Notes under the pieces: generated by a model
What the model saw: the letters and a program-made list of their open reading frames with translations, nothing else
What the model was told of the DNA's origin: nothing
Database searches by the model: none
Source: Eretmocerus hayati
Taxonomy: Eukaryota > Arthropoda > Insecta > Hymenoptera > Aphelinidae
DNA: 64,000 nucleotides
Assembly: GCA_029851415.1 (NCBI GenBank)
Contig: CM056742.1
Location: 87,286,748 to 87,350,747, forward strand
Direction: 5' to 3'
Position numbers and translations under genes: made by a program
Part shown: positions 1 through 64,000 of the stretch, in pieces
Layout of the letters: every line of letters starts with the position of its first letter
How positions within the stretch are numbered: position 1 is the stretch's first letter

Positions 1-489
1 TATTATATTTTTGTCATCCAGAAACGATGTAGGGGGTGCCCGTAAGTCTAAACGAAAATTGGTAAATAAGTGCCACCCTATAATATATTTATATATATAT
101 GTGTGTGTCGGATCAGTATATCTCGGCGAATCAGCGCGCACGACCCCCGCGGATCTTTTCGCCAATTCTTGACATGAAAGGAGGCACCCAAAATAGTACT
201 TCCCCAGAGTTTCAGCCCCCTGGAAAATTTTTTACGCCCGCTAAAATGTTTTGAAGTTTGAAAATAGTAGATTTCGCACCGAAATTATGGGGTTGTAGCT
301 CGCTTCTGAGCAATTGATTTTCGGCCTGAGCCGCAGGCGAAGGTCGAAATAATCGCTCGGGAGCGAGGAACCTCATGGACGAGTTACGAATACTATTTTT
401 TACAATTTTGTAAGCGCCCAAACATCGGAAAATTGCAAAAGAGGCCTCTTCTGGCGTTTCTTAAAAATAACTGCCATATTGACCAGAAA

Positions 490-1860
490 CATCGTAGCGA
501 GGCGTGCGAGGTCGCATTCTCTTCGTTCTGATGTCAACTTTTAGAAAAAAAATATGCAAGACTCTCGAAACCAAATGCGTTCAGTCTACACGACGATACG
601 TAAAGTCACTTTTTCTCGGTTGTTAAACTATTTTGAAATGGACGCTTTTCCGACGCATCTGAATCTTTTTCCATCCAACTCAAATGGTTTCTTTTTGTCT
701 TGGGAAACACTACAATTTGCGTCTTCGCACGTCCAAATCGGAACATTTTGGCCTGAGTTATGTCCAGATGGTGAGTTATCGAAAAATGCCCAATTTGTCA
801 AGCTCGCCAAATCCATCCCCCTCCACCAATCGACTTGAAACTTGAGAAGGATGTTCTTCCAAGTGTCCCAAACATGTGGAGAAAATTTCGCGCTGTGTTT
901 CGGCCCTCCGTTGGTCCTATCAATTTCACAAACACCCTCATTTTTGCGGATTTTCGTGTATTTTTCGAAGCGGTTGTCGCTCTCTTCCTGCCCATGCGCA
1001 CATCTGTACTGCTCCCGGAGTATCCTCAATTGATAACTCTTGCAATTTCCTCCAAAATGACCTCTTGACGAAGTCTTTTTGATTTAACTGAACCAGAAAT
1101 CCAGCTATTTTAAGGCAGGAAGAAATCACGACTACCCAAATGGCAAGCCTCGTCCACTTCTTGTCACCCTGGAAACCTGTGAGTCTAGGTACTTTCGGGA
1201 CTCCGAGCTTTTTCCTTCCTTAGAATAGCAAGATCTCTGGTTCAATTGCATCAAAAATACTTAGTCAAGGGGTCATTTTGTTGAAAATTGCAAGGGCTAT
1301 CAATTGAAGATACTCCCGGAGCAGTACAGATGTGCGCATGCGCAAGAAGAGAGCGGCAACCGCTTCAAAAATTACGCGAAAATCCGCAAAAACGAGGGTG
1401 TTTGTAGAATTCATAGGTCCAATGGAAGGCCGAAACACAGCGCGAAATCTTTCTACGTGTTTGGGACACTTGAAAGAAAATCTTTGTCAGGTTTTGAGTC
1501 GATTGGTGGAGGGCGATAGTTTTGGCGAGCTTGACAAATTGGGCATTTTTCGATAACTCACCATCTTCTAATGGATATAACTCGGGCCAAAATCATCCGA
1601 TTCGGACGTGCAAGAACGCAAATTGTAGGGTTTCCCAAGACGAAAAAAATAATCAAGTAAGATGGAAAAAGATTCAGACCCGTTTGAAAAGCGTCCATTT
1701 CAGAATGGTCTAAAAATCGAGAAAAAGTGACTCTACGTATCGTCGTGTAGACTGAATGCATTTGGTTTCGATAGTCTTGCATATTTCCTTTCTAAAAGTT
1801 GACATCAGAACGGAGAGAATGCGATCTCGCACGCCTCGCTACAATGTTTCTGGCCAATAA
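490..1860. repeat. Long imperfect palindrome A
   Basis: The stretch 490-1130 matches the reverse complement of 1195-1860, leaving a ~65-bp spacer. Corresponding landmarks are GCAAGACT(C/A)TCGAAACCAAATG near 556 and 1780, GGAGCAGTACAGATGTGC near 1320 with its complement near 1010, and the AAAATGACC block near 1055 and 1270. Arms have diverged by many substitutions, so it is not recent. Several overlapping open frames here mirror each other on opposite strands, as palindromes produce, and none resembles a protein. Confidence 0.85.
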
Positions 1861-3930
1861 GGCAATTTTCGCTTTCTCTAAAGAGAAAGCTTTGATTTCA
1901 CCCCAACAAAAATTTGATCAAATTTTTCCCTAAATCCAACATTTTCTTCAACAAAATATCGTTTATCTGAAAAGGGCTTAGACCATCCTTTTCCTTTCGC
2001 CAAACTCTATCGATTGTAGGTAACACTTTTCCTTATTATAGCCTTCCAAATCTTTTGGAGACTCATCTTTGCGCCTCATTGTTCGTGTGTGTATGTGTGT
2101 GTGTGTGTTGTTTCATCTCGAACGCGCTTTCTCCTTTACTGTTCACCAGATCAACTTTTGGCTTTCTACAAGTTGTAGAGAATCAAGTTCTCGAGGGCCC
2201 AGTGATTTGTCAGCTTCCGGCTCCCAGTCAAATTTGATCCATTCGCTTTTTAAAGGAAATTTGCTCAAAGTTCCACTCTTAATACATAAATATCTCTTTC
2301 TAATACACTCTTATCCTAATTTCGGTCACCGAAGCTACCTTATTTTCTGCTTGATCTATCGATTGGTTAACACCGAAATTTCATTTCATCTTGACATAAC
2401 TCAAATTTACAAATGAATCAAAATTTCCATCAATAACTCAATTTTAATCATGTTCAAACCCACTGAATCCAAATTCCGTCTCAACCAAATGATAGACATT
2501 ATCTAATAAATGTCAGTTTGAGAGGTCCAAATCGCTCTAGAAATCTTCCTGAAAAGAGTAACGCAAGAAATAATAGAACATTTTTATTGATATTCACTTC
2601 TTCCTGGTAACTTCCTCTACGACCCATTGATTCCAATTTTAATGACCTTAAGGCATATATTCATTTAATTCTGAATCGATTGGTTGATACCAAATCTCTT
2701 TGAAATTTGTGAAACATTTTTCAAATTGAGTTTTTATCTCAAAAAATGAAAATGTTCACCAAAAACTACCATTTTATCATCTTTTAGCCCACCTTATCAG
2801 AATTTCTTCTCAACCAATCGATTCAGAATTAAATTGATATATAACTTTAGGTTATCAAAATTGAAATCAATGGGTCGTGGAGGAAGTTACGAGGAAAAAG
2901 TGAATATTAATAAAAATGTTCTGCTATTTTTTGCGTTACTATTTTGAGGAAGATTCTTAGAGCTATTTGGACCACTTCAACTGACATTTTTTAGATGACC
3001 TTCATCATTTGGTTGAGACGGAATTTGAATTTAGTGGGTTCGATTTTTTCGGAAATTTGAGGTATCTGAAGAAGAAATGAAATTTCAGTATTAACCAACC
3101 GATAGATCAAGCAGAGAAAAACGTAGTTTAGGTGACCCAAATTAGGATAAGAATGTGTTAGAAAAAGATATACATGTAATAAAAAGTGGAAATTTGAGCA
3201 AATTTCCTTTAAAAAGCGAATGGATCAAATTTGACTGGGAGCCGAAAGCTGACAAATCACTGGGCCCTCGAGAACTTGATTCTCTACAACTTGTAGAAAG
3301 CCAAAAGTTGATCTGGTGAACAGTAAAGGAGAAAGCGCGTTCGAGATGAAACAACACACACACACACATACACACACGAACAATGAGACGCAAAGATGAG
3401 TCTCCAAAAGATTTGGAAGGCTATAATAAGGGAAAGTGTTACCTACAATCGATAGAGTTTGGCGAAAGAAAGAGGATGGTCTAAGCCCTTCTCAGATAGA
3501 CGATATTTTGTTGAAGAAAATGTTGGATTTCGGGAAATATTTGATCAAATTTTTGTTGGGGTGAAATCAAAGCTTTCTCTTTAGAGAAAGCAAAAATTGC
3601 CTTATTGGCCAGAAACATTGTAGCGAGGCGTGCGAGATCGCATTCTCTCCGTTCTGATGTCAACTTTTAGAAAGGAAATATGCAAGACTATCGAAACCAA
3701 ATGCGTTCAGTCTACACGACGATACGTAGAGTCACTTTTTCTCGATTTTTAGACCATTCTGAAATGGACGCTTTTCAAACGGGTCTGAATCTTTTTCCAT
3801 CTAACTTGATTATTTTTTTCGTCTTGGGAAACCCTACAATTTGCGTTCTTGCACGTCCGAATCGGATAATTTTAGCCCGAGTTATATCCATTAGAAGATG
3901 GTCAGTTATCGAAAAATGCTCAATTTTTCA
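1533..3930. repeat. Long palindrome B, centred near 2753, sharing an arm with palindrome A
   Basis: Positions 1533-2753 pair with 2754-3930 as an inverted repeat. The (TG)n tract at 2085-2109 is mirrored by (CA)n at 3356-3378, and CTGAATCGATTGGTTGA at 2681 by its complement at 2810. The outer ~300 bp (1533-1830 and 3590-3930) also match palindrome A, so one arm sequence occurs three times in alternating orientation. Mirror-image frames at 2069-2416 (+) and 3142-3393 (-) are artefacts of this symmetry and not genes. Confidence 0.85.
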
Positions 3931-4212
3931 AATCACTGGGCTCTCAGAAATTTTATTCTCTACAACTTGTGAAAAGCCAAAAGTTGAGAAGTTTCCAAAG
4001 CGACCTCTAGAAATCGATTCAGCCCTCCAAAATACGCATGGAAACGTTAGGCCACATGGAGGCGTGAGCCCGATATTCCACATATACCAGCTGTGAGTGC
4101 GACAAGGACGTGCGACAACACTTCCCGCTACTTCAACCTCCTTGTCGCACTCACGACTCATCGCGCTTCCGCGCCAAAATTTACATGGCGACAAAAAATC
4201 TAGGCACCCTAG

Positions 4213-4551
4213 ATATGTCTCCATTACAAGCCGCCATCATTATATATTTATGACAGTCTCTGTTGTGATGAATATGGATATGAAAATTTGGACCCAAAAG
4301 AAAGAGCGTTCATCAGAAGGAGATATCCAGAATTAGACGTGGAAAAAGTTATATTTCGACAAGTACAAAAGCAAGTCGACCAAAGTTCATGCGGTCTCTT
4401 CGCAACAGCTTACGCAATCACCATATGCTCCAAAAATGATCCCTCATTGACTAGGTATCACGGGAATTCAGAACAAGTAATGAGGAATCATCTTCTCAAA
4501 ATAATAAGATCAAGTGTAATAGAAGAATATCCAAAGGAAATTTGGATTTAA
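4213..4551 (+). pseudogene. Relic of a Ulp1/SENP-type (C48) cysteine protease, C-terminal part
   Basis: An open stretch read from ATA 4213 to the stop after 4551 carries two hallmarks of the Ulp1 fold: an IYDS segment where the family has its catalytic Asp, and Q-x-D-Q-S-S-C-G-L-F-A-T-A-Y-A, which matches the nucleophile-Cys motif with its upstream oxyanion Gln. The His-Trp segment expected ahead of YDS is absent, as is the N-terminal half, and no start codon fits. Ulp1-like peptidases cleave SUMO-type conjugates in cells and are often carried as accessory genes by large DNA transposons. The setting here, inside a TIR-bounded element, fits the second case. It is very likely non-functional. 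Confidence 0.7.
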
Positions 4552-5036
4552 TGAGATTTTTCTGTGATGAGAATCTTATCGAGTGATCGATAATCCTGAT
4601 AATTTTCAATTCATATAGTCATTGTGACAATGTACCATATTTTCGAGGAATATCTGTTTATGAGATTCATATTCATTTAAATCGAATGAAGATATATAAC
4701 AAGTATAATGTACTATTGATTGTGATGTAAACAGAAACTTCCCATGTCATTTTCCATCCAAATTCAGGATGATAATGGTTGAGTGATTCAAGTTATTTTC
4801 ATATTACGCTTGGAGAAAGCATTCTCCTAATCACTTTTAGCAGCGTATTTCAAAAAACGCTGGAGAACGCTTTTTTTCAAACTTCAAAAAAATCTAGCGG
4901 GCGTAAAAAATTTTTTAGGGGGCTGAAACTGTGGGGAAGTACTATTTTTGGTGCCTACCCTTATGTAAAACATTGGCGGAAAGATCCGCGGGGGTCGTGC
5001 GCAAGGATTTGCTGAAATATACTGATCTGACCCATA

Positions 5037-5500
5037 TATGAGCATAAAACACTCATCAGGATCTGCAAGCTGCTGGTTTTGTTCGTACCACAGGACTCGA
5101 TGGGCCTCCTAATTAAGCCATACGGTATCAGAGCCAGACACCCCCACTCTACACCCGTCTGGAGATCCATGGTCTACATGGGTTGAAATGTAGGTGAATG
5201 ACCTTGCATCCTCCTCTCCGAGGTCAATGATCTTCCCCCTCCCCCTGTCTGGCCGTCAGAATGACGGCCCCTGCTACTGGCACTATATCGCCAATACGGT
5301 GCAATCTCCGTGGGAGATATCTCACAAGTCCTGTAATTCGATACTATCCCACTATCCTCAAGTCAAACGAATCACCGATCATTTCCCAGCCAAGTGAGCA
5401 GACTCACTCGAGAAGTTGATAACGATTTAACTAATATTCGATGGCTATTTACTGATCATACATTCAACGAGAACGTCCGAAGTCGAACAGTTTTTCTTAC
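5037..5500. other. Spacer between composite element and LEO1-like exon
   Basis: No domain, repeat or RNA gene recognised. If the LEO1-like exon belongs to a host gene, this stretch is the start of the intron that follows it on the minus strand, and the 106-5036 element would lie in the same intron. Confidence 0.4.
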
Positions 5501-5827
5501 ATCTTCAACCACATCAGTTTCAGTCTTCTCTTCAGATGGATCCCTGCTCCTACTCAGACTCTTGCTGCGGCAGTGATCTCCCTCGACAGCGGGGCTCCTA
5601 CCGCCTCTCTTGATTTGCTCCTCACTATCGGCATCGCTACTAATATCACTAGCGTCGCCAAAAAGAGCATCAGCCGTAGGAGGTTCATGAAGTAACTGGC
5701 TTGCTTTCTGGATTTCATCATCTGGTTCTGAATCAGAATCTACAAGTAGACTTTGCTTCATCTTTGCTATTTGTTCACCTTCAAAATCGGATGGGCGGCC
5801 TTCAAGACCTCCTTCCATATCATCTAT
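5501..5827 (-). CDS. Internal exon of a LEO1-like (Paf1 complex) gene
   Basis: The minus strand has a 109-codon exon between an acceptor (TTCCATTCCAG at 5838-5828) and a consensus donor (GTAAGA starting at 5500), phase 0 at both sides. The product is strongly acidic and Ser/Asp-rich, with ALFGDASDISSDADSEEQ near its middle followed by a Ser/Arg-rich tail. The LFGDA-x-DISSD block is what I recall just ahead of the conserved core of LEO1, the Paf1-complex subunit that associates with elongating RNA polymerase II. The conserved core itself would be the next exon and is not found down to base 1, and no preceding exon is recognised up to 13.7 kb. This is therefore either one exon of a gene with very large, transposon-filled introns or an orphaned gene fragment. 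Confidence 0.65.
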
Positions 5828-6927
5828 CTGGAATGGAATTGACACAATTAGAGCCTCGTTATGGGGAGTCATTATGAGCGGACGGATGATACAGCCACAC
5901 AGAAAGAATCGGATTCGTTATTCCCACGTCCCGAAGGTCGCTCAATCTGTCGATACATACTCAAGAATCTGATTTCTTCAGTAATTGTCGAGGAATCCGG
6001 ATTTGGGTGTCTCACTATGCTATGCGTAGATTTCGGGCGTCGCGCAGTATTGGAGAAGAACGGACACGGAATAATATTGATTGTCTCGTGAAAACAGTCG
6101 ATTTCGGGACTCTTCAATCGGTCATTATATAGCTTTCTCTATTAAATGTCTAAGTTTCCTAATTCCTGTTCCACGAGATGCCTCCTAGCAGTCCGTGGGC
6201 GTACCATTCTCCAGAACGCAGATATCTGCAGGGAATCGACCATGAAAGTGGTTTTATCCGAAGGCAGGACATTTTAGGCTGAAATTTGGGATGGACAAAA
6301 TCGCAGAACTATTTCGTCCAGGGAATCCAAATCATTGCAACTCTTTCCGGTGTATAAAATTCAAATGCAAGAAAACGCCAATTTGGGGGGGGGGGGGGAG
6401 GTTCACATCAAATCACGTACTTGCAAGTTCTTTGAAACTTCTTGCAATCATTTCCAGTGAGACATGAAGATTCAGACGGTATTATACCTATTGTTTCACG
6501 AGTCAACCAAGAATCTTGATCTGAATCAAGGTTCCGCGACTTCTGGAGAAAGAGGACATTGCTACCAAGGCCCAGGAGAATCAATTCTACTCGAGTTCCC
6601 ACGACCCTCTACCTATATCGATCATGAGTGATGCAAGAAACGAGATTTGAATCTGGGTTCCGAGAGTCCTGCAAATAATGCACATCGTTGGAATGTAATG
6701 TGTTGTTAACTACCTATCGTTCGCACCCAGAAAGAGTTCTGTATATTGCCACGGATCTTCACAGTGACTATGCTCAAATCTGTAATCCTCATTAACTGAA
6801 TCACTGTCTGTCTTCCACGATGCTCCACAATTTGTGCATCGGATGTTTAAGCTTAGTTATGTGAAAGACTATTGAGATCTGGTGCGCACGTAACATAAGA
6901 ATGTAGTCAAAGGACCCCGCCATAAAT
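5828..6927. other. AT-rich spacer, probable intron; one homopolymer
   Basis: Nothing coding is recognised. A run of 14 G lies at 6385-6398. Short open frames on both strands lack domains and consensus splice contexts that I could join to the neighbouring exon. Confidence 0.4.
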
Positions 6928-7854
6928 CATGGGATTTTGGGTTTCAGTTAATTCTGTCCGTTTGGTAGATGAACGATGGAGTGTAACGAGCTAAATGAAA
7001 GTCTCAATGGGCGCAAGGACCGACAACGTATCGTTTTTGAGTAATTGTGACAAAAGTTGCCCGAGTTGCAAGCTAAAATCAGGTTATGCCATGTTTACAA
7101 GGAGCGCTACGCAACCGAACTCCTTGTCAGTTTGTTCATTTTTCATTCTGAGAGATCCACGATATGTTCGCAAAAGGGTTGGTAAGTAATTCGAGATTAT
7201 GTACCCTCCGCTCTTCTAAGATTGCATTGAGGAGTAGTCGAACATCGCTTGAGTTTGGAAGAGCGAATGGAGGGATTGTCTGCGAGACTAACAAAGATGT
7301 GATATACCTCGCCCTTGCCTAGAAAAGTACTCAAAGAAGAGCTTTTGAAATAGGTTTCTCATAATCAACAGATTCTACCAATACCTGCCTGAGCAAGCAT
7401 CTTATGCGAAATACCAGTTCCCTTTGATAGATCGATTTACTGAACTCCCGAGAACATTTTTCAGCACTCATTTCCTATCGATGCGTGCGGCATTCGTTGA
7501 ATACCTGCAAATCTTTGACTAGAACATGGTTACTTTTTTCGAGGAGCTCTCTGTGGGAGAGCTTCTCCAAAGCTTTTCTTTTGATGCATTACTGAACAAG
7601 TGCGAGCTACTTCACAGTTCTGCTGGACCTACGCCGACAGTCCCTCCAACTTCTTCCTCCCGAACTCGAGCGATTTTGGGCTATTCTCATTTTGAAGGTC
7701 TTCGGAAAGCGAAGGTGAAAAAATATCGAACAACTAATGAACTCCTTTGCAAATATATTGCGGGTCTCACAAGATGGGAGATGAACGAAGTAACAAGGAG
7801 TTCGAGTGCAACGCGCATCTTGTAAACATCGCATGCATAACCCTACTTTAGTTT

Positions 7855-9371
7855 CAGGGTGTCTAGCAAAATCCTATCGAGAATTTCCAGGTTTTTTCCA
7901 GGTTTTCCAGGTCCCAAAACATGATTTTTCCAGGTTCATTTTTGGAAAGAAAAAACTGCCTGTACTCAATTACAGTTCTTGAGATCAAAATGTATTGTGT
8001 CAAAATAATATATGACTGTACATAGCTGTACATAGGGAGTATACATTTATAATGCAATTTAAAATTTTCCTCGTTCACTCGCGCATGACTGATCTTATCC
8101 AGACGCAAGAACCTCGTTTCTTGTACGTTATTCTTCTCATCATCGGAATCTTGTCATTCATCAGGAATAAATTAACTCGACAAAATGGGAGATATTGAAT
8201 GAACCCTCATGGTATATTTCGACCCAATGTTCGGAACAAATTTTTGAATCAAATTGGAGTGATCAAATATTTCAACACCATATTATATTTATATATTTGC
8301 GTCTGAACTGAAAAGTTATACACTGGTAAAAATCGATTCTGTTTCACGAGATCAATATCATTCTTCATCATCTTCGTCATCAACATGCAAAACCCGCATC
8401 ATTTTCGAGTAACACGCCGTGATATACGTCCGAAACTACCGTTTCCATATGCTACAAGGCCAGTATCTTAGAAATGACGCATTCCTGAGAAAAGAACACC
8501 GAGATACAGATCGGAACTTTCTCAAAAGGAGTAACAAAAAAAGTATTCTTGTAAAATTTAGATTGAGCGCATCATTCTCGAGTTACACGCCAAGGTAGGT
8601 TCGAAACTACCGTTCCACATCTTGCAAGGCCAGTATCTCAAAAATGACGCATTCATGAGAAAAAACACTCGAATACGAATTGAAAGATCTTAAGAAGATA
8701 AACGAAAAAGTATTCCTATAAAATTTCGATTAAGCGCATTGTTTTTGAGTTTTTGGCGAAAAATCGTCATTTCACCCCCTTTTCAACAGAAATCGACATT
8801 TTACCCCCAAATTTTCCAATTTTGAACAGACCTAGAATGCCCACCTCAACGCTATTTCAATCTACGCTGAAAAAGCTTTCAAATAAACATATGGTGGGCA
8901 CTGGAGCACGACGGACATATACGACCTCAAAATTAATTATTTAAAAAATTCATAGCTCTGGTTTGAACAAACGCACAATGCCCACCTGGGGCGGGAAATT
9001 TTTAGGAAAATACCCTCTACACATTGGTGTAGTCACCTAGCTGGAGCCCAACGAACCAACAAAAGGTCCACCGGAGACCGGACTATTCAGCCGTTCACGC
9101 GGCGAACGGCCGTGGCTAAGTTGTTGCTGTCTTTCGATGCGCTTGGGCGATCGATCAAAATCACGCGGGGGTCAGATTTTTGATGCTTTTATTCTCAATT
9201 GCAGAGTAGACCGTTCGCCGTTTATTCAAAAATCCAGGTTTTGCGTCCGAAACTTAGAAATTTTAGGTTTTTGTGCTCAGAATGAGCGTATTTCCAGGTT
9301 TTCCAGGTACTAAATTTTTTTCCAGGTTTTTTCCAGGTTTTCCAGGTTTTCCAGGTTCGCTAGACACCCTG
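7855..9371. mobile_element. 1,517-bp DNA transposon with CAGGGTGTCTAGC termini and 5-bp AGTTT target duplication
   Basis: The element starts CAGGGTGTCTAGC (7855) and ends GCTAGACACCCTG (9371), a perfect 13-bp inverted repeat. AGTTT lies directly outside both ends (7850-7854 and 9372-9376). Multiple TTTTCCAGGT words occur just inside both termini (7889-7945, 9292-9355). The opposite arm of the host palindrome preserves an unoccupied version of this site (near 7070-7083) with a single copy of the flank, which supports both the boundaries and the 5-bp duplication. No transposase is encoded. The CAGGG end recalls hAT elements, but those usually duplicate 8 bp, so the assignment stays open. Confidence 0.85.
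8396..8750. repeat. Two tandem copies of a ~170-bp unit
   Basis: Units begin GCATCATT(T/C)TCGAGT at 8396 and 8569, with the start of a third (GCATTGTTTTTGAGT) at 8736. Shared internal words include AAGGCCAGTATCT, AATGACGCATTC and AAAGTATTC. The array lies inside the 7855-9371 transposon. Confidence 0.8.
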
Positions 9372-9525
9372 AGTTTGCAAGCCCAGGCAACTTTCATCAC
9401 GAATCACTAAAAAGTGATACGTTGTCGGTCTTTGCGTCCATGGAGACTTTTATTCAGCTCGTTGCAATCTATCTTTGGATCACCAAACGGACAGGATTAG
9501 CTGAAACCCAGAATCCTGTATTTTC

Positions 9526-10545
9526 GAGGAATGTCAATCCATCTTGCAGTTGAACACTCTCGAAGTATGCGTTTGAAGTTTGAATAGGTATTATGCAGTA
9601 TGCAGTATTATTACCTCCCGGTGAAAACGTTAGGAGAAATTGGATGGAAATGAAAGCTCGTCATCCTTGGATTTCTTTGGTCTAACCTTCAAGTTATATA
9701 ATTATAAGTAGCAGAGTAATATAGGGTCTAAGTCAATCATCTCCGGCGACTTAGACCTTCGCCAGGAAGCGGCTACTCCTGGAGCTCCCCCGACCCCAGG
9801 TCCCAGCAACCCCCTGCACAAAGTGTTCTTAGTTCACGTGGAGCGCACCAGGAAATAGCTTCTCCGTGAACACTCCCGCGTCCCCCAGCGCCCCTCTGCA
9901 TCAAGTACCCCTCCAGGATCTCTCAAGGTCATCATTTCCAAGGTTCGCCATCACCGAATCTCTCAATTCAATGGCACATTTGTCATTTCATAAATATTCA
10001 TTCCTTGATACGTTCTTTCAACAAAAGTATTCCGAAGCACAGGATCTAATACTTGATTCGAAAATTCCCTGCTCTTCTTCGGTAGAGTCTTTCAGTTCCT
10101 TTAGTATTCACATGAACAACTCTTATACATCCTTTCTCGAATCGTCTTTTTAACATGGACCTATATTGCTTAATATTGGAAACATTGCAATATACAGTTT
10201 CTCTGGAATTGAAACTTCCTAGTAAGTTTTTCAAATCTGGACAGTTTATCTGAGGGACATCATACAATGGTTTTTTTCTTTCGATCTACGTCAATGCTCT
10301 TTATCTCTTCAATTTCTTCCAGATAAAAATTTTCCACACTCTATACAATCCCATACTTCTTATCACCCTTTCTACTTCTTACACAAGCTCCATCAGCTTG
10401 TGAAAGATTTTCCCCATACATTGTTTTAGTGCATGATCAATTAACTCTTTGGTTATATAGGTTTCATCTCATAATTCGGAAGGTAATGAATTATCGTTAT
10501 CAACAATATTAATATCAGCTCTACAGTTCAGCAAAGTCCATACTA
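9526..10545. other. Spacer with a short hairpin; no gene recognised
   Basis: GGTCTAAGTC near 9725 is followed ~13 bp later by its exact complement GACTTAGACC, a possible 10-bp stem. A Pro/Ser-rich frame at 9866-10153 (+) has no recognised domain and no ATG at its start. I see no tRNA or other RNA gene. Confidence 0.4.
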
Positions 10546-11536
10546 CACTGAAAAAACGAAACGGTACACTGTACCATCGCACAGTATCTATCATCTGCAC
10601 ACGGTAACTAGTACCGTGCAAAAGCAGGATTTGGCTCAATTATACGCGAAGGTAATGTTACTGTGCGCAAGTAAAAGATACTGCATGTCGGTGATAGTTA
10701 CTGTGCGAAAGTATCCTCAACCGTTTCGTTTCCTGGCTCGTGCACAGGAATGATGTCACTATGGCTCGATTCGCTCCGATATTTTTCTCGTTTCGGGCTC
10801 TTTGAATCGTTCCATAAGGATCTGATTGACATGCGAGACAGCTCTAGATCTTCACAATTAGAATCTCAACAACTTCCCCACTCACACTTACAAGTTTCGA
10901 GCGATGGTTTCCTCAAAAATGAAGGTCAGAAATAACATGGGCAAAATAGGCGCACGGTAAGGGGTTTCCTTCATTTTTGAGAGAAACTGTCACTCGAACT
11001 CTGTAAGAGTACGCGAGGAAGTGATTGGAATTTTAATCGTGAAGATCTTGAGCGTTCATACATGTCAATCATACCGTTATCGAAGAATTCACAGAGCCTG
11101 AAGCGAGAGAAATATCGGAGCGAGTCGAGGTAGAACGGCGGCGGCGGTTTGAGAGGTGACGGCGACGATTAATGCAAAAATTCCAACTTACTCCAATTTA
11201 CTCAATTTTGCTCGGATTCAGACTGACAAGAGCTCAAACTTTTCGTTTTGGAGAGTCCTACAAATGCCTTGCCTAGTGTTGCCACATCCGAGCTATGGTT
11301 TTTGAGCTGGATGCATGAAAAGACCGAACCGCCGACGGGACTGCCAAAATCGTACTCGCTCGCTACATCATTTTCGCCCCAGCCTCACCTGACCCGGCAG
11401 TAATGGTTATCGTCACGAAAGTGCTGTGTACTGTGGCGACGGTAACTATTACCTTCGCGAATGTATTTTTCACCTCCACGCACGGTTGAGGCTGGTGTAG
11501 CGCGAAGGTATCCTCAACCGTTTCGTTTCCTCAGTG
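10546..11536. mobile_element. 991-bp palindromic DNA element with CACTG termini, TA-flanked
   Basis: The left end reads CACTGAAAAAACGAAACGGT (10546) and the right end ACCGTTTCGTTTCCTCAGTG (to 11536), inverted repeats with two mismatches. TA lies immediately outside both ends. The same ACCGTTTCGTTTCCT block recurs internally near 10718, and GTAAC/GTACC words tied to GTGCG recur near both termini (10566-10710, 11400-11510). The middle (~10760-11130) is itself an inverted repeat centred near 10945, with GGCTCGATTCGCTCCGATAT mirrored near 11120. It is non-autonomous. CACTG ends suggest a CACTA/Chapaev-type family, but TA flanks would also suit a Tc1/mariner-type mechanism. Confidence 0.75.
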
Positions 11537-13709
11537 TATGAAGATGCTGTCCATTTATTTCGCAACGTGTCATCACATCCAATCTTTGAAAGATATCGAA
11601 ACAAACTCTCAAGTTCAGGGAGGATTCTTGAATCTTGTCCGATATCCATTGTATCTGATACGAGATGTGAACGATTTCGCGATGTGCAGTTACTCCATGT
11701 ACATCAGCACTACCCTCCACTCATGGTTTTACAATAGGGAATCTGTTTCTTTTCTCCAAGCATATAAGCCAGTCCACGGAAAATTTACTTATCGTGTTAC
11801 TTCTCAAAATCTCTAAACATTCAAACGAAGATCAAGGTTTCGAAACTGATTCTTTTAGGTTCCAATACCTCTGAGTATGAACGCTATTCGTCGTTTTGAC
11901 GGAAGAATCTGGCTATCCGTAGCACAGTACCTCACCCTCGTTTTTGAGCCATCTTTCACATTACTCGCGTCATTTTCTGATTTCCTGAGCCTGCTGTGAA
12001 AATAACATTGCTTGAAAGTTCCTGCCAAAATCCAGTGACTATCTAGACACCTTATACCCCCAGGAAGCATTGGTTTTAGTCAGGGGCCTTCCACGTAGCA
12101 TACATGAATGAACCTCGAATTTGTGTTACCGAGTTTCCACCAAATATTCAAAATTCTCGTATTGAGCTCATAAAAAAAATAATATCCCCGAGCTTCAAAT
12201 AATCGAAACGGATTTTGATGTCCAAGAACAATACCAATAATATCACGTTTAGCTCAGGCACGTGCAAGCAACTGCGTTGAAACCATGCCTTGGCAAGATG
12301 GGTAAGTTCATGCGCCCTCTCGACAAAGGAAGGTCGAATTCTCATGGTATGCAAAGGGAAAGGGTGGCACGCTCCTGAAATTTCTTGCCTATTCCTCGTC
12401 ACATTTTTATGAACAATGTCCCACAGTTTTAATGTTCTCACATGAAATGTTATTTGAAAGAAAAGCATTACCAAGTTTATATCGATGAAATTCATATGTG
12501 ATCGAGCTCATGAGAGCTCTTCTATGACGTTGCAACCATTCATATGAATCTTGAAAACAGCTGAATTACACCAGAGAATCGATTCTTCCCCTGTAAGTGC
12601 TAGTATAGACTTAGTTTTGAGAGATCATGGTGTATCCTCCGAAATTACTGGTGGGGATGCTGAACCGCTGATTGTGGGGACTCAAACTCTTGCACTTGTC
12701 TACATGGTCGAGAAGTGAGAGAAGAAGTGAGATACAATACGTAACTGTGTTTGGACTGACTTGTACTTATTTTAAGTACGTAGGTTTAGATCCTATGGGT
12801 TCCACTCAGTGTTTCTTAAATGGCTAAATAAGGTCTTTATCGACACAAGAAATAACATTCTTCCATGGCAGCGGGTACGTACTTCTTCATCTATTCTGGA
12901 GGTAATAGTATTAAGCCAAATTGGCTCCAGACGCGTGCCAAGAGAAAGAAGAATATTGAAAGATCTGTGGACAGACTCATATGTATAATCGCTTGATGTG
13001 AAATTATATGTCGATTCGATTGGAGTGGATCATGGATACCAGTAATACGCTTTATCAGGATTTTAGTGATTCTTAAATATCTACGTGAAACTGACAAATG
13101 TGATGCAGTCACTCCATTCATACTTTTAGCATTGACATCGCGAGTGTTCCTAATTGATTCGGGAACTATTTATCCACATTCTGCTGATCAATCCACATTC
13201 TATCGTAACATACAGAATGTAGGAATGTCCAACTAGTTGCGGTTCGGATACTTGAGAAATCTACTCTTTTCTTTCTTAGTTTTCCAACCGATCCTTACTA
13301 TCTCTCTTTTTACTCAGATACTATTTCGTTATGGTTCTCTTGACGAACCGCTCCTATGTTTCCCTCAGATCTTCCCATTGAAACTCTCATTGCTCGAAAT
13401 AGTCGCGCATTAGCGAGAACTAAAGCTAATCCGAACACTGATTCAGTGCCTCCATCGATGCTAGCGTCACTACACCACCCACTCGAAACGTTCGGATCAA
13501 ACTCCATTGTGATCACTGAGAGAGTGTACTGCGGTATTATTTCAGATACAAGGATGTTATGGAAACGAAGTTAGAGTTTTGACTGAAACTCCTTCCCTAC
13601 ATCGTACGCAGGTAGTCTACCTGAGGAGATATCAATTCGAGAAACCGGTAGTCCCTGCTGTTATCAGCTGCAGTTTGAAATACATAAATGGACTGTAGTT
13701 TCGTATAGA
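11537..13709. other. 2.2-kb AT-rich spacer without recognised genes
   Basis: Both strands carry only short open frames, the longest ~115 codons at 12148-12495 (-), with no recognisable domain. A small frame at 13356-13574 (+) follows a plausible acceptor (TTTACTCAG) but has no donor or similarity I can defend. No repeats longer than simple words were noticed. Confidence 0.4.
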
Positions 13710-13714
13710 TTCAT

Positions 13715-13905
13715 TGTAGTGTATGTGTATGAGTAGACCGCTGTAGTGCATATGTGAATCATTCCTGTGTGCGCGCGATGCAGCGCCATGCGAGTCAAGT
13801 TATAACGCGGCAATGAAGTATGAGTTTGCCCTTGAAATCATCCACACGTCTTTCATCATCATTTGTCTTCCCTCCCACAGATAGCACCAGCAGAAAAACA
13901 CGATA
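13715..13905 (+). repeat. 5' LTR
   Basis: It begins TGTAGTG and ends near ACACGATA. It shares AGACCGCTGT-GTGCATATGTGAA, CCTGTGTGCGCGCGA and ATAGCACCAGCAGAA with the copy at 15811-15995. A few substitutions and small indels separate the two, so the insertion is neither brand new nor very old. Confidence 0.85.
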
Positions 13906-13907
13906 AC

Positions 13908-13918
13908 TGGCGACGAGG
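13908..13918 (+). promoter_or_regulatory. Primer-binding site of the LTR element
   Basis: TGGCGACGAGG begins two bases after the 5' LTR, where the tRNA primer for minus-strand synthesis anneals. TGGCG-type starts are usual for gypsy-like elements; I do not assign the tRNA. Confidence 0.6.
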
Positions 13919-14153
13919 AATAAGAAACCTTTGTGTGCTTTCTAAATACAGTGCAATGAATAAGTGCAATTCAGATGTCGGGTATATCTTGGATTTATAA
14001 TTTCAATAAACCGCAGCTGCTTGTTGTGTGTAGGAAAATGAAGTGGAGCATTAATCGTCTGATACAGTCGATGATTTGAGGAAAAAATTACGAGAATCAG
14101 TTCGAGGGGCAGAAGAATCAGGTCAAGAAAAATTAGTGATTACGTGGTAGGAC

Positions 14154-15458
14154 GTGAAAAATAAATATATTACGGACAAAGAAAAAGCTGGTGTGGAAAA
14201 GACAATGGAAATTTCTGCAAATTTGGATTGTAATATTGAAAAAGATGACTGGGAAAAATTTGTTGACCGATTAGAACAGTATTTTATGGCTAATGATGTG
14301 ACGGATTCTGAAAAGATGAGAGCAATTATGCTAAGTAAAGTGAATGCAGAAACATATGACGTGATCGCAAAGGTGTGCAAGCCGAAAAAACCAAGAGAAA
14401 AAGAATACCACGCCATAGTCAAAGCTATGAGTGAGTACATAAAACCACTGGCATCTAATTCGGTGTATCGGAACGATTTTCGGTTACGTATGCAGCAAAA
14501 CAACGAGAGTATAAGCGGATATGTCGCTGCCCTGCAAACTTTGGCGATGGATAGTAAATTTCCAGAAAATCATGCAGACGATCAAATACTTGACCAATTG
14601 ATTATTGGATTGCGCAGTAAAAATATCAAAGCAGAACTATTGAAAATTATAGATCCAAAGCTCGATGTAGCGTGATAGAAAGCATTAGGCTCAGAAGCAG
14701 CAGAGAAAGGTGCTCGAAAATTGGAGCATGGCAGAACGCATCAGCAAGAGCTACATCATATCGGCGGACCGGCGCCAGTGCAAGCGCAAGGTCGCGATCG
14801 GGGGAGAAGCCGAGTACGCGGTCGCAGCAACAGCGTCGGACGAGTCAAGCCAAACGGATGGCAAACAAACACGGCTGGAAGAGGATATTTTCAAAACAGC
14901 AGAGGCCGAGGCATGGGCCAGCAAGGATCGGCGCGGCATCAAGGTCAGCGTGGGCAGCAACATCAACAAATGCAACGGTCTACAAGTGTAACGTGTTGGT
15001 GTTGTGGTAAATCTAATCATATGAGAAGTGAGTGTTGGTGGCGTGATACAATGATTTGTAATATATGCGGGCAAAATGGTCACGCAGACAGAATGTGTAT
15101 GCAGTATGGAGAACGCGATGAGAAGCGAGTGGGATATGTGGATACTTGTGAGGATGATGATCGAGATAGTTTCTCTCGCGAAATTGATGAAATTTGTACT
15201 AAAACTCGCCATCCAGCTTATGTTTCGGGTAATTCTGAAGTCGAACCACGATTTATGAAAGTTCAGATCAATGGCGTTGATCTTGGAATGGAAATTGATT
15301 CAGGTTCTGCAGAGTCAATCATACCTCTCCGTTTAGTGGAGATTCGTATGTTGGTACGTTGGACTCCGACTGGTATGTTGGAAAATTTGAAAATTGAAGC
15401 TGACGGAAAAAAATTTAATGGAAATGTATATGAGTCATTCTGGAGCAAGCTGGAATGA
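14154..15458 (+). pseudogene. gag-protease ORF of the LTR element, broken by two adjacent stops
   Basis: One frame runs from 14154 to 15458, interrupted only by consecutive TGA and TAG codons at 14673-14678. The N-terminal ~170 residues form an alpha-helical gag/capsid-like domain with WEKFVDRLEQYF and an ESISGYVAALQTLA segment. After the stops come an Arg/Gly/Gln-rich linker and two CCHC zinc knuckles (CWCCGKSNHMRSEC, CNICGQNGHADRMC) that bind RNA in the capsid precursor. A protease active-site motif (IDSGSAES, Asp-Ser-Gly) follows. The frame then ends shortly after, at the deletion junction. No pol remains. The start is uncertain because several in-frame ATGs precede the conserved part. Confidence 0.85.
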
Positions 15459-15668
15459 TGATAGTCGATTGATTGATTTCTGAAAATGATGATAGTCGAT
15501 TGATTGATTTCTGAAAATGATGATAGTCGATTTATTGATTTCTGAAAATGATGATAGTCGATCGAAGCATTCTGGAGCAAGCTGGAATGATGATAGTCGA
15601 TTGATTGATTTCTGAGAATGATGATAGTCGATTCATTGATTTCTGAAAATGATAATAGTCGATCGAAG
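15457..15668. repeat. 31-bp tandem array at the LTR-element deletion junction
   Basis: The unit TGATGATAGTCGATTGATTG plus ATTTCTGAAAA repeats with minor changes. A longer phrase (ATTCTGGAGCAAGCTGGAATG) recurs at ~15437 and ~15568, so the array looks like a duplicated block. It replaces most of pol. Confidence 0.85.
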
Positions 15669-15810
15669 CTGCGAAGATCTTCTCGGGAAAAAAAACCTGT
15701 TGAACGATATGTATATACTAGGAAGTAAATATTTTATTTGACTAGAGAGATTTTTATTCTCTGTAATTGAAGTTCGAGATTTTCATATTTTGTAATTGAA
15801 GAGGGGAGGA

Positions 15811-15995
15811 AGTAGTGTATTGGTGTGAATAGACCGCTGTGGTGCATATGTGAACTATTCCTGTGTGCGCGCGACGCAGCGCCATGCGAGTCGAGTTATA
15901 ACGCGGCAATGGAGCCAGTATGAGTTTGCCCTTGAAACCGTCCACACGTCATTTGTCTCCCCTGCCACGGATAGCACCAGCAGAAGAATACGGTA
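15811..15995 (+). repeat. 3' LTR
   Basis: Copy of 13715-13905, preceded by the purine tract GAAGAGGGGAGGA (polypurine tract) and followed by the TTCAT duplication. Confidence 0.85.
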
Positions 15996-16136
15996 TTCAT
16001 CTCTGGGACTTATCCCCCATCCGTTCGTATGACATATAGATCTACCAGTGCGGACAAGGTGAGATGTGAATTACGATTATCACACGTCACTATCGCTCCC
16101 GTTCAAGCGCATTGTATGCTCATGAAGGAAGGGTGG

Positions 16137-16178
16137 ATAGAGAGAGAGAGAGAGAGAGAGATAGATAGATAGATAGAT
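16137..16178. repeat. Microsatellite 3' tail of the non-LTR element
   Basis: (GA)n followed on the plus strand by (GATA)n, that is (ATCT)n then (CT)n in the element's sense, starting a few bases after AATAAAAGGACATCT. Confidence 0.85.
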
Positions 16179-16511
16179 GTCCTTTTATTCGTCCGCAGAC
16201 AAAAGATCAAATTACATATGATTACATATGCCCGTTAAAAATATAATATCGTGTATAGAAAATAATCATAAAAAATAATGTATATATATACTCATGATAA
16301 TAATAATAATTTCAGTGAAATACTGTTTTGGTCAAGGACACTTGATATCACAATTTGTGACTAGTCAGGGCAAACTCATTATTCTAAGTACAAAATTTTG
16401 TAGTAAGAGAGGGATTTGGGCTCACAGTCATATCACAGTTGTGTTTCATCAGTCGTGTGACAGAAAGTCACATATAGAAAGAAATATTAATAAAAAGTAG
16501 AGCCCAACCCA

Positions 16512-19439
16512 TCACAGATTAAAATAATGCCTCCTCCCCACATCAATCCTCTGAGAAGACTGAGTCAGAAGGAAATCTTTCAAGGCCTCTTTGAATACTG
16601 ATATTTTCCTCAGCTGCCGAAAGCCCGGAGGGAGAAAGTTCCACAGATGAGCACATTGAACTTGGAATGATCTTCTTCCATACTCAAGTCTCATGTTGGG
16701 GACTTTGAGTACTCGCTCTTCTAGATCACCACGTGCGGGGCGTTCGGATTGGTACCTGGTAAACATCGCAGCTAGGTAGCCAGGTTCTCCAAGATGCATG
16801 ATCTTATGCATTAAGAGTGCTGCGAAGTACATTCTCCGCGAATCAGTACGTAACCAACCCAGGCGCTCCCTAAACGGGGTGATGTGCTCGTCTCTCCTAA
16901 GATCAAAAATGTATCTCACACATGAATTGCTCAGTCGTTGTATCCGTTGCCGCTGTTCGTCCGTGGCGTCGAGGTACACGACCGTGCAGTAATCTAAATG
17001 CGGTTGAACCAAAGACTCGACCAGGCGAACTCGGAGTGGTCTGGTGATACATGCCCTAAAAAACCGCAAACCGTAGAGGGCTCTGTTGACTTTCTTAGTT
17101 AATTTATCAATGTGCGGTTTCCACGTCAGTTCACTGTCAAGTGTAACACCTAGACTCACGACAGAGTCACTGAATGGGACGAACACTCCGTCCTGTATCT
17201 CAACCCCTGGCAAGTTCATGCGTCGCAAGTCTTTAACGTTCCTCTCGGAACTGAAAAAGATTGCCTTGGTCTTCCCAGCGTTGAGGCGCAGGTCGGAATT
17301 CCTAGCCCAGTCAGCAACGAGTCGCCCTATATCCCCTAGTCGAGCGATTCCCTGGTCGATGTTCTTTTTATCGACTTGTAGATAAATCTGGAGGTCATCC
17401 GCGTAAAATAAGTGGTTAACCGACTTTCCGTTCAGTAGCCCGGGCAAGTCATTCACATACAGACTAAAGAGGAGAGGCCCGAGAACGGACCCCTGTGGAA
17501 CACCCAGATTGGTTTCTAGCCAATCAGATTTACCTGCTTTCGAAGTGATTTGTTGGGTGCGACCCTGTAAATATGATTTTATCCACAGGAGTGCCGATCT
17601 CGAGAAACCGAGATGTCGTAGCTTCCTCAGTAGCTTGGATGGTGAGATTGTGTCGAATGCTTTACTAAAGTCAAACAGTAGGAGCAGAGTGATCTTCTTT
17701 CTGTCAATTCCTACTCTGATGTCGTCTGTCAACTTCAGTAGTGCCGTCTGGGTACTGTGATGTTGCTTGAAACCAGTCTGGAACGGATCAAGTAATTTCT
17801 CAATTTTTAAATACTCCGTGATTTGGTCATGTGCGATTTTTTCCAGAACCTTGGAGAGGAAGCACAGCAGCGCTATGGGACGGAAGTCCGAGACTGCTGA
17901 TGGAGCTGCAGTCTTCTTTAATGCAATCAGCTGCGCTTGCTTCCAAGCCTCAGGAAAAACGCTATGAGCGAAAGAGGAATTGAAGATATGTACAATAAGA
18001 TCACCAATACTCGGAAGAGCTTTCGCGATCACGCTTTGGGGGATTCCATCCGCCCCACGGGCCTGGGAGGAGAAATGTTTGATGGCAAGGACTACATCAT
18101 TGTAATTTGTGGGCTTAAATTTGAACCCCTCCTCCGGTGCCGAACTAAGATCGTCCATCGCTCCATTGATATTTTCGTGAGGCGAGACAGAAACCCCCGC
18201 AAAGTGAGCGTTCAACTCATCCGGTGTGAAACCATGAAGTTCTTCCTCTTTGCTCTTGGGCAAGAGGCCAAGGTTGCGCATCTCCTTCCAGATGTTCTTC
18301 TTCTGATCAAGAGCGTCCGTGAGATGGGTTTGAAGGAAGGAGTTCCGCTCTTGATCAATGCGCAAGTCGACCTCTTCGCTAAGACGAAAGTACTCACTTT
18401 GAAGCTCAGGACACTTGCGTTGGTTACGTTGCATCCGCTCCCAGCGCCTGCGCGTCGCGTCTCGCTTATTCATGAGCACTTTCAACTCCGGACCAATCCA
18501 AGGAGCATCTTTTTTCTTCGGATTTATAGTTTTCTCCGGTGCTAATTCGTCCAAAACGGTCTTTAAATTTTCATTCAAGCAGTTTATTGCATCTTCCAAA
18601 CTGGTTTCAGCATTTTCAAGAGCTGTCCAGTTGCAGCGAAGCAAGCGGTCATTCAATATCTCCGGAGTGATCTTACGGAAATCCCTATAGGTGAAGGAAT
18701 TTCTCGGCGGAGTGGGAGTGAAGACGCTGATGGTGACGTCAATGACCGAGTGCCTGCCGAAACTGGGCAGGACTCTGTTTTGAAAGTCGGTAATAATGTC
18801 GTTGTCATCCACGTAAATATGATCAATCCATGTATGAGATACATTGGGGTTATGTTGGTGAGTCGGGCCATGCTGTACTATCTGCAAGGCAAGTTCTTCT
18901 GTCAGAGCAGTCAGTGTTTTGGTGTCAGAGTGAGTAGCGTCAAGTAAATCCGCGTTCAGATCTCCCATTATAATTTTGTGACTGTAATCGCCACACAGTC
19001 GACGTAATGAGCCAAACAGCCCATCATCCTTCTGCATGGCGATTTTCGGGGGCCTGTAAATTACTACGACTAATATCGGAGGAGAGTTGCCCTGCTGTAC
19101 GCTACAGAAAAGATATTCAGGTACTCCAGGTTTCCCTGGCCCAAAAGTATTCGACGAAATCAATTTCTCAACCTTGAAGTCATTGCGTACATACAAGGCA
19201 ACCCCACCTCCCTCTCTGTTGCGATCCTGTCTCAACAGTGAAAACCCCGGAATCTGAACGAGACTGTCATCCACATACTCATCAAGCTTCGACTCAGCCA
19301 CCCCAAATAGATGATAGGAGGGATCGTTAGCGACGAGCAAGCGTAGATGCTCAATCTTATCTGTCAGGGAGTTAAGATTGATAAATCCCGCTTTTAAGAA
19401 ACCTCCACCCCCTCGTCGCTCCTCAGCAGCCGTATTTAG
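16512..19439 (-). CDS. ORF2: endonuclease-reverse transcriptase of the CR1/L2-like element
   Basis: 975 codons are open from the codon after ORF1's stop to TGA at 16514-16512. An apurinic-type endonuclease comes first: INLNSL (Asn ~23), AESK (Glu ~49), YRPP (~128), GDLNAD (~159), WIDHIYVDD (~204) and FGRHSVIDV (~226). A reverse transcriptase follows with FRPIALL, FDFSKAFDT (~589), GVPQGSVLGPLLF (~646) and the catalytic FYADD (~679), then a C-terminal region ending WNFLPPGFRQL. All catalytic motifs are intact. The protein would nick target DNA and copy its RNA onto the nicked end. The first AUG (19037) lies inside the endonuclease, downstream of its Asn and Glu motifs, so normal initiation would give a dead nuclease. 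ORF2 is in frame with ORF1 through one UGA. Confidence 0.92.
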   Translation of the reverse strand, partial: LNTAAEERRGGGGFLKAGFINLNSLTDKIEHLRLLVANDPSYHLFGVAESKLDEYVDDSLVQIPGFSLLRQDRNREGGGVALYVRNDFKVEKLISSNTFGPGKPGVPEYLFCSVQQGNSPPILVVVIYRPPKIAMQKDDGLFGSLRRLCGDYSHKIIMGDLNADLLDATHSDTKTLTALTEELALQIVQHGPTHQHNPNVSHTWIDHIYVDDNDIITDFQNRVLPSFGRHSVIDVTISVFTPTPPRNSFTYRDFRKITPEILNDRLLRCNWTALENAETSLEDAINCLNENLKTVLDELAPEKTINPKKKDAPWIGPELKVLMNKRDATRRRWERMQRNQRKCPELQSEYFRLSEEVDLRIDQERNSFLQTHLTDALDQKKNIWKEMRNLGLLPKSKEEELHGFTPDELNAHFAGVSVSPHENINGAMDDLSSAPEEGFKFKPTNYNDVVLAIKHFSSQARGADGIPQSVIAKALPSIGDLIVHIFNSSFAHSVFPEAWKQAQLIALKKTAAPSAVSDFRPIALLCFLSKVLEKIAHDQITEYLKIEKLLDPFQTGFKQHHSTQTALLKLTDDIRVGIDRKKITLLLLFDFSKAFDTISPSKLLRKLRHLGFSRSALLWIKSYLQGRTQQITSKAGKSDWLETNLGVPQGSVLGPLLFSLYVNDLPGLLNGKSVNHLFYADDLQIYLQVDKKNIDQGIARLGDIGRLVADWARNSDLRLNAGKTKAIFFSSERNVKDLRRMNLPGVEIQDGVFVPFSDSVVSLGVTLDSELTWKPHIDKLTKKVNRALYGLRFFRACITRPLRVRLVESLVQPHLDYCTVVYLDATDEQRQRIQRLSNSCVRYIFDLRRDEHITPFRERLGWLRTDSRRMYFAALLMHKIMHLGEPGYLAAMFTRYQSERPARGDLEERVLKVPNMRLEYGRRSFQVQCAHLWNFLPPGFRQLRKISVFKEALKDFLLTQSSQRIDVGRRHYFNL

Positions 19440-19442
19440 TCA
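19434..19442 (-). promoter_or_regulatory. Candidate stop-codon readthrough site (UGA CUA) between ORF1 and ORF2
   Basis: In sense direction the sequence is CCT TGA CTA AAT. The frames on both sides are identical, and UGA followed by CUA is the best-known leaky stop context in viral and animal genes. With no upstream AUG available for ORF2, readthrough is the simplest route to a fusion protein. A nonsense mutation in an ancestral fused ORF is the alternative. Confidence 0.55.
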
Positions 19443-21251
19443 AGGAGTCTCCGCTGATACTGCTGCCGGAACTCGGCTCTGCTCCGGAGCAGTTGTGCAG
19501 CTCTGGGTGTTGTTAGAGGACGCACAAGTACGTTTTGGAACACTTCGACAGGCCGTTTGAATGACCTGCAGATCAGCGAGGGATTCGAACGTATGTGCTC
19601 GCTCACCATTTTTCCGCCTGACCCAGAAACGTCCACCGCTGTGCCAGACGTATCTTAAACCCAAACCGCGTGCAACCGTTCTCAAACGTGTGTATTCCTT
19701 GTACTTCTCACGGGGGAGCATTTCATTTATAAAGATTTTACGGTTTGGCACATGAGCTTCCGCATCTGAGTCAAGTAGATCAGGCTGGATGTTATTAGCC
19801 GTGAAATAATTATTGGCAATTGAACGTTTAGCTCGAATCACTTTCCCGACTAATATGCTACTGGAGAGTTGGACTACGCATGATGGTAGAGTGCGTGAGA
19901 CGGCAGCTGAGGCTCGTGAAGATGGATCCGAATCACGATTACTTGCTGAAGGCCTCTCCTCAGACGCATGCCTTGGATGCAGGACATGAACATCAACAAT
20001 GTCTGCCCTCTCCAGTGAGGGAAGAATGGACTTGAGCACTGCGTAGGAAATATTAGATATTTGTGCCGGTGAGGCCATAGAATTTTCTTTCAAAACACCA
20101 TTAATAATCAGTTTGCAGCGCTCAAGACCATCACTGCCGTGTCCCCGTCCTTGCTTCTCAGCATGTGAGTGGGGGGACTCGTTCATCCTAGGTGAATTAA
20201 TAAGAATCGAGGATTGATGTGTCGATTCGGCATTACAATTCTCATCATTTCTTAATTTATGATTTCGCAGAGTACTCTGGAAGCCTTCAAGCAGCTCAGT
20301 AAGAGTGGAAATCTGGCCCTTCATATTGGAATTCTGCTCCAAAAGAAGCTGGCGATCTAAACAGAGCTCCTCCAGCTGGGAGTTCTGTTTCTCTATAAGT
20401 CTTTCGAGAGAAGACACACGTGCTAACAGACAATCATCCACCTCTTTCACCGCTGGCGTGAGAGATGGAGGGGGAATGGCAACGTTGCGTCGACTCACGA
20501 GGGATTTTATTTCGTCAAGCTGATTTTGGAGCAAGGTATTTTGGTCGTAAAATAGGTCCAGAGTACTCTGCGCTATAAGTACCCATTTTGGCTCTGGAGA
20601 AGGTAACGGCGTCGATGTGGGTGATGCTGAAGGATGTTCCAAGTTGTTGGAGCTGTTGCTCTTCTCCATCTCAGCAGGGCCGTCCTCAGGTGGTGTAGGA
20701 TGCAGCAACTGGGAGGCACTAGTGAGCCGCTCGTGAGTATGCTGCTTTTGAATATTCGCGGGCTCTACTTCGCTGGAGTCGTGGATGGTGGCGCCACGTA
20801 ATGGAGTTGAAACAGCGGTTTGCGGAATACCCCCCGCTAGCGCGAGCTGTGGACTCCCGGTGGATTGAGAGATCCTGGTGGTGGGGAGCTTCGCGCTACG
20901 CCGCACGCTGGTATATTGCGGAGCGGGGGGAAACAATCCAGATGCAGCACGCATGCTGAGCCGCGTGTGTGAGTTGGGCTGATTACTCACACATCTCTGC
21001 GAGTTCGTATTCTCCTTCTCTCTCTCTCTGGTCGTCTGCGTGCTGAGACGAGTGGCAGAAGTCGTCTGCTTCATTGCTTTTGATGTTAGTTTTGCGGTTG
21101 GAATTTCGCTCACCTGCAGACAGCTAGTGCATGTCACTGCTCCTCGGGATAGCTTCGAGCACTTGACGTGTGCAGATCTTTTGCATATGCTGCATTCTCT
21201 GCTGCCCGTGCGTAAGGTGCCGTTGCAGGCACAGCAGGTGTTGTCGTTCAT
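19440..21251 (-). CDS. ORF1: PHD-type zinc finger, coiled-coil, nucleic-acid-binding protein
   Basis: 603 codons from ATG at 21251-21249 to TGA at 19442-19440; the frame is open further upstream but without an ATG. The N-terminus has a Cys/His array (CCAC, CSIC, HVKC, CTSC; residues ~5-45) like the PHD-type fingers in ORF1 of CR1-group elements. A Ser/Pro/Thr-rich linker follows, then a leucine-rich coiled coil (~270-350, RVSSLERLIEKQNSQLEEL), then a C-terminal domain (~400-580) with KLIINGVLKE, FINEMLPREKYKEY and WHSGGRFWVRR. This last domain resembles the FP-like domain in ORF1 of many non-LTR elements. ORF1 proteins coat element RNA and trimerise through the coiled coil. It is complete and probably translatable. 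Confidence 0.88.
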   Translation of the reverse strand: MNDNTCCACNGTLRTGSRECSICKRSAHVKCSKLSRGAVTCTSCLQVSEIPTAKLTSKAMKQTTSATRLSTQTTREREKENTNSQRCVSNQPNSHTRLSMRAASGLFPPAPQYTSVRRSAKLPTTRISQSTGSPQLALAGGIPQTAVSTPLRGATIHDSSEVEPANIQKQHTHERLTSASQLLHPTPPEDGPAEMEKSNSSNNLEHPSASPTSTPLPSPEPKWVLIAQSTLDLFYDQNTLLQNQLDEIKSLVSRRNVAIPPPSLTPAVKEVDDCLLARVSSLERLIEKQNSQLEELCLDRQLLLEQNSNMKGQISTLTELLEGFQSTLRNHKLRNDENCNAESTHQSSILINSPRMNESPHSHAEKQGRGHGSDGLERCKLIINGVLKENSMASPAQISNISYAVLKSILPSLERADIVDVHVLHPRHASEERPSASNRDSDPSSRASAAVSRTLPSCVVQLSSSILVGKVIRAKRSIANNYFTANNIQPDLLDSDAEAHVPNRKIFINEMLPREKYKEYTRLRTVARGLGLRYVWHSGGRFWVRRKNGERAHTFESLADLQVIQTACRSVPKRTCASSNNTQSCTTAPEQSRVPAAVSAETP

Positions 21252-21539
21252 CGTACAGCAGACAGCGAGACAGGCTAGCGAAGCAGACGACCTCCGAGCA
21301 TGCGCCGAGAGCTCACTTTCGGCGCCAAGCACAGCCAACTCGATGTTATTGTTGGAGTTGCAGAATTGGAATTATTCCTCCCAGGCTCGATCAGGAGCCA
21401 TGCAGTAATGCTCCAATGGTATGAGCCTGCAGGAGGAAGCCCAATCTGCAAAAAAGTGCCACTCGAGACGACGTTTTGATGGTTAAAACGATATTCTAAC
21501 ACAGAGCGATGTTGTATGCGTGTGGAAGCACTTACCGCG

Positions 21540-21542
<3 letters not shown>

Positions 21543-21610
<68 letters not shown>
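21543..21610. repeat. (GA)n microsatellite, ~34 units
   Basis: Uninterrupted GA dinucleotides between the 5' leader of the 16137-21540 element and the 3' end of the non-LTR fragment at 21611-22455. It can be read as that fragment's microsatellite tail. Confidence 0.95.
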
Positions 21611-21613
<3 letters not shown>

Positions 21614-22455
21614 ATCAGTTGATTGATTCATTAGCCCGAGGACAATGGGTCCCATCGGGCACACAAAATGGTACATAAGGATATGAGCTATATGGAATAT
21701 ATGAAATATATGGGAAGGGGATAGAAATATATCGAGTGCTAGATAAGTATAGGAACTTCATTCACGCAATTACATAAATTAATAACAGATTAAAGTAAAG
21801 CAACATTTAGTTTGACATCTGCAGGAAACAATACAGATTATTATTCATCACTGTTCGTTTCGAGTTCAAGAAGGTATTGGGATTGACAACTTCTGAGATT
21901 TTTCAGAAAAGTGGAGCGAGGCATAGTAGAGATTTCGCGTGGTAAGTTATTCTGATGGTATAAAGCGCTTACGTAGAACGCGTTTTTCAGAGACGCCGAG
22001 TGGCATTCGGGAACCATGACGTCACCAGTCTGGAGACGAACAGATCTCCGAAGACTCGTGTTGCATATTTCTACAATATTTTCATCCAAGTACTGAGGTT
22101 TGCGAGTTTGTAGAATCTGATGAAGACAGTTGGCTAAGAAGTACTGCCGTCATTCATTTCCCGCGAGCCAGCCTAAGCGCTTGCGATAGGGGGTATCATG
22201 ATCTCTCCAAGGGATACAGGCGCGGATCCAAGGGAGCCGGTAGGGGTGACCACCCCCCCCCCCCCAAGGCAAAAATTTGCACAGGGGACGTAGGAGGACG
22301 CGCGCGCGTCTGAAAAATTTCAATCGCCCTCCCGAGGACCCGATTGCCCCACCCAAGATCGGTCCCTGGGTCCGCCACTGAAGGGATATTGACAAATACA
22401 AAGCGCGTACAAGCATTTTGAGCCCGCTAAAGCCGAAGATTTTGTCCCTTGGTCA
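21611..22455 (-). pseudogene. 3'-terminal fragment of a second CR1/Jockey-group non-LTR element
   Basis: Read on the minus strand, the coding remnant runs NACTRFVFVNIP, (MITE insertion), WRDHDTPYRKRLGWLAGNE, in-frame TGA, RQYFLANCLHQIL, KPQYLDENI, then FYVSALYHQNNLPREIS and RSTFLKNLRS before TAA at ~21841. This is the C-terminal region that follows the reverse transcriptase in CR1/Jockey-type ORF2 (clR-f-f, pYRk-LgWL, R-yfl--l--il, P-YL, W-xLP). A ~230-bp 3' UTR ends in AATCAATCAA then (CT)n. The gene is 5'-truncated, interrupted by a hAT MITE at 22217-22380 and carries a stop. It is dead. Confidence 0.75.
22217..22380. mobile_element. 164-bp hAT-type MITE with perfect 8-bp target duplication
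   Basis: The left end is CAGGCGCGGATCCAAGGG and the right end (complement) is CAGTGGCGGACCCAGGGA, inverted repeats with a few mismatches. AAGGGATA is duplicated exactly at 22209-22216 and 22381-22388. Removing the MITE and one duplicate restores the surrounding reverse-transcriptase frame (VNIP-WRDHD). GC-rich core with a run of C at 22251-22264. CAGTGG-type ends and 8-bp duplications are diagnostic of hAT. Confidence 0.93.
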
Positions 22456-22739
22456 GGTCATGATATACAAGACAGGCATTTTCAAAGTGAGGAAGAATGA
22501 GAGATTGCACGAGCGATTTACGGAGAGGGAAGGAAAGGGCATGTTAATGAGGACGCAGTTGTTGCAAGGTACCGAAGATGCGCTGACAATGTTACGTGGG
22601 AAGGGAGGGGCGATTCGAATGAATCACAAACAAGTCGACTGGAATTGTGATTCAATGATGGAAATAAAAGGCTCGAGAGAGAGAGAGTGTGTTTGACGAG
22701 TGGTTGGTACAAGCGGTCCGGCTGTCGCACGGCTCATCG
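22456..22739. other. Spacer with a possible plus-strand retroelement tail
   Basis: GGAAATAAAAGGCTC followed by a short (GA)n at ~22658-22690 looks like a polyadenylation signal plus microsatellite tail, comparable with the CR1-like 3' end at 16137-16190 but on the other strand. No coding similarity recognised. Confidence 0.35.
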
Positions 22740-23541
22740 TCAACCACGATCGTCCGTGCTGCAGCGTAGATCGATGCAGTGGGGATGTACTCCGCTCCGT
22801 CGAAGTGCTGACGGTGCATCCGGGTCAGCCGGCGAACCGCGAGCATTAATGTTTAAGCAATTCGTTACTTCATCATGAGCATATCCATCATCATCTTCTG
22901 TGATGAAATTTCCAAAGAGTGTACCTTCTTTCAGATGCTTGAGAGGGACCCAGTCCTCTTTTACGCCATTCACGATCTTGATTTCAACATTCCGGCACAT
23001 ATCTGGCGGTAGCCTAATTCCTTCTTCATGTACGGAGGGATTCGGAAAATTGTTGAATCCTAAGCAACGGGCTCTGGGGTTAAGTTTACCTCCCAATTCG
23101 AGAAAAAATCCCACTCAATCAACCCATCGCATTTTAGCAAGATGGTATCGGGGACTACATGGAACTGCCAACGCATGCCATGCATTTCATATCGATTGTT
23201 CCCTTCAATCTAAATTCCCCTTTGGCTACGCCACTTATGCTCAAAATATCCGTTACATCGATGAATTTCAGATCTTTGACTTTGCTTTCTTCAATAATGA
23301 ACACATCTGCTCCGGAATCAATGTATAGTTTAGCCTTTTTATATACAAACTCACGGCTTTGGCAATCTGATACTGGGGGCATTCTTTCCGTTTTCAAAAA
23401 TTTGACAGACGTTTTGTGAAATTTTACTTGGGGCAATGACGACTCTTTGACAGCAGAATGATCTTTATTCATTATTTTTGGGTTCGAATCATCATCAATG
23501 TATGAATTTTCATCCGAGGAAGAATCAAGGGGTGGCTCCAT
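22740..23541 (-). pseudogene. Relic of a Ty3/gypsy-like pol: protease region
   Basis: On the minus strand an acidic stretch (DSSSDENSYIDDD) leads into KLYIDSGADVFIIEE, a retroviral-type aspartic-protease active site (Asp-Ser-Gly-Ala). It is followed, after a frameshift, by WQFHVVPDTI and a CDGLIEWDFF segment matching the C-terminal part of gypsy-type proteases (fhVVpD---DGliG-Df). Another frameshift leads to the linker before reverse transcriptase (VPLKHLKEG, NFITEDDDG). Nothing further of pol is present and no LTR is seen. It is inactive. Confidence 0.7.
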
Positions 23542-23574
23542 TTTATCTACAGAGCTACAGATTGACGACGCAGA

Positions 23575-24735
23575 TGAGGGAAAATGTACGAGGGGATGGT
23601 GCTCAACAGGTTGGAGAAAGCCTACGAAGACAGCGGCGGGCTATCACCAATGCAGTTTGGGTTCCGGAAGGGACGAAGCACTGTGCAAGCGATCGAGGAA
23701 GTCCAAGAACGGGTACAAGTGTCGGTAGGGAACCCATACCAAGGAAGAGGAGGTTTCTGTGCCATTATTGCGTCGGACATGAAGAACGCGTTCGACTGCG
23801 CGAGCTAGGAGCGAGTCTATCAATCCCAAGCAAGTAAAGTGCCGCCCTATCTACTAGCCGTCACGAGTGACTATCTGCGGAACAGGATCCTCGTGTACGA
23901 CACTGACGAGGGACAAGAGATCCGGGAACTGTCCACCGGAATTCGACAGAGATCAGTTTCCGGGCCGTTCAACTGGAACACCCAGTACGACAAGTTACTG
24001 TCTATCGAACTCCGAAACAGAAGGAGTGATAATAGTGGCTTCCGCGGACGACGCAGGACTCATAGTCTGGGCCGACAACGGGGAACTCTTGGGTAGACGC
24101 GCGAACGAGGCAATGGCCAGCGTCTACGAGTGGATGATCAGCTGACTCTTGGAGCTTGCTGTCAAGAAAGGCGAAGCGATCGTGGTCATAAGACGCAGGA
24201 AGTTTGACTTATCCCGTTTTTACATCAATGGGCAAGAGATCCCACGCGAGACAGAGCTGAAATACCTCGGCGAATGGCTTGACAACGAGTGGTCGTTCAA
24301 GAAGCGTATCCAGGGAGCCACTCAGAACGCGAGCAGGGTCGGTGCGGCGCTCCAGCAGCTGATGCCGAACATCGGAGGACCGAAGAAGAAGAAGCGCAAG
24401 CTCCTCAACACCGTAGGCGCTTCCATCATGTTCTACGGTGCACCCGTGTGGGGGAAGAGAGTAGAGAAAGCCGTCATCGAGAAGAGGATGGGGCTTGTCC
24501 ACCGGAGAGCGGCTCTGAGGAGCATTCGTGCCTACCGCACCGTGTCAGGAGACGCAGCTTGCGTGTTGGCGGGGATGCCACCCATCCACTTCCTCGTCGC
24601 GGAGCGAGTGAGAATCTGGGACCGGCAAAAAGTGATCGGAGCCGAACGAGTGCTCACCCCAACGATGGAGGAGATCATCCGCGACAACGAGAAGGAAACC
24701 ACCCTTAAGCAGTGGCAAACTGAGTGGGATTCGCC
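23575..24735 (+). pseudogene. Truncated R1-clade non-LTR reverse transcriptase
   Basis: Fragments in successive plus-strand frames give SPMQFGFRKGRSTVQAIEEV (R1 fingers/palm), ASDMKNAFDCAS (first catalytic Asp motif), PPYLLAVTSDYLRNR, a SADD where the polymerase should have F/YADD, and YINGQEIPRETELKYLGEWLD (near 24215-24280). The C-terminal part includes IRAYRTVSGDAACVLAGMPP, the signature of R1-type elements. At least three frameshifts or stops separate these blocks. Endonuclease and ORF1 are missing at the 5' side. R1-clade elements often target specific genomic sites; none can be seen here. Confidence 0.82.
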
Positions 24736-24736
24736 A

Positions 24737-24800
24737 TTCCTCCTCTCTCCGCCCTCAGTCATCCCAACTTACGAGGCATGTGATGCACTTGCACACACAC
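24737..24800 (+). repeat. ~65-bp direct repeat (copy 1), possible BEL/Pao LTR edge
   Basis: Matches 30855-30925 with few differences, sharing CATCCCAACTTAC, AGGC(A/G)TGTGATGCACTTG and CACACACAC. The two copies bracket the BEL/Pao relic 6.1 kb apart, so they may be LTR remnants, but neighbouring sequence does not extend the match. Confidence 0.5.
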
Positions 24801-25451
24801 TTTTAGATCCTTCGAGCTGGATTTCCAGTGCCATAGAAAAGGGCTCTGGCTGAGTGTGCGTGCTTTCAGGCTGAAGATTCAGCCAGAGAGAGTCGAGCGA
24901 GCTGGGTAGATCTTCCGATCGTAATTGCCCGCTAAATCTAACTCGCATGCTAGAGTTCCCACGCGCACTCGTCGCAAATAAGTCACGGCGTGGACTACGC
25001 GAGTGCAGTGAGTGTCTTGGAAGTGAACTTTTGGAGCACGTGTCAAATGCACAATTGCATGGCTTGTGCAATACAAGCACATCTTTGGTGCGCGAGCAGG
25101 CATCTCGTTGCATCTTTAGCGAAGGTGCATGGGCTCCATCAGGCATAGTCGTCATCGAGTTCCTGAACAACAGGTTGGCGACTCCAGCACCAGGAGGCAC
25201 GCGGGACCCGTACGAGGCATCGTCTCGGTGTCTCCCTCTCCTGCTTCAGAGGCTCAGCAGCGAGGCTACCAAGATGGGCGGCCCGGGGCTCTGTCCCTAC
25301 CTCTCACCCCACCAGCTTCGGCGTGCGGGCAGCAGGCATCGAACGAGTCCAGCCCGTTAATCGGCAGCTCATCAATTCTTGCTCGCGCAGCACCGTGGGC
25401 AATGAGGTAATCGCACTCCGAGCGCGCTTTCATGCTTGCCTTGTTCACTTA
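24801..25451. other. Unassigned GC-richer stretch
   Basis: No protein or RNA similarity recognised. It lies between the R1 relic and a retroposed insertion, and may be untranslated leader of the BEL/Pao element. Confidence 0.3.
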
Positions 25452-25463
25452 ATGACCTGCTGT

Positions 25464-25926
25464 ACCGCAAGGAGGGTTGGGGCATGGCGCCTCATCCCTG
25501 GGGTGTGACGACCCTCCGGCCCCAGTTACCGCCCGCCGGAGCGAGGAGACCGCACATCTCCATCCGGCACCACGGGAGTGGGTGAGTCTAGGGACTCAAA
25601 TTTGAATCGCCCTCGGGCGATAACAATACGAGCCCGTAAGACTCATCCATCATCCCGAGGGACTCTCTGGGCTCTCAGGAAGCCTAAAAGAGTATCAAAA
25701 CCCCCCACCGAGGGGTAGGCATCGGCCTTGTGCTGGGGGCCGTGCCCGAAAGTCGGTAGTCGGGGCGGAGGACTGAGCCATCACCGAGCCTGGCTCGGTG
25801 TTGGTCATCCTCCAACCCGACGCGCTGGCAGGGCGTACCCCTGCCCCGCACCCATGGGGGCAACCGGGGTTGAGCCGAAAGGCAGGGACCCGGTATACAA
25901 AAGACAATATTCCTGTCAATATTCAT
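25464..25926. mobile_element. 463-bp GC-rich retroposed insertion with 12-bp target duplication
   Basis: ATGACCTGCTGT is duplicated exactly at 25452-25463 and 25927-25938. The insert is much richer in GC than its flanks, with CCGGCCCCAGTTACCGCC near 25520 and a CCGAGCCTGGCTCGG hairpin near 25787. It has no open frame of note and no terminal inverted repeats. Variable duplications of this length with no TIRs point to target-primed reverse transcription, so it is either a 5'-truncated non-LTR element (3' UTR only) or a SINE. I do not recognise the family. Confidence 0.75.
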
Positions 25927-25938
25927 ATGACCTGCTGT

Positions 25939-26219
25939 GCAACAGTCATAGACACGTCTACGGGTTCATTCCTTGCGTGAACGATACAGCGAAGGCGTAA
26001 ACCTTCGCTATTCTATACGGCACAGCTGTGGTTCATCTACATTAGCAGAAGAACTATATAATTCCACTGTCAGATCTTCGTCGTGCAACGACGGAGACAT
26101 ATCCATCCTCCCTCCCTTGCAATTTGGCATTAGGTTCGTTTGAATAGCTGCTCGCTTTTTCCACGGCCGGCTGGCACATACATATATTTTTTCAGATCGT
26201 TCATTTTCCTCCACGTTTA
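25939..26219. other. Probable untranslated leader of the BEL/Pao relic
   Basis: Contains a small hairpin (CAGCGAAGGCGTAAACCTTCGCT near 25988). No coding similarity. Confidence 0.3.
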
Positions 26220-26439
26220 ATTCCACAATGAGGACAATCAATTTCGATCATGAGGTTTCGCGTCAAGTGCGTCCCTTCGAATAGATCCAAAGTTTTGTCA
26301 AGAATACGCAGGGGCTCGATACTGTAAATCCCTTAGTATATGTTGATTATATTAACCGGCAACAACTTTTCGACAAATATTGGGATGTATTCGAGGATCG
26401 GGACATGTGACTCGAGCCTTCCAGAAATTTGAAGAAAGA

Positions 26440-27480
26440 CAGTTCCTATCATAAGATGGACGTGTATACTGACACCCTCAATGCGTATCTAGATGCAAAA
26501 TCTTGGGTTTTGGCTCGTCTGCTGGAGACTAGCCCCAAGCCTGCACAGCCTGTTCACAATTAAAATTCACCTTCGCAGCCCGTCCAAGTCCAGGTTTCAC
26601 ATTCTCTCAGCTCTCAACGAAGGCGCATGGAAATTCTCAAATTTCCTGGGAATCAATTAGAGTGGAATTTCCGAGAAACGCGTTTTGAATCTTTTGTCGT
26701 CAAAGATAAGACCTCGGACGATTCCTTAGAATTTCATTATCTTTCTGAGGCTTCAGAAGGCCATGTAGCGGATAGTCTGAAGGGTTTTACTGGTGCTGCA
26801 ATCGATCTCAATTGTGCGTGGAAAGCGCTTTGTAACCAATACGGCAATGATTGACTGCGATTTTCAACTCAAATGCATGAGTTGTCTCGCTTATCTACTT
26901 CTCAGCAGAAACCAGCCCTGACATCAGTGGATCACTAAATGTAGTCGAAAAAAGCATCACGGTTTTCTAAGATTCAAAATTGCTAGTCGAACATTGGAAT
27001 ATCATACTGATTCATGCCATTGAATACAAGCTTCTGCAGCAGACTAGGACTGATTGGGCCAAAAGTAATAAGAATGGCGGGGCGAATGCTTTCCCCGAAT
27101 TCTCTAATTTTGACGTTTTTGGAGATAAGGATACGCTCTCTTGACCTTGTGGAAGCTGACGAAGCTCGAGCTACTTCGGCTAGCTCGCAACCCAACAACA
27201 ATTCCCAGGAAACGGCCTCTGGTAATTCTACCAATTCAGGCAAGCCAGGGAATAAAGCTCATGACAGTGCCTCAGTGCACGACACAATTCCCAACAACAA
27301 GTCAAATAATAGAAATAAGAGTGATTGCTCATTAAGAAAAGGCGATCATTTCATTAACAAATGCTCTGACTTCACAGCCAACACACCAGCTCAAAGCATG
27401 GATTTTGTCAAGAAAGAGAAGCTTTGCTTCAACTGCACCGGCACGCTACGCAGGACTGCGAGTCCAAGTATAATTGTATG
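26440..27480 (+). pseudogene. BEL/Pao gag relic
   Basis: EILKFPGNQLEWNFRETRFE (from 26630) matches the gag motif of BEL/Pao elements in which a Pro-Lys-Phe-x-Gly-Asn-x-x-x-Trp stretch opens the capsid-like domain. Downstream lie FHYLSEASEGHVADSLKGF and, in a shifted frame, an Asn/Ser-rich linker ending CFNC, the first half of a zinc knuckle whose His and last Cys are lost. A stop after 26853 and further frameshifts make it non-functional. Confidence 0.75.
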
Positions 27481-27562
27481 AAATACTCTTTTCGAACTTG
27501 AATCGTCCTCTTCTATGAGTCAATGATCTTAAATTTGTAAATCTGAGATAAAGATCTGCCGA

Positions 27563-27638
27563 GCCCTGGATAGCTCAGCTGGTAGAGTGTCTTTCCCGGT
27601 GAGGAGGAGGCGTGGGGAGTTCGATCCTAGGTCCAGGC
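27563..27638 (+). tRNA. tRNA-like pseudogene or SINE head
   Basis: It contains a good A box (TAGCTCAGCTGGTAGAG), a B-box-like GAGTTCGATCC and an acceptor stem GCC(C)TGGA/TCCAGGC with one extra C, followed by a T run. The 4-bp D stem (GCTC/GAGT) and a 5-bp anticodon stem can be drawn with wobble pairs. The T stem has mismatches and the base before the putative anticodon is C instead of U, so it is unlikely to be a working tRNA. It sits between gag and protease of the BEL/Pao relic, so it arrived as an insertion. Confidence 0.5.
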
Positions 27639-27819
27639 ATTTTTTTCACGATGTCATTCAAACGCATTTTTTCTTTGATCAACATATCGACGATCAAACC
27701 CTGATCGATAATTTCTCATTCAAAATGGCCTCAAATCCGAGGTCAATAATGGAGAAATAAAAATTAGTCCTCCAAATGCCGATTTACAAATTTAACATCA
27801 TTGATACAATTGTATGGTC

Positions 27820-28110
27820 TACGGAGCTGCGCATCGAGATTGGTACGGGTGGACGTGGTTCGTCATCGCAGCCCAGCGCCTCAGAGAGCGCGACGGCATT
27901 AACCCCAACGGACACGACTCACACGTATACGGTATCATGTGGCAGACAACAACCTCTGTTCACAGCAATTGTCATTCTCGAGTCTGACAGGGGGTCAAGG
28001 GTAACGGCAAGAGTTTTGCTCGACTCTTGCGCTGAAACATGTATCATTTCTGAGCGAATGGTCAATCTTCTAGGGCTTGCCGAGGACAATTGTGTGTGTC
28101 GCTCTCTCTC
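27820..28110 (+). pseudogene. BEL/Pao aspartic protease relic
   Basis: TAIVILESDRGSRVTARVLL is followed by DSCAETCIISERMVNLLGL, matching the BEL protease (LLDsGs----ISe-lv--LgL). The catalytic Asp-Ser-Gly has become Asp-Ser-Cys, which would destroy activity. The frame breaks at ~28118. Confidence 0.75.
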
Positions 28111-28289
28111 GTGCGGGTAGCCCAACAGTTTCTAAGGCTAGAGTGAATCTCACTCTAAAATCTATGAAATATTCCGATTTTTCTTTGCAATTTCCAGCAC
28201 TCGTGCTCAACGGGCTTTCGAAATTGCTACCTCAGCGGGTGGGAAGATGAGGGCTGGTCGCATCTAGATGGCCTCCAGCCGGCCGATCC

Positions 28290-29600
28290 CCACTTGGGAC
28301 TTCGGGTTGAGTGGACTGCATCCTCAACTCGGCGATCTTTGGTGCCACTGTTTTTGCCGAGAAGCGATGCAATCCGCATTGCACGAATCCATCTGTGGCT
28401 TCCAACTCCATTTTTGGCTGGGTGCTCATGGTCAGCACAGGGTCGGCAGATGCCGCATCTCAAGATTTTGCTGCAGTGCATCATTGCGCTGTTGATCAGA
28501 AGTTGTTTGCAGCTGTGGTTTGCCTATGGGAGCTCGATGAAGGGCCAAAAGCATCTCGGCTCCCGACAGCAAAGGAGAAGTGCATGCAGCATTTCAAAGA
28601 GACTCACGAGCGTGATGCAGACGGGCCCTTTGTCGTCCGTTTGCCCTTCAGCGGAACACCTCCGTTCCGCGACTTGGAGGACATCGCTCGTGCCTGCGTC
28701 TTTCGACTACAAGAGCGCTTCGCAAGACAACCAGAGCTTGCTGAAGCCTAAACTCAATCCACGGATGAGTATGCCAGCCTGGGTTTCATGGAAATTGTTC
28801 CGGCTAAGAACGTGAACAAGGCGCAATCCTATCATCTTCCCTATCATCCTGTCTCCAAGAAGGATTAAAAAAAGATTAGGGTTGTCTTCAATGCCTCTCT
28901 AGAAGACTCGGCAGGTAATTCATTGAATCCTTTTGTTCATATAGGTTCTAAGTTACAGGAAGATATCACCGTTATTATATTGAGGTGGTATTTTTATAGA
29001 TTTGCATTCACTTGTGATATTGTGGAAATGATTTGTCAGTTTCTTGTACATTCTGATGATGTAGACTGGCAACGCATTTAATGGACTGCTGAGGATGCTC
29101 TTGTTGTCATGAGGCTTCTCACAGTCACTTTTGGAACTGGCTCTGGTCCGTTCCACGCCAGTATGTGTTTATTGCAACTTGCTGACAATGAAGAGCTCGA
29201 ATTCCCTTCAGGTTCTGAATGTCTCCGAAAAAATCGCAATGTTGACGATTTTCCAGTCGGGGGAGACTCCTTGCAGGAAGCTGAGCAGAAGCGAGCAGAA
29301 TTAATGAGTATTCTTGAATCTGCAGGTGTGAAAGTGGACAAGTGGGCTGCAAATCAGGCTGATCTGTTGCCAAGCGTTCCAGCTCAGGGCCAACTCGGAG
29401 GAGATCGAAAGCTGAGTGAGACTGGAGTTGTTTCCCCTTTAGGTCTTCGTTGGATCCCAAGAGAAGCTGCCTATTGTGTCAGAATTCATGTTTCTGCTGC
29501 GGCGTCATCATATACTAAACGGCTGATTCTTTCAGAGAGAGCTAAACTTTCCGATCTGACATGTTGGCTTGCACCAGTACTCGTTCCATCTCTCGCCCTC
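28290..29600 (+). pseudogene. BEL/Pao reverse transcriptase relic
   Basis: The N-terminal pol spacer (WELDEGPKASRLPTAKEKC, DGPFVVRLPFSG near 28620) leads to YHLPYHPVSKKD, stop, KKIRVVFNASLEDSAGNSLN, then FTCDIVEM (palm Asp), a frame change, TVTFGTGSGPFHASM, and NVDDFPVGGDS where BEL elements have Y-V-D-D. KWAANQADLLPS, LGLRWIPRE and RLILSERAKL follow. The motif order and wording are specific to BEL/Pao. Multiple frameshifts and stops. Confidence 0.85.
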
Positions 29601-29689
29601 TGAGTGCAGCAAATTCAGCTCAAATTGACGACAATCGATCAGTCTGTTCTAGGTGGCTTCGACTCCAATTAATGAGGAACCACTTCTGA

Positions 29690-30016
29690 AGCAGATGGAA
29701 GAAAAGGTACCTCTCACAAGTGCAAGAGCAATCCAAGTGGCTCAAACCGAACCATTCGTCTGCTGTGGGTGATCTCGTCTTGTTTAAGGACAATCTTCTG
29801 CCTCCAAGCAAATGGCCACTTGCCCGCATCATGGAGCTCTGCCCAGGGAAAGACGGGCTTGTTCGTCGAGTTGTCTTGCGGACTGCGACGTCTGAACTCG
29901 AACGCCCTGTGAACAAGCTCACTCTACTGCCGGTAGTTGACAGGATCAACGACCATCTCAACCGAGCGAGTGTCCTCATGGCGGGCAGTAATCCCGATGA
30001 GGAACCCGTAGATTGA
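29690..30016 (+). pseudogene. BEL/Pao integrase C-terminal domain
   Basis: It reads VQEQSKWLKPNHSSAVGDLV, then LFKDNLLPPSKWPLARIMEL, then GLVRRVVLRTATSELERPVN and KLTLLPV, ending at TGA 30014-30016. This is the SH3-like DUF5641-type domain that closes BEL/Pao integrases (W---VGDLV---D---p--WPL-R----pG-DG-vR-v--rt). It is open over ~100 codons. Confidence 0.85.
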
Positions 30017-32751
30017 AGAGAGAAAATAGAAGATTTGGAAATGTTTTTTGTCAGACTTTCATTCAAATCAGCAAGCGAGCAGTATTCTTCCAATTACTCA
30101 TTCTGCTTTTTTCTCTCTCAATTTTGTATTCATTATTTTCTTTGTTCACCTGCTTTTCAACCACAAAATTTTTTCGCTAAATCGTATAGATTATTTTGCC
30201 TCTCCGCCATCAAGTGTGATGCAATTATATCATGCTCGCTTGCAATCGATTGTTACACGCATTCTATTCCAAGGTTTGATGTCTTTAACCGAGCAGGCTG
30301 CGCATCAAATATTGCTCGTGATATGATGTAGCTTCACCGTTGACTCGATGTGTCAGGTTGATTTGGCTTTCAATTTTATTGCGCTGCGTCGCAAATATTC
30401 TTGATTTTCCTTGTCCGACTCGATTCTTATGCAGGGCATTATTCATTCCAAAACTAGATTCCTCAATGAGGCGGGCGGTATGTTTGAGCCGCTTACGTCT
30501 ATTCAAATTTGGATTTTAATACTTGTAGAAAACTCTTAATTTCTCAACGTTCGTGTCGTTGATCTCACCTTGCATGATTTTGCACACGGCCTGCGAGCCG
30601 CGGTTTCAGTCCTTTTCCGCGCAATTTGAGAGTCATTGTGATCCGACGGCCCGCTCGTGAGCATGACTTTGCGTAAGCGCACGCCAACTTTTTGATTATT
30701 AATTTGCCAGAGTTATTTCCTGTAGTTGAAGTTGTAAGATAGTTCAACTCTCGAATTCTTTCGCGCGTATTCAGTTAGATTCAGCGTAGACATTTTTGAT
30801 GAACGCAATCAGTTATTCCAATGTGAAATCGCGAGTGATTGTTTCTGCCCCGCTCCTTTCCTCCTCTCTCGGCTCTCAGCCATCCCAACTTACTAGGCGT
30901 GTGATGCACTTGCACACACACCATAACATTCGAACGAGAATGCCTTGTAACTCGAAATGGATGCATTATTCGGGGAATTGTCATAAGATTTTCCTTGTAG
31001 ATCTTGAAAAGTCCTACGAGAAGATATTCCACACGTTTCCCGGTAGAATGAATACTTATAGTATATAAGTAATACGTTGTTTCATAGTACATCTGATACT
31101 TCTCATTCATGTTAATTGTATAGAGGAAAATGAATTCGCTCGCCATTTGAAAATATGAACCTATACGATTGAGGTGAAAACGGATGAGAGCCCCCGAGAA
31201 GCACCCCATACTTGGATCTCGCAGACATTCTTTTGACACCTATCCCAACTTCAGGCGAGGTGTGTTGCATCGACGCTAATTTCTGCAGTCTGAGAATGTA
31301 CCGATATGCTCCTTTGCGACCACTCAAAATTAATCTTGCCCACAGCCTAGCGCTTCTATACCTAGACCAAGCTGCTATTGTTTACTTCTATCTGGAAGAA
31401 AGTTGAATACAGAAACTCCAGTGGTTACAGAATTCGTGTACTCGATCTACATCTAGCAACATACCCTGGGCGGACTACGTGAGCCTGTATTGCCTTTCAC
31501 TCAGATGGCCCTCGGCCGAACGCAGAAGACGTTACATTGTTGGACGCCCAGCATCCAAAATCTTATCCACAAGTGAACCTAACCACGTGTTCTTCGTGTT
31601 TGAATCGACATCCAAGGATCAAGCTCAACCTCTGAGATCATCGGTCCTCCTTACCTCTCAGACGACCAGAGCCAAAATTCTCAAAGAATCTTTCACATGA
31701 GTTCACAAAATCTTTGTATAAGCTTCCTCCATTGACCTTAACCCCAAATCTTCTAACACGTTCAAAGCTAACTCTTTTGATTATTGATTTGATGAAGATA
31801 AGACTATGTGGAGTAACAAAGCATATTCCCCCAAAGTCCCGCTTCTTCCCCCGCTCCTCGGAGATACCCACACTTGTCTGCCCTAAATCAAATTTACCAT
31901 ATGCTCCAATCTAAATGACTCCTTCACATTGAGGCCTTGACGCTGCACGCTGATTTCCTAGTATTGAACTTCCTCAGCTTCTACTCATCTTTTCACCATG
32001 CCTCCACATATCATGTCATTGAAACCTCCAGAGATTGTTACTAATCATCCATCACTTTTGTAATCCATCAACTAGAGTCAGACGGGGTCCTACTCAGGAT
32101 TCCGATAAATGAATTCCTGTCCATCTATCCATCAGTCAATTTTTAGCTCTATATATTGAGACTTTCCTTTTGAATATCAAAACAAATATCAAAAATCAAC
32201 GGAAATTTCTAAATCAATTTCGTTCAAAAGCTCTGGCATCTAAGCGTCGCAACATAAATCTTTCAAGATAGTTTCCACGTAGTTTCTCATCATTACTCAT
32301 ACGAAATTTTGGTTAACATCCCCATTTCGCGAAAAATGATCTCCATCTCAAATTTTATGTCACCCGAAAACTCACGCACACTCCTGCTGATTTCTTTGAA
32401 ATCTTGATACATTCCCCAACCCTCCCTTGAGATGTACTCATTTTCGAGTGACATTCCTCGATTCGTGATGACCCTGGGGAATCATTCAACTCGGAAGGTA
32501 AATCATAACATCAAGTGTGGAACACAGCATTTGCGATTCAATGTGGAGAACAACTAGATAGGAACGATAGAGGATATACTTGTGGCAGATGTTGAACCAA
32601 TAGTTTTGTGATTGGGGATTTCCATTTCATAGTTGATCCGCGTAATTTGATGAAAAATATTGATGAAGAAAATTCACATGGCCGTTGAGTAGATGCAGAT
32701 AACTTGGAATTTTGTTCAGAACAGAGCGATTTGAAAGCAATCAGGGATGCG

Positions 32752-32752
<1 letters not shown>
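30017..32752. other. AT-rich stretch, 2.7 kb, no gene recognised
   Basis: The first ~900 bp may be 3' untranslated/LTR sequence of the BEL/Pao element; copy 2 of the 65-bp direct repeat lies at 30855-30925. The remainder has only short domain-less frames on both strands. Confidence 0.4.
30855..30925 (+). repeat. ~65-bp direct repeat (copy 2)
   Basis: Partner of 24737-24800; downstream of the BEL/Pao integrase as a 3' LTR edge would be. Confidence 0.5.

Positions 32753-32814
<62 letters not shown>
32753..32814. repeat. (TA)n microsatellite, ~31 units
   Basis: Uninterrupted TA dinucleotides. Confidence 0.97.
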
Positions 32815-32817
<3 letters not shown>

Positions 32818-33599
32818 AATTCGAAGGAAGTTCTCATTTACATGGGAATTCCCTCTCAAAGAAGAGGCGCATCGAATAAGGTAGGAATTCTACTAGTGTG
32901 CATACCCTTCCCGCATGTATATTCAACATCACATAAGAATGTGAACAGCCCTGATAAAAATGACAGAAATCGAATACTGTTCGTTTCCAAGGCGCTGAAG
33001 GTTGTTGTGTGGGCAGTTTTTTCACGTGATGAAAACGGTAATTATGGAAGTTTTTCAGTCAGAATACAGGTATTGGAAATTATTGGTCTTACTCATATGC
33101 GACAGTTCGTTAGCCCAAATCACTAAAGTCGAGTGAAAGTGTTACTAGAATGGCCGTGACAGAAATGTGCCTGTATTATAGATTAGGAAGTGCCCGGAAG
33201 CTGTTGCTCTTGCGTTCAATATTTTCTGAACAACAAATAGTCGAACACAAATCGGACAATAACGATGATTCTATAACTAGTCGTGAACTTGGAATCATCT
33301 CATTTTTCGCGTGTGATCTGAAGGTACTCCCATGATCCCGGTGCACGGCGCGACACGGTGCCTGCATGCCTTATTGTGCTGCACAGTGCTGCACGCCAGC
33401 ACAACAGTGTTGCTGCGGAAATCCAGCACACCTGTCTATGGAAATTCGATAGAGGAGGGAATGGTATGCCGGCCTCCAGCAGCACTGTCGAGCAGATTTG
33501 CAGCACACTGTGGAGCGTCACTGCACCACGGCGTGCTGCGCGCGCCGAAGCGCTTTCGTGTTGCATTTGGGCACCACAAGTTGTTCAGTGTACGAAACA
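32815..33599. other. Spacer with a GTGCTGCAC-rich GC patch
   Basis: Between 33335 and 33590, words such as GTGCTGCAC, CAGCAC and GCAGCAC recur at least eight times in both orientations, suggesting a small inverted-repeat element, but I could not define ends. No gene recognised. Confidence 0.35.
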
Positions 33600-33716
33600 C
33601 ATATCCGATCTTCATAGAGAATTTCACCTAATCATCATCAACGAGGGCCGAGGTATGATGGCCGGTGGAGAGCTTACCTACGCAGATATGCTGCATAGGA
33701 TGAAGACGAATGCCGC
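33600..33716 (+). pseudogene. R1-clade ORF1 fragment, left of the Transib insertion
   Basis: The frame REFHLIIINEGRG, MMAGGELTYADMLHRMKTNA reads straight up to the insertion and resumes, in frame after one TSD, at 39968 (EEVGTEAMGSKSSSN). The wording is like the domain before the zinc knuckles in R1-type ORF1. Together with 39968-40940 this was one element. Confidence 0.6.
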
Positions 33717-33721
33717 CGACG

Positions 33722-34153
33722 CACACAATTGATGGAAACCCGATTTGCGACACAATTATTCTCACCCTGAAAACAAGCGAATTTGGAAATTTGCGAAAAG
33801 GGGGAAATTGTAGGTTTTTTCACGTAGATTATGAATCTTTTAAACGCAGTTTCAGTGGTTTAACTTGATGGGGATGCATTTCACATAAATTTTTATGAGA
33901 ACAAAAGTTTTTGCATTTTTTGATACAAATCGGATGATATGACCAGTTTTCCGTGAAACCGAATTTTTTGGTGTTTTTTGCCATTTTGGAGGGCTTTTAG
34001 TGGATATTTTGGAAATTGGACTACGGCAATCGAAAGAGCGGGAAATTTTACGTCGGAATATGTACTTTGAAAATTTGGAAAAAAGATTTTTGAAGGTGAT
34101 CTAGGGAGTAAGAATAGAGGAAAAACTGAAAAAACAGAGAAAAATGGGTAATT
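33722..34153 (+). repeat. Outer terminal inverted repeat, left arm
   Basis: Pairs with 39465-39962. It includes ACACAATTATTCTCACCCTG and TTTTTTCACGTAGATTATG. The right arm is longer mainly because ~65 bp near 39780-39850 are missing on the left. Confidence 0.9.
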
Positions 34154-34154
34154 C

Positions 34155-34975
34155 GTGAATTCTCGAGGTCTAATCGTGAATGTGCCACCTTGTCCACAAT
34201 GGGGTCTCTTCCTTTCTCCATCATCAACCAACTATTTGCCGTGTTCCATAAGTGCGTAGATACACTTGCTGGACTCTGAGACCAGTTATAACGAGTCTTG
34301 GGGTCATATTCCGTGCAAAGCCCTATGAATCCGATCAAAATCATGAATTCTCGAGGTCTAATCGTGAATGTGCCACCTTGTCCACAAAAGAGGTACCTTT
34401 CGACATCATCAACCAACTATTTGCCATGTTCCAGGAGTGCCTAGATAGACCTGCTGGACTCTGAGACCGGTTATAGCGAGTCTTGGGGTCATATTCCGTG
34501 CAAAGCCCTATGAATCCGATCAAAATCATGAATTCTCGAGGTCTAATCGTGAATGTGCCACCTTGTCCACAAAGGGGTTACCTTGCGACATCATCAATCA
34601 ACTATTTGCCGTGTTCCAGGAGTGCCTAGATACACCTGCTGGACTCTGAGACCGGTTATAGCGAGTCTTGGGGTAATCTTCCGTGCAAAGCCCTATGAAT
34701 CCGATCAAAATCATGAATTCTCGAGGTCTAATCGTGAATGTGCCACCTTGTCCACAAAGGGGGTACCTTGCGACATCATCAATCAACTATTTGCCGTTTT
34801 CCAGGAGTGCCTAGATACACCTGCTGGACTCTGAGACCGGTTATAGCGAGTCTTGGGGTAATCTTCCGTGCAAAGCCCTATGAATCCGATCAAAATCATG
34901 AATTCTCGAGGTCTAATCGTGAATGTGCCACCTTGTCCACAAAGGGGGTACCTTGCGACATCATCAATTAACTCT
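34155..34975 (+). repeat. Left tandem array, ~4.4 units of ~185 bp
   Basis: Units begin GAATTCTCGAGGTCTAATCG at about 34158, 34345, 34530, 34715 and 34899. Each contains TGCCACCTTGTCCACAA, CATCATCAA(C/T)CAACTATTTGCC and GACC(A/G)GTTATA(A/G)CGAGTC. Neighbouring units are nearly identical. The last unit is cut short where transposase exon 1 begins. Confidence 0.93.
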
Positions 34976-34977
34976 CC

Positions 34978-37900
34978 CGCTGGAAAGGTGTATCATCAAA
35001 TACGAAATGATTAAAACAATGATGGATGGAAAGGTGAGTGTACCCAACCTATCACGTCCTCGATCCTGCTTGAACAATTGATAATATACAAAAAATTTGC
35101 ATGGGAAACATTCGTGTCAAAGAAATGATATCTCATCCAGGTTTTCCTCTTAATATCTGTATTATCTCAGCGGAAAATCGTTCTACTTTTAGAGATATTC
35201 AGGACGTTCCATATGTCTATACTCGCTGGATAAGTGTGATGCACATATCCGAAATACTTGGAACATCGTATCAGCTACATTGGCATCCATAGAGAATTCT
35301 TGATGCAAACGTAAAATTTCGAGAGTATCAGACAGTGTATCTAAAAAAGCTCTTGGTAAATGGTGATTTTATAATGCACCTTGGAAAAAATGAATGAAAC
35401 AATTACCATACAGTCTTGCAGAATCTGTTCCAGAACATATCAATATAATATTATGCTTATTCCGTAGGTCAAAGATGCACTCACGGAGACCTCGAGCCTT
35501 GCTTGCTTCTTTTGTGGAGAGAATATCTCACAATTACAGAATCTAGATTTGATTGAATGCGAAATCCCGATTGAGCGACTCGAGTTCGGAATTTCTGTCC
35601 TCCATGCGAAGATAAGGATGATGACACTGGTCTTCAAGATATCTTGCCGTCTCGATTGTCAAATGTACAGAGGGGTGAGTCTTGTATTTTTCCCATTTCA
35701 GACTGGCAAAAACATTGTCTATTCTTATATGTAATAATTCTTCATTCGGTAAATATAATGAATCTTTATGGGTTAGTCGACAGGTGAAAAGTCTTAAGCG
35801 GGGGGTAGTAGCACCGAGACTGTTAGTAACATTATAAAGAAGAGGAAAGCTCTCCTCCAAGAAAAGCTCTATCCGGTGCTTGGAGTGATGATTGAGTCTC
35901 CCAAAAATGGTTATGGGAACACTAGCGATAGCAACACTGCTAGGAAATTTTTCGAAAAACATGAGGAAATCGCCAAAATCACAGGTGAGTCTATAGATAC
36001 ATTGATGTCAGAATATAATAAGCATCCTCGACCTTGAATTTATTAAACGACATTACCCATGATCGAGTATTCAATGAGGCTTTGGTTCTCATTTTAGTGA
36101 CTCCATAGTTGCCCCCGTACCTCACTTGACAGTAGCATTTTCCACACTGTATTGCAGTCAGGGAACTAAAATCCGAATTATGAAATATGATGGTCTTTCC
36201 CTACTCTGTGTCGGACTCCGGTTCTATTAGTGATTGATCTAGTCTCGAATCTCTCATTTGATATCCACGGAGTGAAGCTTTATTTCATTGCTATATTTTT
36301 CGTAGGTCTGCACAGCAATTCATATCACATCTGACCTAAACTTTATAAATATTCCATCGAAATCATGGATATAGATGGCTTCGAGCGAGATGTTGACGTT
36401 CAAACTTAGAAAATAGATATTTTTTAGGACGAACTATCTCACAATGATCGGAATAGCTGGTTGTCATTGTCTCTGTGAACTCGTGGCTGGCTCTTTAGTG
36501 TCCAAATTCTGTTAGTATCCCCTTCCATGCAACATCGCTTACCTAACAGTTGTTATCGTACCACGGGATTCAGAATATTCCCCACGAATCCTTTCCGTGC
36601 CGGAATAATCTTATAACTTTTTATAACTGGAATATTTTTAGCATCGATTCTCTGGATGTCCATTTTCGTTCACGAAGTCTTGAGTACTGCATTGTTGTAA
36701 GGTCAAGGCTTCCCTAATTCCATTGGGACAGAAAAATATAAGGGTGATTCCAGTCAGCAAAGATTTCTGCACAGGTGCTGCGATATAATTTTCTGATGAA
36801 TGACTTCAAATCTAGTTTTTTTTATTAACTCTTCTGCCTTGTACGCTATCAATATCATGTACATACTGTATGGAGCCAAATCAAATCGAGATCACGAAAG
36901 ATATAAGTATAACGTCAGTGCTCAGTTATAATACATGGAATTATGTAACTGTGATACCGTGACGTATCATTGCTTTAATCTCTTGGCATGGATATATCGA
37001 AATGACCACAAACCCAATGTAATCCTATAGATTGATTCGTCACGAATCAATCGTGATGATACTTGGAGTTATTCCAGTATGTCAGAGTTACGTTTGCGTG
37101 GAATACATCTCCTGAAATTTATTACAGGCTTTGATCCAGTCTTGCTTGAGCTTTTCACAACGATCCTGCAAGCTTTATCTTGTTCTATTGAGATCGACCC
37201 TCTGAAATTTAAAGATCTGTGCATGAGGGCAACGATACGATACTGTCAAAACTACTCATGGTACAAGCTTCCACCATCAATACATGCTATTTTGATGCAT
37301 GCATGGAAAATGATGCAGTTTTACCATATTCCTATGGGAGTGTTATCCGAAGAGGCTCTCGAGACGACTCATAAAGTCGTCAAGTCCACCAGACTGAATC
37401 ATACGAGGGAATTTTCCAGGTATGTACTTTTCATTTTGCCGAGATGTGGTAATTTTTTTGGGCAATAGTTGAATCAAGATTTCGTTTCAATATTCACGCA
37501 ATCGTTTAGATGGGATACCGAGATGCATAAGGGGTACAATTCGTGTGAAAATGTACATTCTTCCAACGAATGAATCGATAAATGCTCAATCTTGAATGTG
37601 GATGAGATGTGAGCTTCACTCTCTTTCAAGTCGAAGCTCGGGATTCATGGCTAATTTCCCATAGTGTACTCATTCACCCTTAATTATTACTGTTACCTTT
37701 CGAACTCCTAGGCAATATACCGATGCATGACGATAATGAAAGCTAGACTCTTGGCTATCAATGGATTTGTACACAAATGATACATGTGAATAAATATCAG
37801 CTGAATGGAAGAAAAATTCCACTGAAAATATTGCTCGTGGAGTTATGCCTATCTCTAACTAGACTATGTATGATGAATAATATCAAGGCGTTAATGAATT

Positions 37901-38068
37901 CTCGCATTATTTTCCAGGGAAGCGACCAATGAGGACCTATTCCATCGATTGTTCTTGTTGTCAGATCCTATCCTGTCTCGGACTCGCAAAATCAGGGAGA
38001 AGAGAGTGAATCTACTATCGCCTGAGTTGAGGAAAATGATTGTTGTCAACAGTGAGGATGATGGTTAG
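34978..38068 (+). CDS. Partial RAG1/Transib-like transposase gene, five exons, N-terminus missing
   Basis: Exons with matching phases and GT-AG introns: 1 ~34978-35033, 2 35468-35674, 3 35819-35984 (its acceptor is weak), 4 37128-37419, 5 37918-38068 (TAG). Together ~290 codons are open. Landmarks in order: MMDGK, whose Asp aligns with RAG1's second catalytic Asp; C-x2-C (CFFC), the first zinc half-site; LEFGISVLHAKIRMM, like RAG1's IDALHCDIGNAAEF; NTARKFF, like NFARKLM; ITGFDPVLLELF; H-x4-H (SIHAILMH), the second zinc half-site; PMGVLSEEALETTHK, whose Glu matches the third catalytic residue (NESGNK in RAG1); EATNEDLFHRLFLLSDP. The first catalytic Asp and all upstream domains are absent, because the tandem array replaces them at ~34975. 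RAG1/Transib enzymes cut at paired CAC-type ends and re-insert the element. This copy cannot be autonomous. Confidence 0.85.
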
Positions 38069-38883
38069 AATACTATCTAGTTGTATTGTGCTTGATGTAT
38101 TCGAGTTGGCGGAATGAAAATAATTGGTCGTTACCTTTTGGAGAATTAGTGGGAGATTCTACGATTCTTTCGGTTACTGTTGTGAATCAAGAACAGGCTG
38201 TGTTTTTTATAGGATAACTTTCGTTTGATTTTGTGGTTATTTTCGGTTTCTAGTCTAGATTCCCGATGGTGCTCAAGTCTGTAACATGAACCTTGTTTCC
38301 AATGCCTTACTATTTCAGTATTGTACCTGTTGGTTACGGACTTGGGCATGTTGCAGATGTTGCTTTAACTAACCATGAATGTATCCTAAATTCGTGATCA
38401 TCTATGGAATCATGAATACCTGTATGTTGAAATTTTGCTGGACGAATAAATATTCGTGTGAGAGGAAGATCTATGGTGATCTTTTTTTTGTGAACCCAAC
38501 TGAAAATTGCGAGATCCGCGCCAGTAAGTTGGGAAGTATTCCAATTTGGGTAATAAGGAGTGAAATTTGATGTGATAAGTGATGGGAACAGAAGACCCTG
38601 AACTATCCCTACACCCTTGGTCCCCTTTTTTGCTATGGAACCAACTGATTTCCCTGTGATCTGCAGTGAAAGCAAGGTCGCGGGTTGGATCATTCGGTTT
38701 TAACTCAATGAACATTCGAGCACCAACGTTTCTCATTCTTGATTCGAGGATTGGGTGGATTGGGTCGGTCGATTTGATTATTATCAACCTCATTAAGCAT
38801 GAAGTATTCTTTTGATCCACTCCCACATCCTTCATTTTACATAAGAGAGATTGAAGAAGGGGCAAGTGTGTGGAATTTCGGTC
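38069..38883. other. Spacer between transposase gene and right arm
   Basis: Presumably the 3' untranslated region of the transposase and linker. Small frames on the minus strand show no domain. Confidence 0.5.
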
Positions 38884-39470
38884 TAGTGAGTGCTACGGAA
38901 AGGAAGTCCCAAGATTGATTTCATGGTTCTCATCGGATTTACCGGGCTGTACATTGACTCTGGCCCCAGAACCCTCAGAGTCCAGCAGGTGTATCTAGGC
39001 ACTCCTGGAACACGGCAAATAGTTGGTTGATGATGGAGAAAGGTAACCCCTTTGTGGACAAGGTGGCACATTCACGATTAGACCACGAGAATTCATGATT
39101 TTGATCGGATTCATGGGGCTTTGCACGGAATATTACCCCAAGACTCGCTATAACCGGTCTCAGAGTCCAGCAGGTTTACCTAGGCACTCCTGGAACATGG
39201 CAAATAGTTGGTTGATGATGTCGAAAGGTACCCCTTTTGTGGACAAGGTGGCACATTCACGATTAGACCTCGAGAATTCATGATTTTGATCGGATTCATA
39301 GGGCTTTGCACGGAATATGACCCCAAGACTATTTATAACTGGTCTCAGAGTCCAGCAAGTGTATCTACGCACTTGTGGAACACGGCAAATAGTTGGTTGA
39401 TGATGGAGGAAGGTAACCCCATTGTGGACAAGGTGGCACATTCACGATTAGACCTCGAGAATTCACGAAT
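38884..39470 (-). repeat. Right tandem array, ~3 units of ~185 bp, inverted relative to the left
   Basis: Same unit as 34155-34975 in reverse orientation; CGATTAGACC(T/A)CGAGAATTC marks unit edges near 39077, 39262 and 39447. The innermost unit is the most diverged and contains an extra ~30-bp substitution (GGCTGTACATTGACTCTGGC). Confidence 0.9.
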
Positions 39471-39962
39471 TACCCATTTTTCTCTGTTTTTTCAGTTTTC
39501 CCTCTATTCTTACTCCCTAGATCACCTCCAAAAATCTTTTTTCCAAATTTTCAAAGTACATATTCCGACGTAAAATGTTCCGCTCTTTCGATTGCCGTAG
39601 TCCAAATTCCAAAATATCCACTAAAAGCCCTCCAAAATGGCAAAAAACACCAAAAAATTCGGTTTCACGAAAAACTGGTCATATCATCCGATTTGTATCA
39701 AAAAATGCAACAACTTTTGTTCTCATGAAAATGTGTGTAAAATGCATCCCCATCAAGTTAAACCACTAAAACTGCGTTTTTTCCGCGATTTTCGCGTTTT
39801 TATGCTTGCCGTTAGCGTATGAATCTCGGAGGCTCCAATTGGGAAAAAGATCCATAATCTACGTGAAAAAACCTACAATTTCCCTTTCCGCAAATTTCCA
39901 AATTCGCTTGTTTTCAGGGTGAGAATAATTGTGTCGCAAATCGGGTTTTCATCAACTGTGTG
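39465..39962 (-). repeat. Outer terminal inverted repeat, right arm
   Basis: Complement of 33722-34153 with one ~65-bp length difference; ends CATCAACTGTGTG followed by CGACG. Confidence 0.9.
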
Positions 39963-39967
39963 CGACG

Positions 39968-40940
39968 AGGAAGTAGGTACAGAAGCGATGGGCTCCAAGT
40001 CCTCATCGAATTGAGGAAGGGTACCGATGCCAGTATTGAGTGACTGAGGACCTCATTGAGGCCCTACCAGTGAGCGAAAGATGCACTATCGATGTTAAGT
40101 TTCTCCGAATTGGCTATCGGGGCACCCGAATGACGGATGTCTCAATCCAAACGAGACTGGCGCATCACCTGCTGGTTTGTGAGTAGCCCAAGAATGGGTA
40201 GGGCAGGATAAGGATCCGCGAGATGGATGACATTCGAGGATGCTACAACTGCCTCAAGTATGGACACAAAGCCACGGGCTGCAAGAAAGGGGAGGCTGAG
40301 GAGCGGAAACCGAAACTCCATGCCCAGTGCGCTGAACCGGGCCTTTTGCCGCAACCCACAGAGAAAGGCCGAAGTGCAATGAGCTGTGCAGCGATAGGGC
40401 CCAACAGTGACCGCAAATCCGGAGCGAGCATCTGCACTCCATGACAGGAAGCAAGGGATCGATATAAACGTAGGAACGGGAGAAATGGCTCGCTTCATCC
40501 AAGCAGACCTCAGGAGGAACGAATTCGCCTGCAACTTCTCACGCGCTGTTTCTAGAGAAGAGTGGATAGATGTTTTGATAATATCTGAATCGTCTCGGAA
40601 GCGTGAACTCTCCCGCTCCACATCAGATCACTGGGGGACAACTGGTATCCAGATCACGAATTCTGCGATCTGCGAGACTGGACCAGCTGTTCGGCTTTGC
40701 TCGCAAGATCATAATAGGCAGAGCAATCTACAGCTGCTACTGTTTGCCGTAGCTCAAGCCACACGAATTTGGAGACAAGCTACACGATTTAGAGGAAGAT
40801 GTCAAGTACTGAGGTGGGGGCGTCAGACATCAACACGGGGGACTTCATCTTCAAAAAACAGACTCGGAGCGGAAGACGACGGGATGCATGAGGGGCAAGA
40901 CTCGCCGATCACGGTGTCTTTGAACCAACTTTAAATGAGC
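39968..40940 (+). pseudogene. R1-clade relic: ORF1 C-terminus and start of ORF2 endonuclease
   Basis: It continues the frame interrupted at 33721. It contains one CCHC zinc knuckle (CYNCLKYGHKATGC, from 40237), where R1-type ORF1 proteins usually carry three, and then a fragment FIQADLRRNEFACNFSRAVS, EWIDVLIISESSRKR, the opening of an R1-type endonuclease (QaNL---A-----------D---I-EP). Several stops and frameshifts. No reverse transcriptase follows, so the copy is 3'-truncated or decayed beyond recognition after ~40940. Confidence 0.7.
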
Positions 40941-41240
40941 CGGAAGACCACCTCGCCAAATTTTTTTTTGAATGATTGTTTGGGGCCCAAATAACTCCTT
41001 CCAATTATTTTGGAATCGTCTACGTTAAGATTTTCAAATAAATCAATTTCAAAGATTTTTTCTGAAAAAAAGTCGAAAAACGACTTTTACGCGCTTCGAC
41101 TATGATGAACGCTTGATCCTATGCTTGAAATTTCACAAAAATCTCGTCAGGAAGTGCAGATGGTTCATGACACTCTATCCCAAACAATTCGCAATGTAAT
41201 GCGTAGAGGAAGAAATAGGGTACGCGAGTTGGGGCCAATG
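40941..41240. other. Spacer, no feature recognised
   Basis: AT-rich with a T9 run at ~40959. No gene or repeat found. Confidence 0.4.
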
Positions 41241-42084
41241 CTTGGGTAAAGATTCGAATGGCAAATGAAGGGGTCCAAAAATCTATATTGGAAAATTTCG
41301 AGCATGCTTACGCATCTCTCCTTCTCACCTTTTCTCGCATTAGTCTTGATAATATGTGAACAACGCCCCTTAGACTCTCGGCAAGGCCTTCATAGCGCAA
41401 CAAAAGCTCTCATTCAGGTTCGGGTGAGCTTGCAGGTACATTATATCTACATTTTTTCTCGCGTCTGAGGGGGAGGGGGTTCTATCTTAGTTCAAAGATG
41501 CGAGGTGCTTGCTCTCATGAAGAGAATTGGCTCAAATTTTGGACAAAAAGCATGAAAAAGCAAATTTGAGTGCAGATGCTGAGTGAGGAACATGGAAAAT
41601 TGCTCCAAAAGTGTTCGGCATTTAATGTTCGAGATGATTGCCTCGATCTTTATGTCAGACATAGGTAAATCAGGTGTAGGCAATCTATCATCTCGAACAT
41701 CAAATGCCGAACACTTTCGGAGCAATTTTCCATGTTTCTCACTCAGCATCTGCACTCAAATCTGCTTTTTCATGCTCTTTATCCAAAATTTGAGCCAATT
41801 CTCTTCATGAGAGCAAGCACATCGCATATTTGAACTAAGATAGGACCCCCTCCCCCTCAGACGCAAGAAGTAATGTAGATATGATGCACCTGCAAGCTCT
41901 GCCGAATCTGAATGAGAGCCTTTGTTGCGCTATCAAAGCCTTGCCGAGAGACCAAGGGGAGTTGTTCACATATCATCGAGACCAATGTGAGAGAGGGTGA
42001 GAAAGAGAGAGGCGTAAGCATGCTCAAAATCTCCCAATATAGATTTCTGGACCTCTCTATTTGCCATTCGAATCTCTACCCAAG
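41241..42084. repeat. Near-perfect ~400-bp-arm hairpin (inverted repeat)
   Basis: 41241-41640 is the reverse complement of ~41685-42084, centre ~41662, spacer ~45 bp. Arms are ~90% alike: CATGAAGAGAATTGGCTCAA near 41517 has its complement near 41790, and CTTGGGTAAAGATTCGAATG at 41241 its complement at 42084. Flanks show no clear target duplication. No protein is encoded; short frames on both strands are mirror images. If transcribed it would form a long double-stranded RNA. Confidence 0.88.
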
Positions 42085-42790
42085 TGTGACGTCCGTGACA
42101 GTCACGTACGTCTTTCAGGTTTGGTTGTCTGCTTGCCCTCGTGCGAATCCACAGAGGCGCGCGAGTGCAAGCAGACGACAAAGTTGCTATGATGCGCGGC
42201 ATGCTCTATCTCTCTCCATCTCTTGTAGTCCCTTCAAAAACTCCTCCTCCATCTAGGAAGGGATATCACAGGTTTGGGTGGGATGCTCTGGTCGCGCCTT
42301 GGTATTCCCCTCGCTCGCTCCGAATATTTGATGGTTTCGAAATCCCGAATGAAAAAAGATATGTTTGAAGCGCACTGCCTAAATTTCCCAATGAAACGTT
42401 GCGCAATATTGAAACAAGAACTGTTGTTAGGCGGAATCGTGAAGCGAGCGAGGAAAAAATACCTTCTCAACTCATGAGGAAAAGCCGATGTTAATGGCCT
42501 AAATTTATGCGTCGAGAGGTCATCTTTTGAATTATCCAATATTTTATATAAGTTATGAAGGAGAAATTATTATTAGAACAAAAAAAGGGGAAAAACAACA
42601 ATTTATCCCAAGTCCGATTAATTGAAATCGAGATCTTATGAGGCTCAGCTTCGACGGTTTCGGACTAATGTTAATGCCTTTTTATTTCCCTAGAGACTCC
42701 ATTATCTATTAATATTCCTATATATATGCGACATTCTCGCCCCTTCAATATTTATACATTTTTGCCAACATTATTCAAAAACATTGTAGA

Positions 42791-42853
<63 letters not shown>

Positions 42854-44090
42854 CGCTCAGAGAACCCCCACATGTGTAAGAGTTAAGTTAAATTAGCCCC
42901 GAGATGACCACTCGATGCTTTACCCTATGTTTCGCGTAGTCCAGAAATTACTTTTATTCTACATTATGCTATTTGAATGAGTAGAAAACTTCAAGAAAAG
43001 GGACTACTTGGTCAAAAAGGTACTCGACGCGCCATCTGTCACCTTACCGCCGAACCTGTGAAGTCAATTTATTGATCGACGAAACACCTAGATCATGTAC
43101 TCAAGCGCCTGCGCAACTCGACCAACGAGTTAAGCGCGCGTGGAATTTGAATTATCAGTCCGCAAGAGGAAAGTCAACCACTCAGAAGGCCCAATTTCCC
43201 TCCGCGAACGGGTCTATTGTTAATTCTCTGCACCGGCAGAGGGGAAAGAAAAACTACTCCCTTTAAATTTGGCTGCACGGAAGAGCTCGCTCTCTTCTCT
43301 CCCGGATCCCGAAATCGGCTACAGCTTCTTCTGAGTGGTTACTATCCAGCGCGGCCGTGCCACGCTGTACCCCCAAGAACTTTGAATATAAGAAGTAAGT
43401 CTCAAAAATCATTATTCAGTTATTTCATTCCCCAAAAATAATTACCTGAATCTACACTACACATATATAACATTAGTGATAATCGAATACTTAGATAGGG
43501 AACCTTGCCTCAGGGGATTAGCCCCAGAAGGCTGGTGCCAACCCGCTTGGACTCGAGCATAGTGCTCGATAAGTTCAGGTGGGCAATGAGAAGATAGAAA
43601 AATCATTTCTCGTAAGTGTCCAAAAGGATTCCACGCACAACTCATCATCAAAGGTGGACATTTTTTCGCAATACGCGCCCCGAGCCAGTGGACGAAAGTC
43701 CAGGCTCAAAAACTAATTATATATATTTATAGTAGCATCACCGCGTACTTCACATTGGAGGCCCTGGGAGGAATTTGCGACAAAAAAAAGAAATTTTTGA
43801 TGATGAGCGAACCACAACTACACAAAACACGATCATTCCCCCTCGTCCTGATCATGTCATTTTCATAAGCAATATCTGCTGGGATCCGGGAGAGAAAGCA
43901 CCGCCATCTCAGTCAGAAATCGTTCCAGTTTTCAGTCCAAAAAAAAATCAATAGATAAATATTAATTTCCACGCCACGTGCCACCCACGCGGCCGCTGAA
44001 TTCCCTAAGCACGCGGTGCATTCGATCAGAAAAGCTGCGAGTCAAGTAACATCACTTTCTCCAGACGAAAACTGCTTTAAAGCGTAGCCC
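42085..44090. other. Spacer containing a microsatellite
   Basis: No gene recognised. (TG)n at 42794-42852. A few short frames without domains. Confidence 0.4.
42794..42852. repeat. (TG)n microsatellite, ~29 units
   Basis: Uninterrupted GT/TG dinucleotides. Confidence 0.97.
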
Positions 44091-44091
44091 G

Positions 44092-44400
44092 GAGCTCTTT
44101 TGATGCCCGGCTGCATCGGAAATCCTGTCCGTAATACATACACACAAGCTCTTTTGATGCCTAGTATGTACAGAAAAATCCGTTTTGAAGAAGTGCGCCC
44201 ATAAGCCTTTTTAACGCCGGGCCGCATCCGAGATCCGACACCAGAACGCGTCCGCAAGCACTTTTGACGCCCGGAGCGTCCCAGAGTTCCGCACGCCGAG
44301 ATGTAGATCGCGAGCTCTTTTGATGCCCGGTCACACCAGAAAACTCCGCAGACACCCGTCCCGAAACTACGCCTAAAGCTCTTTTGAAGCCCAGTCTTGA
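44092..44400. repeat. Diverged tandem array, six units of ~53-64 bp
   Basis: Each unit opens with a variant of AGCTCTTTTGATGCCCGG (about 44092, 44150, 44203, 44256, 44311, 44374), followed by a GC-rich variable segment with TCCG/CCGCA words. The frames this creates on the minus strand are repeat-derived and have no known domain. Confidence 0.75.
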
Positions 44401-46371
44401 ATCACCCCGAAAATCTGCTAGAAGAACTCCCAAAACGTGTAGTTTTGGAAGAACAAGAATGAAACACGTCGCCAACGAGACGCTAATAACCGTCTCGTAG
44501 ACGACGACGCCACGCGGTATGGCTCTCCGGTGCGCAACGTGTCAGCAGCGAGCAAACTAGAGCCTAGCGCACGTAATCGCGATCGTTTCTGCCACACGCT
44601 TCTCCCTGCTACGCGGCATCATCCTCTGGTGCGCGCCTGGTTAGCCACAAGCGTGCGGTCTGCTCGACCTGGAAACTCCAGAGATTAGAAAAATATTTTC
44701 CCCCTCTTTATTTTCGGGATAAAATAATACCAAGCCACTTCTAAAATTATTCCGAAATCATCCACGTAGGCATTGGCTCACCCTCACTTTTACATAGTAA
44801 ACCATCGGACTGAGCAGTAAACCTTTCAACAATTCCATTTTCTCAACTAAATTGTAAAAAAAAATCCAACTATAAATTTGAGGTAAAACAATTTTTGCGT
44901 TGTACAATTTCTTGCTGAGAGAAAGAAACTTCTCTCCTCCCATCCAATCAATCAACAAGTAGACATTCCATAGGACCGAAATCTTTTTGAAATAATTTTT
45001 CACTTTCTTCCGCAGCCTAACTTGTTGCTTATTTGCCCAAACAACAAATCAATAGATCATTCTCGTAAGAACAAGGTAGGCTGCACAGATCCAATGGTCA
45101 AACCTTATTTATTCTGAGTAGTTGATAAACTTGACGATAGCCTTGTGTTTCATTCCAATCTGAAAGGGTAAAACCATTAAATTACTAATTAGTATTATTC
45201 CGAGATAGAATAAAAGTCAATCTGATAAAGAGTACTCTCTGACCAGCTCGACAAAAGGGCTCAAAGAATTATTTCCAAAAAAAAGGGGCTTTTGCTGCAC
45301 GTCAGTTAGTCATACAGACTAAGAAGACAGTCATTCTGATACCCGAGTTGCAAAAAGAAAGCCCACACTCAAGCATGGTCTGAGAAAAGCATATGAGATG
45401 AACATTGCCCTTCGGGAGACCAAATTGACATCTCCAGGATGAAGGATAGCAGGGCACTAAGCACTGAAGTCCTGGAGTCCTCGCTTCCAACCCATGCATT
45501 ATAGAATTACCCATAGCGCTGTTCTCTCTTGTGAGCAGTTATAGAAGTCTCACTCACAAACTCCTTGAATTTATCCCATCAGTAAGCCTGCAAAGATCTG
45601 AGAAGAGGAAAAAGGGAGAATATCCAAATTGACCATTCAGGATCAGTCGAGCACAAACACCAATGCCAGAATTAATTTAAATTGGAAATCGAATTCTTTT
45701 AATTTACTAGTCTAAATGTTACTCATTGGAAGACTAGAATTTAGGTCCAAAATAAGACAATTTGCTTGTACTAATAGTTCCCTCAAAAGTAATTTCTCAG
45801 GTCTTCCAAATTGCTCGCCATACTCTAGAAATTTTTGGAGTAAATTGGGCCAACTGGCTGTTAAGTTATGCATCATGGTATGAGAATAAGTCAAACTACA
45901 GCCTAGCCTTTAGTAATACCTGGCAACAAGTATAAAAACCTCATTGTGGAATCTCTCTAACTTTCTGCTCCCATAAAATCACAATTTTCACCAGTACTCT
46001 TTCTTTAGGGAAGTAGGCTGGAAGTTAGCATCTTCTGTCACCCTGAGTCGACGACTGAACCTGTCCACATTGACTGTATGAGATTGAATGTTAAAGTTTG
46101 CTATTCCTTCAGTATCAGCAAAATCACCACAACCTAGAGAAGGGAGAAATGTATCAGTCAACTCATAATTACTGATAGCTTCATAGGAATTCATCATCCC
46201 AACCGCAAAAATTTGTATGAATTTACTTTTGATCAGAACTTCCCACAATCTGGAGCTGGGAGCTTCAAATTTGGAATACAAATAGTACTAAGCCTATACT
46301 CTGAAACAATTTTCCAGTTTCCTTGAATTCTTCTCCCTAGTCCAGAAATCTAGCCTCCCGCGTGAAAGGCA
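44401..46371. other. 2-kb AT-rich spacer, no gene recognised
   Basis: Only short open frames on the minus strand, none with a domain. No repeats noticed. Confidence 0.4.
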
Positions 46372-46790
46372 ACGAGTCATTTATTTCACTCGTTCCACGA
46401 CTCGTTTCACGAGTCGTGTAATGTTTCATTTTCACGAGTCAACGACTCGTGGTAATGGCTCATGCGAAAAAAAATTTAAAACATTGAAACTGCATACGAG
46501 TATTTTTTCAATATTGAATCCACTTGAATTTATGATCATCCGCACCTCAATCTCTTGTGAACGAACAGAAACTAGTTTTAGTGTCCGATCTCGCAGAAAG
46601 CGGTATAATGATTTGCTAACAATCTTACGTGATCACACAAATTACGACCATTCGTCGAGTGTGGAAATCTCCACTTCGAGAGTTAGTTACACGAGTCATC
46701 CGAACGAGTCGTGCCAACGACTCGTCACAAACGAGTCATTTCAGCGAGTCACTCTGACGACTCGTTCCAACGAGTCATTGTCACGACCCG
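46372..46790. repeat. Two clusters of the heptamer ACGAGTC / GACTCGT
   Basis: Eleven exact ACGAGTC or GACTCGT words plus two or three one-base variants occur in 46372-46450 (five) and 46691-46790 (six), in both orientations, flanking a ~240-bp interval without them. The spacing is irregular (7-25 bp). Such paired clusters resemble subterminal transposase-binding sites of a short DNA element, or a binding platform for a sequence-specific protein. The frame across it (46421-46831) reads repeated TNES/ERVT phrases only because of the motif. Confidence 0.85.
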
Positions 46791-46799
46791 TTGCGGTTA

Positions 46800-47518
46800 G
46801 GCCTGAGAAAGCGATGCAAAGGGCAAAGTAGGCGTCGTGTCATCCCCTGTCATATCGGCACGTTACCGGGATGATTCAATACCAAACTCACGTTACAGCG
46901 GTCCCAGGAAATCGACTCGCCGGCAAGGTCATACAACCGTAACTCTTGAGACCCATCTCATCCCCCAACTCACTTTACTGGTTACAGTTCTATGACATCA
47001 TTCTCTGATCGTCACAGGACAATGTTATGGAGATACGTTGTCGGACTAAACAACTGCATGAACAAATTTGAACATGATTCCACTCAACTTCAAAACAATT
47101 GATATAATTTCGCCTCAACATTGCCGCTCGGAGCTTTTATCAACGTCATGAAGCACACAATTCAGGCGGTTGATGATATTTTGACATATTCGCGAGAACC
47201 TCCCATCATCGCGGATTTTATGGAGATTTCACGAAAATTCGAGTCATGGCTTCGTAACTATCAGTCGAATGCTTCAAAACCGGTATTTGAAGATTGTGGG
47301 CTCTCGTTCTGCATATGCGAATTGCCTGTTCCACTGTAAATAAGTTTCGCTTGAATTATCGTCTCATCGTCAGTAATCGATGTAATACCTCATTATTAAT
47401 AGTACATTATGCACCGATGCGAGGTTAGGCTGTTTTAGGGCACGGGAATCAATTTTCCACGAGTGTAACGAAGACTCCCAGGGCCCCAAAACGACCCGAC
47501 GAGCGAGGTGCATATGCT
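46800..47518. other. Spacer, no gene recognised
   Basis: A 72-codon plus-strand frame at 47121-47339 has an ATG but no recognised domain. Confidence 0.35.
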
Positions 47519-47605
47519 ATTTTTTGGTATCAGGGCGACTAAACGCCAATTTTCTGATTCGAGCCGAGAAGAAAAATAGCCGTTTAGTCGCACTATGCCA
47601 AAAAG
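47519..47605. repeat. ~38-bp-arm hairpin
   Basis: TTTTTGGTAT-CAGG-GCGACTAAACG is mirrored by CGTTTAGTCGC-ACTATGCCAAAAA across a ~12-bp spacer. The core GCGACTAAACG is perfect. Possibly the middle of a small MITE: a TTTTAGGGC word lies both upstream (47434) and downstream (47611). Confidence 0.75.
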
Positions 47606-48814
47606 TGATTTTAGGGCTATGCTTGGTACCTTTTGCAAATTCTAGACGTGGGATTCTGATGGAGTAACCAGTCATTGTAATGAGTAAAATTTCTTCACTT
47701 TTCCTGACGAGTGGGCCTCTATCTCAGAACGAATTTGACTTCAGATAACATAAAAAAAAATTTCATGTGGAACATGCTATATATGGGAGATTCAGGTGAA
47801 ATCGTGGCATTATCAAATCGTGAGAGCTTGGTGGAGCCCGGAATTTTGACAATGTAACAAAAAAATTTTGTAACTCACTAGAAACGAGTTCATGCCGTCA
47901 ATATTTGCCTCTGAAATGTCAGTCGACAAATGAGGTATCCGTGATACATTTTCACAATTATAATCCAAGTACCTACCGCCAATTAGTCAAGCCACGAAAG
48001 TTGATGATGCACGGATGATTACAGTGATCAAATAGCTTGGGAAGTACTTCTAGAATGGCTAGAATGATGAATGAATCACATATCTACATCATTTATAAAT
48101 ATTATGTATTTCATTTTCGCGTAACTCAACAGTAATCCGATTTATGATGAACCATCGTGCGATGCGTGAAATGGTTAACAATTTTATACACGTTCCATAT
48201 TTACAAACTAATATTTCAAGTGATACTTTCCATACATATTTGTTTTCACATATTAAGCAATTGTTCGTGTTATATTCGCACACATGAACTTGGGTACAGA
48301 ATTTTTCACATATATCATCCACGTGTACATATTGATGTGTGCTTCCGATAGCGCAGCATTCTCATAAATGTTTTCTTGAAAAGGAATACCTATATAGGCA
48401 GTTGAGCAAAATCTCAAATACATGAATTCGTCATAAACAATGCCCGTGTCTTGCACATTTTCCAAGTCTGCACACATTTTCCCTCAATGATTACAGGTAC
48501 GCGAGTTATCAAGGATACTTCAGTGAAATTGTCTAATCATGGCACAGCGAATGTAACAATTTGACATCCAAGGATAATGGACATTGTAAGAGCCAACAAA
48601 CCCGAAACTGTCGGGATGCACCAGCCTACTGTGGGGAGGGGAGGGGACAGGAGAGGAGTTTTTTGAGAGTGTTTCCATGGAGACACACGAAAACGGATAA
48701 GAGCACCCCGACGGAGGGCTAAATTGATACTACGCGAGGGCTGAGGACATATGAACCCTTTACATCATTACGGACGTCAATATCCCACCAACAATATAGT
48801 ACAGAAATTACATC
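47606..48814. other. AT-rich spacer, no gene recognised
   Basis: Minus-strand frames at 48089-48477 lack domains. A G-rich purine tract occurs at 48634-48660. Confidence 0.35.
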
Positions 48815-49400
48815 GTTAATTGTCAGCTCATTTCGTAACACCTCCACATTGCGTGCACCAGAGAAAAATCAGAATTGTCACTCGACGCTTGATCGGACCA
48901 GCTTACATAGTTGACCATCAATTGCACATCACAGTTGTGCATCCCTTGTTCAAGGAAATTCATTGCCAAATTAACATTATTCACAGACTCACGCCGACAA
49001 TATCAGAAAAGTTTCGATAAGTTGGAACATCGATACGGTACACGTCCATACTCACTTTCATATTGCTTGTTCACGAGATGAACGACAATCGCGAATTCGC
49101 CTCATTTCTTAACAAAGTGGCTACTCAGCCTTCTGTGAGGTAGAAGCGGAGAAGAAAGTCCAAGCAACAATGTGAAGATGATGAAGCAGACGCTAACAAA
49201 TCAATAATTTCTACTTGCGCTTATCACGTTAAGAGCCAATCGTTAACTGTCAGTTTTTTTCGTTACACCTCCACATTGCATGCACTCGAAATGAAGCAGA
49301 GTCGTGAGTCGACCTTGATCGTACCAGCATAGATGTTAGACAATAGGTAGAACAATCCAATTGTGCATCCCTTGTTACTGAGCTCCGCGAGATTCAAGTC
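48815..49400. repeat. Diverged ~160-bp direct duplication (48815-49020 and 49245-49400)
   Basis: Shared words in order are GTCAG, TTCGT-ACACCTCCACATTGC, TGCA, TTGATCG-ACCAGC, and TTGTGCATCCCTTGTT. The copies are 220-270 bp apart. Unknown function; possibly a broken exon-like or element-internal duplication next to the EnSpm transposase. Confidence 0.7.
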
Positions 49401-50004
49401 AACATCTGCTGCGATCTGAGAGATCTGCGCGCGGAGTGGCCACATCAAGAGAGCGCACAAGCTGCAGCGCGTACGTAAGAGAATATTAAGTGCCCAGCCC
49501 TTCACTACGCCATCAACAATATCACATTTTTTGGAAAATTTTGCACCTGCGCATTCTCCGCGATATTTGTCTGCAATTTTTACATTACGATATAGTAAAT
49601 ACACCCGACCGATAACGCGTTCAACGACTCAAATGCATGTCTGTTTTTCGAAAGAATTTGCCCCTCATATTATCGTGAAATGGTGTACCTCCTCTGTCAT
49701 CCCCACATGAAAATTGAAAACGAACTCAAAGTGATTATCAATTCTTCCATCTCTACCTTGGCTTCAATGATTTGAATTTCCACATATTTTCGTTATCAGC
49801 AGTACAAAATTGACGAGTATGTTATTTAAAACGCGAGCTATTTGTGGTGATTTACATCCCGTATATTATCTGCGCTACTTCCCATATGCATTGTGTCACT
49901 TTCCTGTCACTTTAAATCATAAACAAACACATCAGACACTTTACGGCTAGCCGGTAATTAAATTATGATTGACACGTACAATGAAAATACTTAAAATCGT
50001 CTGT
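49401..50004. other. Region downstream of the EnSpm-like transposase
   Basis: A 113-codon minus-strand frame (49604-49263) overlaps the second direct-duplication copy and has no recognised domain. I did not find a TIR partner for the transposase here. Confidence 0.35.
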
Positions 50005-52263
50005 TCAGTTACGATAGAGATTGGGTGGCGGAGTGAGGTAAACTGAGTCATCGATTTGGACAGCAACGCAAACAGTCTCGATGTTGCGAGTATCAATATG
50101 TGCGCTGACATGATTCTCGCTCACAATTCCCACGGTTGCTAGATCTCGGTTAATGAATGGTTGCACTTGCAAGAAATTACACACCGTGGTGGAACGATCC
50201 TGACACTCATCTACAACAAACTCAACGATGTGAATATAAGTCCCATCATTGAGTTTAGCATACGAATCATCTGATCTCACAGACTTGTTGTGCATGCTGC
50301 GGTACAAACAACCACCTTTCACCATTTTGCGGTAAATTCGCGCGTCTTGAGATAGGCCCATCCTACTGCGTTTCCTCAGCGAGGAAACTTTGTAATTACC
50401 AAAGTATCTTTCGTTTGTTAGTTTCGTAGTATTTTTGGCACCCGAATAGTCCAAGTAATTGACGTAATCTATAACTGACGAGCTATCCATCGAAGCAACA
50501 TGTCTCCGAAGTATTACTTCACTCTGGCGCATTGCTACTGACCTACAAACCTGTTGGGTTACGCCCTTAGGAGAGTGGATTTGTTTCAAATAATTAGCGT
50601 TATTGCTCTCAAAGGCGTACCCTGATTGTGACCAAAGTGGCCCCCAATTGAGAACACTTCGTGCTAAGTGTAACAACTGATGTAAATTAAAAGTCATGAA
50701 TTCTTTGGAGTATATAGCTTCAGTTTTCACCACGAATTCCTTAAACAAGTCATGAGCAGATGAAATGTCGGCACGAGTAACATTCGTTTTCATTAGCTTG
50801 TAGTACCCTTCAACGAGTAAAGCCCAGTGATCGGCGATCTGAGCCATATGCGGAAACGCCCGAAGTATAGGCAAGGAATAGTACAAAATAAAATTCTCCC
50901 ATTCTTGAGCTTTCCAAAATTTTCTGTCTTTTATTGGACGTGAAAGCCGTTGAACCGAGTTGGGCACTTTGATTTTTTTCATGAATGAATCAATTCTGCT
51001 CCTTTGATTAGGAGTCAGGATAATGAGCCACCTTTCCAGAAATTGTTTCCCTAGCCCAAGGTCAACGTGGTGCATTGGGTCAGGCACGAAACCCCAAATT
51101 ATATTGAAATAAAACAAATGTATGAGCCACGAGGCGTTTTTTACACCACAAACGTCTTCTGTGGATGCAGCAGCTTGCCGCATCTGCTCTTTTGTCTCAG
51201 TTTCTGTCCTATCCTCAATATCATTCATAACAACGTATTTGATTGCTCCCTTTTTACCAGCTTGAGGGGTAACATACACACCAGGGTGTAAACACCAATT
51301 ACATCCAAAATATCCGGTGCATAATTTCAGAGCTTGCATGGGACCCCTTGCCATTGAATCTACGCAACCACACGGGCAATAAACTTTAACATTGATAATA
51401 TCGTCACCAACTTTGCAAGGGATGCCTTCGATACTCAACCTATTCATGTTGAAAACAAACTCTTTCAGAAATATTTGCATATCCGGTTTATCTTTTCCAA
51501 ACCATATACCACACGTTACAGGTGCCGCTGTCCTAACACGGTAAGGTAATTCGTTTACAATGGCCTGGATGGGCCAAACCGAGAAGTTTGATGATTTGAA
51601 TAATGCTGCGCCATCGGCATTGAATAAAAGAGTTATAAATCTTAGTCTAACATCGATAGGTAAAGAGTCTATTATCGCTTTGTACATTTCTCCGTCAGTG
51701 AAATCAGAATACGTTCCATTGACCCTGTCTTTTCGAAGTATTTTTTGATATTCTTCCCAATTTATTTCAAGCAAATTAGCGATTTCAAATCGAGGATCAA
51801 TGATGGCGAAAAATTCATTGTATGTTGGACTTCTCACATCGACCAGGAAGTTACAACGAGGGCAAGTAAGTGTTTTCGTGCTCTGGTCGAATGTAGATAC
51901 ATACTTCTTGCACTCTGGGCAGCACGCGTGATAAACTACCCCATCTGTGTTATTAAAAAGCTTGTCTATCAAGTATCTACTAGTGGGTAAATCATCGCAT
52001 CCCATCAACACACATATTAACTTAAATAGATCGGCAACTGCTGTCTGGCTTAATGAATACGTCAGGGCATACTTCAGAACAGCTAGCAATATCTCACAAT
52101 TATTCACATCTACCGAAGTTTGTTTGATCTCATTATTTTCGTCATTCGCGATGAAAGCTCTGAGTCTCGGAAAACCTCCGAGCGGGTCGTTATTATGTAC
52201 ATTATGTTCAAGCGGTACGGCATGGTTGGGGTTACCTTCATTCTCGTATTCACCATCTGACAT
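50005..52263 (-). CDS. EnSpm/CACTA-type (TNP2-like) transposase, intact 752 codons
   Basis: Uninterrupted from ATG (52263-52261) to the stop at ~50005. N-terminal acidic segment, then a zinc ribbon (C115-PEC and C134-PRC). The catalytic core begins with NADGAALFKSS (Asp ~217), the TNP2-type first Asp motif; then GIWFGKDKPDMQIFL (~252), CPCGCVDSMARGPM (Asp ~302), YFGCNWCLHPGVY, DPMHHVDLGLGKQFLERW (~399) and an E-S-N-N-A-N-Y segment (~575) as a likely catalytic Glu. Transposases of this group cut and paste elements with CACTA/CACTG ends. No frameshift or stop occurs, unlike nearly every other element here. I found no matching terminal inverted repeats nearby, so it is a recently active copy with unrecognised ends or a domesticated gene. 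Confidence 0.8.
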   Translation of the reverse strand: MSDGEYENEGNPNHAVPLEHNVHNNDPLGGFPRLRAFIANDENNEIKQTSVDVNNCEILLAVLKYALTYSLSQTAVADLFKLICVLMGCDDLPTSRYLIDKLFNNTDGVVYHACCPECKKYVSTFDQSTKTLTCPRCNFLVDVRSPTYNEFFAIIDPRFEIANLLEINWEEYQKILRKDRVNGTYSDFTDGEMYKAIIDSLPIDVRLRFITLLFNADGAALFKSSNFSVWPIQAIVNELPYRVRTAAPVTCGIWFGKDKPDMQIFLKEFVFNMNRLSIEGIPCKVGDDIINVKVYCPCGCVDSMARGPMQALKLCTGYFGCNWCLHPGVYVTPQAGKKGAIKYVVMNDIEDRTETETKEQMRQAAASTEDVCGVKNASWLIHLFYFNIIWGFVPDPMHHVDLGLGKQFLERWLIILTPNQRSRIDSFMKKIKVPNSVQRLSRPIKDRKFWKAQEWENFILYYSLPILRAFPHMAQIADHWALLVEGYYKLMKTNVTRADISSAHDLFKEFVVKTEAIYSKEFMTFNLHQLLHLARSVLNWGPLWSQSGYAFESNNANYLKQIHSPKGVTQQVCRSVAMRQSEVILRRHVASMDSSSVIDYVNYLDYSGAKNTTKLTNERYFGNYKVSSLRKRSRMGLSQDARIYRKMVKGGCLYRSMHNKSVRSDDSYAKLNDGTYIHIVEFVVDECQDRSTTVCNFLQVQPFINRDLATVGIVSENHVSAHIDTRNIETVCVAVQIDDSVYLTPPPNLYRN

Positions 52264-53204
52264 GACTTGCTCATGAGCGTCGCGATCCCAATGTCTCTGG
52301 AATTTAACGAAAACATAATGTTATTCGAATGTGAACAACGGGGACAGTTCAGACATTTCCATTAAGGAATAGGTCAATGACTATCTCTGAAAATTCAACG
52401 GAGTATGCTAACGAGAGTAATGATTATGCAAATGAGTTTTGGGGATGCCATGCAACGTACTTTTTGAGCTGTGACTTATTTCCCGTACACGCACAAATTT
52501 CTAAGAAAACATTTAGCATAGATGGTTTGCTGTACCGCGTTAGATTTCCTTACGAAATCTGAGTCACTCTGACAAGAGTTATCAATGAAGTTCTGCATAG
52601 ATTACTTCAAACGCTTGAGTGATAATACTTATTCGGTATTGACTTTGAATGAAAGTTTCATAAACTTCTATTTAGGAAAACTATTCAGAATAACTCCGAG
52701 AAATAAACTTGAAATTGAAATTCAGTCTGATCCCATCCATAGCAATTTTAGTAGGAATAACTTACGACTAAAAATGAAGAAATAAAGATTGGAAAAAAAA
52801 AATTTCATGCAACGCTGTGCGTACAACTGTGCGGAGCGTTAACTTTCCATGCAAGGTACCCGTGCCGAAAGAAATGCGGGGAGTCGTTATCGCACGGCTA
52901 AGTGTGCGAGAAAGTAACTTCCTCACTATGTTTGACAAAACTTAGTGAGAAAGTTAAATCTGTGCAAAAATGAATTCATCGAAATTCTCTTGAGAAATTG
53001 AAAACTTAGAAAAAAAATTCAGCAAGTCAACCTTGCATGTCAATGTGTTCTCAGGAGGCGGATTCGAACCCTTCGATTACTTATTGTTTTATATGAATTA
53101 TATTTTCGTCTTCACTTGAAAAACACTTTTGATGGAAAAAGATATTCATGAATTCCAAAACCACCTTTTTGAATGTACTTACATCATTGATCATCATAAT
53201 ATAT
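52264..53204. other. Upstream flank of the EnSpm-like ORF
   Basis: Contains a small palindrome CTCACTATGTTTGACAAAAC followed by TTAGTGAG near 52920-52948, whose CACTA start could be a degenerate element end. No other gene. Confidence 0.4.
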
Positions 53205-54990
53205 ATGATGAATTCCACGCCAAAGCGACCTATGAAAAGGGGTCATCTCTCAGATTCTTTTTTAACCTTTTTCATTCGATTCTATGGCCCAAAATAAGAG
53301 CTCCGGACTACCTATGGGGCCCAAAAAAAGGTTCTCCTCTCCGTTGCACGCACATCCGTCAACAGACCGAAAATTCATCGTGTAAAAATCGATGCTCTTT
53401 TATTCGCGAAAATGGTAATATTTCGAGTTTTTGAATAGCTGTCGATTTACGGGTTGTGGCATCTGAAAGGGCATCAAAAAACCTATCGAAAACATTGTCG
53501 GAAATTCCTTCTCTGTGATTTGGGGGCCTCCTGGAGGCAAAAGAGTGTTTTTCACGAAAATGTTGATTTCTCAAAAAGCCATTTTTTTTATTTTCTTCAA
53601 ATCATATATGTGACGTAAAATTTCGCGTTCTTCCGAAAAGAATGGGTTTCAGAGAAGTTTGGGGCGATCCAAGTGACTTATGAGCCATTTTTTGAAAATT
53701 CGATTCTTTCGGTTTCAGAAAAAGGCGATTTTCTGCGCATGCGCACAAACGTAGACTTTCGGGACCACTTTCAATGGGAATCTGACAAAATTCCCTATAA
53801 AATGACTACCCGCAAAGTTGAAATTCATGCACTGAAACGCGATCTGCAAGGATTAATTATGTCGAATCAAAATCACATGAGAATTCAGCCCATTAACGCC
53901 TTCGTGGCGCCTGCTGAGATGACACATTTACAAGATCTTCTCGGGACTCAATTTTGAGTACGAAATTGACCTGACAAAAATTCGGACCACATGGTTTCAA
54001 CGTGAATTGTATGAACTTTCAAAATATGCGATGGAAAACCCCGTTTGGGGCGAACCCGAGGTGCTACATTCCATTTTTTGCCAGAAAATGCGATATTTCA
54101 CATTCTAAATTTCGAAAAATTAAATGTAGCACCTCGGGTTTGCCTCAAAGGAGGTTTTTTATCGCATATTTTGAAAGTTCATACAATTTTACGTTGAAAA
54201 CATGTGGTCCGAATTTTTTTCAGGTCATTTTCGTACTCAAAATTGAGTCCCGAGAAGATCTCGTAAATGTGTCATCGCAGCAGGCGCCACGAAGGCGTTA
54301 ATGGGCTGAATTTTCATGTGATTTCGATTCGACATAATTAATCCTTGCAGATCGCGTTTCAGTGCATGAATTTCAACTTTGCGGGTAGTCATTTTATAGG
54401 GAATTTTGTCAGCTTTCCATTGAAAGTGGTCCCAAAAGTCTACGTTTGTGCGCATGCGCAGAGAATCGCCTTTTTCTGAAACCGAAAAAATCGAATTTTC
54501 AAAAAATGGCTCATAAGTCACTTAGATCGCCCCAAACTCCTCTGAAACCCATTTTTTTCGAAATAACGCAGAATTTCACGTCAAAAATATGATTTGAAGA
54601 AAATAAAAAAATGGCTTTTTGAGAAATCAACATTTTAGTGAAAAACACTCTTTTGCCTCCAGGAGGCCCCCAAATCACAGAGAAGGAATTTCCGACAATG
54701 TTTTCGATAGGTTTTTTGATGCCCTTTCAGATGCCACAACCCGTAAATCGACAGCTATTCAAAAACTCGAAATATTACCATTTTCGCGAATAAAAGAGCA
54801 TCGATTTTTACACGATGAATTTTCGGTCTGTTGACGGATGTGCGTGCAACGGAGAGAAACTTTTTTTGGGCCCCATAGGTAGTCCGGAGTTCTTATTTTG
54901 GGCCATAGAATCGAATGAAAAAGGTTAAAAAAGAATCTGAGAGATGACCCCTTTTCATAGGTCGCTTTGGCGTGGAATTCATCATATACA
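53205..54990. repeat. Long, well-preserved palindrome with ~885-bp arms
   Basis: 53205-54090 is the reverse complement of 54100-54990, about 95% identical by eye, with virtually no spacer (centre ~54095). Both ends read ATATGATGAATTCCACGCCA. Matching domain-less frames occur on opposite strands (53359-53574 and 54619-54834; 53673-53957 and 54237-54521), differing at only a few residues. The high identity implies recent origin or arm-to-arm gene conversion. Transcripts would fold into long double-stranded RNA. Confidence 0.92.
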
Positions 54991-55122
54991 GGGTGATAGG
55001 GAAGCCTTCTACCAGCGAATATGGGGATGAAGTTGAGATTGCGGAGAATTCGAAAAAAATAAAAAAAAAATTCCTGGTGGTCAGTGAATTTTGAAAATTG
55101 AAAATGAAAAATGCCAAAAAAA

Positions 55123-55259
55123 GCGTCATATTGCGTCTCGCCGGAGCGTCATCAAGCGTCATGGATATGACGCTCGAGCGTCATGCCCGTACAACAGTTA
55201 AAGCATGACGCTACATGACGCTGCGTCTTATGCCAGTGAGCGAGCGTCTCGGGCGTCAT
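55123..55259. repeat. Cluster of GCGTCAT / ATGACGC heptamers
   Basis: Eight exact GCGTCAT or ATGACGC words in ~140 bp, in both orientations, plus several GCGTC half-words. TGACGC contains the TGACG core bound by CREB/ATF-type bZIP factors. The cluster starts ~130 bp outside the 53205-54990 palindrome. Whether it is regulatory or the subterminal repeat of a short transposon is not decidable from one copy. Confidence 0.8.
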
Positions 55260-57224
55260 GGGGTTTTGCAGTCTAGCCGAGCTAGCCGAGTTTCGTAACA
55301 AATTATCATCACGTTTGATGATTAACCGGGTGCCTTGACCTCGTGCTCGGGTGTCCGGGTTGTACCACTGCATCATGTTAAATCTCAAGTGCGGCGCCGA
55401 GACTGATTTATTTCGGCAGTTGTTGTCAGCGGCATGAGCGAGTGTGGTGCGGCATCACGGCTGGGGATTTGTGGTAGTGCTTAGGTGTTTCGTTGCAGCT
55501 GCCGAGTGCCGACTCCTGCAGATTCGTGGTTGCCGTGTACCTAAGCCCCGTCACCTCGTGCTCGAGGCATTTTGGGTCGCAAGCAAGTTTCCGTGCCTCG
55601 GTATTCAACGGCTGGTAGCGTGGATGTCATAGGATGTGGCTTGGCTTTGCTTGGATTCTCGTCTGCTCCAGCCATCATCCAGCACGTCTGCGGGGTCTAG
55701 GTCACTACTGCGGTGATGTGCCCATATCCGATTTATTGCTCATTAACCATGTGCATCCAATATCAGATGAGTAACTTTGTACATTATTCCCAGACAGAAC
55801 CACAATTTTTTCGGGCAGTGATTCTTTGTGAATCTTCTTTGGTTCCAGGTTATAGTGTGCATCTGATAAAAATGCACTAACTCCATCAAAGCAGACATTG
55901 ATCTTCAGCAAGTGGTTTTGAAAGATTCCCATCCCAGGTTGATGAATATTAGTTGGTCGACTAGTCGTGTGAACACCAAATGGCCTTGGTGAGACAATTA
56001 AATACCCTGATCCTGCCCCATACACGTTCCTACCAGTTTCCAGCAGGTTGTCATTTGGAGAGCCTATCTTATTTGTGGGATTACCTCATGAGTTGATTTC
56101 TCGGAGCCTCTAGTTTGGATTATGGATATTTTTCTTCCCACGCCTCATTCACTTTTCTAGAGTACAAATAGGCGAGCAAGCATTTTCATGAACCATTAGT
56201 CCATAGTGCATCAAAGTTCTGATCCCACACGATATGGTTTAAATTCTTCCAATGAATGAGATTCAATCAAACGGAGTCAAGTTCTGTCTGATATTTTTTC
56301 GGTATCAATCCCACGGAGTGAAAGTATAACAGTCAGAATCTGACAAGATCATGTTTGTAACCCATCCCAATAGTATTTATCAAATGATCATTCAATCATT
56401 GTTCATTATATCATCCAAAGTTTGAGTGAAACCGAGAGGGGGGATGAAACCAGAAATAGACGCAATCTCATTTATGTTCAATTTTGATGTCATCTGTAAA
56501 CCACCTTTTTTTACAATGAAGTAATTTCATACCATTCTCAAATAACAATGGGCGCACCCAATCAAGTTCCCTGATACTAATCCATCCGCTGTAGAGATTC
56601 CAGAATTCAGAGCTTGGTTGATTACCTCCATCGTTATCTCTGGACAGTAATAAATAACTTCATCTTTAAAAAGGTGCTTTATTGCAGTCACCAAATTTGT
56701 TTGTTATGTAACTACTCCTGTCTCCCTATTCATTCTCTCCATCTTTTTCAATCAAACCTTGGAAGATTTCATGAAAAATGATTGGATAATGCCTAGATAA
56801 GTTATATTGGGATGTATTCCAAACGAGATCTGATCAGAGTTTTGATTGTTCTATTTTGTATCTGCAGTTTTGATTTTGAAAAAATTACAGACAGTACTCG
56901 ACATGGTTTTATTGGATTTCATATTATTCATGAGTTCAAACCATGTCACATAAGAATAAAAATGTTGTTGCTCTATGGATTGATGGTTTGTGCAACTCCA
57001 TACTTGTCTTGTTGTACTTTTGAAAAGTAAATGGATGAGCGGGGGGATATGATTCATTCCTTCTGGAATCAATGGGTAAGAGACACTTGACCCTCCAGCT
57101 CACAAATTTTGAAAATTTCTTAATCACGGTATGAGGCGAATGGAGGAAAGAGCAAGCGAGACAGGGCGTGAGCAAAAGTTTTGGTTACATAGTTTCACAA
57201 GCTGAATTCTACGCCACATGTCCT
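55260..57224. other. 2-kb spacer, no gene recognised
   Basis: Short frames on both strands without domains. Confidence 0.4.
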
Positions 57225-57350
57225 TGTGGTTGGAATCATACGGAATCCGAAGTGGCTCACCGGTAAGTTACCGACTGGTGGCGCAAATCACCCATCGGCT
57301 GGTGATTTTTCAACCACTAACCGGTGGGTGCTGGAAAAAATTGAAACTCG
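57225..57350. repeat. Short patch of CGGTG/CACCG-type words
   Basis: CACCGGTAAGTTACCG, GACTGGTGGCGC, CATCGGCTGGTGATT and ACTAACCGGTGGGTG follow each other in ~90 bp with mixed orientation, like a MITE subterminal region. Ends not defined. Confidence 0.4.
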
Positions 57351-57429
57351 TAGTTTTTGCGAGTAATGCGCGCTTTTCACGCCAACGAATCTTACGACGA
57401 GAAGGGTACGTGATAGCTGTGCTGGAGTG

Positions 57430-59740
57430 AATAAAATCGCTATAAAATTTGTACTGCCCGGGATTTTGTAATTTGTGTCAAACCTAACCTACACAAAGTA
57501 TGTATTTAAATACATTTGACATACATCTGCTCATATCCCGATTTGAGGCTCATATTTTTGACCCAGGGATTCAAAAATTTTGGGATAAGGTAAGTATACC
57601 TCATATACCCCCACTGGTTTAGCTTTACGCTATCCGCGCATCTTCGGTTCAATCCTCGGGTCCCTCGGGAAACTTGGTTGAACATCATTCGACACGAATT
57701 TCGCGATATACAACTTTAACCTCTCGTGTTCTCATTGGAAAATGCATATCCTCTCAAATATTCGGGGAAAAAAATTCATTTCGCACCAAAATTGTGGATA
57801 ACAAAGAAACTCACTGGATTTCGCGCCACCATCCTCGCAAAATTGATTCACCGGGTCAAAATACACTAGCAATCCTCATCAAACTTTTTTCGGTGCGCCT
57901 CTGGCTAGGATAAATTTGAAAAAAACGATTAGCAAATCCGATCAAGTTGTACTTTTTCTGTACGAATCATCACGAATTTAACTCGATTCCGAGCGAAATT
58001 GTAGCTTTTTGCCTGTTTTGGGTGTTTGTCAAAATGAAATTTCCCCCGTATATTGCTTATGGAGGAATTTGGTGACTCCCCGTTTCCCTCGCATCTTTTG
58101 CGGTTTTCTCGCAGATACCCAGAAGAGGCGACTGTCAGCTTAAAACGCGACGAATACTTACTCATGGATTTTTTAAAAGAACTATACGATAACGTAGTTA
58201 GATTAATCGAGTAACTCAGGCTTTCTTGATGGTATTGGAGAAAATAGTAGCGGAAAACTCGGGTTTTCCCCCATGATACTCCAATCGTCTCGAGTTACGT
58301 GATAAATTCACTTACATCATCTTGTACATCTTTGACAAATCCATAATAAAGCTATCCCGACATTTTCTATTACAACCTTTTGAGTATTTGCGAGAGAACC
58401 GCGGAGGAGGCAATACGACTCGATGAGTCACATAATTTCTCCATAAGCAATTCATCGGGAATTCTCACTGTCAAGGTAAAAAAAATATTGCAATTCCATT
58501 CGTCTTGATTGACGTCTAAATCTAATTAACATCTTTATTTTCCTAATGAATTTCATTGATGATGAGCCTCTGAGTTTCAATCATTTGAAGTTATTCGCAA
58601 ACCTACACGAGAATATGAAATACGATTCATTTTGTCCCGCGATATGTGGTAACTGTACCCAGCTTGCTCCGTTAAGCCTTTTTCTCAATAACCTTGGCCT
58701 ACATCAATATTTAAAAACGTACCTTAACTCATTCCAAAGTTTGTCTTCAGTAGTTCTGAATCAGCTAAAGTACTTCCAATTTCAACGAACTTAATACGAG
58801 CTGTTTCAATTTTCCGCACACAGTATTTCTTGGGACTTTACAGATGTGTATGAATAATTTGCCCCCATCATTTGAAAGGATGCGAATTGGCGCCTACGTG
58901 TATCCAACCGTTTTCATCCGTTTTCGTCGCTGTGCAACCACATTTGTAGATTTTTGGTTGCCCAAACCATTATTTCCGACCTATTTCGAAGTAATGAAGT
59001 CGTCCTAAGTGGTAAAAAATTCGTAACCTTACGCCGTTTCGAGACAACCATACATGGGGGCATGTTGGGTAAACTCGAATGTTGGCCTTCTCGTTTCACA
59101 GAGCATCTCCTTTAATTTCTCATGAAATAGCTTCAGATCCGAGTCTTGCAGCTCTGATAAACGGATTTTGGATGTTTCACACAAGAAATCAAATGCGTTG
59201 AAGTATGTTCAGATCGTTGGGACTTGAAAAACCCTACGTAGCTTTTGCCGAACGCAATACCATCAGTAACTTCTCAGCTGTGCAAACACGAAAAATTGTC
59301 ACATTACTTTGAATCTTCTGGGGAAAGCAGAGATGATTCAAATGTAAAGAAAAATATCCGCAAGGTATAAAAGTGACCATCACTGACATCGGCATACCGG
59401 GGCAAGTTTTGTAAACTTACCTTGACTATTTTACGATCTAGTTGAACTTGCAGATTTTGTCAGTTAACCCATCTTGTAATGGCAGTTCCACCGAGCAACG
59501 ACGGTTCATAACTCGCGATAGTCTTTCGGAGTTGGGTGTAACTCGGCTTCCATGAAATTATGGAAAAATATCTCGCCAATGTTCATTTTGGAAGCCTTTA
59601 TTCATTTGCAAAAGTACAAGATTCGGCAAATTCATTGTGGCCCAAATATTTGAGCTCGCCAATTAGACCATCAATAAATGGTCACAAATCGCACATTTAT
59701 AGGTGTTTCAAGTCCCCCTCAAGCTTACTCCGCGTCGGTA
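57430..59740. other. 2.3-kb spacer, no gene recognised
   Basis: Only short frames. A GGTTCAATCC B-box-like word at ~57647 lacks a convincing A box or cloverleaf. Confidence 0.4.
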
Positions 59741-59899
59741 TAGTGGTCAACAGTAGTATAGTGTTCACCGAACCTGGAAATCAGGGAAAACACAGGGAAT
59801 TCGTTCTGCAACTTGAAAACAGGGATAACTCAGGGAATCCTCGAGTATAGCGTGGACTTTTTCACACATGAGTCAGTTGACTCACTATTTATTAGCTTT

Positions 59900-60720
59900 G
59901 CAACGACCGACAATTTTTCGATTTGAGTGAAAGCAATCCTATAAATCAGTAATTCAATGTCCATTCCGCAAGGTTTCCTCCGACCATTTTAATATTCTTC
60001 CATGTTCTTTTTCCTTCTACATAGTGTCGAAAAAAGATGAATCCTCAAGTTTTTAGGTCCAACAAAATTTGTTTGCATCACCCTGGTCTATCTGAGTATA
60101 TTCGATGTAAAATGACTCGACTAACACGATGAAGTCAAATCCAAAGTCCTGCAAGAAACTCCAGCTTTATAAAAAATTATTTTTTACTGTTATGACTTTT
60201 TGATGCACAAAAAAAATTGTAGGAAAGCCATAACTTAGAAATGATGCTACAACATTTTTCAGTGGTTGGTTACAACAATAGCAACCGAAAACACGATCGA
60301 AGAAAATTTTTTCCGAGCATATTGGAAAAGCAACGCCAAAACCGTAATTCGAGATTATTTCGAGTTTGGCAAGTACCGAAAGGGTTTTGAAAATATTGGG
60401 CCGATGGCAAATTAACAAGTTTCTGGAATCCCGTGAGCAGAATTGCGATGGGTGGAAGTAGTCCAAAGCTGTGCGCGAATTACCGTGTCAATTTCTCAAA
60501 TTTTGAATTTATTGCAGGATCACTCAGATAGATTTGGGTAATACAAAAATACTCTAGGCACTCAATACTGTTGGAACCATTGTTTTTCAACATTTTAAAA
60601 CGGTAAAAAAATATCGATGGATCAAAAAATGACCAGAGAAAACCTTGCGGAATCAACGTGGAATTACTCTCGAACGAGTGTGCATAATGATCCGTTTCTC
60701 CACCCCTTGGTCGATGGTAT
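59900..60720. repeat. Decayed palindrome, centre ~60308
   Basis: Left CCGCAAGGTTTCCTCCGACC (59969) mirrors AAAATGACCAGAGAAAACCTTGCGG (60624-60650). Left GGTCTATCTGAGT (60085) mirrors ACTCAGATAGATTTG (60522). AGTAATTC and further outer words also match. Arms are strongly diverged. Fragments with GGGAA-CAGGGA words at 59775-59850 and CCCTGGAATACTCAG at ~60958 may extend it outward. Confidence 0.6.
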
Positions 60721-61534
60721 TAGCTGTTTTGATCTTTCTACTGCTTGTGAACAAAAAGTTGCTCAGCAACGTTTATCCCTAGCTCTAAGTATTTTTTATT
60801 GACACGACGTTGATATCATCTTCAGAGGCAGAGAATGCCGAAAGATAAGGTACACTTCATCAGCTTGACGAGCACAGAGGAGACATCGATAATGAGTGAT
60901 TTGTATTTGGATAATTCAAATTTTGAATCTGAAAATTCTACCTCGAGAGCACTGGAAACCCTGGAATACTCAGCGAATTTTTAGAAGGAGATTTGGTGGA
61001 CAACATGGTTGAGCAATCAGTTCACTAATCTATGGTGCGTCGCTTCGATCCCCATAATTTCAGAATGATCTTTCATTATAATTTCCATTCATTACGGAAC
61101 CCGTATTCGTCCCGTCGTTCGAAGTTTCATTTTTTGATTTCTTTGGAATGGAGAGATTGTTTAATAGGTCATACAGTCATTTCAATACAAAATAATGGAT
61201 GATAAAATACAATCCTACAGGTTTCTGTGGCGATAGTTTTCTTCAATTTTTTTTTTTCAATATTCAATATGATCATTGCGTACTGAAAACGGTGGTATGG
61301 ATTCATGCGTGAATCATACAGGACCATGCACTATTTGATGTTCCAAATTATTTCGTGATCAGGTATTATTTTCAGTGTACAGCGGAAGCTCTTGAATCGG
61401 AACATTGTGATTGTGACAGGGTGAAATTTATCAAGTCACGACATCATCACTTTCTGGGTACAAGACTACGAGTCACTGTAAAATTGTGATGATTAAAAAG
61501 GTTCGCCACTCGAGGGCCCGAAAGATTTCGAAAA
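60721..61534. other. AT-rich spacer
   Basis: No gene or further repeat recognised. Confidence 0.35.
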
Positions 61535-62640
61535 ATCAAACGGTATTTCCGAGAATTACTTCATCTATCTTACGGCGGTTCCCAACCACGGTCATGTTCG
61601 GTAGACATAGAGACCCCAAGATTCCTGTGCTATGTTTTATCGTGAACTTGGAGCATCGTTTCCTGACAAGAATCACAATCGCATTATGGGCAGTGTTTCA
61701 AAATATTATGAAAAAGGTGATCCCTCGCGTTTTTCTGTTGTAATTCCTCTATAACTCGGAGTGAACCCATGTCTTTGAAAAATGTGCGGAGTAACTTTTT
61801 TCGATTTTTGAAAAATCTACATAACAACTCCCCTCAATCTTTCTTGTACAATCCATCTCGTTGGCGATATTTGAGAATGATTCTCGATTTTTTTTTCCAA
61901 CAATCGATCTAGCTTAATAGCCCAAATGAAACATGTTCTATCGAAATAATGTGTACGGCAATTTTCTTCAGTTCTCCAAATAACTCATCAGAAAGGCTCA
62001 CTGATTTACTCTCTTTAGACGCATCCAGATTTTATATTTTTTAGGTATTTTTCGTCGAGATTCACAATTCCATCTCTTTTGATAAAGGTAGTGAGAATCC
62101 CGACACGAAAAGCCGTCAAATTTCACAAACAGGATGCGTTTTACGAGAAAAAAATCATTGAAACTTTCCCATTTGCTCTTTCGAGATTTGCTGAAAATTG
62201 CCGTATACATTTTTGACAAAATTCTCTTATTCGAGTTATCGAGCTACAACCAAATTAGAAGAAAACTTCCGAGAAACATTATCAAATATCACTCCCAAGA
62301 TACGTCGTACTCGAAAATTTATGAGGATTAATTTTGTGGATATTTCAAGCTTCTACATAAAGTTACTCTACTTATTCTGCAATCACATGTGTTCCATCCG
62401 AGTTACACTGGGATTACTTGAAAAAAACGCAAACAAGACCATTCCTCGTATTTTTCTAAATAACAGCCCAGAATTCCACTTTGATTCTTGTCATGGAATC
62501 ATGAGCCAAGTGCACAAAATAACATTGTACGATACAGTAATCTTGGGGTCTCTATTTTGATCGAATTTAACTGTAATCGTAGATGACTGTGAGAGTGATG
62601 AAGTATCTCTCTGGAATACCGTTCAATTCCTCTACATCGT
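61535..62640. repeat. Decayed palindrome, centre ~62080
   Basis: ATAGAGACCCCAAGATT at 61606 is mirrored exactly by AATCTTGGGGTCTCTAT at 62541. ACGGTATTTCC-GAGA-TACTTCATC (61540) is mirrored near 62600-62625, and CTGACAAGAATCA (61661) near 62488. Arms are much diverged. No coding sequence. Confidence 0.75.
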
Positions 62641-64000
62641 CTGACCCCCAAAATGGCGGAAAATTTTTTAATCAACCCATATTTTCATACACTCGTCTTA
62701 TCGGAACCGAATTGTGAAGTAACCGTAACCTTTTCTATTCTACCCTGTTACATTCACAATTTTCCAATCCAAAAGCTTCTACTCCATACATCGAAAATAG
62801 TACCCAATCTCAAGTACAATTCGCAAAATCATTATGTGGATGATCTTGCATGATTTACGCATGTAATTTGCATGACTTCTCACCACTATTTCCTGTACGC
62901 GGTCACGCACGATCGTGCACCAGTAGCGGTACGTCGTCACGCATGATCACGCACCAAACATTTTTTAATGAACTGAGTTCCAATTCGTGACGATTCAACC
63001 AATAACACCCTTTCTCAAATGTTGTTGTCATCATTGTTAATCTCATTTTCGTCAAGGGTGCACCGTGTTCGGGGCATCGTAATGGCTACGGGAGCATGGT
63101 TGGTAGCCCGTACCCTACTTGAGGGAAATTTCCAATAGATAGACATGCCCATTAAAGGACCCGGCTCCGAGAGATACGATTTTGGGTTTAGGTGAATTTT
63201 GTCGGGGGAAAAATATGTTGTCAAGCAAAAAATTCTGAACAAAAAGTTAAATGGGCTCGAAGACGGAAAATGGCTAGTTTTTTTCAGAATAAATTGAATA
63301 AATACCAATAAATGGGAGGTTATCTAGAACAACAACACAGGGTTGTCTGCAGCGTTTAAATTTGGATAACTGGAAATGTACAATTTGAGTTTGATGTAGC
63401 TCAAGGGTCATCAATTTTGTAATTGAAACATTTTATCTGAAACTTTCGATGGAAAAAGCAAATAAATGCATGCAAGAGAAGTGATAATGCGCGACTGACA
63501 AAGAAATCATAACGGCTTGTATTCTCGACATTTACTCTTTATGTCAATCGGTGTAGCAGCTAACGCTGGAGCTGGATCATAAGGCTGTGCTGACTCAGTG
63601 CAACGAGTACATGATCTTGAGAGCCCAGATATGGTGCGGGAAGGGCTTTTTGACTATCAGCATCATCGCATAGCGTGAGTATCGCGCTTTGAATAGTTGA
63701 TGAAAGGTGTCCGATAATGCATGACTGCAATCGAGCTATATGAAATGAATCAAAATTAACCTTGGATCGTCTGCGACTGGTGCCTACCAAATATTTCGAG
63801 GACATGGAGATCGAATCTCATATTGCCGTATCTCGATATCATATTACGTAAGAGGCTGCGGGGTCGAGAGCAAGCGACTATCAAAATCGAGCTCGAAAAG
63901 TCGAGTGGAGGGTGTTTTAGAGGTATTTTGAGGTCGCTGAACACGAAAATGACACCGCCCTGCCTCCTAATCGTGTTGCGTGGGCGGCTGCGGGGGTGGA
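62641..64000. other. Spacer to window end
   Basis: Two similar words TCACGCACGATCGTGCACC and TCACGCATGATCACGCACC (62902-62957) form a small tandem palindromic pair. No genes recognised. Confidence 0.4.

Follow-up and report, generated by a model that had tools for sequence, protein, structure and literature searches.

The window, a 64-kb stretch of the Eretmocerus hayati genome, contains a transposon-like element with two long inverted arms, a tandem array inside each arm and, between the arrays, five exons and a 3' non-coding tail (Table 1). The boundaries, the terminal motifs and the CGACG duplication given in the original prediction are exact, and the mirrored arms of about 1 kb with 185-bp units were also correctly described: the arms measure 1,252 bp (33722-34973) and 989 bp (38974-39962), and their main blocks are 93-97% complementary. 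The element therefore has the long, internally repetitive inverted arms of a fold-back structure. According to the segment map, the outer part of the left arm is about 65 bp short relative to other arms, and the sequence of the 3' non-coding tail is present as two inverted copies in several other elements. The left array ends at unit position 78, where it is joined directly to the exon, and the right array ends at unit position 125.

Table 1. Features of the window element, in coordinates of the 64-kb window, and of one related copy elsewhere in the genome
Feature	Position	Strand	Basis or remark
Window element	33722-39962		6,241 bp, between two CGACG copies
Left 5-bp target duplication, CGACG	33717-33721		sequence check
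Left (5') arm, outer part	33722-34155	+	434 bp; begins CACACAATTGATG
Left tandem array	34156-34973	+	TRF and segment map; 185-bp units, 4.4 copies
Exon 1 (truncated; end of the D1/D2 exon)	34971-35033	+	TLPLERCIIKYEMIKTMMDGK; second catalytic Asp in DGK
Exon 2	35468-35674	+	C-x2-C zinc half-site
Exon 3	35777-35984	+	in-frame stop TAA at 35795-35797 in the window copy
Exon 4	37128-37419	+	H-x4-H and catalytic Glu region (LSEEA)
Exon 5 (last)	37918-38068	+	stop TAG
3' non-coding tail	38069-38973	+	segment map
Right tandem array	38974-39465	-	TRF and segment map; 185-bp units, 2.7 copies, mirrored
Right (3') arm, outer part	39466-39962	-	about 497 bp; CACACAGTTGATG read from the right end
Right 5-bp target duplication, CGACG	39963-39967		sequence check
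Family B C1 copy (L049+L052)	about C1:56652920-56657654		4.7 kb; CGACG on both sides

Other repeats lie in the same window. On the minus strand, non-LTR retrotransposon frames occupy 16512-21371, with a frame of 975 aa that has endonuclease and reverse transcriptase matches beside one of 643 aa, and a 771-aa open frame at 50005-52320 has a sub-threshold DUF4218 match (E 0.025) and no NCBIfam match. On the plus strand, 14151-15458 holds two successive frames, one gag-like (sub-threshold PNMA and Retrotrans_gag matches) and the next with zinc-knuckle-like motifs, and 29690-30016 holds a DUF5641 frame (E 1.2e-25); judged from these matches, both stretches are retroelement remains. An inverted pair of 250-bp repeats is located at 53203-53452 and 54741-54987, and each repeat is 92% like a piece of an unmapped insert in L046.

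The five exons correspond to the C-terminal half of a Transib transposase and are separated by GT-AG introns with phases 0, 0, 1 and 2. The phases thus join as cleanly as the original prediction had claimed; the TAA in exon 3, at a position that is open in three other aligned copies, had been overlooked. The joined exons match chain residues 198 to 462 of PDB 6pqn with an E value of 7.8e-49. This structure is a DNA-mediated transposase, the Helicoverpa zea Transib, whose element has CAC ends. The alignment includes the DGK of the second Asp, the C-x2-C, the H-x4-H and LSEEA; the prediction had named the second Asp, the two zinc half-sites and the catalytic Glu. The suggested profile check also bore out the kinship with Transib and RAG1: a profile of four related proteins from the E. 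hayati genome matched 6pqn at 4.5e-125. Nine RAG1 sequences and one RAG1L sequence were matched over short stretches at 1.1e-5 to 0.0054, and the next match (0.012) was unrelated. Neither Pfam nor NCBIfam assigned the joined exons to a family, and a protein database search (E <= 0.001, 498 candidates) gave only one match, an E. hayati protein from the same genome. As judged from these alignments, the homology to Transib is far beyond chance, and the exons between the arms are those of Transib and not of a P-type transposase such as that of Galileo. Exon 1 corresponds to the terminal 63 bp of a stretch that in relatives extends over at least 489 bp and includes the first catalytic Asp. The window copy therefore has no complete D-D-E triad, retaining the second Asp and the Glu in alignment with 6pqn, and because the first Asp is gone it is a deletion derivative of Transib rather than an autonomous Transib.

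The genome scanned comprises 692,130,109 bases in 17 contigs; PMC10482854 gives a size of 692.1 Mb, with four chromosomes and 13 unanchored sequences. A terminal-motif pattern with at most two mismatches matched 59 ends, 28 forward and 31 reverse, whereas the reversed pattern, used as a control, matched none in either direction. Visual inspection paired 50 of these ends, which gave 25 elements with lengths between 4.3 and 58 kb; among the nine left unpaired, one is the right end of L035, whose left end was missed by the pattern. The window element is one of about 25 or more such elements in E. hayati. Fourteen elements, including that in the window, were read whole, and a fifteenth (L025 + L010) was read from both flanks. 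Thirteen of the 15 are flanked by perfect 5-bp, GC-rich duplications (CGACG four times, CGTCG three times, and CGATG, CGCCG, CGGCG, CATCG, CGTCC and TGCCG once each) and the other two by duplications with one mismatched base (L033, CGCCG/CGCCT; L044/45, CGTCG/CGTAG), as the prediction had expected of further copies. L039 has a third, inner end with the odd flank CGATG. Two end types are found in the window family, CACACA(A/G)TTGATG and CACGGTGTTGATG, the latter in a CACGGTG subfamily; both, like the ends of the related family B described below, have the heptamer-like CAC termini of Transib. In all 15 readable pairs among the 25, the two ends of an element are of the same type (eight CACACA and seven CACGGTG).

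When the flanks of the window element are joined with a single CGACG, an open frame runs across the site as ...NAADEEVGTEAMGSKSSSN and then meets a stop. With this 397-bp joined site as the query, the best 40 of 194 candidates were scored, and at least 38 related repeat copies, with 78-82% identity, span the insertion point (query 205-209) without an element. Compared with the query, the aligned stretch has 19 extra bases in 36 of these copies and three extra bases in the other two (C1:99351028 and C3:48178371). Because these element-free copies span the site, the window element was inserted in one copy of a dispersed repeat, which we read as retroelement-like from its zinc-knuckle-like CYNCLKYGHKATGCKK frame.

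The members of the family differ greatly inside their ends. Across the 14 whole elements, the number of units per strand ranges from 1.4 to 53.3 (the 10.1 of L039 being two arrays summed). L032, L033 and L035 have a common centre of 2.5 kb, and L037 and L044 have a shorter version of about 1.75 kb; this alternative centre shows no match to family A, the relative described below, and contains no N-terminal exon. L034 is palindromic, and exons 4 and 5 are present in each half.

In five elements (the window element, L031, L039, L040/41 and L046/47), the array is fused to the truncated exon. The main junction lies at a common CAACT, with ...AATCAACT on the unit side and ...GACAACT on the side of the intact exon; the window copy reads TAACT at this point. 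L036 and L038 share another deletion, with a 4-bp filler, and L042/43 and L057 have others, with a 13-bp overlap (12 of 13 matching) in L043 and a one-base overlap in L057; all these deletions also begin in the array. With the first-Asp exon of family A as the query and all 81 candidates scored, 53 matches were obtained genome-wide. When these were compared by place with the best 150 of 217 candidates of an exon 4 search, only one, C3:68950656-68951144, lay beside an exon 4 of the window family (C3:68953238, 95% identical). Over the 6.4 kb read, this locus contains part of the preceding exon, an uninterrupted first-Asp exon with one stop, and a next exon 98% identical to that of the window element; the CACGGTG-type ends on either side of the locus, C3:68902807 and 68961242, are separated by 58 kb. 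Because this parent copy keeps the missing part, the window family must once have had it. In other words, the array is indeed fused to a truncated exon, as the original prediction noted, and the supposed replacement of the N-terminal exons is a deletion.

Family A, which is 80% identical to the window family in exon 4, was read in two copies (C1:117287300-117300300 and C4:76029000-76043500). It has three more coding stretches upstream of those of the window type, at least seven in all, and its joined translations from one copy match 6pqn at 3.3e-78 with the first Asp (WGFDG) included, so that the D-D-E triad is present; one exon of the C4 copy is interrupted by a stop, and one of the predicted splice acceptors of family A cannot be made out in the alignment. 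The right end of family A carries an array of 301-bp units (3.9 in L050 alone) and the terminus CACACAGTCTTACG, and on the left side 76 bases of one mirrored unit are found at the edge of the C4 stretch. The C1 copy of family B, with 67% identity in exon 4, has arms of about 1 kb that are 97% alike, 300-bp arrays in both arms, and the ends CACAGTGGG. These ends read CACAGTG, like the consensus V(D)J signal heptamer. No first-Asp exon is present in the stretch of this copy that was read, whereas at three other family B places (C2:1402542, C2:167207681 and C3:52177926) a stop-free first-Asp exon lies 2.1 to 2.3 kb away, and family B thus parallels the case in the window. A further relative, L056 (72%), carries a stop in its first-Asp exon and, at its right end, 4.1 units of a 299-bp array. 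The 300-bp units correspond approximately to positions 222-418 of the right arm of the window element, where this sequence is single, and the 185-bp unit has no match in family A, family B or the C4 copy. Since relatives have arrays of about 300-bp rather than 185-bp units, the array is a common trait and the units are different. The proposal that the arms mark a fold-back derivative is therefore not supported, because arrays occupy the same position in relatives with a first-Asp exon. More distant Transib-like genes also occur in this genome: L055 (C1:86348800-86354800) contains an intact frame of 671 aa at 2332-4089 on the minus strand, and further long open single frames are found at C1:31962440, C2:75069846 and C4:31199721. 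These transposases, of up to 671 aa, have 37-41% identity to exon 4 of the window element, and several frames with identical scores are perhaps recent copies. The ends of L055 were not found within 6 kb, and this family is therefore no clean short-TIR control.

Among known systems, Transib elements (6pqn; Hztransib, PMC1852546) share with the window element a homologous transposase, 5-bp duplications and CAC ends, and differ in that the window element has tandem arrays inside its arms and lacks the N-terminal half, and that its relative A has at least seven coding stretches; Hztransib is also shorter, at 3,518 bp against 6,241 bp. The statement that Transib TIRs are typically short holds for the 13-bp TIRs called analogous to those of known Transibs in PMC4411706, which also gives one or a few as the usual copy number of autonomous Transibs, but not for Hztransib, which is described as having 'long TIRs'. 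RAG1 and RAG-like transposons have the same CAC start and 5-bp duplications (PMC7204232), and RAG1 chains were matched, over short stretches, by the family profile; no RAG2-like gene was among the matches obtained here. Galileo, of the P superfamily in Drosophila, resembles the window element in its long TIRs (up to about 1.26 kb), its tandem repeats of about 210 bp and variable number in one subfamily, its many non-autonomous copies and the extension of its arms by recruited internal sequence; it differs in transposase superfamily, in its 7-bp duplications and in having up to three units (PMC3573991). Tetris, a fold-back element of Drosophila virilis, has tandem units of about 220 bp in its TIRs and satellite-like arrays of up to 66 units, but 8-10 bp duplications and no transposase found (PMC4079207). 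By analogy, we read the form of the window element as convergent with Galileo and Tetris. No description of tandem arrays in Transib ends was recognised in the literature searched, in the parts accessible and with Repbase and most subscription papers outside its scope, and the word 'Transib' is absent from the main text of the E. hayati paper PMC13116730.

From all these comparisons, we consider the window element, with a probability of roughly 0.9, to belong to an intron-rich Transib clade with array-bearing TIRs of about 1 kb, as a non-autonomous member that has lost internal sequence. It is probably a derivative that was mobilised in trans and is now decaying. The ancestor would have combined a D-D-E transposase with array-bearing ends. 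Everything between the left array and the middle of the first-Asp exon was then lost, with the join at the common CAACT, possibly by faulty repair of an excision gap; given the shortness of the overlap at the main junction and the filler in L036 and L038, such repair would be one route among several. Since both ends are intact, a transposase made elsewhere could move the element by cut-and-paste, each new insertion leaving a 5-bp GC-rich duplication. Mobilisation in trans, already suggested in the original prediction, is consistent with copies that share one defect at different sites.

Arms of the same element have 96.1% identity, and arms of different elements 95.4%. With one very large array excluded, the identity of inner units averages 95.66% for pairs from one array (110 pairs), 95.98% for pairs from opposite arms of an element (76 pairs) and 95.58% for pairs from different elements (2,370 pairs); for the 49 inner units of the large array the average is 95.43%. 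The 28 outermost units have 95.08% identity among themselves and 91.39% identity to the inner units. Element-specific homogenisation is thus weak or absent, which gives little support for recent copying between arms. Copying between the long arms may nevertheless lie behind the matched end types, with little support from the arm identities. These values suggest that the arrays were uniform at the time of spread, with no local homogenisation afterwards, and array length would therefore have changed in the mobile phase, as the star-like divergence indicates. The large array, on one arm of L044+L045 (C2:71555050-71570200), has about 53 units in a repeated pattern that includes an outermost-type unit in mid-array, and it looks like the duplication of a stretch of the array.

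Do the arrays also have a function? They could be working parts of transposition, as repeated subterminal sites or as a spacing or chromatin device, selected in the clade, with the unit replaced in the window family. Arrays are present in the subterminal arm of four families (two of the four were read completely at a single end) with units that differ, 185 against about 300 bp, and similar arrays occur in Tetris (PMC4079207) and in Galileo, for which secondary binding sites are reported (PMC3573991). On the other hand, the terminal 60 bp share no motif with the 185-bp unit beyond what shuffles give (p 0.38), and a range of 1.4 to 53.3 units per strand argues against a fixed requirement. A functional role is thus possible, though on balance unlikely. 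Slightly more doubtful still is the fuller scenario in which a RAG1-related clade has made its ends into selected, working satellite arms, keeping the array while its unit was replaced (about 300 to 185 bp), and switching the heptamer at both ends together since the arms copy each other.

Some deletion derivatives of other transposons yield short proteins that repress or assist the full transposase, and the truncated coding part might be kept for such a product, all the more as exons 4 and 5 are open in several copies and the truncation is common to five elements. The codon counts speak strongly against this. They were made on 6, 4, 4, 12 and 12 rows for the five exons, two exon-4 rows being pieces of one disrupted L038 exon and two exon-1 rows coming from L039. 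Between the family consensus and family A, the differences by codon position are 29/16/95, a pattern that, as read from the alignment, is the mark of past protein constraint. The copy-specific differences are distributed as 36/24/31, with 30 synonymous and 53 non-synonymous changes and eight stops, against 25.3, 62.7 and 3.0 expected under neutrality with an assumed transition weight of four. By these counts, the copies have since decayed without codon-position bias, and the window copy itself has an in-frame stop; a maintained product is very improbable. The idea of a fold-back element of another superfamily with captured Transib exons, to which the internally repeated arms and the unrelated centre common to five copies might point, hardly survives the Transib-like CAC ends and 5-bp GC-rich duplications, and it is largely refuted by relatives in which homologous arms stand beside the first-Asp catalytic region.

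Transib-type elements are regarded as the ancestors of RAG1 and of the V(D)J signal sequences, and variation in the ends of Transib is therefore of interest. In E. hayati, one genome contains several array-ended Transib families, end types matched within elements and a deletion whose parent can be traced. The 53-unit array is a possible birth place of satellite DNA, and an architecture described for P-type and fold-back elements is now extended to Transib.
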